A DNA stretch of 64,000 nucleotides from Salinimicrobium tongyeongense (lineage in GTDB: Bacteria > Bacteroidota > Bacteroidia > Flavobacteriales > Flavobacteriaceae): positions 744,001 to 808,000 of the forward strand of contig NZ_CP069620.1 in assembly GCF_026109735.1 (NCBI RefSeq). Direction: 5' to 3'. Numbering within the stretch: position 1 is the first letter of the stretch; each line of letters opens with the position of its first letter. The position numbers were made by a program, and so were the translations under genes. Of the stretch, positions 1-64,000 are shown in pieces. The notes below the pieces were generated by a model that was not told the DNA's origin, made no database searches, and saw only the letters and a list, made by a program, of their open reading frames with translations.

Positions 1-1270
1 TTATAGCGATAACTGTTCGGGAGAAGAATTAAGCTGGATCATGAGCGGTGTGACTTCAGGAAATGGAAACGGACAGGTGGGCACCAAAACCTTCAACATT
101 GGAAAAACCACCATTAATTACACCGTCACCGATGCAGTCGGATTAAAAACTTCTGGATCTGTCGATATAACGGTTACAGACGCTGAAGCACCAAAAATTA
201 CCCTCGGAAATGACATTTCTGACACTACAGATGCAGGGAAATGTACCGCTTCCATCGCTGTTCCAACTGTGAATTTTAGCGACAACTGTTCGGGGGAAGA
301 ATTAAGTTGGATCATGAGCGGTGTGACTTCAGGAAATGGAAACGGACAGGTGGGCACCAAAACCTTCAACATTGGAAAAACCACCATTAATTACACCGTC
401 ACCGATGCAGTCGGATTAAAAACTTCTGGATCTGTCGATATAACGGTTACAGACGCTGAAGCACCAAAAATTACCCTCGGAAATGACATTTCTGACACTA
501 CAGATGCAGGGAAATGTACCGCTTCCATCGCTGTTCCAACTGTGAATTTTAGCGACAACTGTTCGGGGGAAGAATTAAGTTGGACCATGAGCGGTGTGAC
601 TTCAGGAAATGGAAACGGCCAGGTGGGTACCAAAACCTTCAACATTGGAAAAACCACCATTAACTACACCGTCACCGATGCAGCCGGATTAAAAACTTCT
701 GGATCTGTCGATATAACGGTTACTGATGATGAAGCTCCAAAAATTACCCTCGGAAATGACATTTTTGAGAATACAGATACAGGAAAGTGTACTGCTTCCA
801 TCGACATTCCGAATGTGAGTTTTAGCGATAACTGTCCGGGGGAAGAATTAAGTTGGACCATGAGCGGTGTGACTTCAGGAAATGGAAATGGCCAGGTGGG
901 TACCAAAACCTTCAACATTGGAAAAACCACCATTAGTTACACCGTCACCGATGCAGCAGGATTAAAAACTTCTGGGTCTGTCGACATTACGGTTACTGAT
1001 GATGAAGCTCCAAAAATTACCCTCGGAAATGACATTTTTGAGAATACAGACACAGGGCAGTGTACTGCATCTATCGCTGTTCCAAATGTGAGTTTTAGCG
1101 ACAACTGTTCGGGGGAAACCTTGAGCTGGGAAATGACCGGCGCGACTAAGGCTTCAGGAACAAATCAGGTGGGAAACAGGACCTTCAATATTGGAACCAC
1201 CTCGATAAAATACACGCTTACCGATGCTGCAGGCAACACCACTTCAGCATCAATGAAAGTTCTTGTTGAA
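1..1270 (+). repeat. Tandem 273-bp HYR-domain repeats
   Basis: Equivalent points of the unit (ATGAGCGGTGTGACTTCAGG) fall at 41, 314 and 587, and at 860 and 1133 in variant form, giving an exact 273-base period (91 codons). Units 41-313 and 314-586 are nearly identical in DNA, including silent positions; later units are more divergent. Bases 1-40 are the tail of another unit, so the array continues upstream. This pattern indicates recent duplication or gene conversion. Confidence 0.95.
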
Positions 1271-4200
1271 GATAAGGAAGCTCCAACCCCTCCCAATATC
1301 ACCACACTGGAAGACTGGAGTTGCGGCGAGGCTATTCCTATTCCTGTAGCTCAGGATAATTGTTCAGGAGAAATTCAGGGAGAAACGCCTGAAATGGTAT
1401 TTGATGCTCCGGGGCAGTACCTTGTTACATGGACCTTTACCGATGAAAAAGGAAATTTCAGCACTAAAGATCAAACCGTCAACATACCTGAACCCACTGT
1501 TGATGTGCCGGCAATTGACGGCAATGAATTTTGTAATACTGAATCTCTTCCTGCAATTACATTTACCGGTAACACTTTAGCAAACAAATCTTATTCCTGG
1601 TCTTATAAAAGTGCTTCCGGAAGCAGTCTTGATATTGGACTGGCTTCCAGTGGAACCGGAAATATCCCCGCTTTTACGGCTAAAAACAACACTAATGAAT
1701 CTGTTACCGCCGTATTTGAGGTTATTCCTTTCGGGAATGCCTGCGAAGGGGAGGCAACAAATTTTTCCATAACGATCAATCCTACTCCATCTGTCACAAA
1801 ACCTAATGATATTGTGGTATGTGAAGGAGAAACGATTAGTAAGATTGATCTTTCAAACGTGTCGGTAACAGGAAGTGAAGTAGCCTGGACCAATGATAAT
1901 TCTAACATTGGTCTTAACCCGGCCGGAAATGGAGATATTGCTGCATTTGTCGCCACCACTAATGGCACTCATGTGACCCAGGTTGCTACCATTAGCCTTA
2001 CTCCTTCAGCAAATAATTGTACCGGGAAAGTGGAAACTTTTACCATAACGGTAAAACCCAGGCCGGAAGTAAATGTTTTTCCTGAGAACCAGACGTATTG
2101 TAACGGACAAACAACAGATATCCTGCCTCTTGGCTCTACGGTAGCAGGGACAAAATTTAATATTTCAGGCGGTTCGGCCATTGGGCTATCGAACAGATCA
2201 AATGTTACCGAGATTCCTGCTTTTACTGCTAAGACGGGAACGGCCACTGTCACCATTACACCGGTAGTGAATGGGTGCACGGGAGCACCGGTGAATTATG
2301 ATGTAACGGTGAATCCCACCCCAACGGTTTCCGTGAGTCCGGCGAGCCAGCAAATATGCTCGGGGGAGAGTACTTCTTTAAATTTAAGCGGCAGCGGCAC
2401 TTCCTTCACCTGGACTATTGCTGAAGCAGGCAATGAGATTACAGGGGCTGCTGCAGGCTCTGGTAACAAGATTGTTCAAACGCTTTCCAACAGCAGCTCC
2501 CAGCCACAGCTTGTAAAGTACCGAATTGTGCCTGAAGCCAATGGATGTACTGGTACGCCTATTAGCGTGACTGTTACTGTGAATCCTACACCTTATTTCG
2601 AATTTATTAATGCTGATTCCCTTTGTTCACCTACAGATCTAACACTATTAGAATTTACCCCTAACTCCTCAACAGGTTTAAGTTTAGCCTATTTTAAAAA
2701 CGGAAGTCAAGTCCAAAATCCAAAAGAAGCAGATCCGGGTGTCTATAACATTATTGCTACCTCAACTACTGGCTGTTCAATTGAAAAAGAAATTATTGTA
2801 AATCAAACACCGGAATTAATAGTATCTCTGAACGCACCAGACGCCTGTTCGAATACTGCATTTGAATATGAACTCAAAACAAATGATCCTGATACTGAAA
2901 TAACCTGGAATCGTTTACCACACCCTGATATTTCCAGTAATTCTACAGGGAATGGCTCCGGTAATATAGGTGAAACCTTGAGAAACACTTCAAATCAACC
3001 AGTTGAAGTCACTTATGAGGTAAACATTTCTTCACCTGAAGGATGCCTCAATACCCAAACAGTAAAAACAACGGTCAATCCAGTACCCCGGCTGAGCAAT
3101 CCTTCTACAGATTCTGAGGCCCTAGAATATAGTTTTACAATTTGTGGTGGTGATATATTTGAATTTCATCCATCAAGTGATACACCGAATACCTCTTTCA
3201 GATGGGAACGTGAGCCAATAGGCGAGAATTCAGCTAATAGCGGCACGGGAACTATAAAAGAAAAATTATTAAACTCTACAGCTGAAGACATAAGTGGGAT
3301 TTATAAAATTTATTTGAGTTCCAACCAGTGTGATAACCCAACTCCTTATGAAGTACGGGTTTTGGTTAAAAGAGCACCAGATGTTGACGCTTCTATTGTC
3401 CTCCACGGTGCTTCAGAAAATAAAAACTCTAAAATTATTGAAATCTGTCCTGGTGAGAGTTATGTGGACTTATATTCTAATGCAGAAGTAGCAACTGAGG
3501 AAAACCTCCCGCCAATAATTGCAAACTGGAATTTCAGTAACCAATCACATCGTGATAAATGGTCAAAAGATCCCTCCACTGGAAACAGATGGAGAAAAGG
3601 AGAAAATGGCAAATATGAATATGGTTGTGGCTGGTGGTCAACTTGTGAAGCAGAATTTGATTTCTCAAATGAAAATTCACCATTTTTTGTGGTAAACAGT
3701 GAAGAACATTCTGGGGACTTTGACGACATTGCTTTGGTTAGTCCCAGCTTTAACACAATGGGTTATTCTAAAGTTGTTTTAAATTTTACTCACGCATATA
3801 AAGATGGTGGAAGTTCACGGCGCAATGAATATGATACAGGAGAAGTCCAAATTTCTACAGATGGAGGAAATACCTGGAAAACAAAAGAAGTTTACACGAG
3901 TGACATTGGTTCGAGGATGAGCATGGTTCCAGGTCTTACTGATAATGGACAATTTATAGAGATTCCTACAGATGAACCTAATGTAAAGATTCAGTTTCTA
4001 TATGATAATGGCAGTGGCTGGTCTAGAAGAGAAGGATTTTGGGCAATTGGCAATGTGAGCATTACTGGAGAAGGAACTGAGCAACCAACAGTAACATGGA
4101 TACGATCAGACAAGCCGGATGAGATATTTTCCTACGAACAAAATCCAAAAAATGTTCAGGTAAATGGTGCAACCACATTCACCGCCATATACAAGTATGA

Positions 4201-7200
4201 AAGCGTTGATTGTCCAGGCTCAGATACTGTTGAAGTTATTGTTCGTACTCCACCAGAACCAATATTAGAAGCAAACTATTGTACCAATTCTAAATTTGTT
4301 GAGATTACCACAGATCAAAATTATACTGACTATGACTGGGAATCACAGGGAAAAACGATCACTCCAGTAACAGGAGAACCGTGGAGGATAGAGGCCGAAA
4401 TTGCGGGAACTTATACTGTCACTGTCACCGATGAATTTGGTTGCACCGGCACAGGATTTATTGATGTTTCTAATGAATTAATTATAAATGGTGACTTTGA
4501 AGATGGTAATACAGGTTTCTATACTGAATACAACTATAAACCCTATCCCACTGCTTACACCGATCGAAATCAAGGCACTGCAGCTTTATGGGCTGAACGA
4601 ACCTATACAGTAGCTCAAGATGCACATCCTACTCCATATGCTTACCATCCGCACTTCTTTGGTCGGGATCATACTACTGGCTCCGGAAAATTCCTATTGG
4701 TAAACGGAGCCCCCGCCTCTGGAAAAGTGATTTGGAGGCAGACCATAACCAATATCCAACCTAATACAAATTACTACTTTAGTGCCTGGGGTATGAATCT
4801 TAACCCTTCAAGCCCAGCTCGGTTACAGTTTAAGGTTAACGGGGTGAATACCGGAACCGTAGCCAATCTGAATAATGCCCCAAAACCAACAAGTAATTAT
4901 CAGGTAAATACTTCGAATTGGGTACAATTTTATAGTAATCCTTTCTGGAATTCTGGAAATGCAACAACTGCCGTTCTTGAAATAGTAAATTTAAACACTG
5001 ACACGGGAGGTAATGATTTTGGCTTGGATGACATATCCTTTGGTACTCTTGAATCAATCAAATTCTCTATTGATCAAATCCCGGCTACATTTTTATGTGA
5101 GGGAGAAATACTGGAAATTACTCCAGAATTTAAAGGAGGAAGGGAACCGTTTGAATATACCTGGACAAACCCGAATGGAGATGTAGTTTCATCTGAAAAA
5201 AACCTTATAATTGAAAATGTCACGGCAGATATGACCGGCCAGTATAAGTTAACTGTAACCGATTTTTACGGGTGCGAGCCTCAGGAGGCTTTAGCAACTG
5301 TGACTGTTTTGGGTATAGATGCCGGCGAAGATCAAACTGTGTGTTCTAATGTGGGAAGCCTTCAGCTGGATGGGCAAATATCAGGTTCAAACGCAGGCGG
5401 CACCTGGTCTACAAACGGCACCGGGACTTTTTCCAATAGTAAAGCCCTGGATGCAATATACACTCCGGGAGAAGCTGATCTTACTTCTGAAAACGGGGTG
5501 ACACTTACTCTAACCTCTAATGATCCAAACGCTACCTGTACCGATGAGGTTACTATTTCTTTTTACAACTCTCCCCTGGCAACAGTTTCTGTCACGCCGG
5601 TAAATTGTTTTGGTGCTCATGATGGCACTGCAACAGTAAATGTGACAGAAGGAACCGGAACAGGCCCGTTTAGATATGAATGGAAAGATCAAAACGGAAA
5701 TACTGTGGGAACATCCCAAACCGCCATTAATCTTTCTCCCAGTGAGTCGGGATATACCGTAATTGTCATCGATACCAATGGCTGCCAGGTAGAAGTTAGC
5801 AGCCCGCCAGTATTAGAGCCTTCAGCATTAAAAATTGACAGCACCTCGGTAACAGATGTTACCTGTTTTGACGGGGAGGATGGTAATGCAACAATAATTG
5901 TTAGTGGTGGGCTGATAGCGGGAGATACACCTAATTATACCTTGACATTACTGAACAATAACGGGGAGGAAGTGGCTTCGGAAATAAACAATACTACCGG
6001 AAGCTTCCAGGTAACCAATCTCAAAGCCGGAGCCTATACTTTTACTGCAAATACTGCAAATGGATGTACGCTTCTTTCTGAAAATATTACGATAGACCAG
6101 CCCCTGGAAATTATAGTGAATGCGGGTGAAGATATCATCCTTGCCGAATGTGGTTTAAGAAAGGTTCAGCTAAAGGCAACACCCGTAGATCCAAATCTGG
6201 GTACCGGAAGATGGGAAATTATTGAGCCATCAACAGGTGAGCTGCCTGTTTTTGAGAATGAATTAGCCCCCGACACCTGGTTTACGGGGCAGACAGACAC
6301 AAAATATGTATTAAACTGGGTAGTAACTCCAAATGTTGAAGAATGCGTAAAAAGTGATACGGTAATTGTTGAATTACCCCCCGCCTGCAGCCGACTCAAT
6401 TTTGACGGGCAGGATGATTTTGTAGATCTGGGAGATCACTACAATATTACCAACAACGAACTTACTATCGAAGCCTGGGTAAAGCCTAACGATTTAGCAG
6501 GAACAAAGACCATTCTTTCAAAACGGGAAGAAGGTAATCTCAATTCCGGTTACGACCTTCTCCTAAGTAACGGTGCCCCTTCTTTTAGGATAGGAAACAA
6601 AAGTGTCACTTCTGTAAACTCCCTAACCACCGATCGCTGGTTCCACATTGCCGGGGTCAATACCGGTGGACAATTACAGCTCTATGTGGATGGTATCCTT
6701 GTGAAATCGAATTCGGGAATTACATCAAACGATATTAATGACAACAATGCACCGGCAATTATTGGGGCTACTTATGCCTCCTCCCCTTCCGGAAGCAAAA
6801 ATAATTTTTCAGGCTTTATTGAGGAGCTGCGTATATGGAACACTGGCATTAGCGTAGAACATATCAGGTTTTATATGAACCAGCGGCTGGAGAAGATTGG
6901 TTCAGAAGTTAACGGAAGTGTTCTTGAAAATGACCTTGAGCTTCCAAATGCTCCCGAAGTACTATCATGGAGCAAACTGTTGGGATATTATCAGCTCCTG
7001 GCCCGTGAAGACCTCATATCTAATGGCTTCACTCCTAATCTTGGTGCCCTGGGAGATACAGCAGACGGGAACCTTAAGAACATAGAAGATATGCAGGAAA
7101 ACACTGCTCCCCTTCCTTATATCCTTTTTACAAGTAACGGAAACTGGTTCGACAAAAATTCCTGGCAGCTGCCCAATCCATACAACGGAAGAAATATTAC

Positions 7201-9250
7201 TATGCCTAAGGTATGGAATGCACCAAACACTACAGGGATAAATGGGGAAACTATCAACTGGAACATCGTAGACCTTAACGGTAAAAAAATCAACAATCCT
7301 GCTTCTGCCAGCAATATTACCCTTCTGGCCCTCCTTGACAAAGCAGGCACTCTTGACCTCAACGGCGAAAACAATAAAAATGGCACCAGCCTTACAGTTA
7401 CACATTATCTCAAGCTTGACGGGGTTCTCGACCTTAATGGAGAATCACAACTCCTACAAACAGCAGGCAGTAAATTAGAAGGCACTGGTTACCTTGAACG
7501 CGACCAGCAGGGTACCGCCAGCAGCCATAACTACAATTACTGGGGTTCTCCGGTAAGTATGATGGGTGCAGAGCCAAATTCCGGGTATAAAATTGGAGCG
7601 AAAACAGGCGGTGAATATGTGGGGGTGTTATTTGATGGCTCAAATCCTGCTGCCCCGGGACCTATAGACTTTAACCCCCAATATCATTACGCCGATCATG
7701 ATTACCCTGTTGGGAGCCCTATCCGAATTAGCTCTTACTGGCTCAATAAGTTTTTTGGCAAAGCCGGGGAATACAGCAAATGGAAACAGATTAGCCCTGA
7801 AACCCACATTACCACAGGAGAAGGATTTACCATGAAAGGCTCCAGGGGAAGTAAAGACATTAAAGAACTACAGAATTATACGTTTAGAGGCATGCCCAAT
7901 AATGGTCCGATCACTTTAACTATTGGTCTTGATCAAAATTATTTAATCGGAAATCCGTACCCCTCAACTATTGACGCAAATGAATTTATTCGGGATAACC
8001 TAAAGAATGTTCCGGGAGGAAGAAATTCCCAAAATGTATTCAATGGCTCAATTTATTTCTGGTCCCATTTTGCCAATAAAACTCATATTCTTACCGAATA
8101 TGTTGGAGGTTACGCCATTTACAACCTTGCCGGTGGTATTCGCGCAATAGCTAATGATGCCAGGATTAATAACCAGAACCCAAACCGGCAGGGAGGTAAA
8201 AAACCACGCCAGTACATTGCCGTGGGCCAGGGATTTTTCATCAACACCGTATTAAATCCGGCTCTGTCTCTTAACCCAAATGTAACGATCACGGGCGGAG
8301 AGGTAAAATTTAACAATGGCCAGAGGATTTTTCAGCCTGAATCTGACTCCACCAAAGTCGTATTCCATTTTATGGAGAAGAAAACTGTCAACCTGAACCC
8401 TGGTCCCGAACAAACTCCTACAGTTGAAGACAGAATGAGGCTTTGGCTCAAATTTGAATCTCCGGCCGGCTATCACCGCCAGCTCCTGGTGACCCGCGAT
8501 ACCGCAACCACTTCGGGCTTTGACCTGGGCTATGACGCCCCTCTTATTGAGAACAATAAGGAAGATATGTACTGGCTCATGGGAGAAGAACAGGATAAAC
8601 TGGTGATACAGGGGGTACCCGATTTCGATACTGAACGCGTTTTACCTCTCGGCCTCAAAATTTCTACGGAAGGAGAGTTCACCATTGCTATAGACGAGAT
8701 GGAAAACATCCCCGATGAGCTCCCGGTCTTTATTAGAGACAATAGGACCGATACCTATTACAACCTAAAAGCATCAGATTTCACGGCCACCATTGAACCC
8801 GGGGAGATCCATGACCGTTATTCGGTGGTGTTCCATGAGAAAAAAGAAGATCCGGAAAATCCGGACGAGGGCGGTGAAGACGGCGATGATGACGGAAGTG
8901 GTGACGGTGAAGATGATGGTGACGGTGAAGACGACGGAAGTGGTGAGGGTGACGGCGATGGAGATGGAAGTGAAGTGCCCGAAGAACCCACTTCTCCCAG
9001 CAAAGGGCTTCAGCTAATCTATTCATCCAAATTTAAAGAGGTAGTAATTAAGAACCCCGATCTGTTACCTCTCAAAAAGGTCATTTTATTCAATGCCTTT
9101 GGCCAGGAAATTCGTACCTACAACAATATTGAGCTGGATAAAATCACCGAATTACCGGTAGCAGTTCCCAGCAAAGGCATGTATTTCGTGCGGGTTTATA
9201 CTGAAGATTTCACCCGGGTGCTAAAATTCCTCGTAGATCAGATAGATTAA
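2..9250 (+). CDS. Giant secreted HYR-repeat protein with LamG and type IX sorting domain (5' partial)
   Basis: The frame is open from base 2, so the gene starts upstream of the window; 3082 residues are visible. It begins inside tandem 91-residue HYR-type immunoglobulin-like repeats (about 1-1270), continues with Cys-containing PKD/Ig-like modules (1300-3400), two jelly-roll or galactose-binding-like stretches (about 3520-4070 and 4480-5050), SprB-like modules (5580-6100), a LamG/concanavalin domain (6394-6860), a region shared with the next gene (7130-8800), an Asp/Gly/Glu-rich linker (8845-8990) and a C-terminal type A sorting domain (about 9007-9250; G-MYFVRVY near the end). Such proteins are exported by the type IX system and anchored to the surface or released; adhesion or glycan binding is inferred. 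The following gene is a paralog in its C-terminal half. The exact ligand is unknown. Confidence 0.9.
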   Translation, partial: YSDNCSGEELSWIMSGVTSGNGNGQVGTKTFNIGKTTINYTVTDAVGLKTSGSVDITVTDAEAPKITLGNDISDTTDAGKCTASIAVPTVNFSDNCSGEELSWIMSGVTSGNGNGQVGTKTFNIGKTTINYTVTDAVGLKTSGSVDITVTDAEAPKITLGNDISDTTDAGKCTASIAVPTVNFSDNCSGEELSWTMSGVTSGNGNGQVGTKTFNIGKTTINYTVTDAAGLKTSGSVDITVTDDEAPKITLGNDIFENTDTGKCTASIDIPNVSFSDNCPGEELSWTMSGVTSGNGNGQVGTKTFNIGKTTISYTVTDAAGLKTSGSVDITVTDDEAPKITLGNDIFENTDTGQCTASIAVPNVSFSDNCSGETLSWEMTGATKASGTNQVGNRTFNIGTTSIKYTLTDAAGNTTSASMKVLVEDKEAPTPPNITTLEDWSCGEAIPIPVAQDNCSGEIQGETPEMVFDAPGQYLVTWTFTDEKGNFSTKDQTVNIPEPTVDVPAIDGNEFCNTESLPAITFTGNTLANKSYSWSYKSASGSSLDIGLASSGTGNIPAFTAKNNTNESVTAVFEVIPFGNACEGEATNFSITINPTPSVTKPNDIVVCEGETISKIDLSNVSVTGSEVAWTNDNSNIGLNPAGNGDIAAFVATTNGTHVTQVATISLTPSANNCTGKVETFTITVKPRPEVNVFPENQTYCNGQTTDILPLGSTVAGTKFNISGGSAIGLSNRSNVTEIPAFTAKTGTATVTITPVVNGCTGAPVNYDVTVNPTPTVSVSPASQQICSGESTSLNLSGSGTSFTWTIAEAGNEITGAAAGSGNKIVQTLSNSSSQPQLVKYRIVPEANGCTGTPISVTVTVNPTPYFEFINADSLCSPTDLTLLEFTPNSSTGLSLAYFKNGSQVQNPKEADPGVYNIIATSTTGCSIEKEIIVNQTPELIVSLNAPDACSNTAFEYELKTNDPDTEITWNRLPHPDISSNSTGNGSGNIGETLRNTSNQPVEVTYEVNISSPEGCLNTQTVKTTVNPVPRLSNPSTDSEALEYSFTICGGDIFEFHPSSDTPNTSFRWEREPIGENSANSGTGTIKEKLLNSTAEDISGIYKIYLSSNQCDNPTPYEVRVLVKRAPDVDASIVLHGASENKNSKIIEICPGESYVDLYSNAEVATEENLPPIIANWNFSNQSHRDKWSKDPSTGNRWRKGENGKYEYGCGWWSTCEAEFDFSNENSPFFVVNSEEHSGDFDDIALVSPSFNTMGYSKVVLNFTHAYKDGGSSRRNEYDTGEVQISTDGGNTWKTKEVYTSDIGSRMSMVPGLTDNGQFIEIPTDEPNVKIQFLYDNGSGWSRREGFWAIGNVSITGEGTEQPTVTWIRSDKPDEIFSYEQNPKNVQVNGATTFTAIYKYESVDCPGSDTVEVIVRTPPEPILEANYCTNSKFVEITTDQNYTDYDWESQGKTITPVTGEPWRIEAEIAGTYTVTVTDEFGCTGTGFIDVSNELIINGDFEDGNTGFYTEYNYKPYPTAYTDRNQGTAALWAERTYTVAQDAHPTPYAYHPHFFGRDHTTGSGKFLLVNGAPASGKVIWRQTITNIQPNTNYYFSAWGMNLNPSSPARLQFKVNGVNTGTVANLNNAPKPTSNYQVNTSNWVQFYSNPFWNSGNATTAVLEIVNLNTDTGGNDFGLDDISFGTLESIKFSIDQIPATFLCEGEILEITPEFKGGREPFEYTWTNPNGDVVSSEKNLIIENVTADMTGQYKLTVTDFYGCEPQEALATVTVLGIDAGEDQTVCSNVGSLQLDGQISGSNAGGTWSTNGTGTFSNSKALDAIYTPGEADLTSENGVTLTLTSNDPNATCTDEVTISFYNSPLATVSVTPVNCFGAHDGTATVNVTEGTGTGPFRYEWKDQNGNTVGTSQTAINLSPSESGYTVIVIDTNGCQVEVSSPPVLEPSALKIDSTSVTDVTCFDGEDGNATIIVSGGLIAGDTPNYTLTLLNNNGEEVASEINNTTGSFQVTNLKAGAYTFTANTANGCTLLSENITIDQPLEIIVNAGEDIILAECGLRKVQLKATPVDPNLGTGRWEIIEPSTGELPVFENELAPDTWFTGQTDTKYVLNWVVTPNVEECVKSDTVIVELPPACSRLNFDGQDDFVDLGDHYNITNNELTIEAWVKPNDLAGTKTILSKREEGNLNSGYDLLLSNGAPSFRIGNKSVTSVNSLTTDRWFHIAGVNTGGQLQLYVDGILVKSNSGITSNDINDNNAPAIIGATYASSPSGSKNNFSGFIEELRIWNTGISVEHIRFYMNQRLEKIGSEVNGSVLENDLELPNAPEVLSWSKLLGYYQLLAREDLISNGFTPNLGALGDTADGNLKNIEDMQENTAPLPYILFTSNGNWFDKNSWQLPNPYNGRNITMPKVWNAPNTTGINGETINWNIVDLNGKKINNPASASNITLLALLDKAGTLDLNGENNKNGTSLTVTHYLKLDGVLDLNGESQLLQTAGSKLEGTGYLERDQQGTASSHNYNYWGSPVSMMGAEPNSGYKIGAKTGGEYVGVLFDGSNPAAPGPIDFNPQYHYADHDYPVGSPIRISSYWLNKFFGKAGEYSKWKQISPETHITTGEGFTMKGSRGSKDIKELQNYTFRGMPNNGPITLTIGLDQNYLIGNPYPSTIDANEFIRDNLKNVPGGRNSQNVFNGSIYFWSHFANKTHILTEYVGGYAIYNLAGGIRAIANDARINNQNPNRQGGKKPRQYIAVGQGFFINTVLNPALSLNPNVTITGGEVKFNNGQRIFQPESDSTKVVFHFMEKKTVNLNPGPEQTPTVEDRMRLWLKFESPAGYHRQLLVTRDTATTSGFDLGYDAPLIENNKEDMYWLMGEEQDKLVIQGVPDFDTERVLPLGLKISTEGEFTIAIDEMENIPDELPVFIRDNRTDTYYNLKASDFTATIEPGEIHDRYSVVFHEKKEDPENPDEGGEDGDDDGSGDGEDDGDGEDDGSGEGDGDGDGSEVPEEPTSPSKGLQLIYSSKFKEVVIKNPDLLPLKKVILFNAFGQEIRTYNNIELDKITELPVAVPSKGMYFVRVYTEDFTRVLKFLVDQID

Positions 9251-9300
9251 GGCATTTGCCAATAAAAATTGCTCATATTTTGCTGAAAACCGAAATTTCC

Positions 9301-9332
9301 GAAGTCAGAAACCCCTCAAAAAGGGGAACTTC
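9301..9332 (+). terminator. Possible stem-loop after the first giant gene
   Basis: GAAGT (9301-9305) pairs with ACTTC (9328-9332), and CCCCT (9312-9316) pairs with AGGGG (9322-9326) around a CAAAA loop. There is no clean T-run after it, so termination is only a suggestion. The rest of the 280-base gap to the next gene shows no coding potential. Confidence 0.35.
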
Positions 9333-9498
9333 AGGTTTATTTCTGAAAAGATTTTATAAAAAAGACTTTTAAAACTCTATGCCTGATGTTTCTTCCTGAA
9401 GTAAAGGGCCTGCTTCTTAAAAAGTGTTTTTAATCTAAGTTTTAATACTTTAATCTCTTAAAAAGGGGAATAAAAGAACAAAATCTGGAAATTTTTCC

Positions 9499-9506
9499 TA
9501 CTTTTA
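9499..9506 (+). promoter_or_regulatory. Possible -7 box of the SprB-repeat gene
   Basis: TACTTTTA lies 24 bases before the ATG at 9531 and differs from the Bacteroidota -7 consensus TAnnTTTG only in the last base. No clear TTG -33 element is visible. Confidence 0.3.
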
Positions 9507-9530
9507 CCTGCTGATTCTTAACGGTTTGAT

Positions 9531-12500
9531 ATGGGGAACATCTACAATTCTCTAAAAATTTCGGGCCTTTTTTTACTACTGAGCAGTTCGGTACTGGCTT
9601 CCTTTTGGAGTAATTCTGCATCAGGAATTTACATTTTTCCGCAGGTGCGTCAGTCACAGGCAGCAGGCTGGATGGATTCCCCTTTCGGAATATTTTCTGC
9701 TGCTTTTCAGGAATGTAGTCTTACTGCAAGCTTGTCCTCCACAAATGTTACCTGTAAGGCGGCCAAAAATGGCACAATAAGCATATCCAATCCGTCAGGA
9801 GGAAGCGGGAACTACCGCTACAGCATTGACAATGGAAATTCCTGGCAGGATTCCGGCAACTTTAGCGGACTCCTTCCCGGAAGCTATCAGGTAGTCATTG
9901 CCGATAAAGCCGATTCCAGCTGTCAAAAAAGCCTTAATTCAAACCTGGTTATTTCTGAACCCGATTTACTCAGCCTCACAAATTCCACCAGCACGCCGGT
10001 TTCCTGTAACGGGGGCAGTGACGGAACTGTAACCGCAGGCACGGTGACAGGCGGAAATTCAGGGTACACCTACAGCATCAACGGGGGTAATTTTTCAACG
10101 TCGACTACTTTCTCCAACCTTTCCTCAGGAGATTATACCATTACCGTTAGAGACAGTAAGGGCTGTGAAGCTTCGGAAACTATTACTGTTTCCGAGCCGG
10201 ACATACTGACCCTCACAAATTCCACCAGTACACCGGTTTCCTGTAACGGGGGAAGTGATGGAACTGTAAGCGTAGGCACGGTTGCAGGCGGAAATTCAGG
10301 ATACACCTACAGGATCAACGGAAGTAGCTTTTCAACGTCCACAACTTTCTCCAGCCTTTCCGCAGGAGATCATACCATTACCGTTAGAGACAGCAAGGGC
10401 TGTGAAGCTTCGGAAATTCTTACTGTTTCTCAACCAGACGTACTGAGCCTCACAAATTCCACCAGCACGCCGGTTTCCTGTAACGGGGGCAGTGACGGAA
10501 CTGTAAGCGTAGGCACGGTGGCAGGCGGGAATTCAGGGTACACCTATAGCATCAACGGAGGTAGCTTTTCAACCGCCACAACATTTAACAACCTTTCCCC
10601 AGGAGATCATACCATTACCGTTAGAGATAGCAAGGGCTGCGAAGCTTCGGAAACTCTTACTGTTTCTCAGCCGGACGTACTGACCCTGACAAATTCGACC
10701 AGTTCGCCGGTTTCCTGCAACGGGGGCAGTGACGGAAGCCTAAGTGTCGGCACGGTGGCAGGCGGGAATTCAGGGTACACCTACAGCATCAACGGAGGTA
10801 ATTTTTCAACCTCCACAACTTTTAATAATCTTTCCGCAGGAGATCATACCATTACCGTTAGAGACAGCAAGGGCTGTGAAGCTTCGGAAATTCTTACTGT
10901 TTCTCAGCCAGACGTACTGAGCCTCACAAATTCCACCAGTACGCCGGTTTCCTGTAACGGGGGCAGTGACGGAACTGTAAGCGTAGGAACTGTGACAGGC
11001 GGAAATTCAGGGTACACCTACAGCATCAATGGAGGAAGTTTTTCTACAGCCACTACTTTCAATAACCTTTCCGCAGGAGAACACATTATTACCGTTAAAG
11101 ACAGCAAAGGCTGTGAAGCTTCGGAAACTATTACTGTTTCTCAGCCAGACGTACTGAGCCTCACAAATTCCACCAGCACGCCGGTTTCCTGTAACGGGGG
11201 CAGTGACGGAACTGTAAGCGTAGGTACTGTGGCAGGCGGCAATTCAGGGTACACCTATAGCATCAATGGAGGTAGCTTTTCAACCGCCACAACTTTTAAT
11301 AATCTTTCCGCAGGAGATCATGTGATCACTGTAAAAGACAGCAAGGGCTGTGAAGCTTCGGAAACTCTTACTGTTTCTCAGCCAGATGTACTGACCCTCA
11401 CAAATTCGACCAGCACGCCGGTTTCCTGTAACGGGGGCAGTGACGGAACTGTAAGCGTAGGCACTGTTGCAGGCGGGAATTCAGGGTACACCTACAGCAT
11501 CAACGGAGGTAATTCTTCAACGTCGACTCTTTTCTCCAACCTTTCCGCAGGAGATCACATCATTACCGTTAGAGACAGCAAGGGCTGTGAAACTTCGGAA
11601 ACGGTTACAGTTTCTCAGCCGGAAGTGTTGACAATGACCACTGAACCTGCAACTACAGCAGTTACCTGCCATGGAGGAAGTGATGGGACGATCACAGCCG
11701 GTACAGTTACGGGGGGTATTTCTCCCTACCAATTCTCGGTAGATAACGAGAATTTCTATTCCACCCCAGTTTTCGAAAACCTCACTGCCGGAAATCACAC
11801 CATCTTTGTCAAAGATGCCAATGAATGTGCCATTCAGGTACCGGTGACTGTATCCCAGCCTGATCTTTTAACCGCACAGCTGAGTAAAACGGATGTAAGC
11901 TGTACGAATGGGAACAGCGGTGCTATTCAAATTTTGAATGCTTCAGGAGGACATGGCAATTATGAATACAGCATTGACGGCACCAACTGGCAATCATCTT
12001 CCGGCTTTAGCGAACTCATTGCCGGAACCTATTCCGTGGCCATAAGAGATGCAGCATATCCCGACTGTGTAATAGTGCTGAATTCAAATCTGAAGATCGA
12101 CCAGCCCACCCAGCCGCTATCGGTAGCGAAGGTTACTACACAGCGCACCACCACCTATGGAACGGCTACCGGTTCTGCAACCGTTGACTTTACAGGGGGA
12201 ACACCGGGTTATACTTATGAGTGGCGCAAAAAAGGAGAAACCGGAATTCTCCAGACCACAAAAACGGCAAATTACCTGCCTGCAGGAGAATACGAGGTAA
12301 CGGCCACCGATAACAATGGCTGCAGGCTTTCTAAGACCGTCACTATATATGATGCTATTCATGCCCCTATTATTCCCACCTCTGTTTGTGGTAGTGATAC
12401 TGACGTAATTAGGACCTCATACTTTGAAGTAGAAGACCTTTCTGCCAGGGGTGGCGTGGGCCCTTACACCTATTCCTGGAATTTTGGCGCCAACGCCACA

Positions 12501-15500
12501 CCGGCTACGGCTACAGGCCCGGGATCTCATAAAGTAATTTATTCTGCTACAGGCAACAAAGACATAAAACTCACTGTTACTGATGCTAGCGGGGTTTCAA
12601 AAACCATTTCCATTATACATTATGCAGGGGAATGTTTTGTTGACGACTGCGGATCAAATGATTTCGAAATCAGTCCGTTTTATATTGGTGATGCCAACGG
12701 AAACAAAATTACCAGTGAAACCTGTGATGATGATATTTCAAAATTTATATACTTTGATCTTCCTTCCGGCCCCACGCGGTATTCGCTGTATATGGAATAC
12801 ATATTTTCTATAGAACACCCCAATGGGGAAGTAACCCGCCTGAACAGGGGCAGGTGTCTATACGATAAACAGGCAATACCTCAAAAAGTTAAAACCATTG
12901 AGGTTGATTGGAATTGCGGAGACATACTCGTGGTAGAAAATGTATACCTTACTTTTTCCAATAATAGCAAATGGACATGCGGACAGGGCCCTAACCCCAA
13001 ATGCTATTCCACCAACAGCCCCGAAACGGTACAGGCTCCGTTATTTGTCACCGTTACTGCAAATGAACTACTGTGCCACGGTTCCAAAAATGGCACTGTA
13101 ACCGCAAAAGCTTCCGGCGGAAAAGCTCCTTATTACTTCAGCATTACCGGTTCAAACGGAACATTTCAAAGCTCTAATGTTTTCAATAGCCTTGAAGCAG
13201 GTACTTATACGGTATGGGTGAAAGATAGTGAAGGCAAAAAATTTGAATCGGAGGCTGTAGAAATTATCCAGCCGCTTGCCCCCATCACAATTGAGCTCAC
13301 CTCTGTAAATCCCGCCTGCTACGGTGAAAAAGGGAAAGCTACAGCTTTGCCCCAGGGAGGAACTCCTTTCATTGATGAAAATGGCAATAGTTACTACAAA
13401 TATCTCTGGAATGATCCAACAGAACAAAATACAGCTACTGCTGTAGACCTCCTGGCAGGCAGCTATACGGTAACCGTTATTGATGCCAATGGCTGCCAGA
13501 CCATCGTACCGGTCACGATTACTCAACCCGAGCAGCTTACGCTTCCTGAAGCAGGCCCCGATCAATCTTTTGGATGTGGCTTTGACGATACCGTTCTTGA
13601 AGCCAACACTCCCGTAACAGGAGTGGGAACCTGGACTGTAGTTGATGCGCCTAATTCTAGCTGGGTACTGGCCGAACCCAATAACCCAACCTCTGCTTTT
13701 AGCGCCCCCGCAGGAATTTACACCCTAAGATGGACTATTGCCCATGCCGATGGCAGCTGTGGAGAAAGCAGTGAGATGACAGTGACTTTTAAAGGCGATT
13801 GCAGTACTCTCGATTTTGACGGAATAGATGATTACGTTTATATTGGAGACAGAAATAACTTTTCTTCAGATTTTTCTATGGAAGTCTGGATCAGGCCAAG
13901 ATCTGTACAGGGATTGAAGACCGTGCTGTCAAAACGCAACACAGCGGCATTAACTTCAGGTGGTTATGATCTGGTCATCAACAACGGCGCTCCTACTTTT
14001 AGATGGAATGGCAATTCGGTCTCTACTTCTTATAAATTATCCACAACCCGCTGGTATCACCTGGCAGTGGTATTTAAAGGCAGTAGCGTTGAGTTATTCG
14101 TCGACGGCATTAAAGTAGGAAATGCTACCGGCTCAAAACCTGCCAGTAATTCTTTTCCATTCCTCATAGGGGCCATGTATGATGCCGGTAACCCCGAGCT
14201 GCCCAAAAACTATTTTAAAGGCTGGATGGAAGAGCTCCGGGTTTGGAAAATCGCCCTTTCTACAGAGCAGATCAGGTTTATGATGAACCAGCGCATTGAG
14301 GCCAGTGGCAGTGTGGTAAAGGGAGAGGTCCTGTCCATGACCGTCCCGGGGGAATTAGCCTGGTCATCTCTTAGCAGTTACTACAGGCTTATTGCCGAAG
14401 ACGCAAAAGTAGCCCAGGGAATAGCCGTAGACAGAGCCGATAATGGCCTTGACGGACATCTTCGGAATATTGAAAGCCTTCAGCAAAACACTGCTCCCCT
14501 GCCCTATATTTCAGAAGCCAACGGAGCATGGAAAACCCGTGAAGCCTGGGATAGCGGAATTGGAACCGACGCTGAGAACTACTGGACATGGCCTAATGAC
14601 AAAGGTATTAATGGAACTGATATCGACTGGAACATTGCTTATCTCACCCATGAACATAACTCCGGCAATAAAAACATCACCCTCCTTGGATTCCTTGTCA
14701 AAAGCGGGGAACTCGATATGCTGGGAACAAATCCCGTGCGCACAACCGGCGGTATCCAGGCCGGGACCGGGAACGGCCTCACCATAACCAGATATCTGGA
14801 CCTTAGTGGTTTTATAGACCTTAATGGGGAATCGCAGCTGGTGCAGACGCAGGGCAGTATTCTAGTTGGAAATGGCAGTGTACAAAAGGACCAGCAGGGA
14901 ACGGCCAGCAGCTACAACTACAACTACTGGAGCTCACCGGTGAGCATAAGCGGCAACTCTCAAAACAGCGGATTCAAAGTCGCTTCGGTACTAAGGGATG
15001 GTACAGATCCTGCCAATCCAAAAATTATCGACTTTAATTATCAGTACCATTGGGCCGACAAGGCTATGGCCAGCCCCATCAAAATAAGTTCTTACTGGCT
15101 GCATAAATTCTTCGGAGATTCAAATGAGTACAGCCAGTGGGAGAAGATCAATGAAAGCACTAGCCTTTTAAAATCGGGAGAAGGATACTCCATGAAAGGA
15201 TCTTCCGGGTACAGTGAAATTCTTGATCTTCAGAATTATGTTTTCACCGGAATGCCAAATAACGACACCATTTCACTGAATATCACTACCGGCAAGAATT
15301 ACCTTATTGGAAACCCTTACCCGTCGGCTATAGATGCCAATGAATTTATCCTCGACAATCTTGACAACAGAAGGAACGGCACCAATGTATTTAACGGCTC
15401 CCTCTATTTCTGGTCCCATTTTTCGGGAAATTCGCACTACCTGCCCCTTTACATTGGCGGTTATGCCGTGTATAATCTTTCTGGCGGAATTAGGGCCATT

Positions 15501-16529
15501 GCGAATGATGAGCGTATTAACGCAACAGGAGATGAAGGCGGGGAAAGGCCTCAACAGTACATTCCGGTAGCCCAGGCCTTTTTCGTGAGTACCGCGCTCG
15601 ATGAATCTATTACCTCCCAATACGGGATCAGCATTCATGGCGGAGATATTTTGTTCCGAAATAGTCAGCGTTCTTTTGTTTCTGAAATAGATAAATCAAA
15701 ATCAGTTTTCCATTCCCAGGAGAAAAAAGGCCTGAACAAACCTGAATCTTCTGATGCCGAATCCAGGAAAAGGATCTGGATAAACTTCAGTTCTCCCCAA
15801 GGATATCATCGCCAGCTTTTAGTGACCGCCGATAAAAATGCCACTTCGGGCTTTGATCTTGGTTATGACGCGCCGCTCATAGAAAATAACCGGGAAGACA
15901 TGTACTGGTTTTCTGATAACCTGGAGACTATTATTCAGGGAGTGCCAGATTTTGAAGACAACAGGCTGCTGCCTTTAGGCATAAAAACTTCGAAAGGTGG
16001 AAAAGTTACCATTGCGATTGATGAACTTGAGAATATAGGTGCAAATTTCCCCATTTTTGTAAAAGATAAATATACCGACACCTATCACAATTTACAGGAT
16101 TCAGATTTTACTGCTGAAGTTACAGCAGGAACCATCCATGACCGGTACGCTATAGTTTTCAAAGACCACCAGCCTTCCGAAGAAGATCCGGGAGACCCTG
16201 ATGAAGGAGGTGATGGCGATGGTAATCATGGAGGCGATGACAGTATTATTATTGAAGAGCCACAACAGCCACAACCTTCATTATTTGGCATTGAGCTGCT
16301 TTACCTGGGAGAATCAAAGACCCTCATCATCAGGAATTACGACTTGTTACCTGTCAAAAGTGTCATTTTATACAACGCCGCCGGGCAGGAGATTTATGTG
16401 TACAACGAGAAGGAAATTGAACAGGGAAGCACCATCAAATTACCGGTAGAAGTTCCTGTTAAAGGGATGTATTTTGTGCGGGTATACCTGGAAAATACAA
16501 GCCTTCCCCTCAAGTTCATTGTAGATTAA
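9531..16529 (+). CDS. Giant SprB-repeat surface protein with LamG and type IX sorting domain
   Basis: This is a complete 2332-residue protein. The ATG at 9531 opens a signal peptide with a hydrophobic core (FLLLSSSVLA). Seven nearly identical 79-residue SprB-type repeats (core SCNGGSDGTVSVGT) plus divergent copies on both sides span about residues 70-950. A PKD-like stretch follows (about 950-1030), then a Cys-rich region, two more SprB-like modules (about 1170-1330), a LamG domain (about 1425-1590), a region paralogous to the preceding gene, an acidic linker and a type A C-terminal sorting domain (last 80 residues, G-MYFVRVY). SprB itself is the mobile gliding adhesin of Flavobacterium; this protein shares the repeat family but lacks obvious full-length identity, so adhesin is inferred. 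It is probably exported by the type IX machinery, of which PorT lies 7 kb downstream. Confidence 0.93.
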   Translation: MGNIYNSLKISGLFLLLSSSVLASFWSNSASGIYIFPQVRQSQAAGWMDSPFGIFSAAFQECSLTASLSSTNVTCKAAKNGTISISNPSGGSGNYRYSIDNGNSWQDSGNFSGLLPGSYQVVIADKADSSCQKSLNSNLVISEPDLLSLTNSTSTPVSCNGGSDGTVTAGTVTGGNSGYTYSINGGNFSTSTTFSNLSSGDYTITVRDSKGCEASETITVSEPDILTLTNSTSTPVSCNGGSDGTVSVGTVAGGNSGYTYRINGSSFSTSTTFSSLSAGDHTITVRDSKGCEASEILTVSQPDVLSLTNSTSTPVSCNGGSDGTVSVGTVAGGNSGYTYSINGGSFSTATTFNNLSPGDHTITVRDSKGCEASETLTVSQPDVLTLTNSTSSPVSCNGGSDGSLSVGTVAGGNSGYTYSINGGNFSTSTTFNNLSAGDHTITVRDSKGCEASEILTVSQPDVLSLTNSTSTPVSCNGGSDGTVSVGTVTGGNSGYTYSINGGSFSTATTFNNLSAGEHIITVKDSKGCEASETITVSQPDVLSLTNSTSTPVSCNGGSDGTVSVGTVAGGNSGYTYSINGGSFSTATTFNNLSAGDHVITVKDSKGCEASETLTVSQPDVLTLTNSTSTPVSCNGGSDGTVSVGTVAGGNSGYTYSINGGNSSTSTLFSNLSAGDHIITVRDSKGCETSETVTVSQPEVLTMTTEPATTAVTCHGGSDGTITAGTVTGGISPYQFSVDNENFYSTPVFENLTAGNHTIFVKDANECAIQVPVTVSQPDLLTAQLSKTDVSCTNGNSGAIQILNASGGHGNYEYSIDGTNWQSSSGFSELIAGTYSVAIRDAAYPDCVIVLNSNLKIDQPTQPLSVAKVTTQRTTTYGTATGSATVDFTGGTPGYTYEWRKKGETGILQTTKTANYLPAGEYEVTATDNNGCRLSKTVTIYDAIHAPIIPTSVCGSDTDVIRTSYFEVEDLSARGGVGPYTYSWNFGANATPATATGPGSHKVIYSATGNKDIKLTVTDASGVSKTISIIHYAGECFVDDCGSNDFEISPFYIGDANGNKITSETCDDDISKFIYFDLPSGPTRYSLYMEYIFSIEHPNGEVTRLNRGRCLYDKQAIPQKVKTIEVDWNCGDILVVENVYLTFSNNSKWTCGQGPNPKCYSTNSPETVQAPLFVTVTANELLCHGSKNGTVTAKASGGKAPYYFSITGSNGTFQSSNVFNSLEAGTYTVWVKDSEGKKFESEAVEIIQPLAPITIELTSVNPACYGEKGKATALPQGGTPFIDENGNSYYKYLWNDPTEQNTATAVDLLAGSYTVTVIDANGCQTIVPVTITQPEQLTLPEAGPDQSFGCGFDDTVLEANTPVTGVGTWTVVDAPNSSWVLAEPNNPTSAFSAPAGIYTLRWTIAHADGSCGESSEMTVTFKGDCSTLDFDGIDDYVYIGDRNNFSSDFSMEVWIRPRSVQGLKTVLSKRNTAALTSGGYDLVINNGAPTFRWNGNSVSTSYKLSTTRWYHLAVVFKGSSVELFVDGIKVGNATGSKPASNSFPFLIGAMYDAGNPELPKNYFKGWMEELRVWKIALSTEQIRFMMNQRIEASGSVVKGEVLSMTVPGELAWSSLSSYYRLIAEDAKVAQGIAVDRADNGLDGHLRNIESLQQNTAPLPYISEANGAWKTREAWDSGIGTDAENYWTWPNDKGINGTDIDWNIAYLTHEHNSGNKNITLLGFLVKSGELDMLGTNPVRTTGGIQAGTGNGLTITRYLDLSGFIDLNGESQLVQTQGSILVGNGSVQKDQQGTASSYNYNYWSSPVSISGNSQNSGFKVASVLRDGTDPANPKIIDFNYQYHWADKAMASPIKISSYWLHKFFGDSNEYSQWEKINESTSLLKSGEGYSMKGSSGYSEILDLQNYVFTGMPNNDTISLNITTGKNYLIGNPYPSAIDANEFILDNLDNRRNGTNVFNGSLYFWSHFSGNSHYLPLYIGGYAVYNLSGGIRAIANDERINATGDEGGERPQQYIPVAQAFFVSTALDESITSQYGISIHGGDILFRNSQRSFVSEIDKSKSVFHSQEKKGLNKPESSDAESRKRIWINFSSPQGYHRQLLVTADKNATSGFDLGYDAPLIENNREDMYWFSDNLETIIQGVPDFEDNRLLPLGIKTSKGGKVTIAIDELENIGANFPIFVKDKYTDTYHNLQDSDFTAEVTAGTIHDRYAIVFKDHQPSEEDPGDPDEGGDGDGNHGGDDSIIIEEPQQPQPSLFGIELLYLGESKTLIIRNYDLLPVKSVILYNAAGQEIYVYNEKEIEQGSTIKLPVEVPVKGMYFVRVYLENTSLPLKFIVD
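9975..11633 (+). repeat. Seven tandem 237-bp SprB-type repeats
   Basis: Equivalent points (CTCACAAATTCCACCAG and close variants) occur at 9975, 10212, 10449, 10686, 10923, 11160 and 11397, an exact 237-base period (79 codons). DNA identity between units is very high, with small blocks of shared variants shuffled between units (for example TVAGG versus TVTGG), as expected from recombination inside the array. Confidence 0.95.
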
Positions 16530-16554
16530 CATTGCGGGAACTATAAAATAAGTG

Positions 16555-16581
16555 GGTGTCAAAAATGACATTTTTGACACC
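16555..16581. repeat. Perfect 27-base palindrome between convergent genes
   Basis: GGTGTCAAAAATG (16555-16567) is followed by one A and then its exact reverse complement (16569-16581). It lies between the stop of the SprB-repeat gene and the stop of rsmG, where a bidirectional terminator would be expected, although the T-runs on either side are weak. The same core recurs elsewhere in the window. Confidence 0.85.
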
Positions 16582-16584
16582 TTC

Positions 16585-17214
16585 TTACTTTTTGTACTTC
16601 AGGGGCAGGTGCACCACTTTTTTAGTTTCAAAAAAATCTTCCTCAAAAAAATCTGGCAGCTCGTAGATCACGGCTTTGGGGTAATCGGCCAGTTCTTCGG
16701 TAAGATCTCCGCCTTTTAAGTAGAGAATCCCGTTTTTGAGTTCGTGTTTACTCTGCTTTGCGATCTTTCCGGTAGTCCAGTGCACAAAAGTAGGCATGGC
16801 AGCAACCGCACGGCTCACAATAAAGTCATAATTCCCCGGCACTTCTTCTACCCTGGCGTTAGTAGTGTGCACGTTCTTTAAGCCGAGGCCTTCCACCACT
16901 TCATTGACCACTTTGATCTTTTTGCCAATACTGTCTACAAGATGAAAATTGGTTTCGGGATGTAAAATTGCCAGCGGAATGCCCGGGAAACCTCCTCCTG
17001 TGCCCACATCGAGGATTGAGGCACCGGGTAAGAACTCCTGTACTTTGGCAATTCCCAGCGAATGCAGAACATGCCGCAGGTAAAGCTCATCTATGTCCTT
17101 CCGGGAAACCACATTGATCTTGAGGTTCCAGTCCTGGTACAGTTCCTGCAGTTTAGAAAACTTATTCTTCTGATCTTTCGAGAGATTGGGGAAATATTTT
17201 TCGAGGAGCTCCAA
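16585..17214 (-). CDS. rsmG: 16S rRNA (guanine-527 N7) methyltransferase RsmG
   Basis: The 209-residue product has the length and layout of RsmG (GidB). It methylates G527 of 16S rRNA using S-adenosylmethionine in the cytoplasm. The SAM-binding loop is visible as LDVGTGGGFPGIPLAI (about residues 68-83), preceded by the family's N-terminal helical part with RHVLHSLG and followed by FIVSRAVA. The gene is convergent with the giant adhesin gene and divergent from the desaturase. Loss of this enzyme in other bacteria gives low-level streptomycin resistance. Identification is secure. Confidence 0.95.
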   Translation of the reverse strand: MELLEKYFPNLSKDQKNKFSKLQELYQDWNLKINVVSRKDIDELYLRHVLHSLGIAKVQEFLPGASILDVGTGGGFPGIPLAILHPETNFHLVDSIGKKIKVVNEVVEGLGLKNVHTTNARVEEVPGNYDFIVSRAVAAMPTFVHWTTGKIAKQSKHELKNGILYLKGGDLTEELADYPKAVIYELPDFFEEDFFETKKVVHLPLKYKK

Positions 17215-17302
17215 ATTTTTTATTTTTCTTATTTTTCAGCAAAAGTAATTAATTTACAGCATTAATTGTGAAGAGGCATACTCGTTGAGAACTTTAATCT
17301 TA

Positions 17303-17310
17303 TACCTTTG
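17303..17310 (+). promoter_or_regulatory. -7 box TACCTTTG of the desaturase gene
   Basis: TACCTTTG matches the Bacteroidota TAnnTTTG box and ends 23 bases before the ATG at 17334. A TTG at 17285-17287 could be the -33 element, with a spacer of 15 that is shorter than usual. Confidence 0.5.
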
Positions 17311-17333
17311 TCAATTACATACATAATTTTTTA

Positions 17334-18434
17334 ATGAATACACCCACAGTACGTTTTTCCCGGACAGATTCAGCCAAATTCTTCCGAACCCTCAACAGCA
17401 GGGTAAATAGCTATTTTAAAGAAAACAACCTTTCCAAGACCGGAAACTGGAAACTTCACCTTAAAGCCGTGATCATGTTTTCCATTTTCCTAACCCCATA
17501 TTTCCTGATCCTTACCCTCAACATTTCGCAGTGGTGGATGTTGTTGCTCACTGTAGTAATGGGCATTGGCATGGCCGGTGTAGGCATGAACATTATGCAC
17601 GATGGCAATCACGGCTCTTACTCCTCCAAAAAATGGGTAAACAAATTTATGGGCGGCACCATCTATGTTTTAGCCGGAAATGTTTACAACTGGCAGGTGC
17701 AGCACAATGTTTTGCACCACACCTACACCAATATTCACGGGCACGATGAAGACCTTGATGCCGGCAGGATCATACGCTTCAGCAAACATGCCAGGTGGCA
17801 CAGCTTTCACAGGTTTCAGCAGTACTATTCGATTTTTTTGTACGGACTGCTCACTTTTAACTGGGCCCTTACCACAGATTTTAAGCAAACCAAAAGGTAC
17901 CTTGCCCGAAAACTTTCCTACGGAAAAATGCCGAACCCGGTGAAGCAGTGGAGCATAGTTGCAATCACTAAACTCATTTATGCCGCTATCTGGATTGTGA
18001 TTCCCATGCTCATTCTCTCTATCGCCTGGTGGAAGATCCTTATTGGCTTTTTTATTATGCACTATACTGCAGGCCTTATTCTAAGCGTGGTTTTTCAATT
18101 GGCACACGTTGTGGAAAAAACCGATATGCCTTTACCCGACAATACCGGCTCTATGAAGAACACCTGGGCCATCCACCAATTGTTCACCACGGTGAATTTC
18201 TCTACCAAGAACAGGATTGTGAACTGGTTTACCGGCGGATTAAATCACCAGGTGGAACACCATATTTTTCCGAATATTAGCCATATCCATTACAGCAAAC
18301 TCTCAAAAATAGTAAGGGAAACTGCCAAAGAATGTCAGCTCCCATACAACGAGTACAAAACAACGCGGGCAGCCATTGCCGCTCATTTTCGCCATTTGCG
18401 CGAAATGGGCATGAAGCCTTCAGTATCATCATAA
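17334..18434 (+). CDS. Membrane fatty acid desaturase (acyl-lipid/acyl-CoA type)
   Basis: The 366-residue integral membrane diiron desaturase has all three histidine boxes: HDGNH (about residue 89), HNVLHH with a following H (about 123-136) and QVEHH near residue 302. Long hydrophobic pairs lie between the boxes (about 45-80 and 215-255). It introduces a double bond into a fatty acyl chain using O2 and an electron donor, adjusting membrane fluidity. The QVEHH form (Q in place of the first H of box 3) is typical of front-end desaturases such as linoleoyl-CoA desaturases, but position specificity cannot be read from sequence alone. The gene stands alone between rsmG and aspartate aminotransferase. 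Confidence 0.88.
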   Translation: MNTPTVRFSRTDSAKFFRTLNSRVNSYFKENNLSKTGNWKLHLKAVIMFSIFLTPYFLILTLNISQWWMLLLTVVMGIGMAGVGMNIMHDGNHGSYSSKKWVNKFMGGTIYVLAGNVYNWQVQHNVLHHTYTNIHGHDEDLDAGRIIRFSKHARWHSFHRFQQYYSIFLYGLLTFNWALTTDFKQTKRYLARKLSYGKMPNPVKQWSIVAITKLIYAAIWIVIPMLILSIAWWKILIGFFIMHYTAGLILSVVFQLAHVVEKTDMPLPDNTGSMKNTWAIHQLFTTVNFSTKNRIVNWFTGGLNHQVEHHIFPNISHIHYSKLSKIVRETAKECQLPYNEYKTTRAAIAAHFRHLREMGMKPSVSS

Positions 18435-18468
18435 TTTTCAATCCACATAACTATCAACCTTTTTAAAC

Positions 18469-19656
18469 ATGTACCAACTATCCGATCGCATTAACAACAT
18501 GTCTACTTCTCAAACTTTGGCAATGGCTGCCAAAACCAGAGAACTCAAGGCAGAAGGAAAAGACGTTATAGGCCTTAGCCTGGGAGAACCCGATTTTAAT
18601 ACTCCCGATTTTATTAAAGATGCCGCCATTAAGGCCATCAATGAAAATTACAACGCCTACACCCCGGTAGACGGTTACGTGGAGCTTAAAGATGCCATTA
18701 TCAACAAGTTCAAGAGAGACAATGGCCTCACTTATGATCGCTCACAAATTGTTGTTTCAACAGGAGCCAAGCAATCTTTGGCCAATGTGGCTATGGTAAT
18801 GCTCAACCCCGGCGATGAGGTGATCCTGCCCTGCCCTTACTGGGTGAGCTATGCCGAAATTGTCAAACTGGCCGAGGGCGTTCCCGTAGAAGTACCTACC
18901 TCTGTGGAGTCAGATTTTAAGATGACACCTCAGCAACTTGAAGCCGCCATTACGCCAAAGACCAAAATGTTGTGGTACAGCTCCCCTTCCAATCCCAGCG
19001 GGATGGTGTACAGCAAAGAAGAGCTCCGCGCTTTGGCCGATGTGCTGGTAAAACATCCGCAAATCATTGTGGTAAGCGATGAAATCTACGAACATATCAA
19101 CTTTGTTGGAGGCCACGCTTCAATGGCTGAGTTTGAAGATATGTACGAGCGTGTGGTCACCGTGAACGGAGTTTCAAAAGCTTTTGCCATGACCGGGTGG
19201 CGAATTGGGTACATTGGTGCTCCTGCCGAGATCGCAAGAGCCTGCAACAAAATGCAGGGGCAAATAACCAGCGGTGCAAACTGTATCGCGCAGCGCGCCG
19301 TGATCACTGCCCTTGAAGCCCCTGTGAGCAATATACAGTATATGATCGACAGGTTTAAGAGCCGCAGGAAGCTGATCATAGACCTTATGTCTGGCATTGA
19401 AGGTTTTGCCATTACAGAGCCCGAAGGTGCTTTCTATGTTTTCCCCGATGTCTCTTATTTCTTCGGAAAGACCATTAAAGGCCACGAGATAAAGGATGCT
19501 ACAGATTTTTCAATGTTCCTGCTGGAAGAAGCTTTGGTAGCCACAGTAACCGGAGATGCCTTTGGAAGCCCAAACTGCATCAGGTTCTCGTATGCCGCCA
19601 GTGAGGCTGAAATAGAAGAAGCCATGAAGCGCATCAAAAATGCCCTTTCTGAATAA
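18469..19656 (+). CDS. aspC: Pyridoxal-phosphate aspartate aminotransferase (class I)
   Basis: The 395-residue aminotransferase of fold type I, subgroup I-gamma length, interconverts aspartate and 2-oxoglutarate with oxaloacetate and glutamate. Visible signatures are SLGEPDFNTPDFI near residue 37, the NPSG motif (SPSNPSGM, about 173-180), DEIYEH with the PLP-contacting Asp and Tyr (about 203-208), and SKAFAMTGWRIGY with the Schiff-base Lys (about 236). The C-terminal Arg for substrate carboxylate is in NCIRFSYA. It lies 34 bases after the desaturase gene, which may be co-transcribed. A stem-loop follows the stop. Confidence 0.92.
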   Translation: MYQLSDRINNMSTSQTLAMAAKTRELKAEGKDVIGLSLGEPDFNTPDFIKDAAIKAINENYNAYTPVDGYVELKDAIINKFKRDNGLTYDRSQIVVSTGAKQSLANVAMVMLNPGDEVILPCPYWVSYAEIVKLAEGVPVEVPTSVESDFKMTPQQLEAAITPKTKMLWYSSPSNPSGMVYSKEELRALADVLVKHPQIIVVSDEIYEHINFVGGHASMAEFEDMYERVVTVNGVSKAFAMTGWRIGYIGAPAEIARACNKMQGQITSGANCIAQRAVITALEAPVSNIQYMIDRFKSRRKLIIDLMSGIEGFAITEPEGAFYVFPDVSYFFGKTIKGHEIKDATDFSMFLLEEALVATVTGDAFGSPNCIRFSYAASEAEIEEAMKRIKNALSE

Positions 19657-19677
19657 TAATTTTTTCTGAAATTTATA

Positions 19678-19712
19678 AAAGGATCCCTGCTGAAGAAGTG
19701 GGGATTCTTTGT
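19678..19712 (+). terminator. Intrinsic-type stem-loop after aspC
   Basis: AAAGGATCCC (19678-19687) pairs with GGGATTCTTT (19701-19710), with one G-T wobble and a 13-base loop. It follows the aminotransferase stop by 21 bases. The trailing T-run is short. Confidence 0.5.
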
Positions 19713-19741
19713 TTATGCCTGAAGTACATCAGGAAATAACC

Positions 19742-19765
19742 TCTTTAAAATGGCATTTTTAAAGA
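19742..19765. repeat. AAAAATGNCATTTTT-family palindrome
   Basis: TCTTTAAAATG (19742-19752), one G, then CATTTTTAAAGA (19754-19765). The arms are complementary apart from one extra T. Confidence 0.7.
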
Positions 19766-19819
19766 ACATTTTTAACCTGAAATCTGAAAATTTGAGGTTG
19801 AAATGAACCATACGTATCA

Positions 19820-19834
19820 CGGATTGCAAATCCG
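19820..19834. repeat. Small hairpin CGGATT-GCA-AATCCG
   Basis: Six-base perfect stem with a GCA loop. A sister copy at 46824-46838 differs by a paired G-C to A-T change and one loop base, and its flanks are similar (CAC before, GC after). Confidence 0.7.
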
Positions 19835-19847
19835 CGACAACTCCACA

Positions 19848-19882
19848 ATTCAAGATTCAGCATTTAAAATTCAGGATTAATT
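19848..19882. repeat. Heptad block ATTCAAG/ATTCAGC/ATTTAAA/ATTCAGG/ATTAATT
   Basis: Five consecutive 7-base words, all starting ATT. The first 28 bases recur at 20001-20028 with a single difference. Confidence 0.85.
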
Positions 19883-19930
19883 AGCGCGTTGAATAGTCTG
19901 ATTGAATGACAATCGCGAAAAAATACTTTC

Positions 19931-19947
19931 CAAAAGTGCCACTTTTG
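19931..19947. repeat. Variant palindrome CAAAAGTG-C-CACTTTTG
   Basis: Perfect 8-base arms around a single C. It equals the CAAAAATG-N-CATTTTTG core with a compensated A-T to G-C pair change in both arms. Confidence 0.7.
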
Positions 19948-20000
19948 AAGCACATTTTTCTTGCTGAATTGCAGAAAGCGTCTCGTTTAGGACTTGAGGG

Positions 20001-20035
20001 ATTCAAGATTCAGGATTTAAAATTCAGGATTATTC
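20001..20035. repeat. Second ATTCAAG/ATTCAGG heptad block
   Basis: Words ATTCAAG, ATTCAGG, ATTTAAA, ATTCAGG and ATTATTC. This is a near copy of the block at 19848. Confidence 0.85.
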
Positions 20036-20039
20036 CGCT

Positions 20040-20142
20040 ACTCAATACTCTATACTAAGTACTTAATACCAGACACTCATACTGCCTACTGGCACTGAGC
20101 ACTGTGAACTGAGAACTGAGAACTGAGCACTGAAGACTAAAA
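20040..20142. repeat. ACTNNNN heptad run (15 words)
   Basis: Fifteen successive words beginning AC, nearly all ACT: 7-base words apart from two of 6 bases, passing from ACTCAAT/ACTCTAT/ACTAAGT through ACTGCCT to ACTGAGC/ACTGAGA and ending 3 bases before the end of trkH. Confidence 0.85.
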
Positions 20143-20144
20143 TT

Positions 20145-21641
20145 TTATCGGTTTCTCCAGAAGAATGGGGTTAAAAGTATGAGCACGGTAAATAATTCCA
20201 GCCTTCCTATCAGCATAAGAAAAGAACACCACCATTTGCCCTGGGGCGGCAAGGAATCAAAATTGTTCACGGGGCCAAGATCTCCAAAAGCAGGGCCTAT
20301 ATTCCCAAGCGCAGATGCCGCACCTCCAATTGCAGTCTCAAAGTCAAGCCCCATGGAAGCCAGCACCAAAGCTCCAATTATGAAAGACAGCATATAGAGT
20401 ATGAAGAAGCCCAGGATATTGAAAACAATCTTCTTACTAATACTTTTTCCATTGTAGTGTACTGGGAGCACAGCGTTGGGATGCAGGGTCCTTTTAAATT
20501 CAATAAGGCCATTTCTAATCATGATCACGTGCCGCATGACCTTTACCCCACCGGCTGTAGAGCCTGCCGACCCTCCGAGAAAGAACAATCCGAAGAAAAA
20601 GACAGTGAGAAAGGTGGTCCACAAAGTATAATCGGCCGTAACAAAACCTGTGGTAGTTACAATTGCCAGCACCTGGAACAGAGAATGCCTAAAAGCACTT
20701 TCAAATTCTCCCAAAATCATGGGATGGTCTATAGAAGAAATAAAAGGATCAGCTTTAAAAAAAACGATTAAAGCCGCAATGACAGTAAAACCGACAATAA
20801 AGTAGGAATACCATTTAAATTCTTCATCTTTAAAAACTTTCCTGAAATTCCCTTTAAACCCAAAGTAGCTTATCACAAAATTGGTCCCCGCGAGGAACAT
20901 GAACAGAGAAATAATGTACTGCACCAATGGATTGTCATTCCAGTAGGCGACGCTGGCGTTTTTGGTAGAAAATCCGCCGGTAGAAAGGGTGCTTAGCGAG
21001 TGGTTCACGGCATCAAAAAGTCCCATTCCGGCGAGGTATAACAGGATGGTTTCAGCAAAAGTGAGTCCTACGTAAATAAACCAGAGCCTTTTGGCGGTAT
21101 CGGTAATTCTAGGTTTCAGTTTATCGGCGCTGGGCCCGGGGGCTTCAGCAGCAAACAACTGCATCCCTCCAATTCCCAGGAGGGGAAGAATGGCAATTGC
21201 CAGCACGATGATTCCCATCCCGCCAATCCAGTGGGTTAAGCTGCGCCAGAAGAGCAGCCCTTTTGGAACAGATTCAATGTCATTTAAAATGGAGGCTCCT
21301 GTAGTGGTGTAGCCCGACATGGTTTCAAAAAAGGCATTTGTGAAAGACGGTATTCCGCCGGTGAGCACATAAGGCAGGGTCCCGCTCAAAGCCATGAAAA
21401 TCCATCCGAAGGTAACAATAAGGTACCCGTCCTTTTTTTTAACTTCCTTGGTGTGGCCACGGGTAAGAGCCATTGCCAGGCCTCCCACGCCCATAGTGAT
21501 CAAGGCAGCCTGTAAGATCCCGAAGCTCGCGCCATCCTGGTAATAAAAACTAACCCCGGCGGCAGTGAGCATAAACCCTCCATTGCACACCATGAGCACG
21601 CCCATGATATGACTAATTATAGGCTTGTTAAGTCTAGGCAT
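20145..21641 (-). CDS. trkH: Trk-type potassium uptake channel subunit TrkH
   Basis: The 498-residue membrane protein of the TrkH/KtrB family forms the K+ pore of the inner-membrane Trk system. The four pore-loop repeats with their selectivity-filter Gly residues are visible as TTTGASI, STGGFSTK, TTTGFVTADY and the final loop around ALGNIGPAF; the GSAGSTAGGVKV stretch is characteristic. The start chosen is the ATG at 21641, which overlaps the trkA stop as TAATG; a longer reading up to 21689 would lie inside trkA. It is co-transcribed with trkA, its NAD-binding regulatory partner. Confidence 0.92.
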   Translation of the reverse strand: MPRLNKPIISHIMGVLMVCNGGFMLTAAGVSFYYQDGASFGILQAALITMGVGGLAMALTRGHTKEVKKKDGYLIVTFGWIFMALSGTLPYVLTGGIPSFTNAFFETMSGYTTTGASILNDIESVPKGLLFWRSLTHWIGGMGIIVLAIAILPLLGIGGMQLFAAEAPGPSADKLKPRITDTAKRLWFIYVGLTFAETILLYLAGMGLFDAVNHSLSTLSTGGFSTKNASVAYWNDNPLVQYIISLFMFLAGTNFVISYFGFKGNFRKVFKDEEFKWYSYFIVGFTVIAALIVFFKADPFISSIDHPMILGEFESAFRHSLFQVLAIVTTTGFVTADYTLWTTFLTVFFFGLFFLGGSAGSTAGGVKVMRHVIMIRNGLIEFKRTLHPNAVLPVHYNGKSISKKIVFNILGFFILYMLSFIIGALVLASMGLDFETAIGGAASALGNIGPAFGDLGPVNNFDSLPPQGKWWCSFLMLIGRLELFTVLILLTPFFWRNR

Positions 21642-22990
21642 TAGAGAAACAATTTTTCTACTTTGTGAATGGCGTGCGGCAAGCAGCAAATAACAATACG
21701 GTCGCCTGGAAGAATCCGGAAGTTACCCAGGGCAATCACTCCAATTCCGTCTCTTATAACCCCGCCAATAATGGCCGATCTTGGAAAATCGAGATCTATG
21801 ATCTTCTTATTTGACACTCTTGATGTGGGTTTTACGATGAATTCCAGCAGCTCGGCATCCATATTGCTTAGCCGGGTCATGGCGACTACTTCCCCTTTCC
21901 TGATATATCTAAAAATATTACTTGCCGCCAACAGCTTTTTATTGATAAGCGTGTCTATGCCTATTGAATGGCTTAGCTGAAAATAATCCATATTCTCAAC
22001 CAGGGCGATGGTTCGCTTCACATTTTTGGATTTAGCCACCAGGCAGGTCATAATATTGGTTTCAGAATTTCCCGTTACCGCAATAAAGGCATCCATATCC
22101 TGAATACTTTCTTCCTCCAGCAATTCTACATTACGGCCATCGCCGTGAATAATTAAAGCTTTTGGCAGTTCATCGGCAAGATCGAATGCGGTATTCTTAT
22201 CGCTCTCAATGAGCTTTACGTTCATTTTCTTTTTACAAAGATCCATTGAAGCCTTGCGCCCAATCTTGGACCCACCCAGGATCATGACGTTCTTCATGTT
22301 CTGGCGTTTCTTTCCGGTTAGCTTATATAGGTCACTTACCCCGCCGCGTGTGGTTACAAAATACACCTGGTCACCTTCCCTGAAAGTGGTATTTCCCCGC
22401 GGGATATGAGTTTCTACGGTATCTTTTCGGCGTAAGGCAATGGGCATAAAATGAATTCCCGGAAAGATCTTGGCAGTTTCCTTAACCGATTTCCCTACAA
22501 AAGCCGCCGATTCTGAGAGTGTTAAACCCACCATGGTAAGGGCACCGTCTTCGAACTCGTAACTGTCGTTAAAAGCCGACTGATTCAGCAGTAGTTCAAT
22601 CTCCCGCGCAGCAAGGGCTTCAGGAGAAATGAGTTCATCGATCCCAAACTGGGTGAAACCTATCTCATCTTTTCCCTCTAAAAATTCGGTATTTGCAATC
22701 CTGGCAATGGTGCGCTTTGCACCCAGTTGTTTCGCCAAAACACAAACCGTAATATTCGTGGTTTCACTGCTGGTTACCCCAATTAAAAGGTCAACATCCT
22801 TTACCTGCGCATCTTTAAGGACCGCAATTGAGGTAGCATCTCCGCGTAAAGTACGTATATCAAGGTGCGCATCGGCATAGATAAGATTCTCACGATTAAC
22901 ATCAATAAGCGTGATGTCTTGTGATTCATACGACAAAAGCTTGGATAAATGGAATCCTACCTCACCGGCACCGGCAATGATTATTTTCAT
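21641..22990 (-). CDS. trkA: Trk potassium uptake regulatory subunit TrkA
   Basis: The 449-residue cytoplasmic protein has two RCK/KTN units in tandem: Rossmann NAD-binding domains begin with IIIAGAGEVGFHLSK (residue 3) and VMILGGSKIGRKAS (about 232), each followed by a TrkA-C domain. It gates TrkH in response to nucleotide binding. The ATG at 22990 is preferred over an in-frame TTG three codons earlier because it starts directly at the first Rossmann strand. It overlaps trkH by one base, so translational coupling is likely. A -7 box lies upstream. Confidence 0.93.
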   Translation of the reverse strand: MKIIIAGAGEVGFHLSKLLSYESQDITLIDVNRENLIYADAHLDIRTLRGDATSIAVLKDAQVKDVDLLIGVTSSETTNITVCVLAKQLGAKRTIARIANTEFLEGKDEIGFTQFGIDELISPEALAAREIELLLNQSAFNDSYEFEDGALTMVGLTLSESAAFVGKSVKETAKIFPGIHFMPIALRRKDTVETHIPRGNTTFREGDQVYFVTTRGGVSDLYKLTGKKRQNMKNVMILGGSKIGRKASMDLCKKKMNVKLIESDKNTAFDLADELPKALIIHGDGRNVELLEEESIQDMDAFIAVTGNSETNIMTCLVAKSKNVKRTIALVENMDYFQLSHSIGIDTLINKKLLAASNIFRYIRKGEVVAMTRLSNMDAELLEFIVKPTSRVSNKKIIDLDFPRSAIIGGVIRDGIGVIALGNFRILPGDRIVICCLPHAIHKVEKLFL

Positions 22991-23015
22991 AAGGAACAAG
23001 TAAGTTCAAGAGGCA

Positions 23016-23048
23016 CAAAGTTAAGGTATTTCAACTGACGAAAACAAA
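23016..23048 (-). promoter_or_regulatory. Promoter of trkA-trkH
   Basis: On the minus strand TAACTTTG (23016-23023) matches the TAnnTTTG box, and a TTTG (23045-23048) lies 21 bases upstream as the -33 element. This is the best-formed complete promoter noticed in the window. Confidence 0.55.
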
Positions 23049-23099
23049 ATAGCCTATAAGTATTTGGTTTACAGGCTCAGCATTTGAAAGAGAAACATG

Positions 23100-23107
23100 T
23101 ATCTTTG
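23100..23107 (+). promoter_or_regulatory. -7 box TATCTTTG of ubiE
   Basis: TATCTTTG lies 16 bases before the ATG at 23124. It also argues against translation from the earlier ATG at 23097, which overlaps the box. Confidence 0.55.
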
Positions 23108-23123
23108 GCCAAAATTTTTTCGC

Positions 23124-23852
23124 ATGAGCAAGAAGGTTACACCATACAAAGATTCCAGTTTAAACAAGAAGAAACAGGTAGAACAAATGTTTGATACCAT
23201 CTCTACCAACTATGACGGGTTAAACCGGGTTATTTCTTTTGGAATTGATGTAAAATGGCGTAAAAGAGTAATAAAAATTATTTCTGAAACCAATCCTGAT
23301 TCTGTTCTTGATATTGCCACCGGAACTGGCGACCTGGCGATAAGCCTGGCAAAAACCGGGGCAAAAGAGATTGTTGGGCTCGATCTTTCTGAAGGAATGC
23401 TGGCTGTAGGTAGAAAAAAGATCGAAGAAGAGAAACTCACCGGTCGCATAAAGATGATACAGGGAGATTCTGAAGCTTTACCTTTTGACGACAATAGTTT
23501 TGATGCTATTTCAGTTGCCTTTGGAGTGCGAAATTTTGAAAATCTTGAAAAAGGGCTTTCTGAAATATTACGGGTTTTAAAACCGGGCGGGATTTTTGTC
23601 ATTTTAGAGACCTCTGTCCCTACAAAATTTCCTTTTAAACAGGGATATCATTTCTATACAAAAAACCTGCTCCCCTTAATTGGCAAGCTCTTTTCTAAAG
23701 ATAAGGTGGCGTATAGTTACCTGAGTGAAAGTGCCGCTGCTTTCCCTTACGGAGAAAAACTGAACAATATTTTAAAAGAAATCGGGTTTATAGAGGTACA
23801 ACACAAGCCTCAAACCATGGGAGTGGCGACTATTTATTCGGCATCAAAATAA
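23124..23852 (+). CDS. ubiE: Demethylmenaquinone methyltransferase UbiE/MenG
   Basis: The 242-residue class I SAM methyltransferase catalyses the last step of menaquinone synthesis, C-methylation of demethylmenaquinone. Family motifs are [17 protein letters not shown] near the start, the SAM loop [12 protein letters not shown] (about residues 57-68), and RVLKPGG (about 150). The ATG at 23124 is chosen over 23097 because a -7 box overlaps the earlier codon. porT follows four bases after the stop, an arrangement I believe is common in Bacteroidota. Menaquinone fits the type II NADH dehydrogenase in this window. Confidence 0.93.
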
Positions 23853-23856
23853 GATC

Positions 23857-24564
23857 ATGAAGAAGTTTTTAATTGCGGCATTTGTATTATTCGCGGCTTT
23901 GCCGGCACGTGCCCAGCTTTTTGGCGGGGAAGATGTGATCAATAATCCAAATTTTGATATGCAGCGTTTTTCCTGGGGGTATTTTCTAGGGTTCAACACT
24001 TATGATTTTGATTTTGATTATAAGGACTATATTGAAGGAGCAGCCCTAGGGAAAGATTTCCATGTAGACCGCACCATAGGTTTTAACGTGGGTTTAATCG
24101 GGAATATGCGTCTTAGCGACCATCTCGACCTGCGCCTGGAACCCGGCGTCTCATTTAACAGGATCAACTTTCAATTCACAAAGGCCGATCAAAGTTCATT
24201 TAGAGAAATCAACTCCACCTTTGTACACATTCCTCTTTTGCTGAAGTTCTCCACCACCCGTATTAACAACTTTAAACCTTTTGTAGTAGGAGGCGTGTCT
24301 ACTTCTCTAAACCTCTCCAGTAATGAGAATAACCCTGAAGACAACAGCGATGGGCAGTTTAGAATGACCACGAATAATTTCTACTATGAAATTGGCTTTG
24401 GAATTGATCTTTACCTCTACTACTTCAAATTCACCCCGTCTATAAGAGGTGTTTTTGCCATTAATGATGAATTGATTAGGGATGATAACAGCGGTTACAA
24501 CTGGACAAAAAATGTAGAAAAAATGTCTTCGCGCGCTGTCTTTATCAACTTTACTTTCCAGTAG
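23857..24564 (+). CDS. porT: PorT-like outer membrane protein of type IX secretion
   Basis: The 235-residue protein has a clear signal peptide (FLIAAFVLFAALPARA before QLFGG) followed by alternating amphipathic strands and ends in an aromatic residue pattern (FINFTFQ), as in an eight-stranded outer-membrane barrel. PorT/SprT is required for type IX secretion in Porphyromonas and Flavobacterium. Assignment rests on length, the start pattern QLFGGEDVINNPNFD, and its place directly after ubiE; a generic porin-family protein is the alternative. Two giant proteins with type IX sorting domains lie in this window. Its last 14 bases overlap the end of the convergent methyltransferase gene. Confidence 0.75.
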   Translation: MKKFLIAAFVLFAALPARAQLFGGEDVINNPNFDMQRFSWGYFLGFNTYDFDFDYKDYIEGAALGKDFHVDRTIGFNVGLIGNMRLSDHLDLRLEPGVSFNRINFQFTKADQSSFREINSTFVHIPLLLKFSTTRINNFKPFVVGGVSTSLNLSSNENNPEDNSDGQFRMTTNNFYYEIGFGIDLYLYYFKFTPSIRGVFAINDELIRDDNSGYNWTKNVEKMSSRAVFINFTFQ

Positions 24565-25291
24565 GTTTTCTCCTGTTAAACTCGCTTAAGAAAATGGCAG
24601 CGGCTGTCGCTACATTCAGGCTTTCGGTCATGCCTTTCCCAAATTGCGGAATATTCAGCTTGTGAGTAATGAGAGCCTCTACTTTAGCCGAGATCCCATT
24701 GCCTTCGTTCCCCAGCACCACTACCCCTTCAGGAGAAACTGACTGGCCGTAAACATTCTCTCCTTCCAAAAATGTGCCGTAGACCGGTCTTTCTTCTGGG
24801 AGATTTCGCAGAAATTCGGTTAGTTCAAGGTAATGTACCTTTACCCTTGCTATAGAACCCATGGTTGCCTGCACCACCTTTGGGTTGTAGCAATCTACCG
24901 TGCCCGGCGAACAAATAAGATCCTGAACCCCAAACCAGTCGCACAACCGGATAATAGTTCCCAAATTCCCCGGGTCCTGAACATCATCCAGCACCACCTG
25001 TAAACCTTCAGCTTTAGGTTGCAATACTTCGGGAATATGAAAGATCGCCAATGCCGTTTGTGGACTTTGCTGATTACTTACTTTTTTGAGCTCGGCTTCA
25101 GAAATGAGCTGCGTTTTCCCTTCCGCAGCATCAAAAATATCTTCAGCAGTAAATAACGAATGAAGTTCTAAAGGAGAAGAAAGCAGTTCAAAAATGCCCT
25201 TTTTGCCCTCTATGACAAACAGCCCGTGCCTCGTCCTGTACTTTTTTTGTGACAGGCTTTTTATAAGTTTAATTTGGCTTTTGCTAAACAT
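24551..25291 (-). CDS. TrmH/SpoU-family RNA 2'-O-methyltransferase
   Basis: The 246-residue enzyme methylates a ribose 2'-OH in rRNA or tRNA. The N-terminal substrate-binding part (KSLSQKKYRTRHGLFVIEGKK) is followed by a SPOUT knot with the three family motifs: DVQDPGNLGTIIR (about residue 102), VVLGNEGNGIS (about 190) and IPQFGKGMTESLNVATAAAI (about 213-232). The target nucleotide cannot be told from sequence. It overlaps porT by 14 bases tail to tail and is divergent from tamL, a pairing often seen in this phylum. Confidence 0.9.
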   Translation of the reverse strand: MFSKSQIKLIKSLSQKKYRTRHGLFVIEGKKGIFELLSSPLELHSLFTAEDIFDAAEGKTQLISEAELKKVSNQQSPQTALAIFHIPEVLQPKAEGLQVVLDDVQDPGNLGTIIRLCDWFGVQDLICSPGTVDCYNPKVVQATMGSIARVKVHYLELTEFLRNLPEERPVYGTFLEGENVYGQSVSPEGVVVLGNEGNGISAKVEALITHKLNIPQFGKGMTESLNVATAAAIFLSEFNRRKPTGK

Positions 25292-25301
25292 ACCAAAGTT
25301 G

Positions 25302-25309
25302 TATTTTTG
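25302..25309 (+). promoter_or_regulatory. -7 box TATTTTTG of tamL
   Basis: TATTTTTG lies 19 bases before the TTG start at 25329 in the 37-base divergent spacer between the methyltransferase and tamL. Confidence 0.45.
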
Positions 25310-25328
25310 AGCACATTAAATAGGCTAC

Positions 25329-27893
25329 TTGAAACATTTACGGGCAAAAATATCATTAATTCTTTTAACTGCTTTATTTCTTTCTTCCTGTAACGCTGTA
25401 AAAAGAGTTGAAGATGATCAAAGGCTGCTTAAGGAAAATACCATTTATGTAGATGGCGAGGAGATTTCTCAAAGGAATATCTACAACCAGCTTTACCAGG
25501 AGCCAAATAAGACATTTTTGGGGCTTCCGCTACAGCTCTACCTTTATAACCTTGCAAATCCCAATCCTGACACCACTTACCTGAACTGGCTTCAGAAAAA
25601 ACCCAAACGGGCTGAAAGCTTAGCTGATATTCTTTCTGAAAAACAGGTAGTAAGACTGGGGAACATCTACGTCAATATCAACGAATGGATCAAAGAAACC
25701 GGTGAACCCCCGGCAATTGTAAGTGAAGAAAAAAGCGAACGATCTGCCGAACGGCTGAAGGCCTGGTACTGGAACAATGGCTGGTTTAATGCAGAGACCG
25801 ACTACGAGATCATACCCACCAGAAAAAAAAGAGCTAAAGTTAATTATTATGTTACGCCAAAACAGCCGTATTTTATAGATTCCGTAACTACAAAAATAGC
25901 TTCGGTGGTGGCCGATTCCATTTATGAAGCCCATAAAAGAAATTCCTTGATCGTACCCGGGCTTCAATACAAAACCCAGGATTATGGAGCCGAGAGAGAA
26001 CGCCTCACCCAGCTCTACCGCAATAACGGCCTGTATCATTTTGAACAGGAATATATAAGTTTTGAGGCCGATACCATAAATACCGAACATAAAGTAAGCA
26101 CCACGCTTATTATTCAAAACCGGGAAGCCACGGTAGACGGGGTGGAAACACGCATCCCTTACAAAGTGCACAAGATAAGTGACGTAAACATCTTTCCCGA
26201 TTACCGTTACGAAAATCGCACTGAACCCATCACAGATACTGCCTCTAACGAAGGTTATAAAATTTACAGTTTTGATAAACTGCAGTACAAACCCGGCGCC
26301 CTTACCAACGCGATCTTTATTAGTCCCGGCTCCATATATTCGGATGCCGACAGAACCCTCACGTATAACCGCCTCAACCAGTTAAGGATCTTTAAGTACC
26401 CCAACATCCAGTACATGCAAGATCCAACAGATACAACGGGCACGGCGCTTATTGCCAATGTTTTTCTCACCCCGCGCCAAAAATATTCGCTCGGGTTCGA
26501 ATTCGACCTTTCCCAAAGTAATATTCAGAAGTTCGGAATTGGTTTTGGCGGTTCGCTGTTAATCAGGAATGTTTTTAGAGGGGCCGAAATTCTTGAAATC
26601 TCGGGTCGTGGAAGCATTGGTTCATCAAAAGACGCCGCAAATGATTCAGACAGGTTCTTTGACATCACCGAAATTGGAATGGATGTAGACCTCACCTTGC
26701 CCCGTATCCTGTTCCCTGTTTCAACCGAAAAATTCATCCCTAAGTACATGTACCCTTTTACCACCCTGGGTGCCGGTGCCAGCACGCAAACAAACATTGG
26801 TCTTGACAAGCAGAGTTTTACTGCTGTGATGAATTACAGGTGGCTACCCAATGATAAACTTACCCATCTCCTGGACCTGGTAAATATTCAGTACGTGCGC
26901 AATCTAAATGTAGATAACTACTTTAATGTTTACCGCAATTCCTATCTCGAGATTAATGAAATAGCCACATCAGAAAATGTAAGTGCTGCTGAAGAATTTT
27001 TCACCACGAACGAGCAGGGGGAGCGATTTCTTCAAATTCCTGAAGGTGCCGACGGGTTTCTTAGGGCATCACGCCGTGGCCAGGTGGAAGGTTTAACCGG
27101 AAGCCAGTCTGAGATCCTCAACGATCTAAGGGAACGAAAGAACAGGCTTACTGAAGACAACCTCATTTATGCCACCAATTTTTCTTACATCCTCAATAAA
27201 AAAGAGAATATCTACGATGAAGATTTCTCAAGGTTACGGGTAAAATTAGAAGCAGCAGGAAATTTTTTATCGGCTGTTTCCAAGCTCACCGGGATAAAAA
27301 AAGACGACAGCGACCGGTACAGTATTTTTGGCGTAAACTTTTCCCAGTACGCAAAAACGGAGATCGACTACATAAAACACTGGGATCTTGGCCGTGATAA
27401 CGTAATTGCCATTAGAACTTTTGGCGGGATCGCCATTCCCTACGGAAACTCCAACAGCATTCCTTTCATTAGATCCTTTTTTGCCGGCGGCCCTAATGAC
27501 AATCGTGCATGGCAGCCATATTCACTGGGCCCCGGAAGCAGTGGCGGCCGAAATGAGTTCAATGAGGCCAACATGAAATTAGCACTGAGTGCCGAGTACA
27601 GATTTAACCTTTTTGGAGACCTCAACGCAGCTGTTTTTGCAGATGCCGGGAATATCTGGAATGTTTTTGATGTTGTAGAAGAAGAGGCTTCAACCTTTAC
27701 AGGCTTTTCTGACCTGCAGGAACTCGCCCTGGGAACAGGCGTGGGTTTCCGCTATGACTTTGACTTTTTTGTACTGCGGTTCGACATAGGTTTTAAGACC
27801 TATAACCCTGCCCTTGAACCCGAAGACAGGTGGTTTAGCGGATACAAACTTTCACAAGCCGTGTATAATGTAGGAATCAATTATCCTTTTTAA
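25329..27893 (+). CDS. tamL: TamL: lipoprotein-type Omp85/TamA outer membrane assembly protein
   Basis: The 854-residue Omp85 protein has POTRA-like domains (about residues 30-390) and a C-terminal 16-strand barrel. Unlike proteobacterial TamA it has a lipoprotein signal (LTALFLSSC, lipid-anchored Cys near residue 21), which defines the Bacteroidota TamL type thought to work with TamB in outer-membrane biogenesis. The barrel carries the family elements GGSLLIRN, FFAGGPNDNRAWQP in the conserved lid loop and GVGFRYDFDFFVLRFDIG in the final strands. The start is TTG; no ATG lies between it and the signal peptide. No tamB follows; the next gene is fbaA. Confidence 0.85.
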   Translation: MKHLRAKISLILLTALFLSSCNAVKRVEDDQRLLKENTIYVDGEEISQRNIYNQLYQEPNKTFLGLPLQLYLYNLANPNPDTTYLNWLQKKPKRAESLADILSEKQVVRLGNIYVNINEWIKETGEPPAIVSEEKSERSAERLKAWYWNNGWFNAETDYEIIPTRKKRAKVNYYVTPKQPYFIDSVTTKIASVVADSIYEAHKRNSLIVPGLQYKTQDYGAERERLTQLYRNNGLYHFEQEYISFEADTINTEHKVSTTLIIQNREATVDGVETRIPYKVHKISDVNIFPDYRYENRTEPITDTASNEGYKIYSFDKLQYKPGALTNAIFISPGSIYSDADRTLTYNRLNQLRIFKYPNIQYMQDPTDTTGTALIANVFLTPRQKYSLGFEFDLSQSNIQKFGIGFGGSLLIRNVFRGAEILEISGRGSIGSSKDAANDSDRFFDITEIGMDVDLTLPRILFPVSTEKFIPKYMYPFTTLGAGASTQTNIGLDKQSFTAVMNYRWLPNDKLTHLLDLVNIQYVRNLNVDNYFNVYRNSYLEINEIATSENVSAAEEFFTTNEQGERFLQIPEGADGFLRASRRGQVEGLTGSQSEILNDLRERKNRLTEDNLIYATNFSYILNKKENIYDEDFSRLRVKLEAAGNFLSAVSKLTGIKKDDSDRYSIFGVNFSQYAKTEIDYIKHWDLGRDNVIAIRTFGGIAIPYGNSNSIPFIRSFFAGGPNDNRAWQPYSLGPGSSGGRNEFNEANMKLALSAEYRFNLFGDLNAAVFADAGNIWNVFDVVEEEASTFTGFSDLQELALGTGVGFRYDFDFFVLRFDIGFKTYNPALEPEDRWFSGYKLSQAVYNVGINYPF

Positions 27894-27908
27894 CCCGAGG
27901 ATTTTTCT

Positions 27909-27916
27909 TATTTTTG
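27909..27916 (+). promoter_or_regulatory. -7 box TATTTTTG of fbaA
   Basis: TATTTTTG ends 20 bases before the ATG at 27937. No TTG element at the usual distance was found. Confidence 0.45.
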
Positions 27917-27936
27917 TTAACCAAATAATAATAATT

Positions 27937-29004
27937 ATGAGTAATAATATCAAACCCGGGGTTGCCACTGGACAAGAGGTGCAGGAAATCTTCAAATACG
28001 CAAAGAAAAAGAATTTCGCCCTTCCCGCTGTCAACGTCATTGGTTCAAGTACCATTAATGCTGTACTTGAAACAGCAGCCGAACTTAATTCCCCCGTCAT
28101 CATACAGTTCTCCAATGGAGGAGCACAATTCAATGCCGGTAAAGGTCTTTCCAATAAAGATGAGAAAGCCGCTATAGCAGGAGCTGTTGCCGGTGCAAAA
28201 CACGTACACGAACTGGCAGAAGCTTATGGAGCTACTGTTATCCTTCACACAGACCACTGTGCGAAAAAACTTACCGGATGGGTAGATGGCATGCTTGATG
28301 CCAGCGAAAAACATTTTGAGCAGTTTGGAAAACCTTTGTTCAGCTCTCACATGCTCGATCTTAGCGAAGAATCTCTGGAAGAAAATATCGAGACCTGTAA
28401 AAAATACCTTGAGCGCATGAGCAAGATGGGTATGACCCTCGAAATCGAACTTGGGGTTACAGGAGGTGAAGAAGATGGGGTTGACAATACCAACATCGAC
28501 TCTTCAAAACTTTACACCCAGCCAGAAGAAGTGGCATATGCTTATGAAGAGTTGAGCAAAGTGAGCAACCAGTTCACTATCGCTGCAGCTTTCGGAAATG
28601 TTCACGGCGTTTATAAACCCGGAAATGTGAAATTGACTCCGGTGATCCTTAAAAATTCCCAGGATTTTATTTCTGAAAAATACGGTGTTGAAAAGAACAG
28701 CATAGACTTCGTTTTCCACGGCGGAAGTGGCTCTACAGTTGAAGAAATAAGAGAAGCAATTGGCTACGGCGTTATCAAAATGAACATTGATACAGACCTT
28801 CAATATGCTTACCTTGAAGGCATTCGTGACTACATGAGCGAAAAGGCCGATTACCTGAAAGCACAAATTGGCAATCCTGAAGGTGCCGATTCTCCAAATA
28901 AAAAACATTACGATCCAAGAAAGTGGGTTCGTGAAGGAGAATTGACCTTTAAGAAGCGCCTAAAAAAGGCTTTTGAAGACCTGAATAATATTAACACCCT
29001 GTAA
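27937..29004 (+). CDS. fbaA: Class II fructose-bisphosphate aldolase
   Basis: The 355-residue zinc-dependent aldolase cleaves fructose 1,6-bisphosphate to dihydroxyacetone phosphate and glyceraldehyde 3-phosphate. Zinc and catalytic residues are seen in HTDHC (about residues 105-109), the ELGVTGGEEDGVD segment (class IIA, about 169-181), NVHGVY with a zinc His (about 221) and VFHGGSGS (about 260), whose His and Gly-rich loop bind metal and phosphate. It has its own promoter box and a strong terminator, so it is monocistronic. Confidence 0.95.
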   Translation: MSNNIKPGVATGQEVQEIFKYAKKKNFALPAVNVIGSSTINAVLETAAELNSPVIIQFSNGGAQFNAGKGLSNKDEKAAIAGAVAGAKHVHELAEAYGATVILHTDHCAKKLTGWVDGMLDASEKHFEQFGKPLFSSHMLDLSEESLEENIETCKKYLERMSKMGMTLEIELGVTGGEEDGVDNTNIDSSKLYTQPEEVAYAYEELSKVSNQFTIAAAFGNVHGVYKPGNVKLTPVILKNSQDFISEKYGVEKNSIDFVFHGGSGSTVEEIREAIGYGVIKMNIDTDLQYAYLEGIRDYMSEKADYLKAQIGNPEGADSPNKKHYDPRKWVREGELTFKKRLKKAFEDLNNINTL

Positions 29005-29017
29005 TAAAACTAATTAG

Positions 29018-29054
29018 AGGTATGGCCTGAAGATTTTCGGGCCATACCTTTTTT
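29018..29054 (+). terminator. Rho-independent terminator of fbaA
   Basis: AGGTATGGCC (29018-29027) pairs perfectly with GGCCATACCT (29040-29049) around a 12-base loop, followed by a T-run to 29054. It lies 14 bases after the fbaA stop. Confidence 0.88.
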
Positions 29055-29067
29055 AATCTCATTCACC

Positions 29068-29925
29068 ATGGCTTGGTTTAGAAGAACACAAAAGGGAATA
29101 CAAACTGCCACCGAAGACAAGAAGGATGTGCCGAAAGGTTTGTGGTATAAATCCCCCACCGGAAAGATCGTAGATGCAGAACAGCTGGAGAAAAATTTTT
29201 ATGTGAGCCCCGAAGACGGGTACCATGTGAGAATTGGAAGTAACGAATACTTCAAGATTCTTTTTGACGACAACAAGTTCACCGAACTCGACAAAAATCT
29301 TTCATCCCGTGATCCGCTGGACTTCGAGGATACTAAGAAATACACCGATCGCCTGGAGGATGCCCAGAAAAAGACAGGTTTAAAAGACGCTGTTCGCACT
29401 GCTGTGGGAAAATCAAAAGGCAAAGAGCTGGTTGTGGCCTGTATGGATTTTGCCTTTATTGGAGGCTCTATGGGTTCTGTAGTTGGAGAAAAAATCTCCC
29501 GGGCTGCAGATTATGCCCTTGAACACAAAATTCCGCTTATGGTGATCTCCAAATCTGGAGGCGCCAGGATGATGGAAGCAGCTTATTCTTTGATGCAGCT
29601 GGCAAAAACTTCAGCAAAACTGGCACAACTGGCCGATGCCAGAATTCCTTACATCTCCCTTTGTACAGATCCCACCACGGGTGGTACCACGGCATCATTT
29701 GCCATGCTGGGAGACATTAATATTGCCGAACCCGGTGCCCTAATAGGTTTTGCCGGCCCCCGGGTGGTAAAAGACACTACGGGTAAAGACCTGCCCGATG
29801 ATTTCCAGACTTCCGAATTTCTTTTGGAACACGGCTTTTTAGATTTCATCACTAAAAGATCTGAGTTAAAAAATAAGGTTAACCAGTACATAGACCTCAT
29901 TTTGAACAGGCCGGTAAGGGCTTAA
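29068..29925 (+). CDS. accD: Acetyl-CoA carboxylase carboxyltransferase beta subunit lacking the zinc-ribbon cysteines
   Basis: The 285-residue subunit, with the alpha subunit, moves the carboxyl group from biotin to acetyl-CoA, making malonyl-CoA for fatty acid synthesis. The crotonase-fold core is clear: [16 protein letters not shown] (about residues 165-180), [14 protein letters not shown], and IGFAGPRVV. The N-terminal region aligns with the usual zinc ribbon ([10 protein letters not shown] and [12 protein letters not shown]), but the positions normally occupied by four Cys are Ser, Gly/Thr, Ser and Asp, so no zinc can be bound there. I believe this loss is general in flavobacteria. The stop codon overlaps an AAAAATGGCATTTTT palindrome. 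Confidence 0.93.
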
Positions 29926-29938
29926 AAATGGCATTTTT
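29924..29938. repeat. AAAAATG-G-CATTTTT palindrome overlapping the accD stop
   Basis: Perfect 7-base arms around one G. The first two A bases are part of the accD TAA stop (29923-29925). Confidence 0.8.
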
Positions 29939-29990
29939 GACTGGTAATCAGAAAATTAAAATTTTATCCCGCAAATATCTTATAATATAC

Positions 29991-29998
29991 TATATTTG
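29991..29998 (+). promoter_or_regulatory. -7 box TATATTTG of rpsO
   Basis: TATATTTG matches TAnnTTTG and leaves a leader of roughly 45 bases before the ATG at 30052. Confidence 0.5.
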
Positions 29999-30051
29999 CG
30001 GCCTGGCAGAAAACCTGTCAATACATAAAAATCATTAAAATTAATATTGGA

Positions 30052-30321
30052 ATGTATTTAACTAAAGAAGCAAAAGAAGAACTTTTTGCAAAACACGGCA
30101 AAGGAAAGAACGACACAGGTTCTGCCGAAGGGCAAATCGCCTTATTCACTCATCGTATTGAACACTTAAGTCAGCACTTAAAGAACAATCGTCAGGATTT
30201 TAATACAGAGCGGTCACTTGTTAAATTAGTAGGTAAAAGAAGAAGCCTGCTTGACTATTTAATGAAGAAAGATATCTTGAGGTATCGTGCGATCGTTAAA
30301 GAATTAGGATTAAGAAAATAA
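30052..30321 (+). CDS. rpsO: Small ribosomal subunit protein uS15
   Basis: The 89-residue primary binder of the central domain of 16S rRNA shows the S15 signature: DTGSAEGQIALFT (about residues 21-33), HRIEHLSQHLKNNRQDFNTERSL and VGKRRSLLDYL. Length equals the usual S15. rpsO followed by pnp is a classical order, but here a strong terminator and a 307-base gap separate them. A leader of about 45 bases precedes the ATG; no S15 pseudoknot could be recognised in it by eye. Confidence 0.97.
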   Translation: MYLTKEAKEELFAKHGKGKNDTGSAEGQIALFTHRIEHLSQHLKNNRQDFNTERSLVKLVGKRRSLLDYLMKKDILRYRAIVKELGLRK

Positions 30322-30323
30322 CT

Positions 30324-30352
30324 AAAAGGGGCTCTCGCGGCCCCTTTTTTTT
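30324..30352 (+). terminator. Rho-independent terminator of rpsO
   Basis: AAAAGGGGC (30324-30332) pairs with GCCCCTTTT (30340-30348) around TCTCGCG, ending in a run of eight T bases (30345-30352), directly after the stop. Confidence 0.9.
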
Positions 30353-30462
30353 ATACCATTTCTTCTTTACAAACAGCTTTTATAAAAATTTACCCCGAAT
30401 TTTTCTTTTCCTTTGAAAAATCTCTGTAATTTTTAACCTGAAAAAATTCAGTAATAAAAGCT

Positions 30463-30475
30463 CATTTTTGACACC
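30463..30475. repeat. Half site CATTTTTGACACC of the recurrent palindrome
   Basis: Identical to the right arm (13 of 13 bases) of the 27-base palindrome at 16555-16581; no matching left arm adjoins it. Confidence 0.55.
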
Positions 30476-30556
30476 TCCGTTTTTTTTAACCGCAGGTGAG
30501 AAAACAAAAGGCAGTTTTTCATTGGTCTTTACAACCCACAACAACAACACAACCTG

Positions 30557-30609
30557 TCCCGTTCAGGATTAACGGGAGACCATTGTTTAACCAACCTGCA
30601 ATGAGCAGG
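30557..30609 (+). promoter_or_regulatory. Two hairpins in the pnp leader
   Basis: TCCCGTT (30557-30563) pairs with AACGGGA (30571-30577), and CCTGC (30595-30599) pairs with GCAGG (30605-30609). The second ends 19 bases before the pnp ATG. In enterobacteria a pnp leader stem cut by RNase III allows PNPase to repress itself; a similar role here is inferred only from position. Confidence 0.45.
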
Positions 30610-30628
30610 AGTAGAATTAAAAAAATTT

Positions 30629-32866
30629 ATGATTCCAAAGACATTTAAAGAGGTTATCAATCTTGAAGATGGCAGGTCCATTTCCATTGAGACCGGGAAA
30701 CTGGCAAAACAGGCCCATGGTTCTGTTGTTGTTCAAATGGGAGATGCTATGTTACTTTGTACCGTAGTTTCTAACTACAACAAAAGCACCGCAGATTTCT
30801 TCCCGTTAACCGTAGATTACAGAGAGAAATTTGCAGCCGCAGGTAGATATCCCGGCGGTTTCTTTAAAAGAGAAGCACGCCCAAGTGATGGGGAAGTTCT
30901 TGTGATGAGAATTGTAGACCGCGTTTTGCGCCCTCTTTTCCCTTCAGATTACCGCTACGAAACCCAGGTGATGATTCAGCTGATGTCTCACGACGAAGAA
31001 GTAATGCCCGATGCCCTTGCCGGACTGGCAGCTTCGGCAGCGCTTCAGCTTTCAGACATTCCTTTTGAAACCCCAATTTCAGAAGCCCGCGTGGGAAGGA
31101 TCAACGGCGAATTCGTGATCAACCCAAGCCGAAGCCAGCTGGCAGAATCTGATATCGATATGGTAATTGGTGCCTCTGCCGATTCTGTGATGATGGTAGA
31201 AGGTGAAATGAAAGAAATAAGCGAAGAAGAAATGGCCGAAGCCATTAAATTCGCTCATGAAGCCATTAAGCAGCAAATTGAAGCCCAAAAGCGTTTGGCC
31301 GATGCCGTTGGAAGAAAGCCGGTAAGAGAATATGCCGTTGCCGAATCTGACGAAGATCTTTTCGCCAAAGTTCGCGAAGCAGCTTACCAGAAAATTTATG
31401 ACATCGCTAAAGGCGCCTACAGCAAACACGAACGCAGTGATGCTTTTTCCGCAGTAAAAGACGAAGTTCTTGAAATGTTCTCTGAAGAAGAACTTGAAGA
31501 GAAGAAAGATCTTATTAAAAACTATTTCAATAAGGTAGAAAAAGAAGCCGTAAGAGAGTTAACTCTTGCTGAAGGCTTGCGTCTTGACGGCAGAAAGACA
31601 GACGAGATTCGCCCAATATGGTGCGAGATCGATTATCTTCCTTCTGTTCACGGCTCTGCCCTTTTTACCAGGGGTGAAACCCAGGCGCTGGCTACTGTGA
31701 CCCTTGGTACTTCAAGAGAAGCAAACATGATAGACATGCCAACCCACCAGGGCGAGGAAACTTTCTATCTTCATTACAACTTCCCACCTTTTAGTACCGG
31801 AGAGGCTTACCCAATTCGCGGGACTTCAAGAAGGGAAATTGGTCACGGGAACCTGGCTCAAAGAGCTTTAAAAGGAATGATCCCAGAAGATTGCCCATAC
31901 ACCGTAAGAGTTGTTTCTGAAGTGCTGGAATCAAACGGTTCTTCTTCTATGGCCACAGTATGTGCCGGAACCATGGCAATGATGGATGCCGGAATTCAAA
32001 TGAAAAAACCGGTTTCAGGTATCGCGATGGGTTTAATTTCTGACGGAGATCGCTACGCTGTACTTTCAGACATCCTGGGAGATGAAGATCACCTGGGAGA
32101 TATGGACTTTAAAGTGACCGGTACTGCCGATGGTATCACTGCCTGCCAGATGGATATTAAAGTAAAAGGACTTTCATACGAGATCCTGGTAAAAGCTTTA
32201 AAACAGGCAAGGGCCGGAAGACTACACATCCTCGATAAATTAACTGATACTATTGCTGAGCCAAAACCAAGCGTGAAAGCCCATGCTCCAAAAATGGAGA
32301 AAGTGGAGATTCCTGGTGAATTTATTGGTGCTGTGATTGGGCCTGGTGGAAAAGTGATCCAGGAAATGCAGAAGGAAACCGGAACCACCATTGTCATCGA
32401 AGAAGTTGAAGAAATGGGAATTATCGAGATCCTTGGCGTGAACCAGGAAATGATAGACGAAGTTAAAAAACGCATCAAAGCCATTACCTTTAAACCCGAA
32501 GTTGGCAAGGTATACGAGGTGAAAGTGGTGAAAATGCTCGATTTTGGCGCTGTAGTAGAATACAAGGAAGCTAAAGGAAATGAAGTACTGCTTCACGTTT
32601 CTGAACTTGCCTGGGAGCGTACCGAAAACGTGAGCGACGTGGTGAACATGGGTGATGAGTTTGAAGTAAAATACCTCGGAATTGATCCAAAAACCAGGAA
32701 GCCAAAGGTTTCAAGAAAGGCTATTTTGCCTAAACCAGAAGGATTCCAGTCCAGACCTCCAAGAGACCGCGACAACAACCGCGACGGCGGGAGACGCGAC
32801 AACCGTGACAACAGGGGTCGTGATGACCGCTCAAGGGGAAACAGAGATCGTAACGACAGGAACTAA
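30629..32866 (+). CDS. pnp: Polyribonucleotide nucleotidyltransferase (PNPase)
   Basis: The 745-residue phosphorolytic 3'-5' exoribonuclease degrades RNA to nucleoside diphosphates as a trimer. Two RNase PH domains (about residues 1-230 and 310-550) flank the helical linker; [12 protein letters not shown] and the second-core [18 protein letters not shown] are typical. They are followed by KH ([14 protein letters not shown], about 570) and S1 ([12 protein letters not shown], about 630) RNA-binding domains. The last 40 residues are a disordered Arg/Asp/Asn-rich tail (repeats of [11 protein letters not shown] type), a frequent addition in Bacteroidota that may strengthen RNA binding. The leader carries two hairpins. 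Confidence 0.96.
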
Positions 32867-32890
32867 TTCCTGACAAACCGAATAAATTTT

Positions 32891-32966
32891 AGAGGCCGCC
32901 TAAAAAGCCCTGTTTGTGTCAACCTGAATTCCAGAAGACCGTACAACAGCTTTTTAGACGGCCTCT
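32891..32966 (+). repeat. 18-base inverted repeat with 40-base spacer after pnp
   Basis: AGAGGCCGCCTAAAAAGC (32891-32908) and GCTTTTTAGACGGCCTCT (32949-32966) are reverse complements with one mismatch. The pair lies between the pnp stop and the PepSY gene and could form a long-loop terminator for pnp. Confidence 0.75.
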
Positions 32967-32976
32967 TCTCTATTTT

Positions 32977-34047
32977 ATGAACAACAGGAAAGTTTTAAAG
33001 TACCATTCTTATGCCGGGCTCATTGCCGGATTTTTTTTAGTTTTAATGGGCCTATCGGGTGCCATTCTGGTTTTTCAGCAAGACATAGACGATTACCGAT
33101 GGCAGGAATATATTGAAGTAGAAGACTCTTCGGGTTTACATATTGACCGCGGTATTTCCACAATTCAGAAAAATTATCCCGGCTGGGACACCCGCCTCAT
33201 TCATTTTGAAGAACAGGAAGCACTCATCTTCAATTTGAGGAATACCACCAAAAGATTTTTTGTATTTGTGCACCCATCGAGTGGGGAGGTCATCAAAGAG
33301 CTCAACGAACTCACCACCTTTACACGCTGGTTGCTAAAGTTTCACTATTCCCTGCAGGCCGGGCCTGTAGGCCGCACAATTGTGTTTGTGGTTGGCGTAC
33401 TCTTCCTCTTTTCACTCATCAGCGGAATTTACCTCTACCGGAAAAACATCTTCAAAACGCTCTTTTTCAAAACCCCTGTACTCAGGAAGAACAAACGCAC
33501 ATTTTATTCTTCCCTGCACCGCATTGTAGGTACCTGGGCTTTACTTCTGAATTTTATTTTGGTGATCACCGGCGTTTTACTTTCCTGGAGTGTTGTGGTG
33601 GCAGGCTTTAAAACTTCAGCTGCCCCAAATTCCCCGGTAGTTAGGGCACAGGTAGGAAGTTTACTGAAAGAAATACAGCAGGAGCTTCCCGATTTCCAGC
33701 CCACGTACATCAGGCTTCCGCTTCGCCCTGATGCCAGCCTTGTCATCTATGGTATCTTTGATGATGACCCTTTCTTTTATTCTGAATTCTTCAACCATGT
33801 TAGTGCCGACTATCTTTCCGGAGAAATAAAAGGAATCACAAAAATCCAGGAAGCCAATCTGGGAACAAAAATTTTAAGCAGCGTGCTCCCATTGCACTTT
33901 GGGCAATACGGTGGCATTTGGATCAAGCTTTTATATTGTATTACCGGCCTTAGCGGCCCCTTTTTATCTATTACCGGTTTCCTGATATGGAGACAGGGAA
34001 AACCCTCTAAAAAAACAAAAAGGAAAAAATATTTTTATTATCTTTAA
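32977..34047 (+). CDS. PepSY-associated transmembrane protein (PiuB-like)
   Basis: The 356-residue inner-membrane protein has four membrane segments: GLIAGFFLVLMGLSGAILVF near the start, TIVFVVGVLFLFSLISGIYLY (about 140), WALLLNFILVITGVLLSW (about 185) and a C-terminal LLYCITGLSGPFLSITGFLIW. Periplasmic loops carry PepSY-like segments. YHSYAGLIAGF and the RTFYSSLHRIVGTW motif place it in the PepSY_TM family, members of which are often tied to siderophore or iron uptake, possibly as ferric reductases; function here is not proven. The ATG at 32977 is chosen because an earlier start at 32914 would lie in the loop of the inverted repeat. Confidence 0.82.
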   Translation: MNNRKVLKYHSYAGLIAGFFLVLMGLSGAILVFQQDIDDYRWQEYIEVEDSSGLHIDRGISTIQKNYPGWDTRLIHFEEQEALIFNLRNTTKRFFVFVHPSSGEVIKELNELTTFTRWLLKFHYSLQAGPVGRTIVFVVGVLFLFSLISGIYLYRKNIFKTLFFKTPVLRKNKRTFYSSLHRIVGTWALLLNFILVITGVLLSWSVVVAGFKTSAAPNSPVVRAQVGSLLKEIQQELPDFQPTYIRLPLRPDASLVIYGIFDDDPFFYSEFFNHVSADYLSGEIKGITKIQEANLGTKILSSVLPLHFGQYGGIWIKLLYCITGLSGPFLSITGFLIWRQGKPSKKTKRKKYFYYL

Positions 34048-34112
34048 TTCTTGTAACATTTCCAAACCTTCTTACGTATAACTATTACAAGAGTTATTCA
34101 TAATTAAAATCC

Positions 34113-34118
34113 AAGGAG
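34113..34118 (+). promoter_or_regulatory. Strong Shine-Dalgarno AAGGAG before rpoD
   Basis: AAGGAG lies 7 bases before the ATG at 34126. The other starts examined in this window have A/T-rich leaders without such a motif, as is usual in Bacteroidota. Confidence 0.7.
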
Positions 34119-34125
34119 ACGTTAG

Positions 34126-34989
34126 ATGAGACAACTTAAAATTACGAAGCAGGTAACAAATCGTGAAACTGCTTCGCTAGATAAGTATTTGCAAGAAATT
34201 GGTAAAGTTGACCTTATCACCGCAGATGAAGAGGTGGAATTGGCGCAACGTATTAAAGCGGGTGATGACCGTGCTCTCGAAAAACTTACAAAAGCGAACC
34301 TTCGTTTTGTGGTGTCTGTAGCGAAACAATATCAAAATCAGGGATTAACCCTACCCGACCTTATTAATGAAGGAAATCTTGGGTTAATAAAAGCTGCCAA
34401 GCGATTTGATGAAACCCGTGGTTTCAAATTCATATCCTATGCCGTTTGGTGGATTCGCCAGTCTATTCTTCAGGCTTTGGCCGAGCAGTCGCGTATTGTT
34501 CGTTTACCGCTCAACAAGATTGGCTCCATAAACAAGATCAACAAGACTTTTGCTTTCCTTGAGCAATCACACGAGCGCCCACCAAGTGCCGAAGAGATCG
34601 CTAAAGAGCTTGATATGACCATTAATGACGTAAAGGAATCCATGAAGAACTCCGGCCGTCACGTATCTATGGATGCTCCTTTGGTAGAGGGAGAAGATTC
34701 TAACCTTTATGACGTTTTACGTTCGGGTGAATCTCCAAACCCAGACAGGGAACTCCTGCATGAGTCTTTGCGCACAGAGATTGAAAGAGCTCTTGAAACC
34801 CTTACTCCCCGTGAAGCCGATGTTATCCGTCTTTATTTCGGCCTTGGAGATCAACACCCAATGACTCTTGAAGAAATTGGCGAGACTTTTGATCTAACCA
34901 GGGAAAGGGTAAGACAAATTAAGGAAAAAGCTATCAGAAGGTTAAAACACACCTCAAGAAGCAAGATATTAAAAACATACCTGGGTTAA
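34126..34989 (+). CDS. rpoD: Primary sigma factor RpoD/SigA of the short Bacteroidota type
   Basis: The 287-residue housekeeping sigma factor confers promoter recognition on RNA polymerase. It lacks region 1.1, as Bacteroidota primary sigma factors do. Visible are region 1.2 ([14 protein letters not shown]), region 2.1-2.4 ([25 protein letters not shown] followed by [11 protein letters not shown]), region 3 ([27 protein letters not shown]) and region 4 ([38 protein letters not shown]). This factor should read the TAnnTTTG boxes found throughout the window. Its mRNA has a strong Shine-Dalgarno sequence, which is unusual here. Confidence 0.95.
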
Positions 34990-35045
34990 TTCCCGGTAAA
35001 GAAGCAACAGTTGATTACTGTTCGTTTTTTGATTGATTGATGAAG

Positions 35046-35077
35046 AACCCGGAGCTGATTACTCCGGGTTCACCTTT
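35046..35077 (+). terminator. Rho-independent terminator of rpoD
   Basis: AACCCGGAG (35046-35054) pairs perfectly with CTCCGGGTT (35062-35070) around CTGATTA, followed after CACC by a T-rich run. Confidence 0.85.
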
Positions 35078-35089
35078 TTAAAAACTTTC

Positions 35090-35107
35090 CAAAAATGCCT
35101 TTTTTGA
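35090..35107. repeat. Imperfect CAAAAATG-C-CTTTTTTGA palindrome
   Basis: A member of the AAAAATGNCATTTTT family with one arm mismatch, 20 bases after the rpoD terminator stem and before the BLUF gene. Confidence 0.55.
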
Positions 35108-35171
35108 GCAACATCTCAGGAAGACACAGGTACAGCTTATAAATTATTTAGAACATGAAACTGAATTTGTT

Positions 35172-35597
35172 ATGTTTACACCTCATAAAATTCGCATGAT
35201 GAAGTACGCAATTTGCTATGTAAGTACAGCTGCCCCGGAAATTTCAGATTCAGAAATTGAAGATATCCTAAAACTCAGCTCCAGCAATAACAACGATGAC
35301 CAGATTACCGGAATCCTCCTTTTTTCAAACGGAAATTTCTTCCAGGTACTCGAAGGGGATAAAAAAACCGTCACCATACTTTTTGAGAAGATCAAAGAGG
35401 ACGGGAGACATCAAAACCTCATCCCCATTTTTAAAAAAGAAATTGAAAATTCTAAATTCAGCAGGTACGAAGAAGAATTTTTGAGCCTTGATGCCACTTA
35501 TGATGGCGAGAAAATGGCTTATTATTCTTCATATGTGGAAAAACTGGATCCCTCAATCCAGAGTCCGGTTAGGTATGTGCTAAAGAATTTTTCCTAA
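35172..35597 (+). CDS. BLUF-domain blue-light sensor protein
   Basis: The 141-residue protein consists of one BLUF domain, which binds FAD and senses blue light by shifting hydrogen bonds around the flavin. The flavin-site residues appear in order: Tyr in ICYVSTA, Asn in NNNDDQITGILLF, Gln in NGNFFQVLEGD, and the later helix signal EDGRHQ. No output domain is attached, so it must act through a partner. The start is uncertain: ATGs at 35196 and 35199 would begin exactly at the domain. It stands alone after rpoD; together with the CarH-like regulator and photolyase it suggests several light inputs in this organism. Confidence 0.85.
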   Translation: MFTPHKIRMMKYAICYVSTAAPEISDSEIEDILKLSSSNNNDDQITGILLFSNGNFFQVLEGDKKTVTILFEKIKEDGRHQNLIPIFKKEIENSKFSRYEEEFLSLDATYDGEKMAYYSSYVEKLDPSIQSPVRYVLKNFS

Positions 35598-35603
35598 GAA
35601 AAT

Positions 35604-35732
35604 CTACTGTTCCCAGCTAAAGTTGATCACTCCCGTAGCTATAAGAATAACAATAATGACCAGAAGGATAACGGCTATAAAACAGCCCATTTTACCGTAA
35701 CTCCTTTTTTCACTTCTTTCTTCTACTTCCAT
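35604..35732 (-). CDS. Small single-pass membrane protein
   Basis: A 42-residue product with charged N-terminus (MEVEERSEKRSYGK) and one strong membrane helix (CFIAVILLVIIVILIATGVI), ending NFSWEQ. The ATG at 35732 has an A-rich leader (CCTAAAAAAGC); a longer 58-residue form from 35780 is possible. It lies tail to tail with the BLUF gene, seven bases away, and divergent from rpe. I do not recognise the family. The helix strength and clean boundaries support it as a real gene. Confidence 0.55.
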   Translation of the reverse strand: MEVEERSEKRSYGKMGCFIAVILLVIIVILIATGVINFSWEQ

Positions 35733-35827
35733 AAATGCTTTTTTAGGTTGATAGTTACTTAAAGATACAAAAAACTTCATACAGCAATTCCCCCTTTTCC
35801 GGCTAAGCCTTTTAGCATAATTCTTGT

Positions 35828-35835
35828 TACTTTTG
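35828..35835 (+). promoter_or_regulatory. -7 box TACTTTTG of rpe
   Basis: TACTTTTG matches TAnnTTTG and ends 19 bases before the rpe ATG at 35855. Confidence 0.5.
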
Positions 35836-35854
35836 CAACACAATAAAAATCTAC

Positions 35855-36517
35855 ATGAAAGAAAGATTGATAGCCCCTTCGGTTTTAGCCGCCGACTTCG
35901 GAAACCTTCAGCGTGACCTTGAATTGGTAAATAACAGTGAAGCCGACTGGTTTCACATAGATATCATGGATGGTGTTTTTGTTCCGAATATTTCCTACGG
36001 AATGCCAGTTTTGGCCGCCATTCAGAAGCATGCGAAGAAAACCATTGATGTACATCTCATGATTGTAGATCCAGACAGGTACATCAAAGAATTTGCTGCA
36101 CTGGGAGCTAATAACCTTTCGGTACATTACGAAGCCTGTACCCACCTTCACAGAACGCTTCAGGCCATTAAAGCAGAAGGCATGAAAGCCGGAGTGGCTA
36201 TTAATCCGCACACCAACGTGAGTTTGCTAGAAGACACCATTCAGGATATTGACCTGGTATGCGTGATGAGTGTGAATCCCGGTTTTGGAGGGCAAAGTTT
36301 TATCGAGAACACTTATAAAAAAGTGTCGCAGCTCAAGGAGATCATAGAGCGCAACAACGCACCCACGCTTATTGAAATAGACGGTGGCGTGACCAGTAAA
36401 AATGCGGCACAGCTGGTAAAGGCCGGGGCCGATGTTTTAGTTGCAGGTAGTTTTGTTTTTAAAGCTGAAAACCCAACCCAAACCATCAAAGAACTTAAAG
36501 ATCTTGTCAACTCCTAA
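35855..36517 (+). CDS. rpe: Ribulose-phosphate 3-epimerase
   Basis: The 220-residue TIM-barrel enzyme of the pentose phosphate pathway interconverts ribulose 5-phosphate and xylulose 5-phosphate. Family signatures: PSVLAADFGNL at the start, WFHIDIMDGVFVPNIS with metal His and Asp (about residue 31-42), DVHLMI with metal His, MSVNPGFGGQSFI (about 140-152) and EIDGGV with the catalytic Asp (about 174). Length is typical. The next gene begins inside its last codons, so the two are probably co-translated. Confidence 0.95.
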   Translation: MKERLIAPSVLAADFGNLQRDLELVNNSEADWFHIDIMDGVFVPNISYGMPVLAAIQKHAKKTIDVHLMIVDPDRYIKEFAALGANNLSVHYEACTHLHRTLQAIKAEGMKAGVAINPHTNVSLLEDTIQDIDLVCVMSVNPGFGGQSFIENTYKKVSQLKEIIERNNAPTLIEIDGGVTSKNAAQLVKAGADVLVAGSFVFKAENPTQTIKELKDLVNS

Positions 36518-37484
36518 TTCAGAAAACATATTTGATGTCATTATTGTTGGCGGAGGCCCAATTGGAATAGCCTGTGCCCTAGAGGCAAAAAAGAACGGCC
36601 TCTCCTATCTCATTTTAGAGAAGGGAACGCTGGTAAATTCGCTGTACAATTACCCCTCCAATATGACCTTTTTTTCAACTTCCGAAAAGCTGGAGCTGGA
36701 CGAAATCCCTTTTATAAGCACCAATCCAAAGCCTCACAAACAGGAAGCTCTCGAATACTACAGAAGAATTGTTACCTCAAACCATATTAAAATTAACCTT
36801 TTTGAGAGGGTAGAAAAAATAGAACCTGAAGATAAGCTGCATAAAGTAAACACCACTAAAGCCACTTATACTTCCAAAAATGTCATTATTGCCACAGGTT
36901 TTTACGACATCCCAAATTACCTGAATATTCCCGGGGAAGATCTTCCAAAAGTGGCTCATTACTATGCCGATCCTCACTTTTATGCCACTCAAAAGACTAT
37001 AGTGGTAGGCGCAAGCAATTCGGCTGTTGATGCCGCCCTGGAGATCTACCGTAAAGGTGGGGATGTCACAATGGTGGTTAGAGGCCCTGCCATTGGGGAA
37101 CGTGTAAAATACTGGGTAAAACCCGATATTGACAACAGGATTGATGAAGGCAGCATAAAAGCCGTTTTTAATGCTGAAATCAAAGAGATTAAAGAAACTG
37201 AAGTAATTATTACTTCAAAAGATGGGGAACAGGTACTGGAAAATGATTGGGTACTCCTGCTAACCGGCTACAGGCCTAACTTTGAATTTCTGAAAAACAT
37301 CGGGATAAACCTTTCACAGGACGGTAAAAAAATCCCGCAGTACGATCCTGAAACCATGCAATCTAATGTTAAAGGAATATACCTCGCCGGAGTAATTTGT
37401 GGCGGCACCGAAACCCATAAGTGGTTTATAGAAAATTCGAGGGTTCACGCCAAAATGATCATGCAAAATATTGTCGGGAATTAG
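36504..37484 (+). CDS. ypdA: YpdA-like FAD/NAD(P)-dependent disulfide reductase
   Basis: The 326-residue flavoprotein resembles YpdA, the bacillithiol disulfide reductase, which keeps the thiol bacillithiol reduced. It has an FAD Rossmann motif (VIIVGGGPIGIACALEA), an NAD(P) motif (TIVVGASNSAVDAALE, about residue 172) and LYNYPSNMTFFSTS, a segment typical of the YpdA group; it lacks the CxxC pair of thioredoxin reductases, as YpdA does. The TTG at 36504 is chosen: it gives the family's usual length and starts just before the FAD motif, overlapping rpe by 14 bases. A farther upstream TTG at 36441 is less likely. Bacillithiol genes are known in Bacteroidota, but none other is visible here. Confidence 0.78.
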   Translation: MSTPNSENIFDVIIVGGGPIGIACALEAKKNGLSYLILEKGTLVNSLYNYPSNMTFFSTSEKLELDEIPFISTNPKPHKQEALEYYRRIVTSNHIKINLFERVEKIEPEDKLHKVNTTKATYTSKNVIIATGFYDIPNYLNIPGEDLPKVAHYYADPHFYATQKTIVVGASNSAVDAALEIYRKGGDVTMVVRGPAIGERVKYWVKPDIDNRIDEGSIKAVFNAEIKEIKETEVIITSKDGEQVLENDWVLLLTGYRPNFEFLKNIGINLSQDGKKIPQYDPETMQSNVKGIYLAGVICGGTETHKWFIENSRVHAKMIMQNIVGN

Positions 37485-37867
37485 CAAACCTGGCAACGGA
37501 AATTTTCATTTTTCGAGTTCTTCTTCATTTTATGCTATCCATTCCCTTCCTGAAGAATTTTTATTCTGAATATGAAATTCTTCGTATCTTTGCACTCAGT
37601 TTAGTAGATTCTGAAAGAATAGCAGCAGGCACCTAAAATAATTAAACCTCTGCTCCAAAACCCTGATGATCTTCAGAAGCTTACTGAAATTATTATCATA
37701 TGGACCCTGACCCCGATAATTGCGATACGAGTTTTAAAGGCCTTTCCCGTCTTTGCCCTTCTTCTTATTTCATTCTTTTTGACTTTAAATTTCCTGATTG
37801 CTCTCTTTTATCTTTAAAGAGTTCAGGTTATTCTACATAATTACTTTATAATTTACCACTTATAGTT
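37485..37867. other. Intergenic region with a promoter box and an open frame lacking a standard start
   Basis: The 383-base gap between the ypdA-like gene and the CNNM gene contains a TATCTTTG box (37585-37592) and an uninterrupted frame from 37623 to the TAA at 37815-37817 whose product would be strongly membrane-like but has no ATG, GTG or TTG before the helix. The box could also serve the CNNM gene with a long leader. Confidence 0.5.
37585..37592 (+). promoter_or_regulatory. -7 box TATCTTTG
   Basis: A perfect TAnnTTTG box 276 bases before the CNNM start and about 40 bases before the start-less membrane-like frame. Confidence 0.45.
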
Positions 37868-38932
37868 ATGGGACTCCTATTGACTTACCTGTTTATTGCC
37901 CTTTTTACCTCTTTTATATGTTCTATTGCAGAGGCAGCATTACTGTCTACTCCGGTCTCTTATGTAAAGGCCAAAATAGAAATGGGCAGTAAAACTGCCA
38001 AAAATTTCCTCTCATTAAAAGAGGATGTAGACCGGCCACTTTCGGCGATACTCTCACTCAACACGGTAGCGCACACCGTTGGTGCCGCCGGCGTGGGTGC
38101 CCAGGCCACAATTGTTTTCGGTGAAGCCTACTTTGGGATTGTTTCTGCTGTATTGACCATTCTTATCCTCATCTTAACCGAAATCATTCCTAAAACATTA
38201 GGTGCCAACTTCAGCAAAGAATTAATGGGATTTACCACTAAAGTAATCAGGCTCATGATAGTGATTACTTATCCTTTGGTGATCATGTCTCTCTTTCTTA
38301 CCAGATTTTTATCCCGAAAAGAAAAGGAACTAACCACCAGCCGTGAAGAAATTTCGGCTTTAGCTTCTATTGGAACAGAAGAAGGGATTTTTGCCGATAA
38401 AGAGAATAAGATCATTCAGAACCTTATCCGACTTAAAACCATACGGATTTCAGAGATCATGACACCACGAATCGTAGTAGTACTGGCCAATGAAGAAATG
38501 ACCCTGCAGGAATTTCTGGTCAACAAAGAATTTCTCCACTTCTCCCGAATCCCGGTGTACAGTGAGAGCAGAGAAAATGTCACCGGCTATGTCTTTAGGG
38601 AAATGGTTTTTGAAAAGCTGGCCGAAGACCAGTTCCACCTGAAACTTAAGGATATTAGAAGAAATATTTCAACTTTTACCGAAACCGACACTCTTTTTAG
38701 GGTTTGGGAAGAATTGCTTCACAAAAAAGAACAGATCTCTCTTGTAGTTGATGAATACGGAGGTATTGATGGTATCGTTACTCTTGAAGATATTATTGAA
38801 ACCTTACTCGGTTTTGAAATTGTAGACGAAAAAGACCGGGTAGAAGACATGCAGCAGTACGCGATGGAGCGTTGGAAAGCAAGACAGAAAAAATACCAGC
38901 TCCTGCAACAGGATCCGAAAAAAGTCGGCTGA
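37868..38932 (+). CDS. CNNM/CorC-type membrane protein with CBS domains (hemolysin-like)
   Basis: The 354-residue protein has an N-terminal CNNM (DUF21) membrane domain (about residues 1-150, four hydrophobic segments; SIAEAALLSTP and ILTEIIPKTLGAN are typical) and a CBS pair (about 190-320; IMTPRIVVV, RIPVYSES, DEYGGIDGIVTLEDIIETLLG). Such proteins are linked to magnesium or cobalt transport or tolerance. It lacks the usual C-terminal CorC_HlyC domain beyond a short tail, so it is shorter than the 420-residue members. A degenerate palindrome half site starts 5 bases after the stop. Confidence 0.85.
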   Translation: MGLLLTYLFIALFTSFICSIAEAALLSTPVSYVKAKIEMGSKTAKNFLSLKEDVDRPLSAILSLNTVAHTVGAAGVGAQATIVFGEAYFGIVSAVLTILILILTEIIPKTLGANFSKELMGFTTKVIRLMIVITYPLVIMSLFLTRFLSRKEKELTTSREEISALASIGTEEGIFADKENKIIQNLIRLKTIRISEIMTPRIVVVLANEEMTLQEFLVNKEFLHFSRIPVYSESRENVTGYVFREMVFEKLAEDQFHLKLKDIRRNISTFTETDTLFRVWEELLHKKEQISLVVDEYGGIDGIVTLEDIIETLLGFEIVDEKDRVEDMQQYAMERWKARQKKYQLLQQDPKKVG

Positions 38933-38936
38933 ATAA

Positions 38937-38952
38937 GGTGCCAAAAAGGGCA
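38937..38952. repeat. Degenerate half site GGTGCCAAAAAGGGCA
   Basis: Resembles GGTGTCAAAAATGACA, the left part of the 16555 palindrome, at 13 of 16 bases, and lies 5 bases after the CNNM stop. Confidence 0.4.
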
Positions 38953-39015
38953 AAAAAACCTGACTCTTTCTGCGGAAAATTCATCCCGGCTGCCATTCCA
39001 AGACTATCTTAGAAA

Positions 39016-39130
39016 TTTGGAATTTGGTGCCTGGAAATTGGTGCTTTCCCAGTTCTACCTTCGTACTTCTAAAATCTAACCTTTTTATCTTACTTCTAAA
39101 ATCTAACTTCGTTGAGTTCTACCTTCAGCT
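39016..39130. repeat. Heptad-periodic tract up to the tex stop codon
   Basis: Successive 7-base words TTTGGAA, TTTGGTG, CCTGGAA, ATTGGTG and CTTTCCC are followed by TTCTACC, TTCGTAC, TTCTAAA, ATCTAAC, CTTTTTA, TCTTAC, TTCTAAA, ATCTAAC, TTCGTTG, TTCTACC and TTCAGCT. Two AG dinucleotides and one 6-base word break the register. It fills the convergent gap between the CNNM gene and tex. Confidence 0.8.
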
Positions 39131-41255
39131 AGTCGATCATAGATAGTTGTATCCGCTTTCTGGCCTCATCTACCTCCATCACGGTTACCTGTACGTGTTG
39201 ATGGAGTTTTACGACCGAGTTTACATCGCTCACAAATTCGTTTTTCAGTTTGGAGATATGTACGAGTCCGCTTTCCTTGATCCCGATATCAACAAAGCAC
39301 CCGAAGTTGGTGATATTGTTGACAATTCCCGGTAGCTTTAATCCGGGTTTGAGGTCGCTAATGCTTTTCACATTAGGATCGAACTCGAATACTTTTGCCG
39401 ACTTCCGCGGATCTACTCCCGGTTTTTCCAGCTCGCGCAAAATGTCTTTAATGGTGGGCAAACCTACGCTGTCAAAAATGTAATTTTCAGGAGTAATTTC
39501 TGAAATGAGTTTTTTGTTGCCAATAAGTTCTTCTAGTTCAAGCCCGAGATCTGCCGCCATTTTCTCTACAATGGAATAACTTTCGGGATGCACCGTTGAA
39601 TTATCGAGCGGATTTTTAGAACCCGGCACCTTCAGGAAGCCTGCTGCCTGTTCAAAAGCCCTTGCGCCAAGGCGCGGCACTTTCAGCAGGTCTTTCCGGG
39701 AAGAGAATTCCCCGTTTTCCCTGCGGTAATTAATGATGTTATCGGCCAAAGACGGGCCAATGCCCGAAACATAGCTCAGCAAAGGCGCACTTGCACTGTT
39801 CAGGTTCACACCTATGGCATTTACACAACTCTCCACTACGCGATCTAGTTCGCTTTTTAGCTTGGCCTGGTCTACATCGTGCTGGTACTGCCCTACCCCT
39901 ATAGATTTTGGATCGATCTTTACAAGCTCGGCCAGAGGATCGGCCAAACGGCGGCCAATAGAGACAGCGCCACGCACGGTAACGTCAAAATTCGGAAATT
40001 CGGCCCTCGCTATTTTTGAAGCCGAATATACCGAAGCGCCGGCCTCATTCACCACAAAAACCTGCACATCCCTGTCGAAAAGGATTTTTTTAATGAAGAA
40101 TTCGGTTTCCCGGGAAGCCGTGCCGTTCCCAATAGCTATAGCTTCAATATTATAAGCATTGACCAGGGATTTTACCTTTTTTGAAGCCAGCGCAGTTTCT
40201 CTTTGCGGCGCATGTGGAAAAATAGTTTCGTTGTGTTGCAAATCTCCCTTTTCGTCAAGGCACACCAATTTACAGCCCGATTTAAAACCGGGATCCAGCG
40301 CCAGGATCCGTTTGCTGCCCAAAGGGGGCGCGAGCAGCAACTGCCTGAGATTATCGGCAAAGACCTTTATGGCTTCTGCATCAGCTTTCTCTTTAGCAGC
40401 CGATAAAGCTTCGTTTGAAAGTGCCGGAAATAGCAATCGCTTAAGGGCATCATCAATGGCTTCTTCTATATGTGGGGTACAGGAATTTCGTTGGGATTTC
40501 AAAATAAATCCAGATACAATTCTATAAGACTCCTCATGCTCCACTTCAACTTTCACCCGTACAAAACCTTCCTTTTCTGCCCTAAGAATGGCCAATAGCC
40601 GGTGAGAAGGGATATAATTCAGCTTTTCTTCCCACTCAAAGTAATTCCGAAACTTTTGCGCATCTTCCTCTTCTGCTTTCTTTTTGACCACTTTAGAAGT
40701 GATCATCGCCTTTTTTTCAAATTGCCTGCGAAGCCGGTTCCGCACTCCCTGGTGCTCATTGATCCATTCAGCAATAATATCTTTAGCACCCTGCAAGGCG
40801 GCGGCAACATCAACAACATCTTTAGTGACAAACTTTCGGGCTGCAGCTTCTGCATCTCCTGAATTCTGGGCCATCAGTATCTTTGCTAAAGGTTCAAGCC
40901 CAAGTTCACGGGCAGAATCGGCCCTGGTTTTTCGCTTTTTCTTATATGGCAGGTAAAGATCTTCCAGCTCTACCATATTCCCGGCAGCAAAGATTTTTGA
41001 TTCCAGTTGCTCGTTTAAAGCCTCCTGCTCTGCAATGGATTTTAAAATTGCTTTTTTTCTTTTTTCAAGCTCCTCATATTCCGTATGGAACTGCACGATT
41101 TGTGCAACCTGCACTTCATCTAAATTACCCGTCATTTCTTTACGGTAACGGGAAATAAAAGGAATAGTGGCATCTTCCTTTAGTAACTGAAGCGTATTTT
41201 CAACGCTTTTCTTCGGAAGGCCCGTGCGGCTTAAAATAAAATTGACTGGATTCAT
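39129..41255 (-). CDS. tex: Tex-like RNA-binding transcription accessory protein
   Basis: The 708-residue Tex protein has the expected order: N-terminal helical region (FISRYRKEMTGNLDEVQV; LYLPYKKKRKTRA), YqgF/RNase H-like domain (ILALDPGFKSGCKLVCLD, about residue 320), helix-hairpin-helix (LLSYVSGIGPSLADNII and SRKDLLKVPRLGARAFEQAAGFL), and a C-terminal S1 domain (GIVNNITNFGCFVDIGI). Tex binds nucleic acids and influences transcription, in several species toxin genes. The ATG at 41255 (MNPVNFILSRTG) is preferred over one 18 codons upstream because it begins at the conserved part. Confidence 0.93.
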   Translation of the reverse strand: MNPVNFILSRTGLPKKSVENTLQLLKEDATIPFISRYRKEMTGNLDEVQVAQIVQFHTEYEELEKRKKAILKSIAEQEALNEQLESKIFAAGNMVELEDLYLPYKKKRKTRADSARELGLEPLAKILMAQNSGDAEAAARKFVTKDVVDVAAALQGAKDIIAEWINEHQGVRNRLRRQFEKKAMITSKVVKKKAEEEDAQKFRNYFEWEEKLNYIPSHRLLAILRAEKEGFVRVKVEVEHEESYRIVSGFILKSQRNSCTPHIEEAIDDALKRLLFPALSNEALSAAKEKADAEAIKVFADNLRQLLLAPPLGSKRILALDPGFKSGCKLVCLDEKGDLQHNETIFPHAPQRETALASKKVKSLVNAYNIEAIAIGNGTASRETEFFIKKILFDRDVQVFVVNEAGASVYSASKIARAEFPNFDVTVRGAVSIGRRLADPLAELVKIDPKSIGVGQYQHDVDQAKLKSELDRVVESCVNAIGVNLNSASAPLLSYVSGIGPSLADNIINYRRENGEFSSRKDLLKVPRLGARAFEQAAGFLKVPGSKNPLDNSTVHPESYSIVEKMAADLGLELEELIGNKKLISEITPENYIFDSVGLPTIKDILRELEKPGVDPRKSAKVFEFDPNVKSISDLKPGLKLPGIVNNITNFGCFVDIGIKESGLVHISKLKNEFVSDVNSVVKLHQHVQVTVMEVDEARKRIQLSMID

Positions 41256-41310
41256 TGCGGCTAAATGTAGTGGAAATGGCAAAGATAAAAGGCTTGAGGG
41301 TCTTTCCATA

Positions 41311-41347
41311 AAAAAAGCCTCCCGAAAATATTTCCGGAAGGCTTTAT
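41311..41347 (-). terminator. Terminator of the 120-residue gene
   Basis: On the minus strand AAAGCCTTCCGGAAA pairs with TTTCGGGAGGCTTT (two mismatched positions, short TATT loop) and is followed by a run of T bases. It separates this gene from tex. Confidence 0.75.
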
Positions 41348-41366
41348 TTTTAAACCCTTTAAGCTG

Positions 41367-41729
41367 TTATACCAGCACTACATCTTCAACTTGTGAAGAG
41401 GAGCCGTAACCGGCCAGAATTTTTCCGTAGAATTTAAGGTCGGCATCACTATTTTTAAAGGTTTTCCGAAGATTTGCCACAGCTTTTGCCAGCGGGATCT
41501 TGTGCACCTTGATTTCAGGATAAGGTGAATTTTCTTCTTCATTTTCCACACCTACTTCTATGCTGTTCGTCTTTTTGTCATAGCATACAAAAGCAGCCTG
41601 GTAGTTGTGTTTAATAAGTTCTTCAAGAGAGGCGGGAAGTTTATCGCACTCCCTGCACTCTTCAATCTGGTGCGGCAACAGGTTGAACACCTGATTCTGA
41701 ATGTCGTTTTTACTTTGGTATGAGATCAT
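41367..41729 (-). CDS. Uncharacterised 120-residue cytoplasmic protein
   Basis: I do not recognise the family. The product is soluble and acidic, with no signal peptide or membrane segment. It has a short HQIEECRECDK segment with two close Cys (about residues 20-28) and a middle FVCYDKKTNSIEVGVENEEE strand pattern. It has its own terminator and is divergent from selO. The codon pattern and the terminator support it as a real gene; a role cannot be stated. Confidence 0.7.
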   Translation of the reverse strand: MISYQSKNDIQNQVFNLLPHQIEECRECDKLPASLEELIKHNYQAAFVCYDKKTNSIEVGVENEEENSPYPEIKVHKIPLAKAVANLRKTFKNSDADLKFYGKILAGYGSSSQVEDVVLV

Positions 41730-41959
41730 TTTCTTTCAATTTTTTTCTAAAAATAATTCAGATCAGGCTGTCCAAAATACTTTTTAATTTAGGTTTAACT
41801 TAATTTCCTGACATTGCATAAGCTGCTGTTAATTTTCTAAAGAAAATTCTTACTATTCACTTCTGCTGCTCCACATTTTGTAAGGCATATTTTCTCTTCG
41901 GAAAAAAGCTTCTTTTAGACCCTGCTGAAAAGTTTTGTATTTTGGAAAAAAAATGCAAA

Positions 41960-43513
41960 ATGAGCAGTATAGCAGAAAAAGAATTCCAGAACCAATTTAC
42001 CAGGCACTTTGAAGGAGATGACAGCGGCGACCGCACTCCCCGGCAAACTCCCGGGAAATTATACAGCACGGCCACACCCACCCCGGTTGCTGCACCAAAA
42101 CTACTGGCATGGTCTAAAAATTTAGCTGAAGAACTTGGAATAGCCGATCCTTTCCCTGAAGATGTCCAAATACTCGCCGGCAATAAGGTAACAGCCTCTA
42201 TGAAACCTTATGCAGCCTGTTATGCAGGCCATCAATTTGGCAACTGGGCAGGGCAGCTGGGCGATGGACGCGCCATCACTTTGGGAGAATGGGGTGCCAA
42301 AAATGGCATTTTTGAACTGCAATTAAAAGGTGCAGGGCCAACCGCTTATTCGAGGCATGCAGATGGGCGGGCAGTGCTGCGATCTTCGGTTAGGGAATAC
42401 CTGATGAGCGAAGCCATGCACCACCTGGGGATTCCCACCACCCGGGCGTTGGCTTTAGTGGAGACCGGAGACAAAGTGCTGCGCGATATGTTCTATAATG
42501 GAAATCCTGAATATGAACCCGGAGCAATTGTTACTCGTGTGGCACCCTCTTTCCTGCGCTTCGGAAACTATGAGTTACTGGCTGCCCAGGGGGAAAATGA
42601 TAAGTTGAAGCGCCTGATAGACTGGACCATTGACCGATATTTTCCGCATCTTACGGAAGAAGATCGCATCCTTGCCTGGTTCGGGGAAGTGGTGGATAAA
42701 ACGGCATTTTTGATGACCGAGTGGCAGCGGGTGGGATTTGTCCACGGAGTGATAAATACTGATAATATGTCTATTCTGGGGCTAACCATTGATTACGGGC
42801 CGTTCTCTTTCCTTGACCATTACGATCACAACTTCACCCCTAACACCACCGATCTCCCCGGCCGCCGCTATGCTTTTGGGAATCAGCCCTCAATAGGTTA
42901 CTGGAACCTTGGCAGGCTCGCCAATGCTCTTTCGGTACTTTTTGATGATACCGAAGGGCTTGAAAATGCACTGGACTCTTATGAACAGATCTTCTGGAAT
43001 TATTATTACGACATGATGGGCAAAAAACTCGGCTTTACAAATCCCGGAAAAGATGAAAGGAAGATCATCGCAAGGTTTGAAGCAGTGCTTTCAGCTATTC
43101 AGCCTGATATGACCATATTCTACCGACTTTTAGCTGAAATGCCTCTTAAAGCAGATGCTGAACAAATAATGAAGCATTTTCAGCCTTCATTTTACAATGA
43201 GCTGCAGCCAAAAGATCAGGAAGAGTTTGTCGGCTTACTTACAGAATACCAAAAATTGAGAAAAAACGCCGGCCTTTCGGAAATGGACAGGAAGAAGCTT
43301 ATGAATGAGGCTAACCCACGCATCATTCTAAGAAATTACCTGCTCCACCAGGCTATAGAAGAGCTGGAACAGGGAGAAAGTAAATTGTTCCTAAGATTAC
43401 AGGAAGCGATGAAGCAGCCGTATGCAACTGAGGGCTTTGATGAGCTTGTAAAAAAACGTCCGGAATGGGCAGAAACCAAAGCCGGCTGCTCTATGCTCTC
43501 ATGCAGCTCATAG
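41960..43513 (+). CDS. selO: SelO-type protein adenylyltransferase (YdiU/UPF0061)
   Basis: The 517-residue pseudokinase-fold enzyme of the SelO family binds ATP in flipped orientation and transfers AMP to Ser, Thr or Tyr of proteins, with a role in redox stress. Family blocks are YAGHQFGNWAGQLGDGRAI, ELQLKGAGPTAYSRHADGRAVLRSSVRE (start and end of one conserved block), TRVAPSFLRFGNYE, FVHGVINTDNMSI and DYGPFSFLD. The C-terminus GCSMLSCSS keeps the CSS ending where many eukaryotic members have selenocysteine. The ATG at 41960 is preferred over an in-frame TTG at 41942. A palindrome of the recurrent family happens to lie in the coding sequence (42298-42315). Confidence 0.93.
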   Translation: MSSIAEKEFQNQFTRHFEGDDSGDRTPRQTPGKLYSTATPTPVAAPKLLAWSKNLAEELGIADPFPEDVQILAGNKVTASMKPYAACYAGHQFGNWAGQLGDGRAITLGEWGAKNGIFELQLKGAGPTAYSRHADGRAVLRSSVREYLMSEAMHHLGIPTTRALALVETGDKVLRDMFYNGNPEYEPGAIVTRVAPSFLRFGNYELLAAQGENDKLKRLIDWTIDRYFPHLTEEDRILAWFGEVVDKTAFLMTEWQRVGFVHGVINTDNMSILGLTIDYGPFSFLDHYDHNFTPNTTDLPGRRYAFGNQPSIGYWNLGRLANALSVLFDDTEGLENALDSYEQIFWNYYYDMMGKKLGFTNPGKDERKIIARFEAVLSAIQPDMTIFYRLLAEMPLKADAEQIMKHFQPSFYNELQPKDQEEFVGLLTEYQKLRKNAGLSEMDRKKLMNEANPRIILRNYLLHQAIEELEQGESKLFLRLQEAMKQPYATEGFDELVKKRPEWAETKAGCSMLSCSS

Positions 43514-43681
43514 CCTAAAAATTTTAACTAAGTTTATTAAAATAGGAAAATGCTCTTTTCAGGTTTTATTCTCAAATTCAGAGTTTTAACAGGGCAAAAG
43601 TTGGTTAAAGCACAAAAAAATCCTAATTTTATAGGAAATCTTTAAGACGATTTTATAGCATTAACCTAAAAATGAATCCCT

Positions 43682-43804
43682 ATGAGTGCTCCAAGAAGAA
43701 AATCTGACGACAAAGACAAGGCGACTACATTCGAAGTATGGTCTGATCATTGCCTGGTTGCTGCTTTTTTCATATTCCTGGTGCTGTTGATATTCATCTC
43801 CTGA
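43682..43804 (+). CDS. Small single-pass membrane protein (40 residues)
   Basis: The ATG at 43682 opens a 40-residue frame: a charged, hydrophilic N-terminus (SAPRRKSDDKDKATTFEVW) and a membrane helix (CLVAAFFIFLVLLIFIS) running to the stop. The reading is uninterrupted and has the composition of a genuine small membrane protein. It lies 168 bases after selO in the same direction. I do not know the family. Confidence 0.5.
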   Translation: MSAPRRKSDDKDKATTFEVWSDHCLVAAFFIFLVLLIFIS

Positions 43805-44232
43805 AATTTGCTGGTTAACTTTACAATATTTAACTAAAACCGGTTCTTCTAATTCGATTTTTTCAGGCTGGTTCCAGAGGTTTCCTAAATGCCATTCCTT
43901 TTGTCAAACTTCAGCCATATCACTTTTAGATGCAGCATAAAAGGCTTCAAAAATGCCATTTTTGAAAGCTTCTGCTATTTTCACTGTCTTTTATCATACC
44001 ATATAATTTCCGGTAAAAGAAAAGCTTCGGCTATAACCCATTAATACAGCATAAAACCCTTCCCTGAGTATTTAAACATTTCAGCATAAAAATTCCGCAG
44101 GGAATTTCCGCAGAAGATATTTCATTTAGGGAAAGAGCCAGGATCTTTAACTGGGCTGGTATTATGAGTGAATTCGTGGCCCTGGCAGAGTATAGAAAAG
44201 TCTGCTACTAATTCACAAATATTTTTGCTGCA
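43805..44232. other. Intergenic region with palindrome, no gene seen
   Basis: This 428-base stretch between the small membrane gene and the end of ndh (convergent) has no convincing frame. It carries the palindrome at 43946-43966 within a longer hairpin and a direct repeat of TTCCGCAG near 44093-44116. Confidence 0.6.
43946..43966. repeat. Perfect TTCAAAAATG-C-CATTTTTGAA palindrome
   Basis: Ten-base perfect arms around one C. Flanking GC and GC pairs extend the stem with one bulged base (43944-43969). Confidence 0.85.
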
Positions 44233-45543
44233 TCACACCTTTTTCTGATCTACTTCCAGGTTTTCTTTGTTACTCTTGAAAGGCCTTATGATGAGCCGGG
44301 CCGCTTTGTCAAAATTGACGTAATTGTACACCCAGTTGAAGAAGGTGATGAGCCGGTTTCTAAAACCTACAAGAAAATACAGGTGAATAAACATCCAGAT
44401 GAACCAGGCGAAAAAGCCGCCAAATTTGAGTTTGCCCAGGTCTACCACGGCTTTGTTCCTTCCCACCGTGGCCATGGTACCTTTGTCGTTGTAAACAAAG
44501 GGTTCCATTTTTTCCCCTTTCAGGATGTGTTTCAGGTTTTTTGCCAGGTGTTTTCCCTGCTGGATGGCGGGCTGGGCGACCATGGGATGGCCTTTGGGAA
44601 ATTCTTCATTGCTCATCAACGCAATGTCTCCAATGGCAAAGATGTTTTCATAACCCTTTACCTGGTTAAAGACATTGACCTCGTACCTATCGGCTTTATC
44701 TACCACAGCCGAGGCGTTTAGACCTTCTACCGGCGCACCCGAAACACCTGCCGCCCATATAAAAGTTGATGTATTAAAAGAAAGGTCTTCTTTGTTTGTA
44801 ATCACTTTTTGACCGTCGTACTCCTGTACCATCACGTTGAGGTGGATTTCTACCCCGAGATCTTTAAGGAATTTTTCGGCTTTTTTGGAAGCTTCGGGGC
44901 TCATTGGCGGCAAAACCCTGTCTAGCCCCTCAATGAGATGGATTTTCATTTCGGAAGGATCGAGGTCCCTAAAATCGCGGGGCACGATGTGGTTGCGCAC
45001 TTCGGCAATGGCACCGCAAAGTTCTACCCCCGTGGGGCCGGCACCGGCAATCACAAAGTTGAGCAAAGCCTTCCGTTTTACGGGATCTGGTGTGATTACG
45101 GCCTGTTCAAGATTTTCAAGGATCAAACTGCGAATATTGAGGGCCTGCGGAATGGTCTTCATCCACATGGCATTTTTCTGAATACTCTCATTTCCGAAGA
45201 AATTAGTGCGGGAACCCGTGGCAAGTACCAGGTAATCGTAAGCCAGCTCGCCAATAGAGGTGATGACTTTATTTTCTTCAGGAACAATGCGCTGAACTTC
45301 GGTGAGTCTGAAATAACCGTCTGTACTGTGGCGGGTGATCTTTCGCAGAGGGTAGGCTATGGAATCGGGTTCGAGGCCCGAGGTGGACACCTGGTACAAC
45401 AAAGGCTGAAAGGTGTGATAGTTGTGACGGTCTAGCAAAACCACCTGTAATTTCTCCTTTAAAAGGTGCTTTGCAATTGAAATTCCTGCAAAACCACCAC
45501 CTACTATGACCACACGAGGGTATTTAGAAATGGGAATATTCAT
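44233..45543 (-). CDS. ndh: Type II NADH:quinone oxidoreductase
   Basis: The 436-residue single-subunit NADH dehydrogenase passes electrons from NADH to menaquinone without pumping protons. The FAD motif VVIVGGGFAGISIAKHL lies at residue 11 and the NADH motif FVIAGAGPTGVELCGAIAE at about 163; IFAIGDIAL and the QPAIQQGKHLAKN quinone-side segment follow. Near the C-terminus a hydrophobic stretch (FFAWFIWMFIHLYFLVGF) anchors it to the membrane. A -7 box lies 20 bases upstream. It agrees with menaquinone synthesis by ubiE in this window. Confidence 0.93.
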   Translation of the reverse strand: MNIPISKYPRVVIVGGGFAGISIAKHLLKEKLQVVLLDRHNYHTFQPLLYQVSTSGLEPDSIAYPLRKITRHSTDGYFRLTEVQRIVPEENKVITSIGELAYDYLVLATGSRTNFFGNESIQKNAMWMKTIPQALNIRSLILENLEQAVITPDPVKRKALLNFVIAGAGPTGVELCGAIAEVRNHIVPRDFRDLDPSEMKIHLIEGLDRVLPPMSPEASKKAEKFLKDLGVEIHLNVMVQEYDGQKVITNKEDLSFNTSTFIWAAGVSGAPVEGLNASAVVDKADRYEVNVFNQVKGYENIFAIGDIALMSNEEFPKGHPMVAQPAIQQGKHLAKNLKHILKGEKMEPFVYNDKGTMATVGRNKAVVDLGKLKFGGFFAWFIWMFIHLYFLVGFRNRLITFFNWVYNYVNFDKAARLIIRPFKSNKENLEVDQKKV

Positions 45544-45562
45544 CTTTTATCAGCCTTTCTTT

Positions 45563-45570
45563 CAAAGTTA
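45563..45570 (-). promoter_or_regulatory. -7 box TAACTTTG of ndh
   Basis: On the minus strand TAACTTTG, identical to the trkA box, ends 19 bases before the ndh ATG. No -33 TTG was found. Confidence 0.5.
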
Positions 45571-45665
45571 GAGCTTTCCGCAGAATAAAAAGAAGATTAA
45601 TAAATTTTAAGGGAATTGTAACAAGATGATTACTTTCACTACTAACCTAGAGCCTAAACAACCTT

Positions 45666-46160
45666 GTGAAGAAAGAACTGGAACATGAATTTGTGAGCAA
45701 TCTTGAAAAGCACCAGAACATAGTGCACAAGATTTGCCGTATGTATACCAATGACCAGGAATCTCACAATGACCTATTTCAGGAAATTACCATTCAACTT
45801 TGGAACGCCTACCCCAAATTTAGAGGTGATTCAAAATTTAGCACCTGGATGTACAGGGTTGCTCTCAATACGGCTATTACGCTCTATAGAAAGTCTAAAA
45901 AAGAGTTGCGCACACAGAATTATGACGAGGTTAGTTTCAAAATTAAAGCAGATGATTATAACGATGAGGTTGAAAAACAGCTACAGTTAATGTATAAAGC
46001 GGTCAAAGAATTGAATGATATCGACAAGGCTCTGGTTTTTCTATACCTGGAAGACCAGTCTTACCGGGAAATTTCGGAAATGCTGGGGATATCTGAAGTC
46101 AATGCACGCGTGAAGATGAACAGAATTAAAAAGGCCCTAAGAAATATTTTAAATCCGTAG
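45666..46160 (+). CDS. ECF-type RNA polymerase sigma factor
   Basis: The 164-residue sigma-70 family protein has region 2 (IVHKICRMYTNDQESHNDLFQEITIQLW, then FSTWMYRVALNTAI) and region 4 (LVFLYLEDQSYREISEMLGISEVNARVKMNRIKKALR) only, as ECF factors do. The start codon is GTG. The next gene, 10 bases downstream, encodes a membrane protein that may be its anti-sigma partner. The regulon is unknown; the spacer to ndh shows no obvious auto-promoter repeated elsewhere. Confidence 0.9.
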   Translation: MKKELEHEFVSNLEKHQNIVHKICRMYTNDQESHNDLFQEITIQLWNAYPKFRGDSKFSTWMYRVALNTAITLYRKSKKELRTQNYDEVSFKIKADDYNDEVEKQLQLMYKAVKELNDIDKALVFLYLEDQSYREISEMLGISEVNARVKMNRIKKALRNILNP

Positions 46161-46170
46161 CACCTACCAT

Positions 46171-46809
46171 ATGGATGAACTTGAATTTTTAAAACAAAAC
46201 TGGAAAAAGCAGGAAGAAAGCCTTCCGAAGCTTTCGTATAATGACATTTACAAAATGATCTGGAAGAAGTCGTCTTCTATCGTGAAATGGATCTTTGTAA
46301 TTAGCATTATAGAACTACTGCTTTCGTCTTTGCTCACTCTTTTCCTGGCCGATGCCGATTACTGGGAGCAAATGGAACAACTGCACCTTAAGAAGATACA
46401 GATTGGAATGTACGTGGTGAGCTACCTTATCACCTTTTACTTTATCTATTGCTTCTACCGCAATTACAGGAGGATTTCGTCTACAGATGACGCTGCCACC
46501 CTCATGAAAAATATTCTTAGAACCCGTAAAACGGTGAAGACTTATATCGCCTACATTCTTATTTCTACCGGCCTGTATTCGGTGATCATCACCTATTATA
46601 CCATCAAAAACCACCAGCTGGTGCAGGAAGTAACCGATTCTTCAAAGTACACTTTTGATGCCGTAGACTGGATTAAATTTGCGGTTTTGGCCTGTATCAT
46701 CCTCGGCGTATTCCTGCTTGCCCTCTGGCTGTTTTACAGGTTGATCTACGGAATACTTTTAGGCCGGCTTAAAAGAAATTACAGGGAGCTGAAAAGACTG
46801 GAGATATAA
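46171..46809 (+). CDS. Four-helix membrane protein, probable partner of the ECF sigma factor
   Basis: The 212-residue protein has a cytoplasmic N-terminus of about 38 residues (MDELEFLKQNWKKQEES) and four membrane helices near residues 38-60, 77-95, 120-142 and 165-195. This layout, a short soluble tail before membrane helices and tight linkage to an ECF sigma gene, is frequent in flavobacteria and suggests that the tail binds the sigma factor. No zinc anti-sigma motif (HxxxCxxC) is present, so the anti-sigma role is inferred from position only. Confidence 0.75.
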   Translation: MDELEFLKQNWKKQEESLPKLSYNDIYKMIWKKSSSIVKWIFVISIIELLLSSLLTLFLADADYWEQMEQLHLKKIQIGMYVVSYLITFYFIYCFYRNYRRISSTDDAATLMKNILRTRKTVKTYIAYILISTGLYSVIITYYTIKNHQLVQEVTDSSKYTFDAVDWIKFAVLACIILGVFLLALWLFYRLIYGILLGRLKRNYRELKRLEI

Positions 46810-46823
46810 TTTTAATCCCGGCA

Positions 46824-46838
46824 CAGATTGTAAATCTG
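46824..46838. repeat. Small hairpin CAGATT-GTA-AATCTG
   Basis: Six-base perfect stem, sister to the hairpin at 19820-19834; the second stem pair is A-T here and G-C there. It starts 15 bases after the stop of the membrane protein gene. Confidence 0.7.
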
Positions 46839-46880
46839 CAGCATTTGAAGGGATGGAAAAACTGAGCAATCAATATTTTT

Positions 46881-46915
46881 ATTGAATATTGAATATTGAA
46901 TATTGAATATTGAAT
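46881..46915. repeat. Five perfect ATTGAAT heptads
   Basis: ATTGAAT is repeated five times without interruption. Confidence 0.95.
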
Positions 46916-46974
46916 GTTTAAAAAATTAGGCACAGTGGAAAGTCGCCGCCATCTGAAAAATGATAAAACTGCTC

Positions 46975-47002
46975 ACTGAGCACTGAGCACTGAGCACTGA
47001 AT
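46975..47002. repeat. ACTGAGC heptads
   Basis: ACTGAGC three times, then ACTGAAT, ending 6 bases before the stop of the acyltransferase gene. The same word ends the heptad run at 20094-20135. Confidence 0.95.
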
Positions 47003-47008
47003 ACTTTT

Positions 47009-47812
47009 TTAATATTCCCACTGCCGGGTTTTGTTGAGGGCTTCGATAGCTTCCAGCTCTTCCTGGGGTATTACTTTTAAGAAAGAAGGGTGCTGTTCTA
47101 TAGCAAATTCAAGTTTTTCAACGATCTCCTCAATAGTTTCATTATCATAGTCAATAGCCAGTGGCTCTTTGATCTGAAAGGTCTGTAAAATGCCTTTTTT
47201 GCGTATCCGCAATCCTTTTTTGTCAAAAGAACGCCTAAAGCCATCAATAACAATTGGGATCACTATAGGTTTATACTGCTTGATGATGTGTGCGGTGCCT
47301 TTCCTGATGGGCTTAAAAGGTTTCGTTGTACCCTGCGGAAAAGTGATCACCCATCCATCTTCTAAAGCTGTCCCGATATTTTTATGATCGTTTGGGTTTA
47401 CTTCGCGCTGCACTTCTTTTCCTTTTTCGCGCCAGGTTCTCTCTACCGAAACTGCCCCGGCGTAAGCCATAATTCGGGTGAGCAGGCCTGCATTCATGGT
47501 TTCCTTGGCCGCCACGTAATAAATATTGAGCTTAGGCTGCCATATATAGCCCACGTTTTTGATAGAATCTACCCTTCCGCTTAAAGCAGCGTTAAAAACG
47601 TGGAACATGGCCGTAACATCGGCAAAGTAAGTCTGGTGGTTTGAAACAAAGAGCACATTGTTATCGGGCAGATTTTTAATGATCTCAGATCCTTCGATCT
47701 TCAGTTCATTAAATCCCCTGTATCGCCTGTGTGAAAGCACTCCGAAGATCCGGATGAGCCATTTTTTTATGTAAAGATAGTGCCCAAAAGGATTTTTTTT
47801 CAATATCCCCAT
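47009..47812 (-). CDS. PlsC-like 1-acylglycerol-3-phosphate acyltransferase
   Basis: The 267-residue membrane-associated acyltransferase probably acylates lysophosphatidate or a similar lysolipid in phospholipid synthesis. Motif I reads NHQTYFADVTAM (about residue 57), where the catalytic His and Asp are separated by five residues rather than the usual four; the later motif is FPQGTTKPFKP (about 163) and the phosphate-site stretch PIVIPIVIDGF follows. It lies 47 bases after the Nudix gene in the same direction and may be co-transcribed. The exact acyl acceptor is not known. Confidence 0.82.
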   Translation of the reverse strand: MGILKKNPFGHYLYIKKWLIRIFGVLSHRRYRGFNELKIEGSEIIKNLPDNNVLFVSNHQTYFADVTAMFHVFNAALSGRVDSIKNVGYIWQPKLNIYYVAAKETMNAGLLTRIMAYAGAVSVERTWREKGKEVQREVNPNDHKNIGTALEDGWVITFPQGTTKPFKPIRKGTAHIIKQYKPIVIPIVIDGFRRSFDKKGLRIRKKGILQTFQIKEPLAIDYDNETIEEIVEKLEFAIEQHPSFLKVIPQEELEAIEALNKTRQWEY

Positions 47813-47859
47813 TTGTTCCCTGACATTTTAACGAAACAACAAAGATACTTAATTAAAGC

Positions 47860-48501
47860 TTACAGCAGCTGCCTAAGGATATCTTTCATTTCATTCAACA
47901 TCATGGCGGTAGCACCCCAAACTACATGCCCGTTGAGCAAAAAGGCCGGCACTTCTATCTCTTTGGCATATGAAGTAGACAAAGTTTCCTTGATCAAACA
48001 GGAATCGCTCATAAAATCTTCCAGCTTTATCTCCAAAACAGCTTCTACCTCATCTTCCTGCGGCACCAGTACCGGAGTCTTCTTCATTACTCCCATAAAA
48101 GGGTGCACCCAAAAATTGCTTGGCGGTATGTAAAGCCGGGACATTTCCCGCAGTATTTCTACTTCGTACTGTGGAATTCCCACCTCTTCTTCTGTTTCAC
48201 GAAGAGCGGTATGAGCCAGGTCGTGATCTTCAATTTCTACCCTGCCGCCGGGAAAGCCTACCTGGTTTGAATGTACCCCTTGGTAGGTCTTCCGCAGGAT
48301 CAAAACAAAACGCGTCTCCCCTTCTCTCCCCGGATAAAACACCGATAATACCGCCGCCTGCTTTGGGTTTTGCTTATCAATATTCAGGTTTTCGAGCTCC
48401 TTCATCCTAAGCATGGGAGCCAATTTGAAGTGCGCCTCTTCGCCCGGAAGATTAATTTTCCTTAAATTCGGACTTAGATTAAGAAAATCCTGAAAATTCA
48501 T
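47860..48501 (-). CDS. Nudix hydrolase, CoA pyrophosphatase-like
   Basis: The 213-residue hydrolase carries a complete Nudix box, from GGRVEIEDHDLAHTALRE through TEEEVGI (about residues 96-120), and the preceding FVLILRKTYQGVHSNQVGFPGG, an arrangement typical of the NudL/CoAse group that splits coenzyme A or related dinucleotides. The ATG at 48501 (MNFQDFLNLSPNL) is preferred over 48543, which would run 43 bases into the divergent lipoprotein gene. At this start the ATG shares its CATG with the opposite ATG. Substrate assignment is by similarity of motif layout only. Confidence 0.85.
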   Translation of the reverse strand: MNFQDFLNLSPNLRKINLPGEEAHFKLAPMLRMKELENLNIDKQNPKQAAVLSVFYPGREGETRFVLILRKTYQGVHSNQVGFPGGRVEIEDHDLAHTALRETEEEVGIPQYEVEILREMSRLYIPPSNFWVHPFMGVMKKTPVLVPQEDEVEAVLEIKLEDFMSDSCLIKETLSTSYAKEIEVPAFLLNGHVVWGATAMMLNEMKDILRQLL

Positions 48502-49246
48502 GAGATATAACTTTTTCCTGATATTGATACTGGCCACAGCCATTCTTGCAGGTTGTGAAGATAAAAAATCTTCTACAAAAAATGAGGTGGAAACTATGCT
48601 GAAAGAACCTGTTCAACCAGATTCCGCGCGGGTAGACAACACCAAAGTCGAGGAAGTGGTGGAAGCCGAAGAAGAAGAAAAGGAAAAAAGGGAAGGCCCG
48701 CTCCTGGTGCAGGAAGAACTCATCCCTTTTCTCATGAAGTACGCGAAAGAACACGATGAGAACAGGGTGCGCATAAAAACCCGCTTTGGAAATATTGATG
48801 TGGAACTGTTTCGCGACACGCCCTTACACCGCGCCAACTTCCTGTATATGGTAAACCAGGATTATTACGACGGCACCTTCTTTCACAGGGTAGATGAAGG
48901 CTTTGTCATTCAGGGTGGAAATTCTGATAACCCCGATACCAACATCAAAAGGCACCACATTGGGGATTTTTTAATCCCCAGCGAGTTTGATGCCGGGCAC
49001 CGTCATGTACGAGGAGCCCTGGCAGCCGCCAAGTACGCCGAACAAAACGTGAGCAAGGCCTCCTCCCCTTATGAGTTTTACATAGTGCAGGATCCCGATG
49101 GTGCACCGCACCTCAACAATGACCATACGGTTTTTGGAAGGGTAATTTCAGGAATGGACGTGGTAGACGAGATCAACAAAGTCCCAACCGATGACAGTGA
49201 GTGGCCCCTGCGGAACATTCACATTGAAATGGAAATCATCGACTAA
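48500..49246 (+). CDS. Cyclophilin-type peptidyl-prolyl isomerase lipoprotein
   Basis: The 248-residue protein has a lipoprotein signal (FFLILILATAILAGC, lipobox LAGC, Cys near residue 19), a charged coil (residues 25-75, VVEAEEEEKEKREG), then a cyclophilin domain with FHRVDEGFVIQGG (about 132) and DPDGAPHLNNDHTVFGRVISGMD (start and end of the C-terminal signature). It catalyses proline isomerisation during folding of exported proteins, probably anchored in the outer membrane facing the periplasm. Its ATG overlaps the divergent Nudix ATG. Confidence 0.9.
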   Translation: MRYNFFLILILATAILAGCEDKKSSTKNEVETMLKEPVQPDSARVDNTKVEEVVEAEEEEKEKREGPLLVQEELIPFLMKYAKEHDENRVRIKTRFGNIDVELFRDTPLHRANFLYMVNQDYYDGTFFHRVDEGFVIQGGNSDNPDTNIKRHHIGDFLIPSEFDAGHRHVRGALAAAKYAEQNVSKASSPYEFYIVQDPDGAPHLNNDHTVFGRVISGMDVVDEINKVPTDDSEWPLRNIHIEMEIID

Positions 49247-49251
49247 TTTAA

Positions 49252-49965
49252 TTACTGTCTCGTATAGTAACTGTAATCTTTGAGTACCGTTTTTAAGAAT
49301 TGTACGGGTTTTTCGCGGGGCGCCACCTGAAGTATTTCTGACACCCTTACCGAAAGTTGTTGGATCACCCGGTAATTGGAACCCTGGAGCGACAACCTGT
49401 AAATATCTTTGATCTCCTGCACATCGCGGTCTTTAAGCATGGTCACCTGCGGGTATACCGGCCGGTAATCATCAGGAACATTTACCAGCAGGGTATTTTC
49501 AAGGCCGGTTTTCATTTTTTCAGAAATTACCGTGGTACCTGCCGCCAGGTCTCCCAACCGCTGCCCTTTCCCGTTGAGCAAGATAGTAACTACGGCCACA
49601 CTTCCACTGGTCATGCTAATGTCAATAATTCGCAGCAACCAGCGCACCAGGTAATTTGAAAAAGCAGGTTTTGAGCCGTCAAGTTTCACCACCCGAAGCT
49701 GTAAAGCCGCTTTGCCAGGCGACTGCCCGTTCCATAAACTTTCCCACAATAAAAAGTAAAGCAGTAAAGGCAAAAACACCACGCTTATAAAAAGCCATTC
49801 CTGGCCTGCATTAGCGTCAAGCCCGCCCATGAGCAGGATAACAATTATCACATAAGCCAGCATCAAAAGGCCGTCAATAAGATATGCAAGAATACGCTCA
49901 CCTACGCCCGCAACATTTTGTGTAATGCTAATATTTTGAGCAGTTTCAATTTGAAAATTATCCAT
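49252..49965 (-). CDS. RDD-family membrane protein
   Basis: The 237-residue membrane protein begins with the RDD domain: GVGERILAYLIDGLLMLAYVIIV (Arg and Asp of the name at about residues 23 and 30), LLYFLLWESLWNGQSPGKAALQLRVV, and LVRWLLRIIDI. A cytoplasmic C-terminal part of about 95 residues follows. Function of RDD proteins is poorly known; some act as Na+/H+ antiporters. It is divergent from the SpoIIM gene by 33 bases, and this partnership with SpoIIM/MoxR/DUF58 genes is frequent in Bacteroidota. Confidence 0.85.
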   Translation of the reverse strand: MDNFQIETAQNISITQNVAGVGERILAYLIDGLLMLAYVIIVILLMGGLDANAGQEWLFISVVFLPLLLYFLLWESLWNGQSPGKAALQLRVVKLDGSKPAFSNYLVRWLLRIIDISMTSGSVAVVTILLNGKGQRLGDLAAGTTVISEKMKTGLENTLLVNVPDDYRPVYPQVTMLKDRDVQEIKDIYRLSLQGSNYRVIQQLSVRVSEILQVAPREKPVQFLKTVLKDYSYYTRQ

Positions 49966-49998
49966 TTAATATGTTTCTTTGAGACAAAATAGCAAAGA

Positions 49999-50979
49999 AT
50001 GCGCGAGGCCGCTTTTGTAAAGCAAAATAAGGATAAATGGCAAAGATTTGAAAGCGCCCTGCAAAATAATGTAGTTTTGCCTCCCGCCGAGCTGTCTACC
50101 CTCTACCTCGAGGTTACCGACCATTTGAGCTACGCCCAGACTTTTTATCCCGGCAGCAACACGCACAAATACCTCAACGGCCTGTCTTCAAAGGCTCACC
50201 AAAAGATTTACCGCAATAAAAAGGAATCCAGAAACAGGTTCCTCACTTTTTTTACTGAAGAATTCCCACTTGAATTTTACCAGTACCAAAAGCAGCTGCT
50301 GCTGGCTTTCCTGGTATTTGTATTATTTGTGGCCGCCGGAAGTTTTTCAGCCGCCAGTGACGGCGCTTTTGTACGGTCAATCCTGGGCGATGCTTATGTG
50401 AATATGACCCTTGAGAATATTGCCAGTGATGATCCCATGGCCGTTTACAAAAAAATGGGGGAAATGGAAATGTTCCTGGGAATCACCATTAATAACGTGC
50501 GGGTGGCTTTGATGGCTTTCGTCTTCGGAATTTTTGCCGGTTTGGGAACCCTGTTCATCATCATGCAAAATGCCATTATGCTGGGCTCATTTCAGTATTT
50601 CTTTTATGAAAAAGGCCTGCTTTGGGAATCGGTAAGGACCATCTGGATTCACGGAACCATAGAAATTTCGGTGATCATTGTTGCCGCCTGCGCCGGGCTG
50701 GTGGTTGGGAAAGGCATCCTCTTTCCGGGTACCTACTCCCGCCTCACTTCTTTCGTTAAAGGAATTAAAGCCGGGCTCAAGATCGTGATTAGCACCGTGC
50801 CCTTCTTTGTAGTCGCCGGATTTCTCGAAGGCTTTGTGACCCGACATACTGAAATGCCCGACTGGCTGGCGATCTTTATTATTGCCAGCTCCCTGTTGCT
50901 CATTCTGTTTTACTACGTCTTTTATCCAATTATTTTATATCGAAAAACACCAAATGCACCAACCAATCCAATTTCGTAA
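49999..50979 (+). CDS. SpoIIM-like membrane protein (stage II sporulation protein M family)
   Basis: The 326-residue protein has a cytoplasmic N-terminus of about 95 residues, then five to six membrane segments with the SpoIIM-family elements FLGITINNVRVALMAFVFGIFAGLGT (start and end of the stretch), GSFQYFFYEKGL and WIHGTIEISVIIVAACAGL. It is a non-sporulating member; its role is unknown. It opens a six-gene run ending with DUF58. Similar clusters, with MoxR and DUF58, are thought to chaperone membrane-associated von Willebrand factor type proteins, none of which is in the window. Confidence 0.87.
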   Translation: MREAAFVKQNKDKWQRFESALQNNVVLPPAELSTLYLEVTDHLSYAQTFYPGSNTHKYLNGLSSKAHQKIYRNKKESRNRFLTFFTEEFPLEFYQYQKQLLLAFLVFVLFVAAGSFSAASDGAFVRSILGDAYVNMTLENIASDDPMAVYKKMGEMEMFLGITINNVRVALMAFVFGIFAGLGTLFIIMQNAIMLGSFQYFFYEKGLLWESVRTIWIHGTIEISVIIVAACAGLVVGKGILFPGTYSRLTSFVKGIKAGLKIVISTVPFFVVAGFLEGFVTRHTEMPDWLAIFIIASSLLLILFYYVFYPIILYRKTPNAPTNPIS

Positions 50980-51817
50980 ACAGCGTGAGCTGGGAGATAT
51001 TATTTCAGATACCTTCAAATTCATCCGGGAAAATTTCAAACCCCTGTTCAGGGATATTTTTAAGATCACAGGCCCAGTTTTTGTGATCCTCATCCTGGGA
51101 ATAGGTTATTACTCCTACCTGGGCCTTGATATTTTTTCAAATCCTTTTTTAGATGATACTTCGCAGATCAACATAGAAATGATGGTCATTTCAGTATTCA
51201 TTATTTTCTCCGCCATGGTGGCATTTTACATACTCCTCTACAACACCGTGCTGCATTTCATTAAAAGCTACATGAATAATTCGGGGGTGGTAGATCATTC
51301 AGAAGTGGCAGGAGGCGTAAAAAATGACTTCGGAAAAATGCTGGGCCTTATGATATTAATAGGTATAATCACCGTTTTTGCGTTCTTTCTCTGCTTTTTC
51401 CCGGCAATCTATGTGTGGGTTCCCCTTTCACTGGCACCCGCAATGCTCGTTTTTGCCCGCACCTCGATCTTAGATTCCATCAGCTATTCCTTCAAACTTA
51501 TCAAAGACAACTGGTGGAACACCTTTGCCACACTTTTTGTGATCACCCTGCTCATTTACCTCATTAGCCTTATATTCCAGTTTCCACTCATGCTCTACAT
51601 GTTCATTAAAGGATTGACCATGGCCCAGGAAGGCAGTGTGGCAAATCCCGGCGATCTTATAGACTGGGTGTACGTGTTTTTTAACGTGCTTTCTTCCATC
51701 TTCCAGTACCTGCTTTCGGTGGTGGCCGTGGTGGCTTCGGCTTTTATCTATTACCACCTTGACGAAAAGAAGAATGCCACAGGTACTTACGAACGCATTT
51801 CAAACCTGGGGTCTTAA
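50954..51817 (+). CDS. Polytopic membrane protein of unknown function
   Basis: The 287-residue protein starts with a soluble amphipathic segment (FRKQRELGDIISDTFKFIRENF) followed by about six membrane helices (near residues 38-58, 82-110, 148-178, 180-200, 212-235 and 255-278). The start at 50954 (MHQPIQFRKQRE) overlaps the SpoIIM gene by 26 bases; a start at 50882 would overlap far more. The family is not recognised. Its fixed place in the MoxR/DUF58 cluster suggests a common pathway. The stop-start junction with the next gene reads TAAAAATG. Confidence 0.75.
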   Translation: MHQPIQFRKQRELGDIISDTFKFIRENFKPLFRDIFKITGPVFVILILGIGYYSYLGLDIFSNPFLDDTSQINIEMMVISVFIIFSAMVAFYILLYNTVLHFIKSYMNNSGVVDHSEVAGGVKNDFGKMLGLMILIGIITVFAFFLCFFPAIYVWVPLSLAPAMLVFARTSILDSISYSFKLIKDNWWNTFATLFVITLLIYLISLIFQFPLMLYMFIKGLTMAQEGSVANPGDLIDWVYVFFNVLSSIFQYLLSVVAVVASAFIYYHLDEKKNATGTYERISNLGS

Positions 51818-51819
51818 AA

Positions 51820-52566
51820 ATGGCAAAATTCTTCCTCATTTTTTTCTTCGGAATAAGTCTTTCGGTAGTTGCCGGCGGGCTTGAAATCCCGATGCAATCT
51901 GCGGAAGAAGAGCTGGTGCCTTTAAATTTTTCCGAAGAAACCCTCAAAAAATTTAAACAAGACCCCGATTTCGATTATTCTGAAGCAGCAGCCGAAGATA
52001 ACTGGTGGACGAGGTTTAAGCGGTATTTGGGCTTACAGTGGCAGCGGTTTATGGAGTGGATCTTTGGCGATTATAACGCCCCGCCCCTGCTCGCTTTTTT
52101 CCTCGAAATACTGCCTTACCTGTTACTCGGCCTGTTGCTTGCGCTTGTGCTTTACCTCTTCTCAAAACTGGCTCCCCAAAATGCCATTTTTGGCACCCCT
52201 GCCGGCGGAAATATACATTTTAGCGAAGAAGAAAAGATCATCAAGACCAGAGACATCAGGAAGATGATCGAAAAAGCCGTGGCAGCCAAAAATTACCGGC
52301 TGGCCATACGGTATCACTTCCTGTACATCCTTCAGCAATTATCGCGTAAGGAATTTGTGAGCTACAATGCAGCCAAAACCGATGAAGAATACCTGGCCGA
52401 AATTCAGGACCTACAACTTCGGAATAAATTTAAAAGGCTTAACCGCATTTATGATTTTGTGTGGTACGGAAATTTTACCACAACGACCGCAGATTATGAA
52501 AAGATCAAATCTGAATTCGTTAGCACCGAAACATTAATACAACCCCAGCATGAGCAAAGCCTATAA
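51820..52566 (+). CDS. DUF4129-type membrane protein
   Basis: The 248-residue protein has a cleavable or anchoring N-terminal hydrophobic segment (FFLIFFFGISLSVVAGG), an extracytoplasmic part with WWTRFKRYLGLQWQRFMEWIFG, a central membrane helix (EILPYLLLGLLLALVLYLF) and a cytoplasmic C-terminal DUF4129-like helical domain (AIRYHFLYILQQLSRKEF, NRIYDFVWYGNF). It overlaps the next gene by 17 bases, indicating coupled translation. Function unknown; it belongs to the MoxR-linked cluster. A near-palindrome of the recurrent family is embedded at 52176-52193. Confidence 0.78.
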   Translation: MAKFFLIFFFGISLSVVAGGLEIPMQSAEEELVPLNFSEETLKKFKQDPDFDYSEAAAEDNWWTRFKRYLGLQWQRFMEWIFGDYNAPPLLAFFLEILPYLLLGLLLALVLYLFSKLAPQNAIFGTPAGGNIHFSEEEKIIKTRDIRKMIEKAVAAKNYRLAIRYHFLYILQQLSRKEFVSYNAAKTDEEYLAEIQDLQLRNKFKRLNRIYDFVWYGNFTTTTADYEKIKSEFVSTETLIQPQHEQSL

Positions 52567-53749
52567 GATCACTCTCGCCCTGCTGGTCCTGCTGCTGGCT
52601 GTGCTCACCTGGCTGGAAGCAAATGAACCCGAACCCGTTAACTGGAGCCCCAGTTATGCGGCCGTAGACAAGAACCCGCTGGGTACAAAAGTGCTTTTTG
52701 AGAACCTGAAACAGCAAAACCTGGAGCTGCGGGAAGTGAAGGTGCCACCATACGAGTTCCTTAGTGATTCCACCATTAGCGGCACGTATTTTTTCCTGAA
52801 CAACAGCCTCAGTTTTGACCAGCAGGAGCTAAAAAAGATCTTGAGCTGGGTAGCCCGTGGGAATACGGCATTTTTCATTGCCGAAAATTTCGGCCAGAAC
52901 CTCCTGGACACCCTAAACCTGAAAATGGAGACCCTGGTTCCCCAAAAAGGCATTTCTTCCAAACCTTTGCTGAACCTCAAAGATGATGCACTAAAGAGCA
53001 GCAGCCCGTTCTTGTTTGATAAAGAGGCTTATCAGGATATTTTTATCACTTCAGATTCTTTACCTAAAGATGTGTTGGGAGTTACCCAGCTTCAGAAAGA
53101 TTCAGCAAAAATTTCTGATCCAAAAATCAACTTTTTGAGAGATACGGTAGGAAAAGGAATGGTTTACCTGCACTCTACCCCTAAAGCCTTCAGCAATTAT
53201 TTCCTGCTTCAGGATAAAAACGCCCGTTACGCTGAAAACGTGCTGGCCTATCTTCCCCCTCAAAAAACCTTTTTTTGGGACCATTACTACAAAACCGGCA
53301 AGACCTTTTACACCTCGCCGCTGTTTGTGATCCTTAACAGCAAAGCCCTTCGCTGGGCTTATTATTTTGTGATTATTGGAAGTCTGCTGTTCATCATTTT
53401 TGAAGGCAAGCGCAAGCAGCGCAGTATCCCGGTTATAGAACCCCTTAAAAATCAGACGCTCGATTTTACCCGCACTATCGCAGGTCTTTACCTTGATCGC
53501 GCAGATTATAAAAACATCACATCAAAAAAGATTAAGTTATTTTTGGAATATGTGCGCTCAAATTACCGGGTTGCGACCAACGAGCCAAACCCCGATTTTT
53601 ATGAACGGGTGGCAGCAATGAGCGGCAACACCAAAAAAGATGTGGAAGAATTATGGCAACTCATGGAGAGACTTGAGAAAAAAAACCTGATTTCAAAAAA
53701 AGAATTGCTGGAGTTAAACAAGGCCATTTCGGCTTTTAAAAAGAACTAA
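52550..53749 (+). CDS. DUF4350-type membrane protein
   Basis: The 399-residue protein has an N-terminal membrane helix (ITLALLVLLLAVLTWLE), an extracytoplasmic DUF4350-like domain (NPLGTKVLFENLKQQN; FFLNNSLSFDQQELKKILSWV, GNTAFFIAENF), a second membrane helix (WAYYFVIIGSLLFIIFEG, about 275) and a cytoplasmic helical tail. DUF4350 has a fold related to type 1 glutamine amidotransferase-like domains but no catalytic triad is evident. The stop codon abuts the ATG of the MoxR gene with no spacing. Confidence 0.8.
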   Translation: MSKAYKITLALLVLLLAVLTWLEANEPEPVNWSPSYAAVDKNPLGTKVLFENLKQQNLELREVKVPPYEFLSDSTISGTYFFLNNSLSFDQQELKKILSWVARGNTAFFIAENFGQNLLDTLNLKMETLVPQKGISSKPLLNLKDDALKSSSPFLFDKEAYQDIFITSDSLPKDVLGVTQLQKDSAKISDPKINFLRDTVGKGMVYLHSTPKAFSNYFLLQDKNARYAENVLAYLPPQKTFFWDHYYKTGKTFYTSPLFVILNSKALRWAYYFVIIGSLLFIIFEGKRKQRSIPVIEPLKNQTLDFTRTIAGLYLDRADYKNITSKKIKLFLEYVRSNYRVATNEPNPDFYERVAAMSGNTKKDVEELWQLMERLEKKNLISKKELLELNKAISAFKKN

Positions 53750-54748
53750 ATGGAAAACGAAGAACCAAAGAACGACGAGATCACTTTTGAGAACCGCATT
53801 CCGCTGGACGAATTAAAACAAGCCGTAGAAAGTTTGAAGGTCCAGCTTTCAGGAATCATCATAGGCCAGGAAAAGTTTATAGAACTTCTCATTGTGGGCC
53901 TGCTCGCCGATGGGCATGTTCTTATTGAAGGGGTTCCCGGGGTGGCAAAGACCATCACCGCAAAATTGTTTGCCAAAACCCTCAAAACAGGTTTTAGCAG
54001 GATACAATTTACCCCCGACCTTATGCCCAGTGACGTGCTGGGGACTTCGGTACTCAACTCCAGGACTTCAGACTTTGAGTTTAAACCCGGCCCCGTGTTT
54101 TCGAACATAGTTCTTATAGACGAAATTAACCGCGCCCCGGCCAAGACCCAGGCCGCCCTTTTTGAAGTAATGGAAGAGCGACAAATCACCATAGATGGCA
54201 CCCGGCACAGCATGCCACCGCCATTTATGGTCATTGCCACCCAAAACCCCATTGAGCAGGAAGGAACTTATGCGCTGCCCGAAGCCCAGCTGGACAGGTT
54301 CCTCTTTAAGATCAAAGTAGATTATCCTTCTATGGAAGAAGAAGTTGAGATCTTACAGTCCCACCACGAGCGGCAGGGAGTTGCTCCGCAGGACACGATC
54401 GAAGCTGTGCTCGACCCCGAAAAACTCCGTCTGCTTCGTGAGCAGATCCAGGGAATAAGAATAGAAAAGAAACTGCTGGGCTATATCGCCGAAGTGATTG
54501 GCAAAACCAGGAACCACCCGCATTTGTACCTGGGTGCTTCCCCCCGGGCTTCCATTGCCGTGATGAATGCCTCAAAGGCAGTAGCAGCTGTAGACGGACG
54601 GGATTTTGTAATCCCCGAAGACATTAAAAAAGTTCTCGAACCGGTGCTGGGCCATCGCATCATTTTGTCTCCCGAGCGTGAAATGGAAGGCAGTACAACA
54701 GCCGGGGTCATTGATATGATCACTCATTCTGTAGAAATCCCGAGATAA
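53750..54748 (+). CDS. MoxR-family AAA+ ATPase
   Basis: The 332-residue MoxR ATPase has Walker A EGVPGVAKTITAK (about residues 61-73, with Ala and Lys-Thr as in the family), Walker B VLIDEINRAPAKTQAALFEVMEER (start and end of the segment, about 122-145), sensor 1 ATQNPIEQEGTYALPEAQLDRF (parts thereof) and an arginine finger region. MoxR ATPases act as chaperones that insert cofactors or assemble complexes with von Willebrand-type partners. It sits directly before DUF58, the usual partner. Confidence 0.93.
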   Translation: MENEEPKNDEITFENRIPLDELKQAVESLKVQLSGIIIGQEKFIELLIVGLLADGHVLIEGVPGVAKTITAKLFAKTLKTGFSRIQFTPDLMPSDVLGTSVLNSRTSDFEFKPGPVFSNIVLIDEINRAPAKTQAALFEVMEERQITIDGTRHSMPPPFMVIATQNPIEQEGTYALPEAQLDRFLFKIKVDYPSMEEEVEILQSHHERQGVAPQDTIEAVLDPEKLRLLREQIQGIRIEKKLLGYIAEVIGKTRNHPHLYLGASPRASIAVMNASKAVAAVDGRDFVIPEDIKKVLEPVLGHRIILSPEREMEGSTTAGVIDMITHSVEIPR

Positions 54749-56080
54749 TTGGTACATTTCTTCAAGTCACTATACCTCCATCAACGGTTCTTTGTGATCG
54801 TTTTTAGCCTTGCGGCAGGTTTCCTGTTTTCCTATTGGCTGCCGTGGCTCTATCCGGTATTGTGGGTTTTTAGTTTGATCTTTCTCCTCGTTACGCTGGC
54901 CGATATGGTCATACTTTTTAAAAGCCCGGGAATTAAAGCCGAAAGAATTCTGCCCGACAGGTTTTCAAACAGTGACGAAAATAAATTGGAAATTTTACTT
55001 CGGAATATCTATGGTTTTAAAACCAGAATTGAAGTTATAGACGAGATCCCGGTACAGTTCCAGAAAAGGGATTTTTCACACCTCCTGGAATTGGCTTCCG
55101 GAAGTTCAAAATCTTTTAATTATTCGCTGCGGCCGGTAGAGCGCGGGGAATATTTCTTCGGAAATTTAAACGTATTTGCATCGAGTCCGTTGAAACTGGT
55201 ACGCCGCCGCAAAAAATTCGGAAAAGAGCAGATGCTGAAAGTTTATCCGTCGTTTGTTCAGATGAAAAAATATGATTTTTTGGCGATAGACAAAAAGATC
55301 TCCCAACCCGGTCTCAAAAAGATCAGGAAGATTGGGCATACCATGGAGTTTGAGCAAATTAAAGATTATGTAACGGGAGACGATATGCGCAGCATAAACT
55401 GGAAAGCCACTGCCAAACAGGGCAACCTCATGGTGAACCAGTACCAGGATGAGCGTTCACAGCCCGTTTACTCGGTGATAGATACCGGCCGAACCATGAA
55501 AATGCCATTTCACAACCTCAAGCTGCTCGATTATGCCATTAACAGTGCACTGGCCTTTTCCAACATTGCATTAAAGAAAAAAGACAAAGCAGGATTGATC
55601 ACCTTCTCCAACAAAATGGAAAAGATAGTTCCTGCAAGTTCCAAAAAAGCCCATTTGAACCTGCTTCTCGAATCGCTCTACAACGTGAACACCCAGTACC
55701 GGGATGCCGACTTCGGACTTTTGTACACGCATATAAACCGACGGCTGGCACAGCGAAGCCTGCTCCTGCTGTATACCAATTTTGAGCACCTAAGCGCATT
55801 GCACCGGCAAATGCCTTACCTTAAAGCCTTAGCGAAAAAACACCTGCTTGTAGTTATCTTTTTTGAAAATGTAGAGCTGGAAACCTTCATTAGTGCTGAA
55901 GCCAAAAAAGTCACCGATATCTTTAACCAGACCATCGCGGAACAATTTAGCTACGACAAGCGCCTGATGGCAAAAGAACTTCAAAAACATGGTATCCAGA
56001 CTGTTTTAACCCGCCCCGAAGATCTTACGGTAAATACCATCAACAAATACCTGGAGATCAAAAAAAGGGGAATTTTGTAA
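54749..56080 (+). CDS. DUF58-domain protein
   Basis: The 443-residue protein has two N-terminal membrane helices (about residues 14-58), an Ig-like extracytoplasmic or cytoplasmic beta region, and a DUF58 domain (QIKDYVTGDDMRSINWKATAKQGNLMVNQYQ, ends shown in part; PVYSVIDTGRTM with a von Willebrand-like MIDAS-type Asp). The start is TTG, immediately after the moxR stop TAA. It is the usual partner of MoxR ATPases. This is the last gene of the operon; a 76-base convergent gap separates it from the photolyase. Confidence 0.88.
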   Translation: MVHFFKSLYLHQRFFVIVFSLAAGFLFSYWLPWLYPVLWVFSLIFLLVTLADMVILFKSPGIKAERILPDRFSNSDENKLEILLRNIYGFKTRIEVIDEIPVQFQKRDFSHLLELASGSSKSFNYSLRPVERGEYFFGNLNVFASSPLKLVRRRKKFGKEQMLKVYPSFVQMKKYDFLAIDKKISQPGLKKIRKIGHTMEFEQIKDYVTGDDMRSINWKATAKQGNLMVNQYQDERSQPVYSVIDTGRTMKMPFHNLKLLDYAINSALAFSNIALKKKDKAGLITFSNKMEKIVPASSKKAHLNLLLESLYNVNTQYRDADFGLLYTHINRRLAQRSLLLLYTNFEHLSALHRQMPYLKALAKKHLLVVIFFENVELETFISAEAKKVTDIFNQTIAEQFSYDKRLMAKELQKHGIQTVLTRPEDLTVNTINKYLEIKKRGIL

Positions 56081-56082
56081 TT

Positions 56083-56099
56083 AGACGGGAGACGAGAGA
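56083..56099. repeat. Short 7-base repeat AGACGGG/AGACGAG
   Basis: AGACGGG, AGACGAG, AGA follow in register just after the DUF58 stop, in another convergent gap. Only two full words are present. Confidence 0.4.
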
Positions 56100-56156
56100 A
56101 TTTTATGTAGTAAAGACCTGAAATTACTATAATTTATAAATTTTCAAATCCTCAAA

Positions 56157-57470
56157 TCAACTCAATGCCTTCTTGTAAGTCTCCAAGGCCCGTGCCCTTG
56201 CAAATTTGTGATCAACGATAGGTTCAAGGTAGCCGGCCCTAAAATCTTTGATCCAGGTTTTTACGTATTCCAGTTTAGGGTCGAATTTTTTCAGTTGGGA
56301 TTCGGGGTTGAAAATCCGGAAATATGGGGCAGAATCACAGCCTGTCCCGGCTGCCCATTGCCAGTTCCCGTTGTTGGACGCCAGCTCGTAATCCAGGAGT
56401 TTTTCAGCAAAATAGGCCTCTCCCCAACGCCAGTCTATCAAAAGATGCTTACACAAAAAACCGGCCACCACCATGCGCACCCGGTTGTGCATCCACCCGG
56501 TCTCATTTAACTGCCGCATGCCTGCATCAACGAGGGGATAACCGGTTTCTCCCCTGCACCAGGCTTCAAACTCTTTCTCATTGTTCCGCCACTGGATACG
56601 GTCGTACTTTCTTCGGAAATTATGCTGCTCTACATGAGGAAAATGGTAAAGGATCATCATGAAGAACTCGCGCCATATAAGTTCGTTGAGCCAGGCCTCA
56701 TTCTGTTGCAGCGCCTGTTTCACCAGGTGACGGATGCTTACAGTGCCAAACCTTAAATGTACACCGGCCCTGCTGGTGCCATCAATGTAAGGCAGGTCCC
56801 TGTTCTTGTGGTAGTGCTTTATTAATTCTTCCGAAAGATCTGCTTCGGCAACTTCAGGATCTGTGGTCTCAAACCCAATTTCAGCTAAAGAGAGGATTGG
56901 TTTATTTGGCTTTTTTAGCAGCTTAGGCAAATAATCTTCCGAAGGAAAACCTGGAACTCCATTTTGCTGCAACTGTTCTTTCCATTTCCTGGAATAGGGT
57001 GTAAAAACAGTATAAGGAGTGCCATTTGGCTTCAGGACTTCTTCTTTTTCAAAGATCACCTGGTCTTTATAGCTGTGAAACTGAACATGATGAGCTAAAA
57101 GAAAATCTGAAACTGCCTTATCCCTGCTTCGGGCATAGGCTTCATAGTCGTGATTGGTATAAACCTCTCTCACCGGGTATTCAAAAATGAGCTTTTCAAA
57201 TGCCTTTTCCGGCAGGTCATGCAGCACAAACAGGCTAGCCCCGAACTGAGATAATTCAGCATTAATTTTCTCCAGTTGCCGATGGATGAATGCTACGCGC
57301 CGGTCTTTTTTCTGCGGAAGGCTTTGGAGGATTGCAGGGTCAAAAATGAAAATCACCTGCACCGGAAGGCCGCTTTTAAGGGCGTGGTAGAGCGCAGTAT
57401 TGTCAAACAACCGCAAATCCCTTCGCAGCCAGCAAACCGCTATGCCTTCTTCTCCTTCATTTTTTGCCAT
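56157..57470 (-). CDS. phr: Photolyase/cryptochrome-family protein, class I CPD photolyase-like
   Basis: The 437-residue flavoprotein should repair cyclobutane pyrimidine dimers with blue/near-UV light. The N-terminal antenna domain begins AVCWLRRDLRLFDNTAL; the FAD-binding domain shows WREFFMMILYHFPHVE, GYPLVDAGMRQLNETGWMHN (about 300-320), RMVVAGFLCKHLLIDWRWGE and LASNNGNWQWAAGTGCDSAP with PYFRIFNP, all close to the class I CPD photolyase consensus, including the Asn of NNG that contacts FAD. It is the last gene of the carotenoid operon; its start overlaps the TspO-like gene by 31 bases. Confidence 0.9.
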   Translation of the reverse strand: MAKNEGEEGIAVCWLRRDLRLFDNTALYHALKSGLPVQVIFIFDPAILQSLPQKKDRRVAFIHRQLEKINAELSQFGASLFVLHDLPEKAFEKLIFEYPVREVYTNHDYEAYARSRDKAVSDFLLAHHVQFHSYKDQVIFEKEEVLKPNGTPYTVFTPYSRKWKEQLQQNGVPGFPSEDYLPKLLKKPNKPILSLAEIGFETTDPEVAEADLSEELIKHYHKNRDLPYIDGTSRAGVHLRFGTVSIRHLVKQALQQNEAWLNELIWREFFMMILYHFPHVEQHNFRRKYDRIQWRNNEKEFEAWCRGETGYPLVDAGMRQLNETGWMHNRVRMVVAGFLCKHLLIDWRWGEAYFAEKLLDYELASNNGNWQWAAGTGCDSAPYFRIFNPESQLKKFDPKLEYVKTWIKDFRAGYLEPIVDHKFARARALETYKKALS

Positions 57471-58222
57471 GGCGAGTATTTTCTATTCTTGTATCCGTGG
57501 ATGCTACTACTTATAAAAAGTACGGCAGCAGCAGCTACAGCTGTATAAAAAATAAGAGGTTCATCCCCTTTGTTGGCAACCCCTACAGCGACCAGCCCCC
57601 AAACTCCCACGAGGGCGAATTCCCTCATATTGCGTATCCAGGTAATTAGGAGATTAATGATTGTAGCTACAAAGATCATTATGAGGGTCCACAATACTTC
57701 TGAGATTCCGAAGCCATTCCAGCCAATGTCTGTAAGGTAAGCAGCGGTATTTGCTATTAAAGCCACGGTGATCCAGCCCGAATAGAGGGAAAAAGGCCAC
57801 CAGAGAAAAGCAATTTCTGAAACCGGCTTGTCGTCGAGCTCCATCCTGGTCTTGAAAACAATGACCAGCAGCGAAATGAGAAGTAGTGCCATCACCAGTA
57901 CCGAAAGCCCTGTGAGATGGTTTAGCCACGCAAAGATCCAGCTGATATTAAGAAGACAGGAGATCACGAACCACCAGCCTATGGTGGCTGCTATTTGCCT
58001 GCCTCGAGTGGTGGCAATTTGGTAGGTGACAAATCCTGCAAGCCCCAGGTAGATCAATCCCCAAATGGAAAAAGCATATCCGGCAGGTGTGAACAGGTTT
58101 TCATATTCTTCAGAAACGGACCCCATGGTTTCGCCGTTGATCGCCCCGGTATTGGAGAGATAATTGAGCCCCACCATAAGCAGGAATGCTATAATATTTG
58201 CGATTTGTAAAGTCTTATTCAT
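57440..58222 (-). CDS. TspO/CrtK-like tryptophan-rich membrane protein
   Basis: The 260-residue protein has about seven membrane helices. The segment FTPAGYAFSIWGLIYLGLAGF (part of it, about residues 44-64) resembles the Pro-x3-Phe-x3-Trp motif of TspO, the tryptophan-rich sensory or CrtK protein that binds porphyrins and is linked to carotenoid regulation in Rhodobacter. It is about 100 residues longer than TspO (five helices), so it is a distant, enlarged relative. It overlaps the cyclase gene by 4 bases (ATGA) and the photolyase gene by 31. Placement in this operon supports a pigment or light-related role. Confidence 0.75.
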   Translation of the reverse strand: MNKTLQIANIIAFLLMVGLNYLSNTGAINGETMGSVSEEYENLFTPAGYAFSIWGLIYLGLAGFVTYQIATTRGRQIAATIGWWFVISCLLNISWIFAWLNHLTGLSVLVMALLLISLLVIVFKTRMELDDKPVSEIAFLWWPFSLYSGWITVALIANTAAYLTDIGWNGFGISEVLWTLIMIFVATIINLLITWIRNMREFALVGVWGLVAVGVANKGDEPLIFYTAVAAAAVLFISSSIHGYKNRKYSPWQKMKEKKA

Positions 58223-58941
58223 AATAGTGTGGTTTTTAAATTTGCGGCTGCGACAGCTTTTCTTCGGTTTAGAAGGTACCTGTAGATGAGCAGGTTCATC
58301 AGGATCAATTCGGCACCGTAAAAAGCATCTTCCACAGGAATGGTGCCTACACGAAAGTTCATGAATTCTTCAGCATTGTACCACACCACGGGTTGCTCGA
58401 TCCAGCTTCCGGTAAGTACGCCGTTCACGATGAAAAATGGAATTAACAGCACGGCATAGATCACGTAAAATCTGGTTAGCCATGAAATCTTCAGAATAAA
58501 CTGCGCGTACAAAAGTAAAAGTGCAAAACTTATAAAGGTGGTAGCCGTATAAGCTCTTGAGAAGAAAATAATCCCGAAAATAAGCAGGAACGCTATAAGA
58601 CAAAGGCTGATGATTTTCTGCATTTTTGGGCCTCCGGTTTTCTTCAGGAACAAATCGAGACAGTGAAAAGTAAAGACACAGGCATACGGAATACAAAAAA
58701 AGAACAGCACCTCTTCTACTGGAAGGTTGCCAATTTGAAGGCCTGTGAGGTAGCGTTCGTTGAAACCCCACATGCCGAGCTGGGTGAACAGCATATCCCA
58801 AAGCACAAAAATGAGCCCGGTAAGAAACACAGCCGGAAAAAAAGCGCCCCAGGTTTTGTGAAACTTCAGTTTAGGGTGAAAAGAGAACAGGAATGGAATG
58901 ATGATGGTAAAAAAATTGACCAGCAGGTAAGTGTATTGCAT
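58219..58941 (-). CDS. crtY: Lycopene beta-cyclase of the fused CrtYc-CrtYd type
   Basis: The 240-residue membrane protein with about six to seven helices contains two repeated halves, each with a PxE(E/D) motif: NLPVEEVLFFFCIPYACVF (about residues 72-90) and TIPVEDAFYGAELILMN (about 200-216). This is the single-chain form of the heterodimeric CrtYc/CrtYd cyclase, distinct from FAD-type CrtY. It closes both ends of lycopene to beta-carotene. It overlaps crtZ by one base and the TspO-like gene by four. Confidence 0.88.
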   Translation of the reverse strand: MQYTYLLVNFFTIIIPFLFSFHPKLKFHKTWGAFFPAVFLTGLIFVLWDMLFTQLGMWGFNERYLTGLQIGNLPVEEVLFFFCIPYACVFTFHCLDLFLKKTGGPKMQKIISLCLIAFLLIFGIIFFSRAYTATTFISFALLLLYAQFILKISWLTRFYVIYAVLLIPFFIVNGVLTGSWIEQPVVWYNAEEFMNFRVGTIPVEDAFYGAELILMNLLIYRYLLNRRKAVAAANLKTTLL

Positions 58942-59414
58942 CAGGCTGTTTTTCTTTGTCTTTGTTCCCTAAAATATTTTAACGGCACCCATAACATTCC
59001 GAAGCATTCCCCGTCGTCTTTGCCAATGTGTTTGTGGTGCATTTTATGCGCGCGGCGAATGGCTTTAAAATATGCATTATCTGCCTTGCGCAGCAGCTTG
59101 AACCTTTGATGAATAAAGATGTCGTGAACAAAGAAGTATGCCATCCCGTACAAAGTGATCCCCAGGCCTATCCAGAAAAGAAAGTTATAGCCTGCTTCCA
59201 TGCCCAGGTAAAGGCAAAGAATGCCGGGAATTGCGAAAATGAGGAAGAAGAAATCGTTGTGTTCAAAAAAGCCTTTTGACTCTTTTTTGTGGTGATCTTT
59301 GTGGAGGGTCCAGAGCACCCCGTGCATGATATATTTATGGGTAAACCAGGCGACCCCTTCCATGGCAAGAAAAGACGCCAGAACGATAAGAAAATTTATA
59401 AGTATTGTTTCCAT
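58941..59414 (-). CDS. crtZ: Beta-carotene hydroxylase CrtZ
   Basis: The 157-residue membrane diiron hydroxylase converts beta-carotene to zeaxanthin. All histidine clusters are present: HKYIMHG (about residue 26), HKDHHKKESKG (about 38), HDIFIHQRF (about 97) and HKMHHKHIGK (about 122). Hydrophobic segments lie between them. Its stop overlaps the cyclase ATG by one base; 40 bases separate it from the upstream secreted-protein gene. Confidence 0.93.
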   Translation of the reverse strand: METILINFLIVLASFLAMEGVAWFTHKYIMHGVLWTLHKDHHKKESKGFFEHNDFFFLIFAIPGILCLYLGMEAGYNFLFWIGLGITLYGMAYFFVHDIFIHQRFKLLRKADNAYFKAIRRAHKMHHKHIGKDDGECFGMLWVPLKYFREQRQRKTA

Positions 59415-59454
59415 AATCTTTTATTGTTAGTCCAATTTACTGAATTTCAACCGG

Positions 59455-59949
59455 CTAATCCAATTTTTCTTTTTCTGCGGAAGTGAGGCCTTTTGAAGTT
59501 TTGAGGTAATTGATGATCATTTTTTGAAGCACCGCATCTTTGATCTTGCCTACCCCGTTAAGCAACAGGCGTTTGTCTTCCTCGAGATTATCTCTGTAGC
59601 CCAGAAAACCCGGGGCTTCGGCCTGAACGGCAAACCTCAGAAACCGGAGTTCGAGGTTATCTTTATCGGCTGCAATAGCAGAACCCAGGATTTCCTTGCC
59701 TTTATTAAAATGTGACATCTTCTTAAAAGGGTTGCCCACATGCTTGGCCATCATCATGTGCCCGGCAGCTTTGTAGCCCATCATCACAGGATTCGTAAAA
59801 GCATTTGCTTCTGAAATCTTCAAAAGTCTCTTTGCCGCCGCTTCACTTTCTACCGCCCGGCTGTACTGGCTTCTCGCTTCTGAAAGCTCTTTTTCCTGCG
59901 CAAAGATTCCGCCGGTTACCAGCAGTAAGATCATCATAATATTTCTCAA
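59455..59949 (-). CDS. Unknown secreted protein inside the carotenoid operon
   Basis: The 164-residue protein has a signal peptide (IMMILLLVTGGIFA before QEKEL) and a wholly helical mature part (SEARSQYSRAVESEAAAKRLLK, shown in part; AYKAAGHMMMAKHVGNPFKKMSHFNKG and so on) resembling a tetratricopeptide-like helical bundle. It is probably periplasmic. It begins within the crtB stop (ATGA overlap of 4 bases), so it is translated with crtB, and precedes crtZ. No known carotenoid enzyme resembles it; a role in pigment handling or assembly is only a guess. Confidence 0.8.
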   Translation of the reverse strand: MRNIMMILLLVTGGIFAQEKELSEARSQYSRAVESEAAAKRLLKISEANAFTNPVMMGYKAAGHMMMAKHVGNPFKKMSHFNKGKEILGSAIAADKDNLELRFLRFAVQAEAPGFLGYRDNLEEDKRLLLNGVGKIKDAVLQKMIINYLKTSKGLTSAEKEKLD

Positions 59950-60782
59950 ACCATTCTCATTTTACATTCCAACAAACTATTGATCATCAAACCAACCTTT
60001 CTCCCATTGTTTATTCTTATCCTGCCTGAAAGTACCCGTTTTGCCGGCAGTCTTTTGATCTTTTTGAACAAAGATTGGTAATAGACATAAGCGAGATAAA
60101 CACCGCCTTTTGATGAAGCCGGCAGCATTTTAATACCTTCAAGCGCAATTCTGAAGTCTTCTTCAATTTCCTGTTCGATTTGTTTTTTAGCTTCCACCGA
60201 GAAGTTCTCCATATCAACACCCGGAAAGTAAGTTCTGCCCAGTACGTGATAATCGTCTTTAAGGTCGCGTAAAAAGTTCACTTTTTGAAAGGCGGCACCA
60301 AGTTTCATCGCATAAGGTTTAAGCTGTGCAAACATCTCTTTATCGCCGTCTGTAAAGACATGAAGGCACATAAGCCCCACCACCTCGGCCGATCCTAAAA
60401 TATACTGCTGGTATTTTTCATCGGTATAATCCACTTTTTGAAGATCCATTTCCATGCTCTGTAAAAAAGTTTCTATAAGCTGCGTATCTATATCGTACTG
60501 ATGCACCACCTCCTGGAAAGAATTAAGGATAGGGTTTGTCGAGATCTTAAACTGGAGAGCTTCATAAGTATCTTCACGAAATTTTTTAAGAAGGTATTCC
60601 TGGTCAAAGCCTTCAAAACTGTCTACGATCTCATCGGCAACTCTCACAAATCCGTAGATAGCGTAAATAGGGTCACGCAGCCGGTTGTGCAAAAAATAGA
60701 TTCCAAGGGAAAAACTGGTACTGTAGGAGCGCGTAGTGAGGCGGCTCACCTGTACCGATAGATCATCATACAGTGACTTCAT
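59946..60782 (-). CDS. crtB: Phytoene synthase CrtB
   Basis: The 278-residue prenyl synthase condenses two geranylgeranyl diphosphates head to head into phytoene, the first committed step of C40 carotenoids. The two Asp-rich magnesium motifs are DEIVD (about residues 46-50) and DLKDD (about 172-176, in NFLRDLKDDYHVLGRTYFP). RSYSTSFSLG near the start is typical. Its first 17 bases overlap the end of crtI. No GGPP synthase (crtE) is in the cluster, so the precursor comes from elsewhere in the genome. Confidence 0.93.
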   Translation of the reverse strand: MKSLYDDLSVQVSRLTTRSYSTSFSLGIYFLHNRLRDPIYAIYGFVRVADEIVDSFEGFDQEYLLKKFREDTYEALQFKISTNPILNSFQEVVHQYDIDTQLIETFLQSMEMDLQKVDYTDEKYQQYILGSAEVVGLMCLHVFTDGDKEMFAQLKPYAMKLGAAFQKVNFLRDLKDDYHVLGRTYFPGVDMENFSVEAKKQIEQEIEEDFRIALEGIKMLPASSKGGVYLAYVYYQSLFKKIKRLPAKRVLSGRIRINNGRKVGLMINSLLECKMRMV

Positions 60783-62262
60783 ACTTCTTCTTTTTTAGTT
60801 CCTTAATAACTTGTTCTGCCGCAATTTTGCCCGAAATAAGCGAGGGGGGCACACCCGGCCCGGGAACGGTAAGTTGCCCTGCATAAAAAAGGTTACGGAG
60901 TTTTTTGTTCCTTATCTTGGGCTTTAAAATGGCAGTTTGTTGCAGGGTGTTGGCCAGCCCGTAAGCGTTCCCTTTATAGGAGTTGTAATCTTCAATAAAA
61001 TTGGAGACACAATAGCTCTCTTTATAATCGATATTTCGGGCAATTTTTCGTCCAATTTGCTTTTCCAGCCTCCTGATCATGATCTGAAAAAATTTCTCAC
61101 GAGTGGACTCTTCATCTTTTAAACCCGGTGCCAGAGGCATGAGCAGGAAAAGGTTTTCATGGCCTTTAGGAGCTACGTTATCATCGGTTCGAGAGGGGCA
61201 GCACACATAGAACAAAGGCTTTTTCGGCCATTTTGGCTCCTTATAGATCTCTACGGAATGATCGAAAAGATCTTCATCAAAAAAGAGGGTATGGTGCTCT
61301 AACTCCGGAATTCTTTCTGAAATTCCGAGGTAATAGATAAGACAGGAAGGGGCAAAAGTCTTCTTTTTCCAATATTTTTCGCTGTAATTCTGATGTTCCT
61401 TCTGAAGCAGTTTTTCTTCGACATGATGATAATCGGCAGCTGCGACCACAGCATCAAAATCTATTTTTTCTCCGTGTACTTTGAGGCCGTGTACGGTCTT
61501 ATCTGATGCGATGATCTGCTCTACGGGCGAATCATAATGAATTTGCACTCCTTTGGCCCGGGCAACTTTCACCATCGCCTCAATCACACTTCCAAAGCCA
61601 CCCTGCGGGTACCAGGTACCCAATTTGAGCCCGGCATAGTTCATAAGGCTGTAAAGAGCAGGTGTATCCTGGGGCATGGCACCCAGGAACAACACAGGAA
61701 ATTCCATGAGGGCAATAAGTTTGGGGTCCTGAAAATATTTGCGCACATGCTTGCTGAAGGAAGAAAAAACCTGCAACCGCATAGCACCTTTTATAAGGTC
61801 CAGATCTACGAATTCTGTAAGGGAAATCCCCGGCATATACACCAGCCTCTCCATACCCTGCTCGTATTTATACCGGGCTTCTTCCATGAATTTGTCGAGT
61901 TTGGCGGCACTTCCGGTTTCAATATTCTCAAAAAGCTCCCGTAACTGATTGTAATTTTCGGGTATGCTCAATTTTTCATTCTGCGGAAAAACAACCTCAA
62001 AAGAAGGATTTAGAAGGTCGAGTTTATAAAGATCCTGCACTTTGTACCCAAAGTCGCCAAAGAATTTTTCAAAAACATCGGGCATCCAGTACCAGCTTGG
62101 GCCCATGTCGAAAGTATAACCGCTGGAGGTTTTTAGCTGCCTGGCCCTTCCGCCTGCACTGCCATTTTTTTCAAACAGGTGCACCTCGTGCCCTGCTGCC
62201 CCCAGATAAGAAGCTGCACTCAAGCCTGAAAAACCTGCTCCTATAATTGCTATTTTTGACAT
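60766..62262 (-). CDS. crtI: Phytoene desaturase CrtI
   Basis: The 498-residue FAD-dependent desaturase converts phytoene to lycopene in four steps. The dinucleotide-binding motif IAIIGAGFSGLSAASYLG opens the protein, with EKNGSAGGRARQ after it; the C-terminal LRNLFYAGQLTVPGPGVPPSLISG is the carotenoid oxidase signature (shown in part). It lies two bases after the regulator gene and overlaps crtB by 17 bases, so regulator and enzyme are on one transcript. Confidence 0.94.
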   Translation of the reverse strand: MSKIAIIGAGFSGLSAASYLGAAGHEVHLFEKNGSAGGRARQLKTSSGYTFDMGPSWYWMPDVFEKFFGDFGYKVQDLYKLDLLNPSFEVVFPQNEKLSIPENYNQLRELFENIETGSAAKLDKFMEEARYKYEQGMERLVYMPGISLTEFVDLDLIKGAMRLQVFSSFSKHVRKYFQDPKLIALMEFPVLFLGAMPQDTPALYSLMNYAGLKLGTWYPQGGFGSVIEAMVKVARAKGVQIHYDSPVEQIIASDKTVHGLKVHGEKIDFDAVVAAADYHHVEEKLLQKEHQNYSEKYWKKKTFAPSCLIYYLGISERIPELEHHTLFFDEDLFDHSVEIYKEPKWPKKPLFYVCCPSRTDDNVAPKGHENLFLLMPLAPGLKDEESTREKFFQIMIRRLEKQIGRKIARNIDYKESYCVSNFIEDYNSYKGNAYGLANTLQQTAILKPKIRNKKLRNLFYAGQLTVPGPGVPPSLISGKIAAEQVIKELKKKKYEVTV

Positions 62263-62264
62263 CT

Positions 62265-63161
62265 TTAGGCTACTTTGATTTGTTTTAGTTCACGTTGCAG
62301 GTCTTCTACTTTTGCAATTTTCACCAGGTTCTCACTGGTCGAAATTTCTTCGGAATCTGTCGCCCTGCCTGCCACAAAAATCTTTCTTTGCCCTGCCACC
62401 TGCTTAAGCTGCTTTAGGTATGCTTCAATATATTCGGGTAAATTACAGCGCACCATGAAGAGTAACAGGTTCTCAATATGGAGATCATTAAGGCATTTCT
62501 CTACTGAAGCCAAAGGCACATTTGCCCCCAGGTAAATCACGTTTCTGCCCCTGCTCCTCAATAAAAAGTTGGAAAACAGAAGCCCAAGTTCATGAAATTC
62601 ATCTTCGGGTAAGAACAGCAACCAGGGTTCTCCCCCTTCTGTAGTTGCCGGCATGGAATCTATTGCGGTAAACATTTTTTGTCGCAAAAGATTGGAAATA
62701 AAATGCTCCTGGGAAGGAGGAATATCATCTACAGACCACATAAGGCCAATTCGATCTAACATGGGGCAAATAATTTCCATATACATCTTTTCAAGGCCAA
62801 ACTTTAAAAGGCAGTGAGAAAAGACCTTTTCAAAATTAGCTTCGTCATAGTCCATTCCGGCAGCAATAAGCTGGTTGATGAAATACTGATAATCATTCTC
62901 TACCCCGGCTTTTTTTTCATACTCCATTCTCATCCGGTAGAGTTCTTCATCACTAAGTGCACAGAGTTTGGAAATTTTATTTCCGGTAGGCAGTAAAGCA
63001 ACTATATTAAGTAGCCTTCGCAACTGCTCGCCGTCATAGTAGCGCGTATTCCCTTCAGATCGGTGAGGCTTAAGCGCATTATAGCGCTTCTCCCAAATAC
63101 GGATGGTATGAGGTTTTATTCCTGAAAACTGGGAAAGCTGACTTATGGAGAACTGATCCAT
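62265..63161 (-). CDS. CarH-like MerR regulator with B12-binding light-sensor domain
   Basis: The 298-residue regulator has an N-terminal MerR DNA-binding domain (SISQLSQFSGIKPHTIRIWEKRY; NTRYYDGEQLRRL, about residues 5-55), a B12-binding cap four-helix bundle and a cobalamin-binding Rossmann domain. Two motifs that contact the adenosyl group and cobalt in CarH are intact: W-x9-EH (W at about 145, EH in SQEHF) and ExHxxG (FHELG, about 190). CarH binds adenosylcobalamin in the dark, tetramerises and represses crt genes; light breaks the Co-C bond and releases DNA. It heads the crt-phr operon, implying autoregulation. A cobalamin-independent CarA-like or LitR role remains possible. Confidence 0.88.
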   Translation of the reverse strand: MDQFSISQLSQFSGIKPHTIRIWEKRYNALKPHRSEGNTRYYDGEQLRRLLNIVALLPTGNKISKLCALSDEELYRMRMEYEKKAGVENDYQYFINQLIAAGMDYDEANFEKVFSHCLLKFGLEKMYMEIICPMLDRIGLMWSVDDIPPSQEHFISNLLRQKMFTAIDSMPATTEGGEPWLLFLPEDEFHELGLLFSNFLLRSRGRNVIYLGANVPLASVEKCLNDLHIENLLLFMVRCNLPEYIEAYLKQLKQVAGQRKIFVAGRATDSEEISTSENLVKIAKVEDLQRELKQIKVA

Positions 63162-63215
63162 TGTTTAAATATTTTAACCCAAAATTAAACATAAAATGTT
63201 TTGATATATGTTAAT
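63162..63215. promoter_or_regulatory. Candidate operator of the CarH-like regulator
   Basis: Directly before the regulator ATG: TGTTTAA (63162-63168), TTAAACAT (63185-63192), ATGTTTTGA (63196-63204) and ATGTTAAT (63208-63215). AAACAT and ATGTTT form an inverted repeat with a 3-base spacer (63187-63201), and the third ATGTT copy is 12 bases on, close to the helical-turn spacing of CarH operators. Inferred from pattern and position only. Confidence 0.45.
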
Positions 63216-63344
63216 TCTGGATTAATATTACCGAAAAATATTTGTACACCCGGATATCCCCGATACCTGTACCGATCTAAATATATGAAAATAAGACTTT
63301 TGAAAGGAACAGACTTATCAAAAGAAATTTTGTAAAGGAATAAT

Positions 63345-63352
63345 TATCTTTG
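63345..63352 (+). promoter_or_regulatory. -7 box TATCTTTG before the 73-residue gene
   Basis: A perfect TAnnTTTG box 6 bases before the ATG at 63359. With transcription starting about 7 bases downstream the mRNA would be almost leaderless. Confidence 0.5.
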
Positions 63353-63358
63353 AGAAAT

Positions 63359-63580
63359 ATGAAACACACGAACAAAAGCCTGTTGCTAAAAGGGCTTAAA
63401 TTTCTCGCCGGCGCACTACCTCTAAGCTTTTTGGGGCCTGTAGTACTCTTTAGTTCCTTTAAAAACACAGATAACCCCTGGTTTCTCCCGGTTCTTTTTT
63501 TCGCATTGATCGCTATGGCCGCAGCCATTTACCTCATGTTTAAGGGAATAAACACCGTAATGAAAGCGCTGTTTGATTAG
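63359..63580 (+). CDS. Small two-helix membrane protein (DUF6095-like)
   Basis: The 73-residue protein has two membrane helices (about residues 10-30, LLLKGLKFLAGALPLSFLGP in part, and 44-63, VLFFALIAMAAAIYLMF) separated by FKNTDNPWF. This pattern matches my memory of the flavobacterial DUF6095 family; function unknown. The ATG at 63359 is used, not an in-frame TTG at 63350, because the -7 box overlaps the latter. Its stop codon overlaps a palindrome half site. Confidence 0.7.
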   Translation: MKHTNKSLLLKGLKFLAGALPLSFLGPVVLFSSFKNTDNPWFLPVLFFALIAMAAAIYLMFKGINTVMKALFD

Positions 63581-63595
63581 GTGTCAAAAATGACA
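63580..63595. repeat. Half site GGTGTCAAAAATGACA of the recurrent palindrome
   Basis: Identical over 16 bases to 16555-16570; its first G is the last base of the preceding TAG stop. The right arm is lost (ATTTAAAA instead). Confidence 0.7.
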
Positions 63596-63611
63596 ATTTA
63601 AAAATACTTTC

Positions 63612-64000
63612 TTGAAAAAATTACTCTTCTTCTCTTTGCTCCTCTCCTGCATTCCGCTGTGGGCACAGGAAACCCTTGTGATCAATGGCGTGGTAAAAGA
63701 CGCCCAAAATAACGAGACGCTGGCAGGGGTAAATATCCTTTTTCCTGAACTACAAACGGGAACCGTAACCAATGACTACGGATTTTACTCCATTAAGGTT
63801 CCTGCAGGCCGCCATAATATGGAGGTGTCTTACCTGGGATACCAGTCGGTTTCACAAAGGATAGATGTGCAAAAAGACATGAACCTGAACTTTCAGCTAA
63901 GTACGGCGGCGCAAGACCTGGAAGAGGTGGTGATCACCGGTGACAGTGAGCGGCTCAACATCAGAAAACCGGAAATGAGTGTGAATAAGCTTGAAATCGC
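63612..64000 (+). CDS. TonB-dependent receptor with carboxypeptidase-like domain (3' partial)
   Basis: The frame is open from the TTG at 63612 to the end of the window (129 codons). It encodes a signal peptide (KKLLFFSLLLSCIPLWA before QETLV), a carboxypeptidase regulatory-like beta-sandwich (INGVVKDAQNNETLAGVNI, GTVTNDYGFYSIKVPAG, VSYLGYQSV) and then the start of the plug region (DLEEVVITGDSERLN). This arrangement is typical of Bacteroidota TonB-dependent outer-membrane transporters. The barrel and any substrate clue lie outside the window. The 31-base gap and shared direction suggest possible co-transcription with the preceding small gene. Confidence 0.85.
   Translation, partial: MKKLLFFSLLLSCIPLWAQETLVINGVVKDAQNNETLAGVNILFPELQTGTVTNDYGFYSIKVPAGRHNMEVSYLGYQSVSQRIDVQKDMNLNFQLSTAAQDLEEVVITGDSERLNIRKPEMSVNKLEI

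Follow-up and report, generated by a model that had tools for sequence, protein, structure and literature searches.

Arrays of 7-base words in the intergenic DNA of a Salinimicrobium genome are oriented with respect to genes. When such a heptad array comes within 12 bp of a gene edge, the strand that carries more C than G points into the gene in 42 of 46 cases (p = 5e-9). Many different words are in use, and they differ widely between genes of the one genome; whatever makes or keeps them is tied to gene edge and strand rather than to a single motif. The reading that we tentatively prefer, to which we give a little less than an even chance, is that these are heptanucleotide arrays of the STRR/LSSR class in a degenerate, many-word form, which would grow in 7-base steps with a strand polarity and be stopped at gene edges by selection, a mechanism that we infer from their layout.

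The window, the whole stretch of 64,000 bases under analysis, comprises bases 744001 to 808000 of a single-contig genome of 3.51 Mb. By its trkH gene, the closest named relatives are Salinimicrobium, with the best match at 95% identity in S. profundisediminis. All densities rest on the window and 58 evenly spaced 20-kb stretches, which together cover 1.224 Mb of the chromosome. Two further sets of 16 and 40 stretches had been picked for containing heptad words and were used for orientation and distance only. Genes were called with a simple hexamer-trained caller, and tracts were scored at each lag; called start positions may fall just after non-coding arrays, and stop edges are exact.

The convergent gap between an aminotransferase gene and trkH contains the periodic signal noted at first inspection. 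From 19848 to 20142, the sequence matches itself at 43.8% of positions at lag 7 and 43.1% at lag 14, compared with 20 to 32% at the other lags from 1 to 20, which bears out the strong, exact 7-base period that the first-pass annotation had described despite changing words (Table 1). Its two similar 28-base stretches, starting at 19848 or 19849 and at 20001 or 20002, are indeed the same in 27 of 28 bases and 153 bases apart. The claimed run of fifteen ACTNNNN words from 20040 holds in number but not in detail, as 14 words start with ACT and one, at 20068, with ACC, and two of the words are only 6 bases long. The arrays sit between the trkH stop and a hairpin beside the aminotransferase stop that is probably a two-way terminator, and similar hairpins are readable in the orthologous gaps. 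An Rfam search of window positions 19000 to 21000 returned nothing above a gathering score; the sole match up to an E value of 1 had E 0.24 and 15.3 bits against a cut-off of 50.

Table 1. Features of the two arrayed gaps and their flanking genes (window coordinates)
Feature	Coordinates	Strand	Remarks
Aminotransferase class I/II gene, left flank (aspC in the first-pass annotation)	18469..19656	+	Pfam Aminotran_1_2, E 1.1e-76
Hairpin flanked on either side by A/T-runs, next to the aminotransferase stop	19677..19711		Read by eye, with no terminator-tool score
Second copy of the 28-base heptad stretch	19848..19876	-	27/28 identical, 153 bases upstream
Heptad array ATTCAAG/ATTCAGG	20001..20031	-	C-over-G strand (-) points to the left aminotransferase gene
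Main heptad array, ACTNNNN drifting to ACTGANN	20040..20141	+	+ is the C-over-G strand and points into the trkH stop
trkH, right flank	20145..21641	-	3' end at 20145; Pfam TrkH, E 4.6e-72
Heptad array TATTGAA x5	46880..46921	-	C-over-G strand (TTCAATA) points to the left gene
Heptad array CACTGAG x4	46968..47005	+	3 bp short of the stop of 47009-47812(-), an acyltransferase-like gene, into which the C-over-G strand points

The same gap also holds repeats of other kinds. A REP-like palindrome, CACGGATTGCAAATCCGCG, lies at 19818-19836, and such palindromes are readable in the orthologous gaps of L031 (three), L032, L035, and L036 and not in those of L034 and L037; across the 1.224-Mb sample of this genome, it has only one strict match. 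A second, imperfect repeat pair at 19747-19774 and 19931-19959 (AAAATGGCATTTTT...AACATTTTT and a variant) resembles sequence beside the REP-like units of L031 and is possibly part of a composite repeat.

Elsewhere in the window, the convergent gap 46810-47008 holds two further heptad arrays. Also, large tandem repeats of 273 and 237 bp, at 4-1117 and 9967-11620, lie inside two very long open reading frames that are adhesin-like by size alone.

Across the sample, tracts of period 7 are frequent and depend on gap class. Among gaps of at least 40 bp, 14 of 111 convergent and 25 of 387 tandem gaps carry a tract at lag 7 or lag 14, compared with none of 139 divergent gaps (35 kb); the contrasts with divergent gaps have p values of 7e-6 for convergent and 7e-4 for tandem gaps. 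By lag, the convergent, tandem, and divergent gaps hold 18, 17, and 0 tracts at lag 7; 13, 20, and 0 at lag 14; and 5, 8, and 0 at lag 21, and lags that are not multiples of 7 yield 0 to 2 gap tracts per class. The first-pass annotation had proposed to discard its observation if the signal at lag 7 proved no stronger than in shuffled DNA or if it was as abundant in divergent gaps and coding DNA. Neither turned out to be so in this sample. Markov-2 shuffles of the 111 convergent gaps gave a mean of 0.0 lag-7 tracts where 18 were observed (0.0 to 0.1 across lags 7 and 14), and besides the empty divergent gaps, 1.08 Mb of coding DNA contained just six lag-7 tracts, five of them inside one called open reading frame. 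STRRs are a known class of repeats with heptanucleotide units. Two properties of heptanucleotide STRRs and LSSRs are found here: tandem 7-base units in several copies and above chance, and a mainly intergenic location at many sites.

The emphasis that had been placed on convergent gaps needs qualification. They are the densest class, and at threshold, no divergent gap of the Salinimicrobium samples has a tract, as evidenced also by a further 66 divergent gaps in two more genomes and seven trkH loci; tandem gaps are populated as well, though, and the governing feature is the gene edge with the strand that points into the gene, not convergence. With the same 40-bp minimum for gaps, the two additional Salinimicrobium genomes have tracts in 0/10 and 3/15 convergent, 4/60 and 2/86 tandem, and 0/22 and 0/25 divergent gaps, and the seven trkH loci have them in 4/12 convergent, 0/31 tandem, and 0/19 divergent gaps. 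Avoidance of divergent gaps is not absolute. Under looser word searches, such gaps of this genome hold 2 of 37 TCAGTNN and 2 of 20 TTCAANN arrays; moreover, 5 of 48 ACTGANN arrays from other genera lie in divergent gaps, and genome G381 has tracts in 2 of 13 that are at least 40 bp long.

Within gaps of 40 to 1000 bp, tracts crowd against gene edges. Of the 18 convergent tracts, 11 are no more than 8 bp from the nearer stop, where random placement would put 3.7. Among 32 tandem tracts, 13 come to within 8 bp of the stop upstream, and 10, a figure that depends on the simple gene caller, to within 8 bp of the start downstream, with 4.4 expected for each. Altogether, 46 of 80 arrays of this genome are within 12 bp of a gene edge, and 34 are farther off.

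It is at these edges that strand polarity appears. Counting arrays in gaps of 25 to 1500 bp with unequal C and G (4 of 84 arrays in this genome and 5 of 84 in other genera had equal numbers), the C-over-G strand points into the gene at 12 of 12 starts and 30 of 34 stops of this genome, so that G outnumbers C on the strand that leads out of the gene. When all sets are pooled, keeping loci L183 and L190 from other genera, which overlap L269 and L285, the polarity is seen in 95 of 110 arrays near an edge and in 34 of 69 arrays that are at least 13 bp from any edge. The effect is not peculiar to one word: for words other than ACTGA, C exceeds G on the pointing strand in 23 of 26 arrays at stops and 14 of 17 at starts (the other three are ties). 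Edges that lack arrays show no such skew at stops (245 C-rich versus 246 G-rich) and a weaker bias in the same direction at starts (364 versus 220). Because array-free starts share the bias and array-free stops are even, the stop edges provide the stronger evidence. The replication strand makes no difference. Edge polarity is the same for genes on the leading (25/28) and the lagging (17/18) strand, and the C-rich strand itself shows no replication-strand bias over the 80 arrays (42 leading versus 38 lagging).

Plain replication slippage in neutral spacer, without polarity and with the pattern reflecting mere avoidance of promoters and genes, would account for the scarcity or absence of arrays in divergent gaps and coding DNA, for the drift of words, and for the even orientation away from edges. 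We judge it unlikely, since it predicts neither the polarity of 42 in 46 edge arrays nor the excess within 8 bp of stops, nor does it predict that gaps should be nearly free of periods other than multiples of 7. It had been argued that simple slippage of one unit leaves a changing word of constant length unexplained. Word drift taken alone fits slippage combined with point mutation; it is the polarity and the abutment on edges that lie beyond plain slippage.

The geometry was also counted for arrays of one common word, ACTGANN, where an edge lies less than 2000 bp away, a limit that removes the rRNA operons. In 25 of 28 such arrays of this genome, the ACTGANN strand has its 3' end closer to a gene edge than its 5' end, and 19 arrays have the 3' end within 12 bp of it, versus 0 with the 5' end. 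The edge is either a stop, with the word antisense, or a start, with the word sense. In other genera of the family, after removal of the overlapping loci L183 and L190, the tendency is weaker (31 of 47; 23 versus 5 within 12 bp). Also, where two arrays follow one another in one gap, they are directed outward in 20 cases and inward in 4 (p = 0.0015), a count in which two locus pairs from other genera overlap and a few arrays may be counted twice. Within the rRNA operons, there are ACTGANN arrays that stop 7 bp short of a tRNA gene and 13 bp short of a 5S rRNA gene and point into both. As the arrays abut tRNA and 5S genes, translation signals cannot be the cause at those sites. Array phase is locked only weakly to the stop codon, with 13 of 27 arrays in two of the seven phases.

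An alternative is that the arrays act in RNA, either as heptad-spaced sites in 5' and 3' untranslated regions to which an RNA-binding protein (RRM, S1, Csp, or another) would bind or as spacers that separate stop codon and terminator. A role of this kind, translational regulation, has been proposed for TAACTGA repeats (MacGregor 2015, PMC4679880). The arrays start at or a few bases from stop and start codons, and the conserved positions within words tend to be contiguous (circular autocorrelation of -0.013 versus -0.16 when permuted, with a standard error of 0.032 over 91 arrays). Moreover, several Salinimicrobium species share a TCAGT core at one and the same stop in gaps that otherwise diverge, and a role in RNA would explain such kept sites. 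However, the same words stand in sense orientation before starts and in antisense orientation after stops, which one RNA-binding motif hardly fits; arrays adjoin tRNA and 5S rRNA genes too; and the words vary widely between genes of one genome. We regard an RNA function as improbable, to much the same degree as plain slippage. Rho utilization (rut) sites after stops were considered separately and rejected: they would require C over G in the RNA, and 28 of the 34 arrays near stops (gaps of up to 1000 bp) have G over C.

Orthologous sites were compared at several stops. Nine loci named Salinimicrobium besides this genome (L031 to L037, L056, and L059) include the trkH stop. Arrays that score follow the stop directly in L031, L035, L036, and L037; in L032, a long array of AGCACCA lies 34 bp past it; no array scores in the gaps of L034, L056, and L059; and in L033, a small called open reading frame hides the gap. 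Among 71 other trkH loci, only L086, from Aequorivita, has a tract in the called gap. Recognizable arrays are also found in relatives at the stop of the acyltransferase-like gene. In 11 genomes, TCAGT-like arrays score there in L169 (this genome), L170, L172, L174, and L176, a different array is present in L179, and five genomes have none.

At two further stops that are overlapped by an array in this genome, the protein ends are conserved in relatives. The first has an array by score in 5 of 11 loci (this genome, L288, L290, L291, and L293), and one locus ends at a contig end. The second has one at the stop in 2 of 11 loci (L304 and L305) and further on in L306; this genome's own degenerate array is below the scoring threshold, and further loci contain degenerate in-phase TCAGT words that can be recognized by eye. 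Erosion of coding ends by the arrays was not seen at these stops. In 20 of 22 loci, counting the two of this genome, the alignment of the two proteins runs through the final residue; of the remaining two, one aligns to within one residue, and one is cut by a contig end. Across all these stops, sites are thus often kept as words and unit numbers change, and sites are also lost. The presence of TCAGT-core arrays at orthologous stops of several species could equally mean selection for function.

We favor growth at the level of DNA because it accounts for the 7-base period, for the placement at gene edges and RNA genes, and for the lack of dependence on transcription or replication. Under this preferred reading, a polymerase that slips or is dislocated on the DNA would create new units 7 bases at a time, and the asymmetry of the strands in G and C would set the direction in which growth is preferred. 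An array would spread over unconstrained spacer until it meets a gene, an RNA gene, or a promoter, where change is selected against. The resulting arrays, probably transcribed together with the gene next to them, would be spacer that is tolerated at its edge. Counting against this reading, no end gradient was found, divergent gaps are not wholly avoided, and the polarity of ACTGANN arrays is weaker in other genera. The first of these comes from a search for an age gradient along arrays, such as one-ended growth might leave, in which in-phase matches past the 5' and 3' ends were equal.

A bolder explanation for the same polarity, and one that we consider quite unlikely, is the healing of broken ends, in which the outward strand would gain units at its 3' end wherever the spacer breaks, after which end joining or some other process would reunite the ends. 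As at telomeres, it is the G-over-C strand that leads outward, and the 20-to-4 preponderance of outward pairs fits such an origin. Within Flavobacteriaceae, ACTGANN arrays occur in 13 of 24 genomes with Ku versus 50 of 275 others (p = 2e-4), and across the phylum, TTCAANN arrays occur in 10 of 40 with Ku versus 20 of 256 (p = 0.003, uncorrected for genome size). Nevertheless, Ku is not required, as 50 of the 63 ACTGANN-positive genomes have none. The association within the family also weakens, to p = 0.005 when matched for genome size and to p = 0.12 when one Ku genome per genus (8 of 19) is combined with size matching, and for that reason, break healing is kept as a bold reading only. Moreover, word sharing between the two outward arms of a gap is not significantly higher than between arrays of different gaps (mean of 0.512 versus 0.481; p = 0.12), although shared words are plain in two gaps of L220 and one of L228.

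In its most specific form, which we hold to be slightly less probable still, heptad arrays of bacteria would be scars of a telomere-like repair, in which a polymerase extends the outward G-over-C 3' end at a broken or gapped spacer in 7-base steps with the last unit as template before joining. If that were true, gene edges would mark the limit of end erosion before selection acts, which would account for the polarity, for the outward pairs, for arrays having no fixed word, and for the geometry shared by Xanthomonas, Nostoc, and Bacteroidota.

Beyond the genus, the heptad-array feature is patchy across relatives. No lag-7 tract reached a score of 14 in 58 trkH loci (1.18 Mb) from Zunongwangia, Christiangramia/Gramella, Gillisia, Salegentibacter, and Aquimarina; at the same score, there were four in 10 Aequorivita loci and three in four other loci. 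Neither 12 single stretches from other Bacteroidota genomes nor a 50-kb control from E. coli contained a lag-7 tract. Of 299 Flavobacteriaceae genomes, 63 (in 54 of the 236 genera) carry four-unit ACTGANN arrays, and the backward control of this search also matches 34 of the 299. Four-unit TTCAANN arrays occur in 30 of 296 Bacteroidota. Because backward controls match too in some genomes, such counts tell which words are used and do not capture the phenomenon as a whole. In two genera (L254 in G166 and L284 in G219), an ACTGANN array ends 5 to 6 bp before the start of what is seemingly the same gene, whose product (MYLEIV.PEA) resembles, by eye, the epsilon subunit of ATP synthase. A locus from another Flavobacteriaceae genome (L202 in G042) has many tracts of period 9, with 22 at lag 9 and 14 at lag 18.

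A mobile element was encountered at some arrays. It is 1.31 kb long, contains an HTH_Tnp_1 and an rve open reading frame, by which layout we take it to be IS3-like, and has a 25-base end found in five exact copies in the genome (at 1077417 [L237], 1126479 [L238], 2903897 [L243], 3010206 [L160], and 3028484 [L244] in G000). The element copies are 99.5 to 99.7% like that in L160. Each of the five sits where a heptad array has its outer end; in four cases, the array directly adjoins the 5' end of the element, and in one, it comes within about 10 bp of the 3' end. The element may target array ends.

Several known systems resemble these arrays in part. Like REP and BIME sequences, they are repeated extragenic DNA between genes, and a REP-like palindrome shares the trkH gap with them; unlike REPs, which are palindromes of one sequence family, the heptad arrays are direct repeats of many words with no fixed sequence. 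As cited in two later papers, Mrazek (2007) described LSSRs with a heptanucleotide preference, intergenic and genome-wide, and proposed a polymerase-contact length of 7 as the cause (PMC4679880, PMC4692102). The arrays share with STRRs and LSSRs this preference and this distribution. They differ in that LSSRs, for which the passages cited do not mention edge polarity, are by definition long, and most arrays here are short and degenerate.

The first-pass annotation knew of no description of such repeats in Bacteroidota. One exists: direct repeats of TAACTGA were reported from Beggiatoaceae, Cyanobacteria, and five Bacteroidetes, including Gramella forsetii and Aequorivita sublithincola, in gaps that also contain other heptamer repeats, with gene rearrangement suggested as the alternative to translational regulation (MacGregor 2015, PMC4679880). 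In Flexibacter litoralis, 12 of 14 sets stand forward before start codons and one is reversed just after a stop (PMC4679880), a layout that fits the same polarity, and TAACTGA is itself a rotation of ACTGATA, an ACTGANN word. The lag-7 tracts listed for our own sample include no exact TAACTGA run, the ACTGA core being common to both; exact runs are present in other genera (G275 and G239). Unlike the present analysis, the passages of that study on these repeats treat one exact word and state neither an edge rule nor a many-word form (PMC4679880).

The closest parallel is found in the GGGNATC and GGGGA(C/T)T heptads of Xanthomonas and Nostoc, which form quadruplexes (Rehm et al. 2015, PMC4692102). 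Those are under-represented between divergent genes, and some overlap a stop codon; their G strand lies up to 50 bp after a stop on the sense strand or upstream of a gene on the antisense strand. No leading or lagging preference was reported for the xanthomonads, and inverted pairs occur in Xanthomonas, with few in Nostoc (PMC4692102). The arrays described here have the same unit of 7, intergenic location, scarcity in divergent gaps, and strand rule at starts and stops, and their G strand likewise leads away from the nearest gene edge (42/46; pooled, 95/110), though not beyond 12 bp. With the period, the polarity, the inverted pairs of Xanthomonas, and similar placement classes in common (PMC4692102), G-quadruplex or i-motif elements, as proposed for those heptads, might be suspected here too. 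We find this highly improbable: the families of Rehm et al. are G-rich, whereas the words here are many, and four runs of three G on one strand occur in just 1 of 106 Salinimicrobium arrays, which nonetheless have the same geometry. Quadruplexes are therefore not its general cause here.

Earlier work reported edge polarity for words that form quadruplexes and discussed it in those terms; its presence in another phylum, with words that nearly all lack the G-runs, separates the geometry from the sequence. The old oddity of why such repeats favor 7 and why they are intergenic becomes a testable question about polymerase slippage, break repair, or selection at edges, for which many natural arrays and orthologous sites are available. 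In searches of open-access literature, we recognized no statement of an edge rule for heptads that do not form quadruplexes. Two points go beyond these known systems: many words without quadruplex G-runs obey the rule, and it is confined to arrays within about 12 bp of the gene edge.
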